Shown here: positions 1-33,021 of the stretch, piece after piece
Position numbering within the stretch: position 1 is the first letter of the stretch
How the letters are laid out: each line of letters starts with the position of its first letter
Assembly: GCA_028717345.1 (NCBI GenBank)
Contig: JAQUNZ010000025.1
Span: 1-33,021 of the forward strand
Source: Candidatus Methanoperedens sp.
GTDB taxonomy: Archaea; Halobacteriota; Methanosarcinia; Methanosarcinales; Methanoperedenaceae
DNA: 33,021 nt
Direction: 5' to 3'
Program-made: the position numbers and the translations under genes
The notes under the pieces: model-generated
Database searches by the model: none
The model's input: only the letters and a program-made list of their open reading frames with translations
Told to the model about the DNA's origin: nothing

Positions 1-2
1 CT

Positions 3-950
3 GAAAAGAACAGGTTCGGGACTCTGGGAACATCCATATTTCATCTTTGCATACTTCTCATCATACTTTCGTCGCTATACGGAAGTACGGGAAGGATGGA
101 AGGCGATATGAGATTGATAGAAGGGCAGACCCTTTCAGAAGACCACGGGAATTATATATATATAAACGAAGGGCCTCTTTTTTTTGATAAGCATCAGAAA
201 TTCAATATCACACTTGAGAAGTTCTATCCTGATTATTACGACAAATCAAACACTTCAAGGGGAGCGGCAGGAAAGCTTGTAATTCAAAAAGATGGAAAAG
301 TCGCTGCCACGGATATAGTTCATTCCAATCATCTCATGACTTACGGGGGATACACTTTTCTCGGGAACGTCTATGGTATGGCGCCTCTTCTGATATTGAG
401 AAATGCGGATGGAAGTGTCATCTCAGGGTCATATATTACTGCTTCTGACACCGATAATAGCAAAAGGTATGTGACAATGTTCGATATAGGCAATACCGGG
501 CTTGAAGGGGGCTTGATGGTCTATATGACCGCCAATCTGACATCCGGGAATATTGCGGAAGGAGATGCCGAACAAATGCCAGTCCTCTTCCTGAAAATAT
601 TTGAGAGGGGAACTGAGATATTCGACGGCAAGCTCGGACTCAACGACGCAGTTCAGATAGGCGATAAATACCTCGTGTTTTCAGATGTAAAATACTGGAG
701 CAACTTTTATGTCGTAAAGGATGAAGGGACACTTCTGGTATATACAGGAATCGGGCTGATAACCTTGAGCCTGATAATCATGTTTTTCATCATCCCCAAA
801 CGGCTCTGGGCGGAGATAGTGAGCGGCGAGACCGGAGCAACGGAAATTCATATCGGGGGCAGGGCTGACAGGTTCAGGTCTTTATATGAAGAAGAATATT
901 GCAGATTAATAGAGCATATTAAAGAGAGGTTATCAAATGGGACAGATTGA
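3..950 (+). CDS. ResB-like cytochrome c biogenesis protein (5' truncated by window edge)
   Basis: The reading frame is open from the first bases of the window, so the true start lies upstream; the first in-frame ATG at 96 is internal. What is visible is a transmembrane helix (about nt 24-90), a long soluble beta-rich domain with repeated GG/GY turns, then a second helix (about nt 729-800) followed by a basic cytoplasmic tail ending in a charged helix. This is the layout of the C-terminal half of ResB/Ccs1, which works with CcsA to deliver haem across the membrane and attach it to apocytochrome c. The 3' end overlaps the start of the CcsA gene by 14 nt, the usual gene pair, which strengthens the call. 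No catalytic motif decides the family, so the name rests on topology and context. Confidence 0.8.
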   Translation, partial: EKNRFGTLGTSIFHLCILLIILSSLYGSTGRMEGDMRLIEGQTLSEDHGNYIYINEGPLFFDKHQKFNITLEKFYPDYYDKSNTSRGAAGKLVIQKDGKVAATDIVHSNHLMTYGGYTFLGNVYGMAPLLILRNADGSVISGSYITASDTDNSKRYVTMFDIGNTGLEGGLMVYMTANLTSGNIAEGDAEQMPVLFLKIFERGTEIFDGKLGLNDAVQIGDKYLVFSDVKYWSNFYVVKDEGTLLVYTGIGLITLSLIIMFFIIPKRLWAEIVSGETGATEIHIGGRADRFRSLYEEEYCRLIEHIKERLSNGTD

Positions 951-1794
951 TCATACCCTGTATCTTGCAGCAATGACATTATACGGGCTCAGTTCGATAT
1001 TATATATCTACTGCTTCGTATTCAGGAGGGAAGACAGGATAAGTTATGCGTATTATGGCTCATTAGCCGGACTCGTGGTACATAGTGTGGCAATAGCCCT
1101 CAGGTGGATAGAATCCGGGCACGGGCCGTATGTAAACATGTATGAGGTGCTTTCCAAGTACGCATGGTTCTGTGTTGTCATTTTCCTGTTAGCACAGCAA
1201 AAATATCCAAAGATCAAAAGCGCTGGTTTTGCCGTAATGCCTGTCGCGTTTTTGATGATGGGTGTTGCTAATACGTATTCCAGAGATATCACGACTGAAT
1301 CTGCATCCCTGCACAGCTACTGGCTGATAGCCCATGTTGTTTTCGCAAACCTTGCGTTCGGGTCAATACTTGTGGCTGTCGGGATCGCTGCCCTGTATAT
1401 ACTGAAAGACAGGCGGCTAAAAAAGAAGGAAATTGCTGATGGTGAAAAGATCGATGATTCGTTCTATGACAGGTTGCCCTCAATGAATGTCCTGGATGAC
1501 CTTATGTACCGATTCGTGGCTTCAGGTCTCCTTTTCCTTACTATCATGATCGCAGCAGGGGCAATATGGGCTAACCAGACATGGGGGAGGTACTGGGGAT
1601 GGGACCCCACAGAGACCTGGTCTCTTGTCACATGGTTCATGTACGGGTTATGCCTGCATCTTCGCATGAACGCAGGATGGTCTGGAAAACGGATAGCCTG
1701 GTTCATAATATTCAGCATAATTGTACTGGCTTTCTCTTTGTTCGGCATCGGGTATGTGTATTCAGGGCTTCATTCGAATTATTTGACATCGTGA
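937..1794 (+). CDS. ccsA: CcsA/CcsB-type cytochrome c biogenesis protein (haem handling)
   Basis: A 285-aa polytopic protein with about eight hydrophobic segments. Residues 216-228 hold the tryptophan-rich WWD signature of haem-handling proteins (W216, W220, W222, D223 and W228, within WGRYWGWDPTETW). Histidines flank it, among them H133 and H279 in a C-terminal GLHSN that matches the conserved family histidine. Known role of the family: with ResB it moves haem outward and presents it to CxxCH motifs (System II). A good ribosome site (GAGAGGT, about 922-928) precedes the ATG, which lies inside the end of the ResB-like gene, so the two are translationally coupled. The small permease CcmC shares the WWD motif, but a ResB-like partner and the 285-aa length favour CcsA. 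Confidence 0.93.
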   Translation: MGQIDHTLYLAAMTLYGLSSILYIYCFVFRREDRISYAYYGSLAGLVVHSVAIALRWIESGHGPYVNMYEVLSKYAWFCVVIFLLAQQKYPKIKSAGFAVMPVAFLMMGVANTYSRDITTESASLHSYWLIAHVVFANLAFGSILVAVGIAALYILKDRRLKKKEIADGEKIDDSFYDRLPSMNVLDDLMYRFVASGLLFLTIMIAAGAIWANQTWGRYWGWDPTETWSLVTWFMYGLCLHLRMNAGWSGKRIAWFIIFSIIVLAFSLFGIGYVYSGLHSNYLTS

Positions 1795-1854
1795 TAATAT
1801 TTCTACACAGGTAACAAAATTTGAAGAATCTGAAGATTGAGCGATTTAATTTGA

Positions 1855-2133
1855 TTATATTACTCCTTTTTTTAAATACAGTTTGATTAGCATTTCTTCT
1901 TTTAAAGGGCATGATATTAAATCATCAAATTCTTCACGAGAAAGATGGAGTTGTTTTTTCATTGCACTGATCAGAGCATCCCCATATTCTTTTTTCCTAT
2001 GACTGATGAAGGTTTTTATGTTAGTTTTCTTTCCATTAAAATAAAAGACATAAAAAGTATGATGAGACTGATTGGATTTAAATCCCTTCTTACTCAAAGC
2101 AGATCCCATATCTTTTGTTTTATAAGTACTCAT
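1855..2133 (-). CDS. HicA-like small protein, possible toxin
   Basis: A 92-aa protein. Residues 12-61 resemble the HicA/YcfA double-stranded-RNA-binding-like fold: an N-terminal helix ending in KKGF, a short beta strand starting with a QSHH element (S23, H24, H25), a hairpin over NGKK, a strand ending at H45, then a basic helix (KEYGDALISAMKKQL). In HicA toxins the Gly-Ser-His segment carries the catalytic histidine; here H24 or H25 is the candidate. The C-terminal 30 residues (LSREEFDDLISCPLKEEM) are an extension beyond the usual 60-aa HicA. The gene starts 4 nt after the stop of a 347-aa partner, so they form an operon, but no HicB-type antitoxin follows. Toxin function is inferred only. 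Confidence 0.55.
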   Translation of the reverse strand: MSTYKTKDMGSALSKKGFKSNQSHHTFYVFYFNGKKTNIKTFISHRKKEYGDALISAMKKQLHLSREEFDDLISCPLKEEMLIKLYLKKGVI

Positions 2134-2137
2134 TTTA

Positions 2138-3181
2138 TTACTCCAGAAGGTTGACCAACTTACTTCTAAATTTTCTCGCTCCTTCGGTCAATTCATCTTC
2201 TGGAGCATCTAAATACTCTGCTACTAAAACTGCAAGCTCTTGTTGTGCTTCTTTAAAAGCTAATTCCAGGTTCTGTTCGACCACCAATAATCCAACCTCA
2301 TCATTCGAAAGAATATATTGTTCGTTTTCAAAAGCAATATCTACAGGTATAGCCTCTTTTAGTTGTTTCTCAATTGAATCTTTTTTAAAATTCTTAATAG
2401 TAAGATTATCCAATGCCACTAAGGAAGTTTCATCTTGAATATTAAGAATATATTTTCCTCCTGTCGGTTTCATTATTCCCCGAATCCTCACCAATTCTCC
2501 CAATGAACTGATTATATTACTTTCTATCTCAGGTGAATATTGGCAATCTATCATTCCCTCTGGTGAATCAATTCGGAACTCTCTCTTTTTATCTACTCGC
2601 AATTGTATTAGTCTTCCAGCAACCTCTTTTTCATATTCCTCAGGTGGTTTTTGGATTATAGAACGGATAAAATCTTTTCGTAATGGATTAAGACGTATAG
2701 ATTGAGATTTACCAAACCGAAGATTAACTTTAAATTTGGATTTATAATCTGGCCATATAGCTTCATAATCTCTTATAATTCTGTTAAGACGATGTGGATT
2801 ATTTATGATTTCATAGAGCTTTGGATTTAACGTATCGATATCAATTATATCATTATCAGAAAGGAGATTTAATAAATTATTAGCAATATCAATCGATCTT
2901 TCACCGAATGTTTGTGCTTCAAATAATCCCTTTTGAATATCTCCAATCTGCATTTGTGCATGAATGCTCCCTGTTTTCAATCCTGTTATTACTAAAGAAC
3001 AATTTTCTTTAACAGACTGTGGAAAATCTCCTTTAGGGCGTGGAGCATTCCCTTCTAAATGATCACATATACTATAAAGGATATTTTGAATGTGTTGAAA
3101 CATTTCTGCTACATAAATAGCAGGTATTTTGTCATTTTCGTCAATAGAAAAAGATACTACTTTTTTCTCAACATCCATCAT
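2138..3181 (-). CDS. unrecognised 347-aa protein, partner of the HicA-like gene
   Basis: I do not recognise this family. The protein is soluble, acidic to neutral, and has no signal peptide, membrane helix or cysteine motif. The first 100 residues look like a mixed alpha/beta domain (a strand, a helix with QHIQNILYSICDHL, then strands with SLVITGLKTGS). Residues 150-290 are strand-rich with many charged residues, including a small barrel-like stretch (VRIRGIMKPTGGKYILNIQ). The C-terminal 60 residues are strongly helical (EQNLELAFKEAQQELAVLVAEYL) and could be a coiled coil or oligomerisation helix. ATG at 3181 is followed by a second ATG at 3178. Base composition is clearly more AT-rich than the flanking plus-strand genes, a sign of possible acquisition. 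It is the first gene of a two-gene operon. Confidence 0.75.
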   Translation of the reverse strand: MMDVEKKVVSFSIDENDKIPAIYVAEMFQHIQNILYSICDHLEGNAPRPKGDFPQSVKENCSLVITGLKTGSIHAQMQIGDIQKGLFEAQTFGERSIDIANNLLNLLSDNDIIDIDTLNPKLYEIINNPHRLNRIIRDYEAIWPDYKSKFKVNLRFGKSQSIRLNPLRKDFIRSIIQKPPEEYEKEVAGRLIQLRVDKKREFRIDSPEGMIDCQYSPEIESNIISSLGELVRIRGIMKPTGGKYILNIQDETSLVALDNLTIKNFKKDSIEKQLKEAIPVDIAFENEQYILSNDEVGLLVVEQNLELAFKEAQQELAVLVAEYLDAPEDELTEGARKFRSKLVNLLE

Positions 3182-3261
3182 TAACTATTACCATCTTTTT
3201 AATTGATAAATGCTTCGTTGTCATCATATTCCTTACTTAACTGAATCATAGAACCATAATC

Positions 3262-3269
3262 TTTATATC
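3262..3269 (+). promoter_or_regulatory. archaeal TATA box upstream of the cysteine-rich gene
   Basis: TTTATATC fits the archaeal box A consensus and lies about 55 nt before the ATG at 3321, predicting a start of transcription near 3290 and a leader of about 30 nt that contains the ribosome site GAAGGA (3308-3313). The divergent minus-strand operon starts about 80 nt away. Called by eye. Confidence 0.4.
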
Positions 3270-3320
3270 CAATAATGGTTATGTATAGTTTTGTCAAAAC
3301 CAATAATGAAGGAATTAAAT

Positions 3321-3752
3321 ATGACAACCACAAGCCTGAATTTCTTTAAACAATACCACAGCACTGTGATAAAAGCCCTGGGAGAGGATGCAAAAAAGGT
3401 TAACGCAAAAGTCGGCTCTATAATGGCTGACAACTGGGCTGACAGAGCGGGAAAGATGAACAGCAATTCCGAATTCGCGCAAAGTTTTGAGGAGTACCTG
3501 CAAAACCAGCTTGAATTCGCAAAAAATGTGAAGATCAACTGCGATGAAAAGAACTATCTGCTTGATATCAAAGGATGCGCCATCTGCCACGGGAACGAGA
3601 TACTAAGAAATGAAGGGATGGCGACCGCGTGTCCTATCGTCCAGGCTGCAAAGTACGCGGCTGTAAAAAAGCTCGGTAGAAATGTGATAACAAAGGGCGT
3701 GGATAAACCGGGAGTGGTGGGCGAGTGCACCATAAAGTTTGAACTTGAATGA
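3321..3752 (+). CDS. small cytoplasmic cysteine-rich protein, function unknown
   Basis: I chose ATG 3321 because GAAGGA sits 7 nt upstream; in-frame TTG 3291 and ATG 3306 lack a comparable site. The 143-aa product has no signal peptide or membrane helix. The N-terminal half is helical. The C-terminal half holds five cysteines: C74, C86, C89, C104 (followed by PIV) and C136. The pattern of a CxxC pair, a CP, then a closing GECTIKFEL strand resembles the cysteine arrangement in V4R/4-vinyl-reductase-like small-ligand or metal-binding domains; this resemblance is weak. The sequence CAICH formally matches a haem c site, but with no export signal a metal or iron-sulfur role is more likely. It lies 94 nt before the giant cytochrome gene on the same strand. 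Confidence 0.7.
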   Translation: MTTTSLNFFKQYHSTVIKALGEDAKKVNAKVGSIMADNWADRAGKMNSNSEFAQSFEEYLQNQLEFAKNVKINCDEKNYLLDIKGCAICHGNEILRNEGMATACPIVQAAKYAAVKKLGRNVITKGVDKPGVVGECTIKFELE

Positions 3753-3846
3753 CATAACCAATACATATTAATGTGTTAAACCATAGTAGAAGGCTGTAAT
3801 ATGACTTGAGGTGAGAGTATAAATGCAGCATGATGGTGGATAAATT

Positions 3847-6800
3847 ATGGCTGCCATATGGTGTCTGAGAATGATGGAAGGATCATTCGAGCATGGGAGG
3901 TTGAATAAGGTCATACCTTCAATGATCATTGCTGCGGCTGTCCTCCTTTTTGTTTCTGCAATGCTGGTAATTTTTTCTGGAAATCCATCAGGCTATACCC
4001 CAATAACAGACAAATGCATTTTATGCCACAATGATACGGGCTATCCGGCAGACACTAACAACGATTCTATTTCAGCGCCCTATAAACGCCCGCATAATAA
4101 TACAATAATGTGCGAAGCATGCCACACTGAAGACCTCCATAATATTGTATATATACAGGGACACGGGACTTACGGATTAAGTGGCGGGGCTGCCACGTGC
4201 CTGAACTGCCATCAGGAAAAGATAAATAATTCTAATTTTACCAATGCACCCATTATCCCTGCGCTGAAACACTCTTCAAACCCCAATAACGGTACTACCT
4301 GGGGTACATACTGGAACTCAAGTCAGAATGCCGCAGCTTCATGTTATTACTGCCACGGGGATACAAAACATAACGTTACCGCAATTGGCGGAGTAACTTA
4401 TCTTCTTTCAGACCCCAACAACATCAGGAACGGCTCACTTTCCAGTACGACCTGGTGCGCCGACTGTCACCTTAACGGCTCGATAAACCCCAACTATCGC
4501 GGCGACATGTGGTCACCTGCTCCACCTCTCATAACTGTGAACAACACAGGCAAAGCCGGATGGATAAACCACAGCACTTTCTTAACCGGAGGATCAAAAG
4601 ACAGTGTCTGCAAGACATGCCATGCCCTGAACGGGACGTATGCGCCAACCTCGCTGAATTATTCTCACAGCCTTGACGTCGGGTTAAATGGAGGTAAGGA
4701 CTGCATCGCATGTCATAATATCGGAAGCGGATTCCATAACATCGATATCGATGCGGTTAACTTGAGCGTCCATTCAGGCATGAACGCCCGGAACGCTACG
4801 AATGCGAGTGTTGATGCCCTTAACGGAGCGTGCTGGGCATGTCACGATACTGATGGGAACATCAGCAATAATCCTGCCAGCCAGGTAATGGGCGACATAT
4901 ATAATACTCCCAAGAAATGCATTGACTGCCACCTTTCAAGCGGGATATACCATACCCAGTCTGTAAGCTGGGGCGGGCTGACAGTATCAGAACATTACTT
5001 TGCAGGCGATGTAATAAAAGCAGGGAACTCGACATCAGACATCTCGTCATGCATCACCTGCCACGAGAACGTAAGCGAAATGATCCTTCCGAACAACGAC
5101 CCGGATACAGGAACATTTGTGGGTGATGGATCGAGACTCACGGGAGGTAACATGAGTTTCTACCATTACGGCAAGCCAAGACCTGATATTCGCATCTGGG
5201 AATCGGGAAAGACCGCAAACTGCTCCTACTGCCACCAGAACGCAAGCACTGCATTTGCAGGAGCCATGGCAAATGCCAGCTACAATACTTCAATCCAGAA
5301 CCACACAGCACCGGGCATAAATTCACCGAACTGCTATAATTCCACATGCCACGGTTCAGGTTGGATCCATAACTCCACACTCACCAGACCATCCTTCACA
5401 TCAACCAACTCAACATACTGCCAGAAATGTCACTCAAAAGAAAAACACAACAATACCCTGAACTGCAACAACTGCCACATCGACAGTAATAGCAGCGATA
5501 CCATCCATCCCATAAAATACCTGCAGACAAACAAGAGTTATTTGAGACTCAGTACCTCCGCAGTCAACTGTACCAACTGTCACCAGAACTCATCCTTCTG
5601 GACAGGATCGCCATCAGTCCCCATCATCCCTGGAGTATTAAAACACTCCTCCAATGTAAGCAATGGCAGTATCTGGAACAATACTTCATACTGGACATCG
5701 AACAGCGGTTCATGCTATTACTGCCACGGAAACACCAAACATAACCAGACAGCACTCGGAACAATAAATTTCCTCCTTGCAGACACTAACAATACCAGGA
5801 ACGGAACACTCTCAAATACCAAATGGTGTGCAGATTGCCATATCAACACCTCAAATGCCAATTATAGCGGCACTATCTTCCCATCCGCTCCACCTCTGAT
5901 CACAATCGACAATACAGGAAAGAGTTACTGGACAAACCATAGCACATACTTCGGAACAGGGATCAAAGACAGTACCTGCCGTTCATGTCATGCCATGAAT
6001 GGAAATTATGCAGGAACATCACTCAACTACTCTCACAGCCTTGATCCAAGAACCTCAGGACCCGATTGTCTCTCATGTCACGATACAGGAAAACTTGCTC
6101 AGAAGAGAATAAACAATTCAGCCATGAACGGAACCGATGCAGTCCACAGGAACCTCAACTCCAATGCAATTAACTCAAGTAGAGTCTCGGCAGAGAACAA
6201 GAAATGCTGGGGCTGTCACGACTCAACAGGCAGCCAGCCATCCAATGACAGCATGGGAAGCAGGTTCACCACTCCCTACAAATGTTACGATTGCCATAAC
6301 TCAACATCAAAACCATACTCCAATGTCAGCACTGCCCCCAACGTGAGCGAACATTTCAGAGGCGGTGACCAGATCCGGGCAGCATCGAATGCATCAGATA
6401 ACTCTTCATCATGTCTGGTCTGCCATAACCTGGGTGAACTCAAAGTAATCTATGCAGAAGACGATTCATACAATACCAATTATTCCCTCTCATCCCATTA
6501 TGGAAAGAACAGAACAGACCTGAGAACCTGGAACGGAAACCAGGCAGTAAACTGCAGTTACTGTCACCAGAACAGTACAACAATATTCGAAACTGCAATG
6601 GCAGATGCATCATATAACAAGTCCATCAGTAACCACAGTACCAGAACAAATTCACCGAACTGCTATAATTCCACATGCCACGATTCAGGCTGGATCCATA
6701 ACTCCACACTCACCAGACCATCACTGGATTTGCCTAACTCTACTTATTGTATATCATGCCACACCACAAAACAAATGCACAATGGATCCACGGGTCTGAA

Positions 6801-9723
6801 TTGTACACAATGCCACATCGACAGTAATAGCAGCGATACCATCCATCCCATAAAATACATGCAGACAAACGGTTCATTCCAGACCTCAAACACATCCGCG
6901 GTCAACTGTACCAGCTGCCACCAGACATTATTAGCAAACTTCAGCAGCGCCCCCCATATCCCCGGTATCTTGAAACATTCTTCAGATCCATCTTCGGGCA
7001 TGAAATGGGGCAACTACTGGAACAATAGTTCTGCTGTTACAGCATGTTACTACTGCCACCAGAGCCAGGTTCACCTGGCAACAGGACTTATTGGCAACAT
7101 AACATCAATAAAAGGTTCGAACAATTACAATGATACAGACCTTGGAAATTCCACATGGTGCTCTGCATGCCATTACAATGACAGTTCATCAAATTATAAG
7201 GGCGATCTTCTATCCCCTGTACCGCCTGAGATCTTGAACAGTACCGGAAACATGCCGCAAAATGCAAGTGATGGGACTACATTCTATAATCACAGTGAAA
7301 TTCAGCAATATGATGATGGACATTGCAAGAACTGCCACGGAAGCGAATTGTCAGGTTATATTAAAACCTCCAGGAACTTCGTCCATAGTGTTTCTGAAGG
7401 TGGAGGCGGTCCATCATGTGTGACCTGTCATAATACAAGCGGAACAGGATCGCCAATAGACAAAAGGGTAGATGTGCCTGCAATGAAGCAGGGAGTACAC
7501 AGAAATCTGAACCTGAACGCTGTTAATACTTCAAATATTGATCCAGTAAATAAAGCGTGCTGGGCATGCCATGGAGATGGAACAGAACCTTCCGGGCATC
7601 CGGCAGGATACAGGTCGCCGCGAAAATGCGAAAGCAGCGAATGCCATTCAATATCGCAGTCAGCATTTAACGAGAAAATGGTATATTCGCATTTCATGAA
7701 TGCAAGCTTGAACAGCAACCCTGAAAATGCCACGAATTATAATATCACAACCTCAGCCCGGTGCCAGGAATGTCATATTAACAGTGTGGTGATGAATGAC
7801 GGAAAGCAGGCGCTTGCAGTTGTTTCACATTATGGAACAAAAGATGAACTTGTGGATTCATTCAACTGCCGCTACTGTCATCTTGATAAAGAAAATAGCG
7901 AAGACTGGGGAGACGCCACGTTGATCAACAGGAACAGGACAGGACTGATCGAACTTGAAAAAGAACGGAACCTGCTCAAAGTATCAGACGGCGAGAGCGT
8001 CTACCTTGGAGAAGGATATTACCTGAAACTGAAAGAAATAACACCAATGCGGGATGATGTGATAATCCAGGTTCTCAAAGGCGATATGATCGTAGATGAG
8101 ACAGCGCTTGGCGCAGGGATATTATATAAATATGAGACTGAACTCATCATCGATAATTCTAAAGTAAAAACTCCGGTCATCATACTGAACATTACGTCCA
8201 TTTTCAAAGGCACAAGCGGCTTTATTCAATTTGAGGGTTTCAGGATAAAGAAAGTCCATAATGAGCGGGAGAGCAGGAATAACACCAACTGTTTAGCCTG
8301 CCATTTATCCAGATATTCGGGAGAGAAAAAGAGATATATTGTCATCGACAGGGAATACAAAGAAAATTCCAGCGACAACATCTTTTATTCTGAATTGTTC
8401 GTAGATTTCAATCAAGATAACAAAAGTAAGATATATTTTTCTGATGAAGATAGCATAATAGCCCAGTTCCTGAATGGAGGAAAATATTTCTCATATCCCA
8501 AATTGCAAAAATACCTGAAAGAAGGAGATACATGGAACATCGCGGACAACTATGCGTTGAAACTCAATGAAGTAAGTACAGAAAGCAAACTGGCGTGGAT
8601 GAACCTTACTATTAACGGCGCAGTCGTTGAGGATGCCGCAGTACCTCTCGGATACCGGTTCAATTATACACCAGGGCTGAAATATAAAGACGCCTCTATG
8701 AACAACATAACTGTATTTACCGCGAACGTCTCTGCTATTTCCCAGGGGGCACCGAATTTCGTAATTCTTACTGGCGTATATGGAATATCACCGCAGGTGG
8801 TGAAAATAACTTCAAATTCAACTCTTTTCGGATATAACAGCAGCTGGCTGAGGCCAGGTGAAACCCTCTCTATCGGAAAGATACCGGAGAATCTGCATGC
8901 TCCGAACCTGTTTACAGACCAGGGCGGCTGGGACGATTGTGTTAAATGCCACGACGCCTCATGGAAACTCGGGATAGCGGGCTTTAATGCCATCTCCACA
9001 AGACTGGGAAAACATTCAGGGCTGAACAGGAACGCATCCAGCGGGACAAGCATTTCAGATACCATAGATAAGGCATGCTGGGCATGCCATACAGGAGGTG
9101 AAGAGCCCACGATACACTCACCAACTTATATTAAGGCGAGAAAATGCGCGTCATGCCATACATACCAGGAAGAGCCGACATACGGTGCGAAAAGTGTTGG
9201 CGATGAACTTCACGGGCTTGAGCAAAACTGCGAAAACTGTCACTACTGGGGTTCCCATAACATCATCAGGTTCGAGATTACACCGGGTATAAAAGCAGCA
9301 ACTCTCTCGCCGGAAAAACCAGTTAAGGGAGAGAAATTTATACTAACAGCAAGGGCGTTCGCAGGATACAGGATGACGATAAAAGACGTGGAATATTTCA
9401 TCGATGATACTGGCATATCCGGAACAGGAACACCACTTGAACCTGTTGATGGAGTGTTTGATTCGCAAAAAGAAGATGTGACTGGAGTTATAGATACCAC
9501 CAATATTCCTGTTGGAAAACATGTTATTTACATTCATGTAATGGAAAGAACTGATAAATGGAGCGATTATTATCCAGTTGACCTTACGATAGTTGATGTA
9601 TCTTCCAGTCCAGGCATGCTGAACAATTCAAAATATGATGTGTATTCCCAATGGTCAGGTATCATTTATCTAATAATTGTTTTAACTGTTGCATACTTTG
9701 CGATCTCAAAGCGCAGGCATTAG
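3847..9723 (+). CDS. giant surface multiheme c-type cytochrome (40 haem motifs) with S-layer-like domains
   Basis: A 1958-aa protein with 40 haem-attachment motifs: 37 CxxCH and three CX4CH (starting at C496, C939 and C1261). Order: helix at 22-43 (signal anchor); motifs 1-35 between residues 57 and 1345; S-layer-like domain at about 1372-1470; motif 36 at 1482; second S-layer-like domain at about 1555-1655; motifs 37-40 at 1698-1799; Ig-like domain at about 1812-1925; C-terminal helix at 1937-1952 followed by SKRRH. Haem motifs recur in a 12-motif unit that begins at CYYCH (residues 166, 623 and 1067). Asn-x-Ser/Thr sequons are very dense, as in glycosylated surface proteins. Known for the family: such cytochromes carry electrons out through the archaeal envelope. 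Start 3847 has GGTGG 8 nt upstream; ATG 3874 is an alternative. The cytochrome call is secure; partners and electron acceptor are inference. Confidence 0.96.
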   Translation: MAAIWCLRMMEGSFEHGRLNKVIPSMIIAAAVLLFVSAMLVIFSGNPSGYTPITDKCILCHNDTGYPADTNNDSISAPYKRPHNNTIMCEACHTEDLHNIVYIQGHGTYGLSGGAATCLNCHQEKINNSNFTNAPIIPALKHSSNPNNGTTWGTYWNSSQNAAASCYYCHGDTKHNVTAIGGVTYLLSDPNNIRNGSLSSTTWCADCHLNGSINPNYRGDMWSPAPPLITVNNTGKAGWINHSTFLTGGSKDSVCKTCHALNGTYAPTSLNYSHSLDVGLNGGKDCIACHNIGSGFHNIDIDAVNLSVHSGMNARNATNASVDALNGACWACHDTDGNISNNPASQVMGDIYNTPKKCIDCHLSSGIYHTQSVSWGGLTVSEHYFAGDVIKAGNSTSDISSCITCHENVSEMILPNNDPDTGTFVGDGSRLTGGNMSFYHYGKPRPDIRIWESGKTANCSYCHQNASTAFAGAMANASYNTSIQNHTAPGINSPNCYNSTCHGSGWIHNSTLTRPSFTSTNSTYCQKCHSKEKHNNTLNCNNCHIDSNSSDTIHPIKYLQTNKSYLRLSTSAVNCTNCHQNSSFWTGSPSVPIIPGVLKHSSNVSNGSIWNNTSYWTSNSGSCYYCHGNTKHNQTALGTINFLLADTNNTRNGTLSNTKWCADCHINTSNANYSGTIFPSAPPLITIDNTGKSYWTNHSTYFGTGIKDSTCRSCHAMNGNYAGTSLNYSHSLDPRTSGPDCLSCHDTGKLAQKRINNSAMNGTDAVHRNLNSNAINSSRVSAENKKCWGCHDSTGSQPSNDSMGSRFTTPYKCYDCHNSTSKPYSNVSTAPNVSEHFRGGDQIRAASNASDNSSSCLVCHNLGELKVIYAEDDSYNTNYSLSSHYGKNRTDLRTWNGNQAVNCSYCHQNSTTIFETAMADASYNKSISNHSTRTNSPNCYNSTCHDSGWIHNSTLTRPSLDLPNSTYCISCHTTKQMHNGSTGLNCTQCHIDSNSSDTIHPIKYMQTNGSFQTSNTSAVNCTSCHQTLLANFSSAPHIPGILKHSSDPSSGMKWGNYWNNSSAVTACYYCHQSQVHLATGLIGNITSIKGSNNYNDTDLGNSTWCSACHYNDSSSNYKGDLLSPVPPEILNSTGNMPQNASDGTTFYNHSEIQQYDDGHCKNCHGSELSGYIKTSRNFVHSVSEGGGGPSCVTCHNTSGTGSPIDKRVDVPAMKQGVHRNLNLNAVNTSNIDPVNKACWACHGDGTEPSGHPAGYRSPRKCESSECHSISQSAFNEKMVYSHFMNASLNSNPENATNYNITTSARCQECHINSVVMNDGKQALAVVSHYGTKDELVDSFNCRYCHLDKENSEDWGDATLINRNRTGLIELEKERNLLKVSDGESVYLGEGYYLKLKEITPMRDDVIIQVLKGDMIVDETALGAGILYKYETELIIDNSKVKTPVIILNITSIFKGTSGFIQFEGFRIKKVHNERESRNNTNCLACHLSRYSGEKKRYIVIDREYKENSSDNIFYSELFVDFNQDNKSKIYFSDEDSIIAQFLNGGKYFSYPKLQKYLKEGDTWNIADNYALKLNEVSTESKLAWMNLTINGAVVEDAAVPLGYRFNYTPGLKYKDASMNNITVFTANVSAISQGAPNFVILTGVYGISPQVVKITSNSTLFGYNSSWLRPGETLSIGKIPENLHAPNLFTDQGGWDDCVKCHDASWKLGIAGFNAISTRLGKHSGLNRNASSGTSISDTIDKACWACHTGGEEPTIHSPTYIKARKCASCHTYQEEPTYGAKSVGDELHGLEQNCENCHYWGSHNIIRFEITPGIKAATLSPEKPVKGEKFILTARAFAGYRMTIKDVEYFIDDTGISGTGTPLEPVDGVFDSQKEDVTGVIDTTNIPVGKHVIYIHVMERTDKWSDYYPVDLTIVDVSSSPGMLNNSKYDVYSQWSGIIYLIIVLTVAYFAISKRRH
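5319..5533 (+). repeat. intragenic near-identical repeat, copy A
   Basis: Two blocks within the cytochrome gene, at 5319-5393 (around the first CX4CH motif) and 5473-5533 (around motif 14), are almost letter-for-letter the same as 6648-6722 and 6811-6871. I count only a few mismatches in each block, while the sequence between them differs more. This is much closer than the rest of the 12-haem units and suggests recent duplication or gene conversion. Confidence 0.8.
6648..6871 (+). repeat. intragenic near-identical repeat, copy B
   Basis: Second copy of the two conserved blocks, shifted by 1329 nt (first block) and 1338 nt (second block) from copy A. The blocks code for the second CX4CH motif with the following SGWIHNSTLTRPS stretch, and for motif 26 with HIDSNSSDTIHPIKY. 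The frame is kept in both copies. Confidence 0.8.
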
Positions 9724-9752
9724 CATTGGGTTTTTTGAGATAAGAAAAAAAG

Positions 9753-10925
9753 TTATGGGGTTGCCTGAAGTGCCCCATAAACATTTACTTTTCCATATCC
9801 GTAATAATTATCCTTGCCAGCAGTGCCAAGATCAATAGCAGTAGTATCGAGTATTTTCCTGACCTGACTGTTGGTCAGGGTGCTGTTCTTGGATAACACA
9901 AGCGCCGCTGACCCGGATACGAATGGTGTAGCCATGGAGGTGCCAGTCTTGTATCCATACCCGCCGCCCATCAGGGTGCTATAGATATCTGTGCCCGGCG
10001 CTGCCAGTTCTATCTTCTTTCCATGATTGCTGTAATAAGCAAATCCATCGCCCGGATCAAGTGCGGATATTGCCATCACGTTTGGATATGCAGCCGGATA
10101 ACTTATTTTTCCACTGTTTTCATTGCCCGCAGCCGCCACTATAAGGACGCCTTTGTTCCACGCATAATTCACAGCATTCTGTAGCGTATAGGATGAAAAT
10201 GACCCTCCAAGGCTCATGCTGATAACCTTCGCGCCATTATTTGCGGCATGGATAATGCCATTTGCCACAGCGCTGTAAGAGCCGCTGCCGGCGCTGTTAA
10301 GAACCTTCTCTGCCATTATTGTTGACTGGCTTATGCCTGCAATGCCGACGCCGTTATTGGTTATCGCTGCTGCAATACCTGCAACGTGGGTGCCGTGTCC
10401 GTTATCGTCCATGGGGTCGGGATCATTATTTATAAAATCATAGCCTCTCGTAATATAATTCGCAGCGAGATCAGGATGGTTGTAATCAACCCCGGTATCA
10501 ACAATAGCTACTATTACATTCGGGCTCCCGGTAGTGATATTCCATGCCAGCGGAGCAAATATATCCTGTGTACCCCACTGGTTCGAGTAATAGGTATCAT
10601 TCGGGTCTAAGAAAGCCGTAGCAGTATAGTCATATTCAACATATTCAGCCTTTGGATGTTTTTTCATCTCTCCCATAAGGTCATCAGGATTTCTTCCTTT
10701 GGGATCAACAACCACAAAATTAATATCTTTATTCCTGGATACAACAGCAGCACCATGTGCTTTCACATTTTCATCAATATCCTGCGGAATACCGTCACGG
10801 AATCCTACAATAAGATTCATAGGTTTTCCATGAGGTGCATCATTTTCATTTACTATACCGGCATTTGCGACAAGAGCTACGGCAAATATCGCTGCCAGAA
10901 TAGACATTATAACAACTGTTCTCAT
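9753..10925 (-). CDS. secreted subtilisin-like serine protease (family S8) with propeptide
   Basis: A 390-aa preproprotease. Residues 1-22 form a signal peptide. Residues 36-100 look like an inhibitor I9-type propeptide (NLIVGFRDGI, ending in AEYVEYDY). The catalytic domain runs to the C-terminus, with D143 (IVDTGVD), H177 (NGHGTHVAG), N268 for the oxyanion hole (AAAGNEN) and S330 (GTSMATPFVSG) all present, so it should be active. There is no C-terminal anchor or extra domain, so it is probably released outside the membrane. The ribosome site GGAAGTGA lies just before the ATG. The gene converges on the cytochrome gene with 29 nt between stops. A role in processing or turnover of surface proteins is inferred. 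Confidence 0.95.
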   Translation of the reverse strand: MRTVVIMSILAAIFAVALVANAGIVNENDAPHGKPMNLIVGFRDGIPQDIDENVKAHGAAVVSRNKDINFVVVDPKGRNPDDLMGEMKKHPKAEYVEYDYTATAFLDPNDTYYSNQWGTQDIFAPLAWNITTGSPNVIVAIVDTGVDYNHPDLAANYITRGYDFINNDPDPMDDNGHGTHVAGIAAAITNNGVGIAGISQSTIMAEKVLNSAGSGSYSAVANGIIHAANNGAKVISMSLGGSFSSYTLQNAVNYAWNKGVLIVAAAGNENSGKISYPAAYPNVMAISALDPGDGFAYYSNHGKKIELAAPGTDIYSTLMGGGYGYKTGTSMATPFVSGSAALVLSKNSTLTNSQVRKILDTTAIDLGTAGKDNYYGYGKVNVYGALQATP

Positions 10926-11034
10926 ATTATCACTTCCATATCTTTTTTTAATTTAAACTTATTAAGAGATTTAATAGATGTTACTATTTTGGAGTATATG
11001 AATTTTTTGGAGGTCATAGTTCTATAATTTTTCC

Positions 11035-11328
11035 TCAAATATTTTCCCCCAGTACCTTCTCCAGCATACTGAACCTCTCAACCGCAGTCTCTTTCCCCGC
11101 GATCCTCCTTATTATCGCTCGCCCGGTATTGAAAACGATGATCTTCTCAACCGGATTGTTGGTAAGCACCATCATCTCATTGTCAGGCGTAACCTGCACT
11201 CCATCAAAATGCTTCTTAAGTTCCTCCACTGCCTGGGGTGTAATTTTCACGCTTCCAAGTTCTGCCTCCCCGCTGAACAGGTCTTCCTCCCCTCTTGTGA
11301 AGCACGGTTCAATGGTAATGATCTTCAT
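11035..11328 (-). CDS. conserved-looking 97-aa protein of unknown function, coupled to coaBC
   Basis: I do not recognise the family. The 97-aa protein is soluble with no membrane segment. It has alternating strand and helix character: MKIITIEPCF strand, a helix with TPQAVEELKKHF, strands with NEMMVLTNN and EKIIVFNTGRAII, and a closing helix with VERFSMLEKVL. The strand pair with FNTGRAIIRRIAGKE faintly recalls half of a TATA-binding-protein-like fold, but this is not strong. Its ATG overlaps the stop codon of coaBC by 1 nt (TAATG), so the two are translationally coupled. A link to coenzyme A synthesis is suggested by position only. Confidence 0.75.
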   Translation of the reverse strand: MKIITIEPCFTRGEEDLFSGEAELGSVKITPQAVEELKKHFDGVQVTPDNEMMVLTNNPVEKIIVFNTGRAIIRRIAGKETAVERFSMLEKVLGENI

Positions 11329-12524
11329 TAAATGAGCGCCTCTACCCTATCCATGATCTCGGCTGCTATCTCTTGCTTGGTTCCAGCAATGCGCTTTATA
11401 CTGCTGTCTATGAGATAGACCTCATTATCCTCTGTTCCCATCCCTCCTGAAGAAACATCATTAGCAACAACCATAGAGAGCGACGACGCCTCCATCGACT
11501 CGCGCGCTCGCTTAACAAGTTCATCCACGGAAATCCCGGTTTCAGCCTTAAAACCTATTATCTTCAGGTCTGGATATTTCGTGCGCGCTTCCCTTATTAG
11601 TTTTGGCACGGGTTTTAGCTTCAGTGCGACCTCTTTTCCAGATTTGATCTTTTCTTTTGAAGGTTTTATTGTAAAATCAGATATTGCAGCCGCGCTGATG
11701 AGAAGATCATAACCTTTGCCCAGTTCCTCAAGCACGGTCCCGGTCATATCTGAAGCATTCTCAACGCTAAACTCGCATATACCCTGTATCCCCATGCAGC
11801 CCCTGTGGACAAGTGTGACATCCGCGCCCCTTCGAAAAGCCTCGTGCGCAAGTTCAATGCCTGTTTTTCCTGATGCACGGTTCGTGATTATCCTTATCGG
11901 GTCTATCGCCTCAGATGTTGCGCCCCCTGTGATGATAATACGCTTTCCTGCAAGCGTCTTATTACATAGCGCCCTCTCAACGCGAAGTATGATCTCATCT
12001 GATAAGGCTATTTTAGCGGCTCCTTCTTCAAGTACCGGATTGATGAACTCAAGTCCCAGTTCAGTTAGCTTTCCAATGTTCTCGATAACGATGGGATGGT
12101 TATACATGGACTCATGCATTGCAGGAACTATCATTATCGGGATGCCTGAACCAAAAGCCGTGGTGGCAAAGGTCGTAACCGTTGTATCGTCGATACCGTG
12201 AGCTATTTTTCCGATGGTGTTTGCAGTACACGGCGCGATAAGAAGGATCGAAGCTCTCCCCCCTATGCCGCAGAATCCAACATGCTCAACCGCGCCTGTT
12301 ATCCCTGTGATCACATGGTTTCCAGTTGCGTATTTCATCGCTTCTGGATGAATTATCTTTTGCGCGTCATCTGTCATCACAGCATGAACATTCGCGCCGC
12401 GCCGCATGAGTTCGCGGGCAAGCTCAACGCATCTTACTGCTGCTATGCTTCCTGTGATGCCGAGGACGATGGTCTTTCCTTCGAGGGAATGTGATGATCG
12501 TAATACGCTGCTCATAATTCTCAT
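11328..12524 (-). CDS. coaBC: bifunctional phosphopantothenoylcysteine decarboxylase / phosphopantothenate-cysteine ligase
   Basis: A 398-aa two-domain enzyme that makes 4'-phosphopantetheine for coenzyme A: the C-terminal CoaB domain joins phosphopantothenate to cysteine using a nucleotide, and the N-terminal CoaC domain decarboxylates the product with FMN. Seen in the N-terminal half: the flavoprotein opening IVLGITGSIAA, the active-site histidine in VEHV, the LIAPCTANTIGKIAHGI segment and the substrate clamp PAMHESMYNHP, which has His where bacteria usually have Asn (PAMN). The C-terminal half starts at about residue 190 with IIITGGATSEAIDPIR and has NRASGKTG and LLISAAAISDF. Length and domain order match archaeal Dfp. 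The start could also be the second ATG, three codons in. It heads an operon with the 97-aa gene. Confidence 0.95.
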   Translation of the reverse strand: MRIMSSVLRSSHSLEGKTIVLGITGSIAAVRCVELARELMRRGANVHAVMTDDAQKIIHPEAMKYATGNHVITGITGAVEHVGFCGIGGRASILLIAPCTANTIGKIAHGIDDTTVTTFATTAFGSGIPIMIVPAMHESMYNHPIVIENIGKLTELGLEFINPVLEEGAAKIALSDEIILRVERALCNKTLAGKRIIITGGATSEAIDPIRIITNRASGKTGIELAHEAFRRGADVTLVHRGCMGIQGICEFSVENASDMTGTVLEELGKGYDLLISAAAISDFTIKPSKEKIKSGKEVALKLKPVPKLIREARTKYPDLKIIGFKAETGISVDELVKRARESMEASSLSMVVANDVSSGGMGTEDNEVYLIDSSIKRIAGTKQEIAAEIMDRVEALI

Positions 12525-12534
12525 GTATAATGTA

Positions 12535-12554
12535 AAAACCTTTATTTAGGTTTT
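12535..12554 (-). terminator. possible hairpin terminator between the secreted-protein gene and coaBC
   Basis: AAAACCT (12535-12541) and AGGTTTT (12548-12554) form a perfect 7-bp stem with a 6-nt loop. On the minus strand it lies just after the stop of the 195-aa gene and about 10 nt before coaBC, so it could end one transcript, while its AT-rich loop may overlap the coaBC promoter. Confidence 0.35.
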
Positions 12555-12573
12555 GTTTTGCTTTTGTTGTTAT

Positions 12574-13152
12574 CTACAAGAATCCCGCCCAACTCAATGC
12601 CTTTTTACATTTGCGACAATTGGACTTTGTTATGAGTTCATTCAAGGGTGGGACATTCTCATTCTCAACCGTAAAATACAAATAAAGTGCTCTTGTTACA
12701 GCAGAAAATACTTCTAACTTTGACTTCTTTTTTTGCTCGAATATAAATAGACCATTTGACATCTGGTTTAGACCATCTAATGCCTGGTCAACCGTAGGCT
12801 TGAACTTCCATAAAATTCCAGTGTCATCAGGAAGACTTTGGGCTATGGAAGCTGTGCTGCCCTCATTTTTACCCCGGATAACATAATAAGTTTCAAGAAT
12901 CTCACCGTCATTTTTTATGGAAATCTCCACGGTATCTACACCTTGATCAAACATATTAGAATTTATGAACTTCATCACCCCAATGTTTTCTGATAATAAT
13001 TCTTCCTTTAACTTTATTTCGTTCAATTTCTCTGATACACTATTATCGTCTGCCCCAAACAAGTTTAACGATGACCATGCTTGTGCACTTCCAGTGAACA
13101 ATACAATAATCATGAAGATGACAGTAATTTTCAAGATAAGATTTCTATTCAT
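12574..13152 (-). CDS. small secreted or membrane-tethered protein of unknown function
   Basis: I prefer ATG 13152 (192 aa) over the in-frame TTG at 13161, because the ATG places the lysine directly before a clean signal sequence (ILKITVIFMIIVLFTGSAQA). The mature part is mixed alpha/beta: a charged helix with SEKLNEIKLKEELL, strands with DTVEISIKNDGEILETYYVI, and a helix with TVDQALDGLNQM. It ends with a CRKC pair near the C-terminus that could bind a metal or form a disulfide. No family is recognised. It is transcribed away from the DUF166 gene; the two starts are 86 nt apart and share a divergent promoter region. Function is unknown. Confidence 0.7.
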   Translation of the reverse strand: MNRNLILKITVIFMIIVLFTGSAQAWSSLNLFGADDNSVSEKLNEIKLKEELLSENIGVMKFINSNMFDQGVDTVEISIKNDGEILETYYVIRGKNEGSTASIAQSLPDDTGILWKFKPTVDQALDGLNQMSNGLFIFEQKKKSKLEVFSAVTRALYLYFTVENENVPPLNELITKSNCRKCKKALSWAGFL

Positions 13153-13208
13153 ATCAAACAACTATTCTCTAATCAAAATTTCATCTGGAAGCTATTTAAG
13201 CCTATCTA

Positions 13209-13216
13209 TATATTTA
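13209..13216 (+). promoter_or_regulatory. TATA box of the DUF166-malic enzyme-rhomboid operon
   Basis: TATATTTA within a longer AT run is centred about 26 nt before the ATG at 13238. In archaea transcription starts about that far from the box, so the mRNA should begin at or next to the start codon. No ribosome site precedes the ATG, which agrees with a leaderless transcript. Confidence 0.5.
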
Positions 13217-13237
13217 AAAAGCGACAATCATAAATCG

Positions 13238-13927
13238 ATGATATCTATCGGAGTCGTCACAAGAGGAAAATACGGGCGCCGCCTAATCGAGAATATAGAA
13301 AGCAATTCTGATTTTAACGTATCTTCTATAGAACTCCCGGAGTCGCTTCCTGATTTTATCGAAGACCCGAAGGAATTTATCAAATGCCTGAACCCCGACA
13401 AAAAAGTATTATCAAGCGACCTTATCATTGCATACACGCTTCATCCGGACCTCACGCCTGAAATAGTCCGCCTCGCAGGAGAGAACTGCGCGCGGGCGGT
13501 CATCATAGCAGGCGGCATGTCACGAGCAGGAGGACGCCAAGAACTTGATGAACTGTCAGGAAAATACAACATGCATATCGAGGCACATGAGATCTGTTGT
13601 GAAATTGGGGAATGCAGGGACGATATCGTGGACAGGTTCATATCCTTCTTCGGAATGCCGGAAGTTAAAATAATCGTAAAAAACGGCATCGTATCAAAGG
13701 TATCCGTGATCCGCGGCGCGCCATGCGGGAGCACGCAGCATATGGCAAAAGGTCTTATTGGAAAAACCATAGAGGATGCACCAGCTTATGCCGGGCTCCT
13801 TGTCCAGCAGTACCCATGCAGGGCTGTAAGGGGCACAAGAGGCGGAATACATAAAGCTGCGCAGTTACATAAAAAAGCAGTAGAAAAAGCACTGAGTGAG
13901 GTAAACGATGAAAGGAACAGTATATGA
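13238..13927 (+). CDS. DUF166-family protein
   Basis: The start is set at ATG 13238 (229 aa); the frame is open for another 270 nt upstream, but that stretch lies antisense to the secreted-protein gene and has no coding character. The protein begins MISIGVVTRGKYGRRLIENI, a typical opening for DUF166 proteins of methanogens, and is rich in cysteines: C119 and C120 with C124 (EICCEIGEC), C166 in a RGAPCGSTQHMAKGL segment, and C195 in QQYPCRAVRGTRGG. The glycine-rich APCGSTQ stretch with a nearby histidine looks like an active or cofactor site. The reaction is not known to me; older annotations suggest a thymidylate-synthase link without proof. It overlaps the malic enzyme gene by 20 nt, so the two are made together. 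Confidence 0.75.
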   Translation: MISIGVVTRGKYGRRLIENIESNSDFNVSSIELPESLPDFIEDPKEFIKCLNPDKKVLSSDLIIAYTLHPDLTPEIVRLAGENCARAVIIAGGMSRAGGRQELDELSGKYNMHIEAHEICCEIGECRDDIVDRFISFFGMPEVKIIVKNGIVSKVSVIRGAPCGSTQHMAKGLIGKTIEDAPAYAGLLVQQYPCRAVRGTRGGIHKAAQLHKKAVEKALSEVNDERNSI

Positions 13928-15134
13928 ACAGTCATTGAAGTTTCATGAATCGCATAAGGGAAAGATCGAAATAAGAAGCAAGGTCACTGTAAAGACAAAA
14001 GAAGACATGAGCCTTGCCTACACGCCCGGCGTGGCTGAACCATGCCTGAGGATCCAAAAAAACAGGGAGGATATCTACCGATATACTTCAAAAGGAAACT
14101 TCGTGGCTGTTGTGAGTGATGGGACAAGCGTGCTTGGTCTTGGCGACATCGGGGCTCATGCCGCCATGCCTGTCATGGAAGGAAAAGCCATGCTCTTTAA
14201 GGTATTTGCAGGTGTGGACGCCTTCCCCATCTGCGTTGATACGCGGGATATCGACGAACTCGTAACCACGGTAAAGTGCATATCTCCTTCTTTTGGGGGG
14301 ATCAACCTCGAGGACATAGGTGCTCCGCGCTGCTTTGAGATAGAAGAACGGCTTAAAAAGCTGCTTGACATCCCGGTATTCCATGACGACCAGCACGGAG
14401 CTGCTACTGTTGCACTTTCCGGGCTCATCAATGCATTGAAGGTCGTGGGGAAGAAATTCGGCGAGATCAAAGTGGTCATAAGCGGAGCAGGCGCTGCCGG
14501 CACAGCAACTGCAAAGCTGCTCCTTGACAAAGGCGTCAGGGAAATCATTGTGACCGACACGGCTGGCATAATATTTGAGGGCAGGGAAGGAATGAACCCG
14601 TATAAGAAAGAACTTGCAGAACACACGAACAAGAAACGCATCTCAGGCACACTGGCTGATGCCATGAAAGGAGCGGATGTTTTTATCGGATTGTCAGTAG
14701 GTGGGATAGTCTCAGAGAAAATGGTGCGCTCCATGGCAGATGGCGCTATCGTGTTCGCGCTGGCAAATCCTACTCCTGAGATAATGCCTGATAAAGCCAA
14801 AAAAGCAGGCGCGTGCATCGTGGGAACCGGGCGTTCGGACTGCCTGAATCAGATAAACAACTCACTGGGATTTCCCGGCATATTCAGGGGCGCGCTTGAT
14901 ACATGGGCAGGGGATATCAACGAGGAAATGAAATTGGCTGCCGCCAATGCCCTGGCATCGCTTGTGCAGGAACCTACAGAGGATTTGATCATTCCCAGCA
15001 TTTTTAATCCAGATGTGGCGCCAGAAGTTGCAAAAGCAGTGGCAAAGGCTGCAATGGACAGCGGGGTGGCGGGGCTACGCATATATCCTGATGAGATCGC
15101 AAAGCATACAAGAGAACTCGTAAAAAACCAATGA
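13908..15134 (+). CDS. malate dehydrogenase (oxaloacetate-decarboxylating), malic enzyme
   Basis: A 408-aa short-form malic enzyme that converts malate to pyruvate and CO2 with NAD(P). Seen: catalytic Y38 in LAYTPGVA, catalytic K93 in EGKAMLFK, the metal ligands E135 and D136 in NLEDIGAPRCFEIE and D160/D161 in HDDQHGAA, and a nucleotide-binding GAGAAG at 193-198 followed by a strand ending in VTD. The length fits the bacterial and archaeal short form with no phosphotransacetylase extension. A clear ribosome site (GAGGT, 6 nt before ATG) lies inside the DUF166 gene. The next gene overlaps it by 4 nt. It should link the C4 acid pool to pyruvate; coenzyme preference cannot be read with certainty. 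Confidence 0.95.
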   Translation: MKGTVYEQSLKFHESHKGKIEIRSKVTVKTKEDMSLAYTPGVAEPCLRIQKNREDIYRYTSKGNFVAVVSDGTSVLGLGDIGAHAAMPVMEGKAMLFKVFAGVDAFPICVDTRDIDELVTTVKCISPSFGGINLEDIGAPRCFEIEERLKKLLDIPVFHDDQHGAATVALSGLINALKVVGKKFGEIKVVISGAGAAGTATAKLLLDKGVREIIVTDTAGIIFEGREGMNPYKKELAEHTNKKRISGTLADAMKGADVFIGLSVGGIVSEKMVRSMADGAIVFALANPTPEIMPDKAKKAGACIVGTGRSDCLNQINNSLGFPGIFRGALDTWAGDINEEMKLAAANALASLVQEPTEDLIIPSIFNPDVAPEVAKAVAKAAMDSGVAGLRIYPDEIAKHTRELVKNQ

Positions 15135-15742
15135 TAATCAACCTATTGATACTGCTGAGCGTGGCTTTCAGCCTTTATGCCTGGCTCACGCAGAATAATC
15201 TCGCCTTTAGCGAATATGCCCTGATGCATGGGAGTTATCATACTTTGCTAACTGGAATATTTGTCCATGCAAACCCGGTCCATCTTGTCGGGAACATGCT
15301 GTTCCTGTATGTTTTCGGGAAGGGTCTTGAGGATGAGGTGGGAGATGTGCGCGCAGGATATGTGTTCTTTACCGGAGGAGTTCTCTCTTTTATCCTGAGC
15401 ATCCCGTTCTATCCCGGAGCACAGATGGTTGGCGCATCAGCCGCAATATTTTCTGTCATGGCTGCATTGCTTCTCATCCGTCGCCCGAAGTTATCTACCA
15501 GTTTCCTGTCCCCAACAGGACCTCTCATAATCGTATTTTTCATATTCAATATCGTTGCTATCCAGACAGGAGAAGCAGGAAATGTTGCTTATGTTTCCCA
15601 TGTTCTGGGATTCATTACAGGTGTTTTTTTCGGGGCATCGTGGAATAAGAAATGGAAAGAAAGTCTTCTATTTACTCTACTGCTGCTTGCGATTTATATA
15701 ATCCTGTTCAATTATTTGAGGGCTCAATTGGGCATATTATGA
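15131..15742 (+). CDS. rhomboid-family intramembrane serine protease
   Basis: A 203-aa membrane protein with about six helices. The rhomboid hallmarks are present: H46, N48 and N55 in HANPVHLVGNMLFLYVFG, the nucleophile S103 in GASAAIF, and the catalytic H157 in the SHVLGFITG helix. It should therefore be active and cut transmembrane helices. It is the last gene of the overlapping DUF166-malic enzyme-rhomboid run (ATGA overlap with the malic enzyme stop). Its substrate is unknown. There is no cytoplasmic extension. Confidence 0.93.
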   Translation: MIINLLILLSVAFSLYAWLTQNNLAFSEYALMHGSYHTLLTGIFVHANPVHLVGNMLFLYVFGKGLEDEVGDVRAGYVFFTGGVLSFILSIPFYPGAQMVGASAAIFSVMAALLLIRRPKLSTSFLSPTGPLIIVFFIFNIVAIQTGEAGNVAYVSHVLGFITGVFFGASWNKKWKESLLFTLLLLAIYIILFNYLRAQLGIL

Positions 15743-15825
15743 AAAAGGTTGGAAGTACTGCAATTAGAAAAACTATTAATACGGATTAGCGTATCTAAGG
15801 ACTGCCTCAAAAGGACACCCGGTTC

Positions 15826-15897
15826 GCGCCGGTAGTGTAGCGGCTATCACTGAGCGTTGCCAACGCTTAAACTCGGGTTCGATTCCCGACCGGCGCA
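15826..15897 (+). tRNA. tRNA-Gly (anticodon GCC)
   Basis: Acceptor GCGCCGG (15826-15832) pairs fully with CCGGCGC (15890-15896), discriminator A15897, CCA not encoded. The D stem pairs GTG (15835-15837) with CAC (15848-15850). The anticodon stem pairs 15852-15856 with 15864-15868 (one G-U), loop TTGCCAA with GCC at 15859-15861. The T stem pairs 15873-15877 with 15885-15889 around TTCGATT. All arms fold without an intron. The stop of orc1 on the other strand is only 3 nt past its end. Confidence 0.95.
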
Positions 15898-15900
15898 TGT

Positions 15901-17022
15901 TCACAACCTTATTTTTATCTCATCCGCTTTATACTTCAGCGTCACCACCCTGCTTCTCCCGCGCATACCCTTGCCTGTAAAATCCACATCGATGAGCCTG
16001 ACAGAACCGAGTTTGTTAAGCAACTCATAGAACCGCGTGTATCCGAGGGAGGTCTGCGAATGAAAAATCTCATAGAGCTCTCCGGAATTTGTTTTTGGCG
16101 AGTCTGCTATCAGACGCAGAAGCGCCTTCTCGTCCTCTTTAAGCGCCCGCATTATGTACGACAGGTGTACAAGCCTCGAACTGTCATATGCCTTATCCAC
16201 GTCCTCAAGCGATATCGTCCTGCTGGCACGGCGTTCTGCATTAAGTCCGGCGCGCTTAAGAAGGTCTATCCCCACGCGAAGGTCACCAAGAGCGAACGTG
16301 TGCTCAGTAATCTTCTCCAGCACGTTTTCATCTATCACGCCTGGATAGAACCCAAGCTTTGCGCGGTTTGAAAGGATATCCCTGACCTCGCCGATAGCGT
16401 ACTTTGGAAAATTAATCTCTTCTGGCAAGAACACGGATTCAACTTTCGGATCAAGTATATGCGGCACCCCGGTATCGCTAATTATTGCAATAACCCCAAC
16501 ACGCGCGCCCGGATGGGTTTCATGCGCACGCAGCAGTGAGTAAAGCACCTCATTCACTTCGTTCTCGTAGAACAGGTAGTTCATATCATCAAGCGCAACC
16601 ACAAGCACTCTCTCGTTTTCTACGAGATATTTTGCCACCTCGCCAAACACCTTTTTAAATGATGCGCCAGATGTGGGAGGAGCGTACCCGATGAGCTTAT
16701 AAAATATCTGTGAAAAAACCGCATACCTTGTGGAGTATGCCTGGCAGTTAACAAGAACCGGGATTATCTTGTTAGTATGCTTCTCGATCTCTTCGAATGC
16801 CTTGATGACAGCCGTGGTCTTTCCAGTGCCAGGAGGTCCTGCGCACAGGCAGTTAAGGGGTCTTGCGCCGCTTAATGCCGGGTGGACGCTGAAAAGAAGC
16901 GACTGCAGCTGCACATCCCTGTGCAGGAAATGCTCAGGTACGTGGTCAAGTTCGAAAAGCTCGCTGTCTTTGAAAAGGGTCTGGTCCCATGAGAGGAGTT
17001 CTTTCATCGACAATAGTTTCAC
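15901..17022 (-). CDS. cdc6: Orc1/Cdc6-type replication initiator
   Basis: A 373-aa AAA+ protein that binds origin repeats and helps load the MCM helicase. Walker A is GPPGTGKT at residues 62-69; Walker B is VVALDDMNYL with D145-D146 (DD where many relatives have DE); the lid domain follows with ITEHTFALGDLRVGIDLLKRAG (sensor-2 region, R259-type arginine in GDLR); the last 80 residues form a winged helix (SGELYEIFHSQTSLGYTRFYELLNKL). The printed start is GTG 17022; ATG 17007, giving MKELLSWDQTLF, resembles the usual family N-terminus and is at least as likely. The region upstream holds repeated elements that may be its binding sites. The sequence looks like a full, active initiator rather than a degenerate paralogue. 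Confidence 0.94.
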   Translation of the reverse strand: MKLLSMKELLSWDQTLFKDSELFELDHVPEHFLHRDVQLQSLLFSVHPALSGARPLNCLCAGPPGTGKTTAVIKAFEEIEKHTNKIIPVLVNCQAYSTRYAVFSQIFYKLIGYAPPTSGASFKKVFGEVAKYLVENERVLVVALDDMNYLFYENEVNEVLYSLLRAHETHPGARVGVIAIISDTGVPHILDPKVESVFLPEEINFPKYAIGEVRDILSNRAKLGFYPGVIDENVLEKITEHTFALGDLRVGIDLLKRAGLNAERRASRTISLEDVDKAYDSSRLVHLSYIMRALKEDEKALLRLIADSPKTNSGELYEIFHSQTSLGYTRFYELLNKLGSVRLIDVDFTGKGMRGRSRVVTLKYKADEIKIRL

Positions 17023-17117
17023 TTAGCTCTAACTATTACACAGCTAATTTTACTTTTTAAGCTAAGGATATATCTTCACCTCATGTTTCAATACGTTTGT
17101 CTCCTAAAAAGCTTTAT

Positions 17118-17174
17118 CTGAAACGAACTAATGCGAACTGAAACGAACTCCGGCAGCGTGAGTCGTTTTGAGTT
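17118..17174. repeat. direct and inverted repeats behind orc1/cdc6, candidate initiator-binding sites
   Basis: CTGAAACGAACT occurs at 17118-17129 and again at 17138-17149, 20 bp apart. An imperfect inverted copy follows at about 17160-17175 (GAGTCGTTTTGAGTTCG on the plus strand), so the second copy and the inverted one can also pair as a hairpin. The core CGAACT appears four times. The block lies about 95 nt upstream of the cdc6 start and about 35 nt past the start-distal end of ccdA. Archaeal origins often sit beside cdc6 and contain such boxes; I cannot match the usual ORB consensus. Confidence 0.45.
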
Positions 17175-17207
17175 CGTACGAGTTAGTTGTTAATTGTTTT
17201 CATACTA

Positions 17208-17939
17208 TCATAACCCATAAAACGTGGTCGGGAAATAGGGAGACAACAATCTTATCAATAACTTGTCCATATTAAAGAGAAGCATTACCCCTATCACAAT
17301 AAGCACAAGCCCTGAGAGTTTCTTAAGAGCGGGTCCATGCCTCACGAACCACTGGTACCTTGCTGTGACTTTCTTGCCATAATAGGCTATTGTCAGCATC
17401 GGAAGGCTCATTCCCACAGAATAGACGAACAGCATCCATGCGCCATAAGGGACATTGCCTACAGATGCCACATATGCGAGCACTGCTCCAAGTATGGGTC
17501 CAACACATGGTATCCAGATGATGCCAAGCGACATGCCAAGGAAAAAGCCTCCGACAATCCCTCCTTCAGGCAATTTTGATGAATAGCCGCTCAAGGAACT
17601 GAAACGCAGTCTCATGCTCTGTGTGAGCGCACTTGAGATCTTTATGAACTCCATGTTCACGTCCTCATCAAACAGTACAAACCCCATCCCCATTATGAAA
17701 AGGATTGAGATGGTGCGAAGGTTGCCCGCAAATGACCCGAAGGTGGCGCCGAACGCAGATACCAGAATGCCCATAGTTGTAAAGCTGAGTGTCATTCCTG
17801 TCACAATAGCAAGCGGGCGGTATTTGTGACCGGCAGATCCTGAAAATATTATCGGGACGACAGGAAGGCAGCAGGGCTTCAATATTGTTACGATGCCTGC
17901 CAGAAAAACCAGTATGAGCGAAGGGGCGGATGGGTCCAT
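17208..17939 (-). CDS. ccdA: CcdA-type thiol-reductant transporter for cytochrome c maturation
   Basis: A 243-aa protein with six predicted helices. It carries the family cysteines: C23 and C24 in TILKPCCLPVVP (helix 1) and C145 in IIWIPCVGPILG (helix 4), each followed by Pro as in CcdA and the central domain of DsbD. Known role: it moves reducing power from cytoplasmic thioredoxin to the outer face of the membrane, keeping CxxCH cysteines reduced so haem can be attached. It is the last gene of an operon with the small membrane protein (4-nt gap) and the copper-type ATPase. The double cysteine C23-C24 is less usual than a single one. Confidence 0.92.
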   Translation of the reverse strand: MDPSAPSLILVFLAGIVTILKPCCLPVVPIIFSGSAGHKYRPLAIVTGMTLSFTTMGILVSAFGATFGSFAGNLRTISILFIMGMGFVLFDEDVNMEFIKISSALTQSMRLRFSSLSGYSSKLPEGGIVGGFFLGMSLGIIWIPCVGPILGAVLAYVASVGNVPYGAWMLFVYSVGMSLPMLTIAYYGKKVTARYQWFVRHGPALKKLSGLVLIVIGVMLLFNMDKLLIRLLSPYFPTTFYGL

Positions 17940-17943
17940 GTTA

Positions 17944-18174
17944 TTAAAAACCTGTATTTTTTCTTAGCCTTTTTTCAATTACTCCCGGCCATATTGAAGC
18001 CGATACTATCATCGAAAGGATGAATACATAAACCATCCCGGCATACACATCGGTATAAGTATATTGCGTGGATGTGCCAACTTTAGGGATCGCAAATATA
18101 TAAAATAATATCACGATCAATATCGATGTTACCGTACTTGCTGCGACGCTGTATAATCCTGTTTTATTCTCCAT
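17944..18174 (-). CDS. small two-helix membrane protein of unknown function
   Basis: A 76-aa protein with two clear transmembrane helices (about residues 10-29 and 44-65), a short outer loop rich in Tyr and Thr (TQYTYTDVYAG), and a basic tail VIEKRLRKN. There are no cysteines, histidines or acidic residues within the helices that would suggest metal or redox chemistry. It lies 9 nt after the copper-type ATPase gene and 4 nt before ccdA, so all three are almost surely co-transcribed. No family is recognised; an accessory or adaptor role is a guess from context. Confidence 0.75.
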   Translation of the reverse strand: MENKTGLYSVAASTVTSILIVILFYIFAIPKVGTSTQYTYTDVYAGMVYVFILSMIVSASIWPGVIEKRLRKNTGF

Positions 18175-18183
18175 AACTTACCT

Positions 18184-20940
18184 CTAAAGTTTTATTCGCT
18201 TCATCAAAAGCGTGTTCAATGTCACAGAAACAGAGCTTGTTGCCATTGCGGCTGCTGCAAGCGCCGGATTTAACAGGAACGGCGGATTAGTGAACGGATA
18301 GAGAATTCCGGCAGCTATGGGTATTCCCACTGTGTTATAGAAGAATGCCCAGAACAGGTTCTGTTTTATCTTGTTCAATGTAAGCTTGCTCAGGCGTATA
18401 GACTTTGCCACATCGCGCACGTCGCTTTTTATCAGGACGATCTGTGCAGACTCGATAGCAACATCTGTACCGCTTCCGATAGCGATACCAACATCCGACT
18501 GCATAAGCGCAGGCGCATCATTAATGCCATCGCCAACCATCGCCACTTTTTTCCCTTCAGCCTGGAGTTTCTTTATCTGGGATGCCTTTTCCTCAGGCAG
18601 CACTTCTGACAATACAATGTCGATACCTACCTGTTTTGCTATTGCATCAGCCGTTCGCCTGTTATCTCCTGTGATCATGGCGACAGTAAATCCCATTTTA
18701 TGAAGATCACTAACTGCTTCCTTTGAATGCTCTTTCAGGGTATCGGCAACAGCGATTATCCCTACTATTTCATTATCGGATGATACAAGCATGGCAGTTT
18801 TTCCCTGGGTTTCGAGCTCTTCCATCCTGCTATTAAGGGGTGTGATGTCCATATTGTTCTCAGTCATCAGTTTTCGCGTGCCAACAAGGACTCGCTTTCC
18901 GCCGAATTTAACTTCTATTCCTCTTCCCGGGATCGCTTTGAAACTTTCCGCATCCGGGATATCTATACCGCGTTCTTTGGCGCCTTTAAGTATAGCTTCA
19001 CCCAGGGGATGTTCTGACCCCTTCTCTGCCACAGCAGCAAGTTTCAGGATATCATTCCCGGCTCCTTTAATGGCTACGATATCCGTGAGTGAAGGCTCAC
19101 CTTTTGTAAGCGTCCCTGTCTTATCAAATACAATAGTATCAAGTTTCTGCGCACGCTCAAGCGCCTCACCGCCCTTTATAAGAATACCGTTCTCGGCTCC
19201 CTTTCCTGTGCCCACCATTATCGCAGTAGGCGTGGCAAGCCCCACGGCGCACGGGCATGAGATGATCAGGACTGTTATGGATATCAACAGCGAAAAGAGA
19301 AACGGGGATGCCATCCCCATCCCGAAAGTCGCGGGGACATTGAAATATTCAAATCCGATGAAGAACCAGAAGAAGAATGTCGCAAGTGCAAGCACATGGA
19401 CTGCAAGAATGAAATGCCCGGCTACAATATCTGCAAGTTTCTGGATGGGAGCTTTCTGGGTCTGGGCATCTTCCACCAATTTAATTATCTGTGCCAGCGC
19501 CGTATCTGAACCCACTTTAGTGGCTGTGAATTTTATCATCCCGGTCTTGTTCATCGTGGCGCCGATAACCTCTGAGCCTATTGTTTTCTCAACAGGTATG
19601 CTCTCGCCTGTTATCATTGATTCATCTATTGCAGTAAGACCATCCAGTACTCTGCCGTCAACAGGTATTTTTTCTCCGGGTCTTACTATCACTACATCAT
19701 TGACACTGACATTCTCTACAGGTATCTCTTTTTCTTCGCCGTTCACGACAATTCGGGCTGTCTTTGCCTGTAAGCCCATCAGCTTCCTTATTGCCTCGGA
19801 AGTTTTTCCTTTGGTCAGGGCTTCAAGATACCGTCCCAGCACTATGAACATGATCAGGAGCGCTGCTGTGTCATAATAGGTATGCTTGTAGGCTTCACCA
19901 AGATCAAGGAAAGTTGCCGCAGTGCTGATAATGTACGCAGCTCCTGTTCCTGTAGCGATCAGGAGGTTCATGTCGGTGACGCCGTGTTTTAATCCTTTAT
20001 ATGTTCCTTCGAAGAACTGGCGCCCCGGGAATAGCATTACGATGGTGGCAAGAATAAATAGCAAATAATCGTTTTTCAGGACATCCGGCACGAAAGCCCA
20101 GCCAAGGTTTCGCCCCATATCGCCAAGCGAAATCGGAACTGCAAGAACCACCGCGATTATTAAATTGGTCTTCTGTCTTTTTATCTCTGACTCTCTTGCT
20201 CTTTGCTCCCTGTCAGCTTCAGTCTTATCAACTTTTTCAGAGGCTGTATAACCAACACTTTCAATAGCTTTTTTAATTTCCGGGATCGAAACAATTTCCG
20301 GGTCATAGGCGATCTTTGCCTGCTCAAGAGGGAAACTCACATTTACAGAGGTTATGCCGCCTGTTTTCTTAAGAGCGGTTTCTATATTAAGCGCACATGA
20401 AGCGCAGTGCATCCCGCCTATTTTTAATGTAATTTCATTTTTTGCAACCCCGTATCCGATGCCTGTAATAGCGTTTTCAAATGCTGCCGGGTTCACTTTT
20501 CCGGCATCATACTCGATCGTTGCTTTTTCAACCGAGAAATTGACCGATGCCTTTTTTACCCCGTCTAGCTTATTCAGGACCTTCTCGATGTTCTGGGCGC
20601 ACGATGCACATGTCATTCCCGTAAGTTTCAAAGTGGTTTTCTGGATTCCGCCGGATTTAGCTTCTTTTTCTGATTTTTTTACTACCGGGATAGCGACTGC
20701 ATGTTTAACAGGTAAAGGGCAGGCTTCTTCTTCGTCGATGACTTCATACCCGGATGCTGTGATCGCTTTTTTTATATCCTCAAGATCAGTAATAGAAGTA
20801 TCGTATGAAACTTTAACCTGTCCCTTTTTATGATCTGAAGAGGCTTTATTGACGCCTTTAACACTCATTGCCGCTTCACTGACAGTTTTTTCGCAATGCT
20901 CGCACATCATGCCTTTGATCTTTATCAAAACGTCTTCCAA
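18184..20940 (-). CDS. copA: copper/silver-type P1B ATPase with three heavy-metal-associated domains
   Basis: A 918-aa metal-exporting ATPase. Three N-terminal metal-binding domains carry C13/C16 (GMMCEHC), C111/C114 (GMTCASC) and C179/C182 (GMHCASC). The transmembrane metal site is C562-P563-C564 (ISCPCAVG), the phosphorylated aspartate is D606 in DKTGTLT, the actuator has TGES, and the hinge GDGIND is at 803-808. CPC with the downstream GDGIND and a terminal SSVSVTLN helix points to Cu+/Ag+ (P1B-1). The first domain has CEHC and is separated from the second by a Lys-rich linker. The start is TTG with GGAG 7 nt upstream. It leads the operon with the small membrane protein and ccdA. Confidence 0.95.
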
Positions 20941-21001
20941 TTTAATTCTCCGGATTTTGTTATAATTATATGATATTTAAGTAATTAAATTTTCTCTATC
21001 T

Positions 21002-21031
21002 TTTATGTTTGTTTATCCTTTATGTTTGTTT
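21002..21031. promoter_or_regulatory. pair of 13-bp direct repeats upstream of copA
   Basis: TTTATGTTTGTTT occurs at 21002-21014 and 21019-21031, 17 bp apart, so on nearly two turns of the helix. They lie about 60-90 nt upstream of the TTG start and beyond the AT-rich stretch (20961-20980, TATAATTATA and TTAAATAT on the minus strand) that should be the promoter. The place fits an activator or repressor site, perhaps for metal control. Confidence 0.4.
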
Positions 21032-21096
21032 TGGTTTAAAAATATAATCCCATCATAATCTCAAGTCAGGAATTTGCCTGCAACGGTCTTTGGAGT

Positions 21097-22494
21097 TTAG
21101 TGTTTATGCATTATCGGCTGCCCAAGTACCCAGAGATTGAAAACAAAAAAAATAAGAACAAATATCAATACCGGGATGTAAGCGGAATCACTTCCATGGA
21201 ACATCCGCCTGGAAATATTTTTACCGACCGATACTGAAAATCCCAATCCAACAAGCATCATCAACCACTGGATCAAGAGAATGTTGTTAATGTTGAGAAG
21301 CGGCGCAGGAATATACCCGGAAGTCCCGAATAGATTCCACCCAAAGCCAAATGGATCCGAAAGAACAGGAATTATCCCTGTGCCTTCTTCCAGTAAATGG
21401 CGGATATTATGGGAAAGATGCATCATCAACCCCAGAGGAATAATGGAGTACGTATAGCCTGTGAAAATATCTTTAAAACTTATTTTGATATCTAATAATT
21501 TTGAGGTACCAATGGCTATTGAATAAACCAGAACGGGAACCACTGCGGCAGTGATAAATAAAATAAACCGAACAGAATCATAGCTTGCGCCAGTATATAC
21601 CATTAGATCCCTGGTGAAACCCACCCACGGTCTTATCATAATCAGTGTCTGGAATATTGTCACTCCGAGGAGGATCAAAATAAACAGTGCTTCATCCATT
21701 CTGATTTTTGTTAAAGTAAAAAGATCTCCAGCAAAGGAACGAATATTAAAGGATATGTTATTCCTGTGGCAGGTTTTTATGCATTCAGTGCAGAGAACAC
21801 AATGATTGTTTTTATCCATGGTTCCAGGATATTCGAATACCGGGCAAGCGTAGCCATTTTCATTCCCTGATATGCAGTATTTTTCCTTGCAGGTCTTGCA
21901 CGTTTCTTTTTCTTTTGCCCGCAATTCAAAAGGAGCGAACATTGAATATAAGCCTATCAATCCTGTTATGGGGCATACGTACCTGCAAAAAGAACGGCGC
22001 TCGAAGATGATAGATATTATTACGATCAGACCGAGTAAAGCAACAATAAAGTACGCGGTGTTAAGAGGGCTGTTCACGAGATTGAACTGGAAATCAGCCC
22101 ATGTGATGACAAGAAAAAACACTGCAGCAAGGGAAAGGTTTCTGAATTTTACAGGCAATTTCCTGTTCAAACTGAATGTGTCATTGACCTTTTTATAAAA
22201 AGTCCGGCGCTGTACCCAGTCTCCGATAGCCCCGAAAGGGCACATAAGGCACCAGACCCTTCCTGCCACTGCCAGGCTAATTATGAGAAGCGACCACCAG
22301 ATCACCCAGACTGAATTCGTTACAAGGCTCCTATTGCTGTTCTGGATCCCAAAAAAGCCTGCAAATACTACCAGGACTAAAAACATAACTGCTGGCAATT
22401 GGAATAGAAACTGGGTTTTGCGATTCTTCAAGATGGATCTTATTGATTCATTATCGAGCAGGTCGTATCTATCTGGTCTATCTTCGCTTTTCAT
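21097..22494 (-). CDS. NapH/NosR-like membrane iron-sulfur protein
   Basis: A 465-aa protein with about ten helices and twelve cysteines in a clear order: C82/C85 in VWCLMCPFGAIGDW and C170/C174 in SFCRYVCPITGLIG (the two CxxCP and CxxxCP signatures of NapH/NosR/CcoG proteins), then a soluble loop with C199, C202, C207 and C217 and the ferredoxin-like C232, C235, C238 and C242. Two [4Fe-4S] clusters are likely. The second half adds a helical part with a histidine-rich LMMHLSHNIRHLLEEG segment that could bind haem or a quinone. The known role of relatives is to pass electrons between quinol and outer-face enzymes. It overlaps the beta-propeller gene by 17 nt. Direction of electron flow and partner are inferred. 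Confidence 0.85.
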   Translation of the reverse strand: MKSEDRPDRYDLLDNESIRSILKNRKTQFLFQLPAVMFLVLVVFAGFFGIQNSNRSLVTNSVWVIWWSLLIISLAVAGRVWCLMCPFGAIGDWVQRRTFYKKVNDTFSLNRKLPVKFRNLSLAAVFFLVITWADFQFNLVNSPLNTAYFIVALLGLIVIISIIFERRSFCRYVCPITGLIGLYSMFAPFELRAKEKETCKTCKEKYCISGNENGYACPVFEYPGTMDKNNHCVLCTECIKTCHRNNISFNIRSFAGDLFTLTKIRMDEALFILILLGVTIFQTLIMIRPWVGFTRDLMVYTGASYDSVRFILFITAAVVPVLVYSIAIGTSKLLDIKISFKDIFTGYTYSIIPLGLMMHLSHNIRHLLEEGTGIIPVLSDPFGFGWNLFGTSGYIPAPLLNINNILLIQWLMMLVGLGFSVSVGKNISRRMFHGSDSAYIPVLIFVLIFFVFNLWVLGQPIMHKH

Positions 22495-23917
22495 TTCTCA
22501 TTTTTCCTCTTAAAAAACTCACAAATACCATGGAAAAGATAACAGAGCCAAGCACTAAACCCAAAAACACCATGCCTGGTTTTGTAAAAGAGTCTGTTAA
22601 ATCGTCATTTACTTTTACATTCCTGCTGAATTCCCAGTTTTTACCGTTGTATTTTCCATGTGAAAAATATATGTCTCCGCCGTCAGTCCCCGTAGTTCCC
22701 GTAGTCCCCGTATTTAAATACGGGGTCTCGAAGTACGGGATCTCGAAATACGGCTTCTTTTCTGCCTGCCATACAGTGTAGATATTGTCTTGCGAGATCT
22801 CTATCTGTGGATCGTAATGTTTGCCGCTGATATCGTTTACCCTGGTGTTCTTATTAAACTCAAGGCTGTCATTCCTTCTGATGCTCTTTGAGAAATAAAT
22901 ATTTGATGCGCCTTCTCTTTCGTCCTCCCATACCGCAAAGATCTCCCCGTTCCTGACTGCAATTGAGGGGTGCATTTGATCTGTATTTCCCGTATCGTCA
23001 TTTATCCGTATGTTTTTATCAAATTTCCAGCTGTTGTTCACTGATCTGCCTGTTGAGAAGAATATATCAAAATCCTTATTCCTGTCATCATACCATGCAA
23101 TATACGCACTTCCATTCTCAAATACAATCGAAGGAGTATACTGGGAAGCATTTGTGGATTCATCATTTACCATGACGTTCCGGCTGAATTGCCAGACTCC
23201 GTTTTCTTTTGTTCCATGTGAAAAATAAATATCATAATTTCCATTTCTGGCATCCAGCCATGCAATACATACATTTTTTTCATCATCAACTGCAAGCGAT
23301 GGGGCATAATGCCAGTTACCTGTAGGATCATCGTTGACTTGTATTGGCTTCCCGAACCTGTAAACACCATTAAATGGATATCCTTCTGTGAAATCAATAT
23401 CCCAGTTCTTCTTATTCATCATGGCGACATATACAGTTCCATTCAGAACCGAAATAGACGGCATCACCTGGCTTCCTGTCTCAGCTATAACTGGCAAATC
23501 CTTTTTGAACTTTATATTGTTTTTTTCAGATGTAGAAAAATATAGTTCTTCAAACCCGAACCTGTCATCCTCCCATACCACATACAGGTTATTGTTATCA
23601 ACCGCTATCGAAGGAGAGCCGTGTCCCGTAGTTCCCCTGATTTCGTTAATCCTGATATTTTTGTCAAAAACCCAGCCGTCCTGGAAACTTCCTTTTGAAA
23701 GATATATGTCCCCGGATTTATGAGGCAGGTTGTTCATTATCCGTGTATAATTGCCGTTTCTCTCATCAGCCCAGGCAACATATACTGTATCGTTATCAGA
23801 AGTTAAAGATGGGAACCACTGGAGAGAATTATTCTCTCCCCCTGCGCTTCCATGAAAATTCATGTTCAAAACTATAATGGCTGTTATAAGAATCGGGAAT
23901 ATACGTTTTTGTTTCAT
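22478..23917 (-). CDS. membrane-anchored extracellular seven-repeat beta-propeller protein
   Basis: A 479-aa protein with an N-terminal signal sequence (residues 5-24), seven repeats of the type PSIAV-(x)-NxxYVAWxDxRxGxxDIYFS followed by W-F-x-KNIRVND, and a C-terminal helix with a basic tail (LVLGSVIFSMVFVSFLRGKMRNEKRR). The repeats begin near residues 36, 101, 155, 207, 258, 311 and 360, so a closed seven-bladed propeller is likely, of the sialidase/BNR-like kind, but the sialidase catalytic residues are not evident. It should sit outside the cell, tethered to the membrane. The last blade is interrupted by a short low-complexity insert made of Pro-Tyr-Phe and Gly-Thr repeats. It is the first gene of an overlapping pair with the NapH-like protein, so the two probably form one complex. 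Confidence 0.88.
   Translation of the reverse strand: MKQKRIFPILITAIIVLNMNFHGSAGGENNSLQWFPSLTSDNDTVYVAWADERNGNYTRIMNNLPHKSGDIYLSKGSFQDGWVFDKNIRINEIRGTTGHGSPSIAVDNNNLYVVWEDDRFGFEELYFSTSEKNNIKFKKDLPVIAETGSQVMPSISVLNGTVYVAMMNKKNWDIDFTEGYPFNGVYRFGKPIQVNDDPTGNWHYAPSLAVDDEKNVCIAWLDARNGNYDIYFSHGTKENGVWQFSRNVMVNDESTNASQYTPSIVFENGSAYIAWYDDRNKDFDIFFSTGRSVNNSWKFDKNIRINDDTGNTDQMHPSIAVRNGEIFAVWEDEREGASNIYFSKSIRRNDSLEFNKNTRVNDISGKHYDPQIEISQDNIYTVWQAEKKPYFEIPYFETPYLNTGTTGTTGTDGGDIYFSHGKYNGKNWEFSRNVKVNDDLTDSFTKPGMVFLGLVLGSVIFSMVFVSFLRGKMRNEKRR
22681..22755. repeat. nested palindromic repeat inside the propeller gene
   Basis: A perfect 20-bp palindrome at 22706-22725 (CCCCGTATTTAAATACGGGG) is flanked on one side by tandem CCCGTAGT-like units and on the other by two units of TCTCGAARTACGG. 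It is translated in frame as the Tyr-rich and Gly-Thr-rich insert of blade 7. The whole looks like a small element or expansion inserted without breaking the gene. Confidence 0.7.
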
Positions 23918-24229
23918 CAGTCATGTATCCGATTAACTTATCTATATTAATCTCCTTTTGGTATATTCCTTTTCATCCAATCGAGATGTCACAGTAAGAC
24001 CTTTTTTGGTTTTCGTGATGAGTTTTATCATTGTTTCAAAACTTACAAGAGGCTTCCTCTTCCAGCCCCTTTAGTTATTCCTTCCCACAGCGCCCGGCAT
24101 CGCATTTACGAGAAATAATAACTCTGTGCCTCCGTGTCTCGGTGACTATTTTACTTTTTTCAAGCACAAACCAATTAAAGTATAATATTATGGAATGCAT
24201 ATAGGAAAAACGTGAAAAAGATAAATTGA
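23918..24229. other. non-coding stretch between divergent genes
   Basis: I see no gene here. The part next to 23917 should hold the promoter of the propeller operon (minus-strand TTAATATAG near 23965). At 24122-24145 three octamers follow each other, CTCTGTGC CTCCGTGT CTCGGTGA; similar tandem octamers occur in the intergenic DNA of many prokaryotes with no known function. Short open frames across 24175-24451 on both strands show no ribosome site or coding character. Confidence 0.5.
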
Positions 24230-24266
24230 AGATAAATGGAGGGGCATGATGCCCCTTTATTTATTT
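24230..24266 (+). other. long RNA hairpin (17-bp stem)
   Basis: Bases 24230-24246 pair with 24250-24266 around a TGA loop; the core GGGGCA/TGCCCC is perfect. Three of the pairs are G-U when read as plus-strand RNA and would be A-C mismatches on the minus strand, so the structure belongs to a plus-strand transcript. It has a T-rich 3' arm and could be a terminator or a leader structure; it ends about 120 nt before a strong ribosome site. Confidence 0.6.
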
Positions 24267-24383
24267 CAAATACCATGTGGAAAATGACACTTAATTCAGA
24301 TTCTTTGATCCAATCCTCTACCCCTTTAATAACCACACTGGTAAGCCTGTTTTTTACCATCTCTGTGTTTCGCCAATATTCAC

Positions 24384-24391
24384 AAAGGAGG
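24384..24391 (+). promoter_or_regulatory. strong ribosome site without a normal start codon behind it
   Basis: AAAGGAGG is a full match to the anti-Shine-Dalgarno sequence. The next in-frame codons of the small membrane protein are CAT TTA ACG GTC, with no ATG, GTG or TTG until 24474, which is too far away. It marks the probable true start region near 24397-24404. Confidence 0.55.
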
Positions 24392-24473
24392 AAAACATTT
24401 AACGGTCTATTTTGCTGTAGTTATAGCTACTCTTATTATTTCAACTCTTAATGCCGATATCGCTTCTGAAAAA

Positions 24474-24749
24474 TTGAAAGAAAGAACTGTAGGAGGCAGT
24501 GCCATGCCTGCCAATGTCAGGATAATATCCCCATTCCTTACGATTCCAGGCTCCATCTCATTGATCGGCGGTGCGTTATATTCCTGGTCATTGACAAGAA
24601 GAAACTATAACTTATTCATCGCGATAGGCGCCCTTCTTGTGGCATCCGGGGGCGGTCTATCCAGATTCGGCATGGAATGGGCGCTCTATATACTTGAACT
24701 GCTTGGGGTTGCTGTAATGTACATCGGGTTTATAAAAAGTCATTCATAA
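24474..24749 (+). CDS. small membrane protein of unknown function, start uncertain
   Basis: The printed start is TTG 24474 (91 aa), the first normal start codon in frame. The frame is open back to 24345, and the codons from 24399 onward encode a convincing signal-like helix (LTVYFAVVIATLIISTLNA) right behind the ribosome site at 24384-24391. So the real protein is probably about 116 aa, using a non-standard start such as ACG 24402, or the start codon has been lost by mutation. The main part holds three hydrophobic segments (IPGSISLIGGALYSW, LFIAIGALLVASGGGL, ALYILELLGVAVMYIGFI). No family is recognised. It precedes the surface-protein and exporter operon but has a 103-nt gap with its own promoter-like DNA. 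Confidence 0.55.
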   Translation: MKERTVGGSAMPANVRIISPFLTIPGSISLIGGALYSWSLTRRNYNLFIAIGALLVASGGGLSRFGMEWALYILELLGVAVMYIGFIKSHS

Positions 24750-24810
24750 AGGTCTATATTTACAAAAACAAAGAAACCAGCGTTAATTACTTTTTATTTT
24801 TAACCATAAC

Positions 24811-24817
24811 TATATTA
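24811..24817 (+). promoter_or_regulatory. TATA box for the surface-protein/exporter operon
   Basis: TATATTA lies about 40 nt upstream of the ATG at 24853, predicting transcription from near 24838. The leader would be about 15 nt and has no good ribosome site. Confidence 0.35.
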
Positions 24818-24852
24818 AGAAATGAAGATTATTTTATTCATGATTAATTATT

Positions 24853-25737
24853 ATGGCTATAGACACTGTATGTAAAAGGACGATCACTGCAGGTTTATCG
24901 CTCTTTCTTCTCTTGAATGCATTTTCCCTTTCTGCGTTTGGGGCAGACTCCGTTAATTCTTCCATACCATCCGATGACAGCGCCTATTTCACCAGGGTTT
25001 ATGTAGATGGATTCAGCGTAAATTCCAACGGATTCAAGCTTATCCTTAGAACTTATGAGCGGCATCAAGAGGTACATTTTAAACCTTTTCTTGCTGATAT
25101 AGAATATGTCTTGATGGCAGAAGGGCGGGTCATTTATTCAAAACGTGTTGAACAGGTCCCATTATCTCCGGGCAGCGGAGGAGAAATCGAGCTTGATCAC
25201 CATGGACATGCAGCACTTGAGGCAGGTAAGAACTATACAGGCATGGCAAAAATTTACCTGTACAGCAAGGGCACTCCTGAATATTACCTGACCGCAAGCT
25301 CGAATTTTACAGCCAGGAACGATGCTGATATAACTGAAGTGTACGGTGACAGTATAGGTGCAAGCGCTACCATTAAAAGTAAGTCCATGGTTCCCCTGGA
25401 TGCCAAAATCATCTTCACGTTGAGACAGGATGGAAGGATCATCGAGACAAAAGAAATTGCAGCACCATCTATTATGTCAAATGATAAAGAAAAAACTGTG
25501 AATGTTCTGTGGAATAACAATTTGAACGAAGGTACATACATGGTCTCGGTGCTGTTAGGGGGAAATGATATCACTGTCAACCATGATAAGATATTTACTG
25601 TTGAGATAAGAGCAACTGCGACTCCCAAATCCACAGCTCAACCAGGAAACAGCGGTCACAGCATTCCGGGTTTTACCCTCGTCCTCGGAATTCTTGCAAT
25701 AAGTACTATTGTTTTAATTCGCAGACGGAGGAGGTAG
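24853..25737 (+). CDS. secreted surface protein with PGF-CTERM-type anchor
   Basis: A 294-aa protein. Residues 8-30 form a signal peptide (cut likely after SAFGA). The mature part is strand-rich with two Ig-like halves, the first ending near residue 150 (YYLTASSNFTARND) and the second near 250 (VTIEI-like FTVEIRATAT). Then comes a Thr/Pro/Ser linker and the C-terminal tripartite signal: P272-G273-F274, a hydrophobic helix, and five arginines. This matches PGF-CTERM, which archaeosortase A removes while the protein is joined to a membrane lipid. It is 3 nt before the first permease gene, so it is probably the outer partner or substrate of that exporter. Its own function is not recognised. Confidence 0.85.
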   Translation: MAIDTVCKRTITAGLSLFLLLNAFSLSAFGADSVNSSIPSDDSAYFTRVYVDGFSVNSNGFKLILRTYERHQEVHFKPFLADIEYVLMAEGRVIYSKRVEQVPLSPGSGGEIELDHHGHAALEAGKNYTGMAKIYLYSKGTPEYYLTASSNFTARNDADITEVYGDSIGASATIKSKSMVPLDAKIIFTLRQDGRIIETKEIAAPSIMSNDKEKTVNVLWNNNLNEGTYMVSVLLGGNDITVNHDKIFTVEIRATATPKSTAQPGNSGHSIPGFTLVLGILAISTIVLIRRRRR

Positions 25738-25740
25738 TGG

Positions 25741-26916
25741 GTGTCTGTTGACCTGCGCTCTGCCCTGTTCTATTCAAAAAGAGATATATTTAAAAATAAA
25801 AAGATATTCATATTTATAACATTATCTATAATTTTCGCAACCGCGAATATCATTGCCGTTAATGCACTTATGGATGGGATGATATACGATTTCGTGGACA
25901 ACACGGTTGAGTCTTCGATAGGTCATTTAAATATTTACCCCGATGATAATGAGCGTTTCATTGATGGGCTGGGCTTAAAGGAACAGAGGCTGGATGGGTT
26001 AAATGAAGTAGAGGCATATTCGTCAAGGCTCTCTGCAAGCGGGGTCTTATCTTACAAAGAACTCTCTGCACCTATCGTGATACTGGCTCTTGACCCTGAA
26101 AAAGAGACGAAAGTGACTGAACTCCTTCAAAAACTCGACAGGGGAGCTGTCATAAATTCTAATGATAAGAATACCATCCTTGTTTCCTATCGTCTTGCAG
26201 AAGACCTGAAATTAGATGTCGGGGATGAAGCGGATCTTGCCTTTGAGAACGGAGATGTCAAAATTTACAGTGTAAAAGGGATCGTCCGAACAGGAGATAA
26301 GGATTTCGATAGTTCCACGGTTATTATGCCCATGAACGAGGCTAACAGGCAGCTTGCGATTGATAATAGCGCTTCTGTCATACTGGTCAGGCTTTCAGAT
26401 AAGGAACTGGCAGGTACATACAAGCCGGTGTTAATGCGGGAGCTTGAAGTAAATAATGTCAGAACCTGGGAGGAAGAGACCGGGTTTTTGTTAAGTTTTG
26501 CAGATGCATGGAAAGGTTTTACGGCTGTTATATCCTCAGTGGGTTTGATCGCTGCTGCGATCTCGGTCGGGATAGTAATATACATAAATGTACTTCATAA
26601 AAAAAGACAGATAGGGATAATGAAAGCCATAGGAGCTAAAGACTCCTTCATTTTTGCGGTTTTCATAATTGAGGCTGCGCTTTTTGGCGTGATAGGAGTT
26701 TCCATCGGGAATGTTGTGGGATACCTCGTAACCAGGTACATGGAAGCACATCCGTTCTACGATGCCATAATGCAGACATGGATAAGCGCAAGGTTCGGCT
26801 ATTACCTGTTTTATAATGCGACAATCGTTTCTTTTACAGTAACGATACTGGCGGGGGTTTATCCTGCTATCAAAGCAAGCAGGGTGGATATCATTAAAGC
26901 AATATGGGGGAGGTAA
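25741..26916 (+). CDS. ABC exporter permease, MacB/LolC (FtsX) type, first copy
   Basis: A 391-aa permease starting at GTG, with a GGAGG inside the end of the previous gene. Layout: helix 1 at about 20-42, a large outer domain (about 45-255), then three helices (about 258-280, 300-325 and 355-380). The FtsX signature region KKRQIGIMKAIGAKDSFIFAVFIIEA, which contacts the ATPase, is at about 285-312. The outer domain begins with a conserved GHLNIYPDDNERFIDGLGLKEQRL stretch that recurs in the next gene. The family moves lipids, lipoproteins or peptides across or out of the membrane rather than importing. It should pair with the neighbouring paralogue as a heterodimer. The substrate is not known. 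Confidence 0.92.
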   Translation: MSVDLRSALFYSKRDIFKNKKIFIFITLSIIFATANIIAVNALMDGMIYDFVDNTVESSIGHLNIYPDDNERFIDGLGLKEQRLDGLNEVEAYSSRLSASGVLSYKELSAPIVILALDPEKETKVTELLQKLDRGAVINSNDKNTILVSYRLAEDLKLDVGDEADLAFENGDVKIYSVKGIVRTGDKDFDSSTVIMPMNEANRQLAIDNSASVILVRLSDKELAGTYKPVLMRELEVNNVRTWEEETGFLLSFADAWKGFTAVISSVGLIAAAISVGIVIYINVLHKKRQIGIMKAIGAKDSFIFAVFIIEAALFGVIGVSIGNVVGYLVTRYMEAHPFYDAIMQTWISARFGYYLFYNATIVSFTVTILAGVYPAIKASRVDIIKAIWGR

Positions 26917-26917
26917 G

Positions 26918-28075
26918 ATGTCCGGAGTATTTTTTTATGCAAGAAAAGATGCTGAAAATAATAAAAGAATGTTTGTTTTTATTACAATAGCGATCGCCTT
27001 ATCAACTGCAAATATAATTATCCTGAACGGGGTAATGGACGGCATAACCGATGATTTCCTTGACAGGACAATGGAGACCACTTCGGGTCACCTCAATATC
27101 TATCCTGATGAGAAGGATCGATACATAGAAGGGCTGGGCATAAAGGAACAAAAACTTCAAGGTATAGAAGGAGTGGTCGCATATTCTCCGAGAATTACCG
27201 CAGGCGGCGCCTTATCTTATAAGGAAAAATCAAGATCAGTAAATATCTTTGCCCTGTATCCCTCAAAAGAGAACAGGGTTACTGTCCTGCTGAGCAAAAT
27301 CGATTCAGGGGAAACCCTGAAAGCCAACGATAGAGACGGGATTTTGATATCATATCGGCTGGCAGAAGTATTAAATGCAAAAGCAGGGGATGAAACGACT
27401 ATCGTATTTGAAAAAGGAAATACCAGGGTGTTCAAGGTCAGGGGGATACTGCGCACAGGGATGGCGATGGATACCAATACAGTTATAATAAATTTTGAAA
27501 CTGCCGCAGAGCAGTTAAACCTGAATAACAAAGCCTCGATCATTCTCATCAAGCTTCCAGATAAAGCCCTCTCAGGACAGTATAAAGATATCGTCTCAGG
27601 GAAGCTTGGAATGCAAAAGGTCAAAGAATGGAAAGAAGAAGTGGAGTCCATGTGGAGTACGATAAGGACATATAAGGAGATAATCGCTACAATAAATGCC
27701 ATCGGATTATTTGCCGCAGCAGTTTCGGTAGGCGTGATACTGTATATAAACATCATTCATAAGCAGAGACAAATTGGCATAATGAAAGCCATAGGAATGA
27801 AGGACTTCCAGATATTGTCTGTGTATATTATCGAGGCGGCAGTTCTCGGTACAATAGGTATCCTGATGGGAGATGCGCTGGGGTATATGGGTATAAAATA
27901 TTTGCAGGCACATCCTTTTTCTGACCCGACCCTGGGTTCAATAGCTCCAAGACTATATACATATCTTTTCTACGATGCCTCATCGGTCACCATGCTCATA
28001 GTTATTCTCGCTGCTGTATATCCTGCGCTGATGGCTGGCAGGATGAATATCATAAAAGCGATATGGGGTAATTAA
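26918..28075 (+). CDS. ABC exporter permease, MacB/LolC (FtsX) type, second copy
   Basis: A 385-aa paralogue of the preceding permease, similar along its whole length (GHLNIYPDEKDRYIEGLGIKEQKL; KQRQIGIMKAIGMKDFQILSVYIIEA; end NIIKAIWGN versus DIIKAIWGR), so the pair arose by tandem duplication. It has the same four-helix layout and outer domain. The coupling helix is well kept in both copies, which suggests both contact the ATPase. It starts 1 nt after the stop of the first copy with GGGAGG as ribosome site, and is followed 1 nt later by the ATPase. Divergence is greatest in the outer domain between residues 215 and 260, where partner or substrate contact may differ. Confidence 0.92.
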   Translation: MSGVFFYARKDAENNKRMFVFITIAIALSTANIIILNGVMDGITDDFLDRTMETTSGHLNIYPDEKDRYIEGLGIKEQKLQGIEGVVAYSPRITAGGALSYKEKSRSVNIFALYPSKENRVTVLLSKIDSGETLKANDRDGILISYRLAEVLNAKAGDETTIVFEKGNTRVFKVRGILRTGMAMDTNTVIINFETAAEQLNLNNKASIILIKLPDKALSGQYKDIVSGKLGMQKVKEWKEEVESMWSTIRTYKEIIATINAIGLFAAAVSVGVILYINIIHKQRQIGIMKAIGMKDFQILSVYIIEAAVLGTIGILMGDALGYMGIKYLQAHPFSDPTLGSIAPRLYTYLFYDASSVTMLIVILAAVYPALMAGRMNIIKAIWGN

Positions 28076-28076
28076 A

Positions 28077-28745
28077 ATGGAAATAATCAGAACCAGTGAT
28101 CTTAAAAAAAATTATACACTCGGAAAAGTCGATGTTCAGGCGCTCAACGGCGTTGACAGTTCTATAGAACAGGGAGAATTTATTGCCATTATGGGCCCAT
28201 CGGGCTGCGGGAAGTCAACTTTCCTGAACCTGATCGGTATGCTTGATACCCCGACATCCGGGGATATATATATAGACGGCAGGGATGTGACAAAAATGAA
28301 CGGCAGCGCGAGGGCAGAGTACAGGTTAAAGCACATTGGCTTTATCTTCCAGTTTTTTAATCTCTTTAACGAACTTACAGCCATTGAAAATGTAATGTTT
28401 CCAATGATGCTGAATAAGCAGCCCGATCATAAGGAACGGGCAAAGGAGTTACTCAACATCGTTGGTCTTGGCGACAGGCTTCATCACCTCCCATCGGAAT
28501 TGTCAGGCGGGCAGCAGCAGCGTGTTACTATTGCAAGAAGCCTTGCCAACAGCCCGAAAATACTCCTGGCTGATGAGCCGACGGGTAACCTGGATACAAG
28601 GTCATCTGTTGAAATCATCGAACTTTTCAGGAAATTGAACCTGGAGCAGGGACAGACCATCGTGATGGTAACACACAGTCCGGAAATTGGCGGGAAGGCG
28701 GACAGGATAATCCATTTCAGGGACGGAAAAGTGATGGAGGGATAA
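28077..28745 (+). CDS. ABC transporter ATPase, LolD/MacB type
   Basis: A 222-aa nucleotide-binding protein with Walker A GPSGCGKST (40-48), Q-loop FQFFNL near 91-96, signature LSGGQQQR (142-149), Walker B ILLADE (162-167) with the D-loop GNLD, and H200 in the switch. All are intact. The TGNLD and FNLFNELTA elements are typical of the LolD/MacB/FtsE group, which fits the two FtsX-type permeases directly upstream (1-nt gap). It should power them from the cytoplasm as one dimer per complex. Confidence 0.95.
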   Translation: MEIIRTSDLKKNYTLGKVDVQALNGVDSSIEQGEFIAIMGPSGCGKSTFLNLIGMLDTPTSGDIYIDGRDVTKMNGSARAEYRLKHIGFIFQFFNLFNELTAIENVMFPMMLNKQPDHKERAKELLNIVGLGDRLHHLPSELSGGQQQRVTIARSLANSPKILLADEPTGNLDTRSSVEIIELFRKLNLEQGQTIVMVTHSPEIGGKADRIIHFRDGKVMEG

Positions 28746-28748
28746 AGC

Positions 28749-29519
28749 ATGAAAGAAAAATGTATTTACTGCGGCATGGAAATCGAGGGAAAAGGAAGAA
28801 TGAAAGCTGCGATCATGGCTGAAAGGAATGCCATAATCGGGGGCATAGAAAAGGACAGGGGCACCAGGGTCATAACTATGATCCACAGAAGGGAGCCGTG
28901 GGAAGAAACAGATGAAAGCCAGATCAATATCGAGGATACAGAGCACGTTCTGATGAGATTAAGACAGACGTCTGATGATGTAGACCTGATACTTCACACG
29001 CCAGGAGGTCTTGTTCTGGCATCTGAGATGATCGCTATGGCTGTGAAGAACCATCCGGCAAAAGTCACGGTTATAATTCCTTTCTATGCTATGTCAGGCG
29101 GCACGCTCATTGCCCTCGCAGCTGATGAGATAATCATGGAAAAAGACAGTGTTCTCGGTCCTGTTGACCCGCAGATAGGCGGTATGCCGGCAGGCGCATT
29201 GATCTCACTGCCAGAAAAAAAGCCCATCGAGACAATATCTGACGACTACATAATGCTCTCAGAGGAAGCCAGGAAAAGCCTGATAAGGGTGCAGAAAATG
29301 GTAATGTGGCTGCTGGAAGATAAAATGAATAAAGGAAAGGCAGAGAAACTGGCAGAGTTCCTGACGGGAGGATACACGACCCACGATACACCCATAATAT
29401 TTGATGTGGCAAAAAGATTCGATCTCAAAGTCAGGACGGGTGTACCTGGGGGCGTATATGACCTTTTCAAGACTTTTGAGTTCGGAGCTTGCACGAGACC
29501 GCAGTATGCAAAATATTGA
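28749..29519 (+). CDS. SDH-family Clp-fold serine protease
   Basis: A 256-aa protein of the ClpP/crotonase fold, close to the archaeal serine dehydrogenase proteinase group. Seen: a short N-terminal CxxC (C5 and C8) that may bind a metal with another subunit, HTPGG at 83-87, the nucleophile S116 in YAMSGGTLIALAAD, and LGPVDPQIGG (136-145), a block conserved in this family. The C-terminal helix pair with EKLAEFLTGGYTTHD matches relatives too. There is no signal peptide, but relatives often bind to membranes. It starts 3 nt after the exporter ATPase, so it is co-expressed and may trim exporter or membrane proteins. Target and activity are inferred. Confidence 0.9.
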   Translation: MKEKCIYCGMEIEGKGRMKAAIMAERNAIIGGIEKDRGTRVITMIHRREPWEETDESQINIEDTEHVLMRLRQTSDDVDLILHTPGGLVLASEMIAMAVKNHPAKVTVIIPFYAMSGGTLIALAADEIIMEKDSVLGPVDPQIGGMPAGALISLPEKKPIETISDDYIMLSEEARKSLIRVQKMVMWLLEDKMNKGKAEKLAEFLTGGYTTHDTPIIFDVAKRFDLKVRTGVPGGVYDLFKTFEFGACTRPQYAKY

Positions 29520-29558
29520 ATCAATAGGATAATGTTTCAATTTGAAAAGGAAAAAAAT

Positions 29559-30569
29559 ATGCAAAGCTATGATACAATTGTCGTCGGCGCAGGTCCGGCT
29601 GGACTCACTGCAGCCAGGGTTTTAGCCGAAGCCGGAAGAAATACACTGGTACTGGAGAAAAACAGGACAATCGGGCAAACAATATGTGCAGGAGGTCTGA
29701 CCGTCAGGGATATGGAATATGTTCCAAAAAATATCGTTGATTCTGAATTCAATTACATGCTCCTTCATACAACAAAAGGGTCATACGAAGTTGACCTGGG
29801 CAGCCACCCTGTGTTTACGGTGGACAGGGAAAAACTCGGGCAGTGGATGGCAAAAGAAGCGCAAAAAGCAGGCGCCCTGATAATGACAGCAAGTCGCGTC
29901 AGTGCTGTTGATGAAAACCATATCGTTGTAAACGGCGAAAAAATAGGTTTTGATCATTTAGTAGGCGCTGATGGTTCTAACTCGATCATCAGGAAATCCC
30001 TGGATATAACTGTTGATAAGACTGCAATAGGGATCCAGTATCTCAGCAAAACACTGAGAAATGACCTGGAGGTCTTTGTTGACGACTTTAGAGACATCCT
30101 TGTCTATGGATGGATATTTCCACACAAAGGCTTTACATCAATAGGTATGGGAGGAAAGACTGGAAAAGGCGCATTGATGAGGCGTAGCCTTGATATGCTA
30201 TGTGACAGGTTAAATATTGAAAGAACGAGGTTCGAAGCTGCACGTATTAATATTGATTATAAGGGATTTGTTTTCAAAAACATGTTCTTAGCAGGCGATG
30301 CAGCAGGTTTTGCATCAGGATTGACAGGTGAGGGGATATACCAGGCTATCTTATCTGGAGATGATATCGCAAAAGGGATACTCAATAAAGAATACAGATA
30401 TCCCGGGATCAAAAATATATTAAAAATAAAAAATCGTCAAGAAAACATTCTGCGCATCTTAAGTTTAAACAGGAACATTCCTCAAATTGTTTTTAATAAA
30501 GCTGTTCCTTTTTTCTTGAAGAGGAGGAATTTATGCAGAATGATAAACAATAAATACAATGTGGTTTGA
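29559..30569 (+). CDS. geranylgeranyl-reductase-family flavoprotein (first)
   Basis: I chose ATG 29559 (336 aa) over ATG 29532: AAGGA lies 7 nt before it and the dinucleotide-binding strand then starts directly (YDTIVVGAGPAG). Family features: the N-terminal FAD-binding GxGPAG, an EK-acid pair at the end of the second strand, CAGGLTVRD (the flavin-near Cys-Gly-Gly of the family), the middle GADGSNS, and the second FAD motif FLAGDAAGFASGLTGEGIYQAILSGD. The family saturates double bonds of isoprenoid chains in archaeal lipids or quinones. It lies 39 nt after the Clp-fold protease and 52 nt before a second family member. Substrate cannot be read from the sequence. Confidence 0.88.
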   Translation: MQSYDTIVVGAGPAGLTAARVLAEAGRNTLVLEKNRTIGQTICAGGLTVRDMEYVPKNIVDSEFNYMLLHTTKGSYEVDLGSHPVFTVDREKLGQWMAKEAQKAGALIMTASRVSAVDENHIVVNGEKIGFDHLVGADGSNSIIRKSLDITVDKTAIGIQYLSKTLRNDLEVFVDDFRDILVYGWIFPHKGFTSIGMGGKTGKGALMRRSLDMLCDRLNIERTRFEAARINIDYKGFVFKNMFLAGDAAGFASGLTGEGIYQAILSGDDIAKGILNKEYRYPGIKNILKIKNRQENILRILSLNRNIPQIVFNKAVPFFLKRRNLCRMINNKYNVV

Positions 30570-30621
30570 TATTTATGCTGATATACAATTACTTCATTGA
30601 GAGATTTGCAGAGCTGGTATA

Positions 30622-32433
30622 ATGAAATACGACGCCATAGTGGTCGGTTTAGGACCGGCAGGAGCAACCGCTGCTTATGAGTTGAGCAAAAAAGGTGCGA
30701 GCGTGCTGGCACTCGACAAGCAAAAGCATCCCAGATACAAACCCTGCGGCGGCGGGCTCACTGCCAGGATAGAGAAGATTTTGGAACCGGATTTCAAAAG
30801 TGTAGTTGAGAGAACCATCTCTAAAGTGAACTTTACCTTCAAAGGATCAGGCGACATCCATGCAGTATCTGATCAGCCGCTTGTGCATATGGTGATGCGG
30901 GATGTGTTCGATAACTTCCTTGTTGAGAAAGCAAGATTTGCTGGCGCTGAAATACATGAGCAGGAAAAAGTCACTCACATTGAAGAGGGAAAGGACAGCG
31001 TGCTTGTGATGACTGAAAAAAATATGTATGCTGCAAAGCTTCTTATCGGGGCTGATGGTGTCAATGGCATTGTAGCGCGATCATTAGGGCTTAAGCCAAG
31101 AAAGAGGACAGCCGTACTTATAGAGGGTGAGGTTAAAGTCAGAAATGAGATTTTTAAGAAATTATCTGAAGAAATCCTGTTTGATTTCGGTTCAGTTCCA
31201 TACGGCTACGGCTGGATCTTCCCGAAGGCTGATCATCTCTCCCTCGGCGTAGGCGGGTGGAGAAAAATGATGAAAAATCCAAAGCCATATTATTCAATGT
31301 TCCTGTCTGACCAGTACCTTACTGATAAGATAGAGAGCGAGCATAAGTTCGGGTATACTATCCCGATCTTTGATGGAGGGTCAAAGATCACAAGCTCCCG
31401 AACTATGCTTTGTGGCGATGCCGCTGCCCTTGTTGATCCTTTCCTCGGCGAGGGGATATATTATGCAATACGCAGCGGTCAGATAGCAGCGGATGTGGCA
31501 AATGATATGCTACAGGGCAATACCACAACTGAAAGTTATCAGGAGCGAATCGCCCGGGAGATATACCCTGAATTCGAGCATGCACGCAATATCGGCATGG
31601 TCTTCTACACATTCCCTAAAATTGGATACGAACTGCTGAAACGCTACCCGGAATTCTATGAGCTGATATTCGATATAGTAAGAGGAGAAGCAAGCTATGG
31701 ACAGCTATGGAGCATGATGAAGAGCAAAGCAGGTATTGAAACACTGGCATTCTTCGGGCTTCTTAAAACCAGACACCATGATGTTCGGGATATGTATGAT
31801 TCGATAGCGGAGAAGTACGATTCCTGCGCATCCCTCTGGAAAAATAGTGTTGGAAAAGGTGTCTGGAACTATTACGAAGAGTTGTTGCATAAAAATGTCA
31901 ACGATGGAGCCAAAGTGCTTGATGCCGGCACGGGGACAGGAGAAGCGATAAAAGCTATACTCAACAACTCGAACCCATCAATGGTTATGGGCATCGATAT
32001 CTCAAAAGGGATGCTGAAAATAGCACGGGAAAAGATAAAAGATAAAAGGGTCAGGTTCGAGGTTCAGGATATTCAAACTCTTCCATATCCAGACAATTCC
32101 TTTGACGTAGTCACATGTACATGGGCGCTGGAGACGCTGGAATACCCTAAAAAGACAGTTGCAGAGTTTCTGCGTGTGATCAACGAAGACGGTTATGTTA
32201 TATATGTTTTTCACAGCTTCCCCTCTAATATGACCGGATGGCTCTATTCGAATCTAATGGAGCGGTTGCTTAAGAAAAAGTTAGAACTGCGCTTCCTTAC
32301 CCCGGAAGAACGCCCTTTCCACAAATGCGGCAGGTCAAGTATAGCCAGTTTTGCCGGAGGACTTGCTACTGTTGTGGTTCTAAGGAAATGCTGCAATGTG
32401 GAGGATGAAACCGCGCCGTGCCAGATTGCTTAG
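30622..32433 (+). CDS. geranylgeranyl-reductase-family flavoprotein fused to a class I methyltransferase
   Basis: A 603-aa fusion. Residues 1-375 are a full family member: YDAIVVGLGPAGATAA, PCGGGL at about 42-47 (flavin-near cysteine), LLIGADGVNG, YGYGWIFPK (typical of lipid and quinone reductases) and MLCGDAAALVDPFLGEGIYYAIRSG. Residues 390-600 are a SAM-dependent methyltransferase of the UbiE/type-11 kind: MYDSIAEKYDS, motif I VLDAGTGTGEA (about 430-440), MGIDISKGML, and LPYPDNSFDVVTCTWALETLEY. Both halves look complete, and no stop or frameshift lies at the join. The likely product is a reduced and methylated isoprenoid quinone or lipid, but this is inference. The 3' end overlaps the convergent radical SAM gene by 4 nt. 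Confidence 0.9.
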   Translation: MKYDAIVVGLGPAGATAAYELSKKGASVLALDKQKHPRYKPCGGGLTARIEKILEPDFKSVVERTISKVNFTFKGSGDIHAVSDQPLVHMVMRDVFDNFLVEKARFAGAEIHEQEKVTHIEEGKDSVLVMTEKNMYAAKLLIGADGVNGIVARSLGLKPRKRTAVLIEGEVKVRNEIFKKLSEEILFDFGSVPYGYGWIFPKADHLSLGVGGWRKMMKNPKPYYSMFLSDQYLTDKIESEHKFGYTIPIFDGGSKITSSRTMLCGDAAALVDPFLGEGIYYAIRSGQIAADVANDMLQGNTTTESYQERIAREIYPEFEHARNIGMVFYTFPKIGYELLKRYPEFYELIFDIVRGEASYGQLWSMMKSKAGIETLAFFGLLKTRHHDVRDMYDSIAEKYDSCASLWKNSVGKGVWNYYEELLHKNVNDGAKVLDAGTGTGEAIKAILNNSNPSMVMGIDISKGMLKIAREKIKDKRVRFEVQDIQTLPYPDNSFDVVTCTWALETLEYPKKTVAEFLRVINEDGYVIYVFHSFPSNMTGWLYSNLMERLLKKKLELRFLTPEERPFHKCGRSSIASFAGGLATVVVLRKCCNVEDETAPCQIA

Positions 32434-33021
32434 CTTTTCAAGTCACAGGTAGAAGTCATAAAACTATCATGTAAATTAACCTGGCACATCAAAGGGTCAG
32501 GAGCAAGTATCCCTTTATATTGTCTTGCCCTGAACCTGCATCCTCCTTTGCAATCGGGAAGTACGGCGCAATCATTGCATTCAAGTTCATCAAGTTTCCA
32601 TAGCCAGGACTTGCAGATGTTTTTCCATGCAGATTTGAGATCAGTAACATCCCCTGCAGGTTCATTTTCAAAAAATCCGCATTTACTGACTGAACCATCG
32701 GGCGCTACCGAACAAAGGTGAGAACCGCATGTGTAATTTCCTGTGCTTTCATGTGCTCCTGCGCCGAACCCGTATTTTAAAAAATTGGCGGCTTCCTTAA
32801 AATCAAGAACAAAATCCCTGTTTTCTGAAAGTGCACCCACGATACATGGGACATCAACGCTCCATGAGATCGCTCCCATCTTTGAAAAAAGCTTTTCCAT
32901 CTCATCAAACTCTCCTGTATTGAATTTATGTGTCATAGTCGCAATAGAAACAGGAATCCCGGATTCACATAAATTGGTTATGCCTTTCATGGACCTGGAA
33001 TACGAACCTTTTCCTCGCAGC
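32430..33021 (-). CDS. radical SAM/SPASM-domain protein (5' part outside window)
   Basis: Only the C-terminal 197 residues are visible; the frame stays open to the window edge, where it reads GKGSYSRSMKGITNL, a stretch typical of the middle of radical SAM barrels, so ATG 32990 is internal. The visible part ends with a SPASM domain: CGSHLCSVAPDGSVSKCGF, then ELECNDCAVLPDCKGGCRFRA and a final MCQV, with enough cysteines for two auxiliary [4Fe-4S] clusters. SPASM proteins modify peptides or activate enzymes. The N-terminal CxxxCxxC cannot be seen from here. It converges on the reductase-methyltransferase fusion. Substrate is unknown. Confidence 0.9.
   Translation of the reverse strand, partial: LRGKGSYSRSMKGITNLCESGIPVSIATMTHKFNTGEFDEMEKLFSKMGAISWSVDVPCIVGALSENRDFVLDFKEAANFLKYGFGAGAHESTGNYTCGSHLCSVAPDGSVSKCGFFENEPAGDVTDLKSAWKNICKSWLWKLDELECNDCAVLPDCKGGCRFRARQYKGILAPDPLMCQVNLHDSFMTSTCDLKS

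Follow-up and report, generated by a model that had tools for sequence, protein, structure and literature searches.

In the genus Candidatus Methanoperedens, S-layer cytochromes with as many as 113 counted haems have been described, and the origin of such sizes is not explained in the relevant passages of the open papers searched. The window, by which we mean the whole stretch of DNA analysed (33,021 nucleotides), comes from this methane-eating archaeon and contains, at positions 3847–9723, a single ORF for an S-layer-anchored multihaem cytochrome of 1958 aa with 40 haem motifs, as judged from the ORF, the motif count and Pfam matches. Coordinates below are window positions, and all parts of the cytochrome gene lie on the + strand. 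We consider it probable that this protein is an S-layer-anchored cytochrome of the ANME MHC-A type, in which the base is fixed and the outer part is modular and changes by 12-haem blocks.

The 12-haem period of the window protein

The first-pass annotation had listed 40 haem sites arranged with a 12-site period, and both points were borne out. A recount gave 37 CxxCH motifs and three of the CX4CH type, namely two CYNSTCH (residues 496 and 939) and one CESSECH (1261). The period was examined by comparing the sequence around each haem motif with that around the motif k positions later, with permuted site orders as the null. Shift 12 was the sole shift that stood out, with a mean score of 19.2, and all other shifts up to 29 scored between −25 and −11.8; the highest score in 500 permutations was 2.4.

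The unit starts at residues 166, 623 and 1067, with spacings of 457 and 444 residues, were reproduced. The first two units, U1 (4342..5712, residues 166–622, haems 4–15) and U2 (5713..7044, residues 623–1066, haems 16–27), both recognized by self-alignment and by the unit HMM, align over their full length (462 aa, 52% identity, E 1e-166). The third copy is partial, as previously listed: U3, the terminal unit detected by the unit HMM (7045..7881, residues 1067–1345), carries eight of the 12 sites (haems 28–35) and shows 31–32% identity to the first eight sites of U1 and U2 (E 2e-39 and 7e-43, respectively). The proposed match of the N-terminal sites to the end of a unit was also recovered, because the N-cap with haems 1–3 (3979..4332, residues 45–162) equals positions 348–453 of the unit HMM, and sites 2–3 are 40% identical to sites 14–15 (E 2e-18). 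Finally, the region of sites 37–39 resembles that of sites 7–9, which are unit sites 4–6 (E 5e-11 against U1 and 2e-15 against U3). The earlier description is therefore correct in each detail tested.

The Pfam c7/c3 and MtrC models match nearly everywhere along the window protein, a fact that favours a reading in which the 12-site period is a by-product of generic multihaem similarity, that is, of CxxCH motifs joined by Asn/Ser/Thr-rich linkers. This reading is refuted, and we leave it practically no probability, because shift 12 alone is significant against permuted sites, U1 and U2 align from end to end, and the indels between homologues described below are one unit long. Structure prediction with AlphaFold2 for residues 166–1064, from 26 two-unit rows, gave a pLDDT of 35.5 and a pTM of 0.22, values too low for a superposition of the units or for haem geometry.

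The unit itself hints at an older, shorter period. In comparisons of profile–profile windows, the best value was obtained at shift 6 (mean 60.5 versus 53 and 45 at the neighbouring shifts), and the two halves of the unit align in register. A gapless motif-centred test for this six-haem half-repeat gave no signal (p 0.39). These results leave room for the possibility that the unit descended from a six-haem ancestor. As to an external source, no relative of the unit was found in a scan of viral contigs, and the repeats of the Borg multihaem cytochromes (PMC9879509), which we considered as the same thing, were rejected, since those are short disordered repeats.

The S-layer base and the outer array in relatives

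The part of the protein that follows the array is of a different nature. Residues 1346–1690 constitute a DUF1608 S-layer domain pair according to Pfam, profile and fold searches. The first beta domain (7882..8280, residues 1346–1478) was delimited by base alignment, model and fold search, and the second (8305..8916, residues 1487–1690) by its match to PF07752, a profile match, model and fold search. Haem 36 (CLACH, 8290..8304, residues 1482–1486) lies between them and is separated by the two domains from haems 35 and 37, a feature absent from the first-pass annotation. Downstream are the motifs of haems 37–40 (8938..9243, residues 1698–1799), predicted to lie below the S-layer, an Ig-like beta domain seen in the predicted structure model (9286..9594, residues ~1814–1916) and a C-terminal transmembrane helix supported by model and hydropathy (9649..9705, residues 1935–1953). 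At the other end, hydropathy indicates a hydrophobic segment (3913..3981, residues 23–45) that is a candidate signal peptide or signal anchor.

This layout corresponds to that of ANME MHC-A, which the relevant passages of Chadwick et al. 2022 (PMC9012536) describe as having an S-layer pair with one linker haem, a C-terminal helix and 20–80 haem sites. The window protein contains the DUF1608/PF07752 pair, the single haem between the subdomains and the helix, and its 40 sites are within that range. It differs from ANME MHC-B in that the haem-free N-terminal peptidase M6-like domain is missing (haems begin at residue 57, and there is no such Pfam match). A further trait of MHC-B is an adjoining CcmF2 gene; upstream of the window's cytochrome gene lies a ResB and CcsA/CcmF-like pair, the second member of which may be of the CcmF1, CcmF2 or CcmF3 type. 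It also falls outside ANME MHC-C, as no pectin-lyase domain was found with Pfam and an S-layer domain is present. Chadwick et al. propose, as a proposal only, electron transfer through the S-layer for ANME MHC-A; they class ANME cytochromes by domains and haem distribution, and the passages concerned mention no 12-haem unit, unit-number variation or exchange.

The S-layer region matches MA0829 of Methanosarcina acetivorans (PDB 3u2g; profile E 6e-8, fold E 4e-8), with which it shares the two S-layer beta domains; however, MA0829 is haem-free, whereas the window protein has haem 36 between the halves. The unit profile has no match in PDB to any solved cytochrome nanowire, and yields a weak match to MtrF (E 2e-5 over about 100 residues). 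Similarity to MtrC/MtrF is limited to Pfam domain II/IV matches in several stretches, and the decahaem layout of those proteins, with four domains, two of them pentahaem domains that alternate with split beta-barrels, is not seen. The idea of a long extracellular haem chain is common to the nanowires OmcS, OmcE, OmcZ, PcECN and AvECN, but these are polymers of a small subunit (review, PMC12954529), whereas in the window protein repeated units are fused in one chain, the length of which is encoded by the gene.

To parse the relatives, we used the unit HMM, a profile of 454 positions with which each can be read as an N-cap, a number n of whole units, a terminal 8-haem unit and the base; 68 full units were found among the ORFs scanned. 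S-layer relatives were counted with haem-free S-layer queries, as the whole C-terminus used as a query cross-matched haem regions. Among the 51 S-layer relatives of the order, a single haem is present within the S-layer region in all 51, and four haems follow it in 47; four more distant proteins have 16 or 19. In contrast to this 1 + 4 constancy, the number of haems before the S-layer ranges from 3 (on a truncated contig) to 115. The counts form the series 11/23/35, 15/27/39 and 16/28/52. Counts outside these series also occur (13, 18, 22 and 29), some of them on truncated contigs, so the steps are not always 12. A comparison of unit number across related genomes, suggested with the first description, shows that the copy number of the unit in a protein ranges from 0 to 5 or more and that close homologues differ by exactly one unit. 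The same description would have been called into question by relatives of equal length without a repeat. None was found among the large S-layer proteins, but an orthologue group of ~1180 aa is fixed at 18 haems before the S-layer and 23 in total in 11 of its 12 members; the remaining member is truncated.

Within the genus, 30 of 31 genomes have a match to the unit profile, and within the class 79 of 238 do; the period of 12 was found in the window protein and about 15 relatives. Unit-bearing cytochromes without an S-layer domain also exist, and the array is therefore not tied to the S-layer anchor. Proteins of ANME-3, ANME-2, Hydrothermarchaeum and Pyrohabitans likewise show a significant 12-haem period; in Pyrohabitans, 24 is stronger than 12. 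An example is a protein of Pyrohabitans JdFR-16 (L131; 3294 aa, 72 haems, five units), in which shift 24 outscores shift 12 and unit pairs seem to have been duplicated together. Other periods were encountered in passing. A protein of GoM-Arc1 GB37 (L173; 3320 aa, 41 haems) has a significant six-haem period, which adds to the hint of a six-haem ancestor of the unit. The first ORF of L043 (G005:C19) comprises 29 haems in a frame that remains open towards the contig end, and has a strong 11-haem period (68 at both shift 11 and shift 22) that perhaps represents another repeat family.

The largest relative is G008:C49, with 5599 aa and 120 sites (113 CxxCH and seven CX4CH). By isolate and motif count (record VEPN01000036.1, isolate MnB_21), it is the 113-haem MHC/S-layer protein of Ca. 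Methanoperedens manganireducens that Leu et al. 2020 (PMC7082337) describe, in the passages concerned, as the largest cytochrome known and as highly expressed. It has the same unit and the same base as the window protein, but differs in its haem-free N-terminal region of ~550 aa and in its units, of which five are full and others partial. Because it is built of repeated units, the size of the 113-haem protein is explained; the main text of that paper does not contain the word 'repeat', and a repeat basis was not reported. Two contig-end fragments, G012:C73 and G012:C50, appear to represent opposite ends of a single, very long relative of this 120-haem protein.

Whole-unit differences and similarity between genes

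Homologues differ by whole units and in register (35 versus 23 and 39 versus 27 haems before the S-layer). G001:C26 and G006:C45, sisters on the tree of the S-layer base (support 100/100) with 81% identity over 1554 aa, are one clean 12-haem block apart, both ends of which lie at GG[AP][ND]C..CHDI, at the same unit position. The window protein and its closest homologue, G030:C149, are about 60% identical throughout, and residues ~583–1032 of the former are missing in the latter. At the DNA level, most neighbouring units share less than 83% identity (87% in one pair), and assembly collapse of repeats is therefore unlikely for these two homologue pairs. The position of the window protein in the S-layer tree has moderate support (85/87), and its gene neighbours (subtilase, CoaBC, DUF166 and malic enzyme) are not adjacent to the gene at the homologues' loci; homology thus rests on the S-layer tree and on the even identity along the protein.

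The unit that distinguishes the window protein has its nearest counterpart in another gene. U2, the middle unit, shares 77% identity with a unit of G000:C5, a second cytochrome gene in this genome, and the two units are sisters on the unit tree (100/100). Identity to this paralogue is 72–92% over residues ~575 to ~1024 and about 50% or less in the flanks; this putatively exchanged period (5569..6918), with overall ~80% amino acid identity, is 79.5% identical at the DNA level over 1379 bp. Since U2 resembles the G000:C5 unit and is missing in G030:C149, units appear to move between genes. U1 groups with the sole unit of G030:C149, and U2 is in a different group, which indicates that the array was built from two old unit lineages. 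G008:C49 presents another situation: four of its consecutive units are 80–90% identical to each other and at most 65% identical to units of other genomes, and they form one clade, a pattern that we interpret as a recent amplification.

Growth by duplication of a 12-haem cassette, the process first proposed for this gene, is thus upheld in part. The unit does recur and has been amplified in G008:C49, but U1 and U2 are not recent local duplicates, as judged from the unit tree. The window array would have been assembled via exchange between genes as well as by duplication, and recombination is the process that the alignments suggest for the unit changes. As far as the open literature shows, the whole-unit differences, the 1 + 4 constancy, the movement of units between genes and the candidate distal His residues with Met at haem 5 (see below) are new; the 12-haem repeat is likewise not described in the closest passages of open papers, although absence there is no proof of novelty.

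Candidate haem ligands, topology and possible roles

Alignment of 64 units places, between every one of the 12 haem sites and the motif that comes next, a single non-motif column in which 80–100% of the units have His. Histidine is present in 96% of the inter-haem intervals, versus 60% in shuffles. In the window protein, His is absent from two intervals only, those that follow site 8 (haem 5 of U1) and site 20 (haem 5 of U2), and both of these contain Met. According to the unit alignment, Met348 (4888..4890) and Met803 (6253..6255) replace the conserved candidate distal His at these sites. Met occurs in the haem-5 column in 11 of the 64 units, and these are spread over two or more separate regions of the unit tree. 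This pattern may be read as bis-His haems with His/Met ligation at haem 5. Met ligation usually raises the potential of a haem. In the base, the invariant His1471 and His1684 (A2 columns H406 and H619) are separated from haems 35 and 36 by the first and the second S-layer domain, respectively. The S-layer domains may therefore have been inserted between a haem and its distal ligand, keeping the chain continuous through the lattice.

In the mechanism that we propose, the C-terminal helix would lie in the cell membrane, four haems and the Ig-like domain between the membrane and the S-layer, and both S-layer beta domains within the lattice, on either side of a single haem. The haems of the N-terminal part, grouped in 12-haem blocks, would project outward and would pass methane-derived electrons to minerals, electrodes or partners. 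The distribution of N-glycosylation sequons, which number 97 in the window protein versus 36 in shuffles, fits this predicted topology. Their density per 100 aa is 4.8 in the outer array, 3.5 in the S-layer part and 1.26 in the part below, and the array exceeds the part below in 45 of 45 proteins. An exposed array and a hidden C-terminal part would account for this pattern, although it also partly reflects the Asn/Ser/Thr-rich composition of the haem regions.

The N-terminal segment bears on this topology, as the hydrophobic stretch of the window protein is long (residues 18–49) and could be an uncleaved anchor. Both ends would then be at the membrane, and the array would lie between membrane and S-layer and carry electrons sideways. 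We consider this arrangement improbable: sequons are densest in the array and sparsest in the C-terminal part, up to 115 haems are hard to fit between membrane and S-layer, and the signal peptide of G008:C49 looks ordinary.

With an outward array, blocks would be gained, lost and exchanged in register by recombination of homologous units, within one cytochrome gene or between different ones, and the outer part would thereby change 12 haems at a time. This suggests that external electron-carrying chains are lengthened or shortened by block swapping. The regular haem wire envisaged in the first-pass annotation would further imply continuous conduction along the array, and its length may be a target of selection. 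The extra units might instead store electrons or offer docking surface, acting as a capacitor or reducing surface without serving reach, their number drifting by neutral recombination. The same units do occur in many cytochromes without an S-layer domain, and their number differs widely among close relatives. Nevertheless, conservation across the 64 units reaches or exceeds 90%, or comes close to it, for all 12 motifs and for 11 of the 12 candidate distal His columns, which indicates that the haem sites in added units are under constraint, and the base of 1 + 4 haems is constant; we therefore regard storage or docking as rather unlikely. A more elaborate version of the outward array, which we put forward tentatively and as falling short of probable, is that Methanoperedens maintains a pool of interchangeable 12-haem modules (perhaps 2 × 6 in origin) in several genes, and that these are swapped in register, tuning both the length and, through His-to-Met changes at haem 5, the redox profile of a single-chain surface conductor.

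A 12-haem module, a constant 1 + 4 base and whole-unit differences explain the large cytochrome sizes simply, and predict that reach or capacity rises in steps of 12 haems. The module lends itself to expression, to cryo-EM and to the building of synthetic haem chains, and in ANME and related archaea the scheme could serve to classify the numerous large cytochromes that are poorly conserved.

Upstream of the cytochrome gene are genes for a ResB-like cytochrome c maturation protein (96..950, + strand, PF05140) and a CcsA/CcmF-type cytochrome c assembly protein (937..1794, + strand, PF01578), which overlap. Passages of a 2015 survey (PMC4429474) report no maturation systems II–V in archaea, and those of Chadwick et al. 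(PMC9012536) describe a split CcmF. Close homologues of the pair (68–76%) were found at 16 further places in the genus, and homologues lie on the same contig as unit-bearing cytochromes in G008:C37, G006:C9, G005:C43, G025:C56 and G016:C90. The notion that the pair is required for repeated units was rejected, since G001, G003, G007 and G009 have units and only weak CcsA matches. Elsewhere in the window (21097–23917, − strand), a Fer4_5 (NapH-like) protein adjoins a 479-aa protein that has no haem motif and weakly matches the N-terminal domain of MtrC/MtrF.
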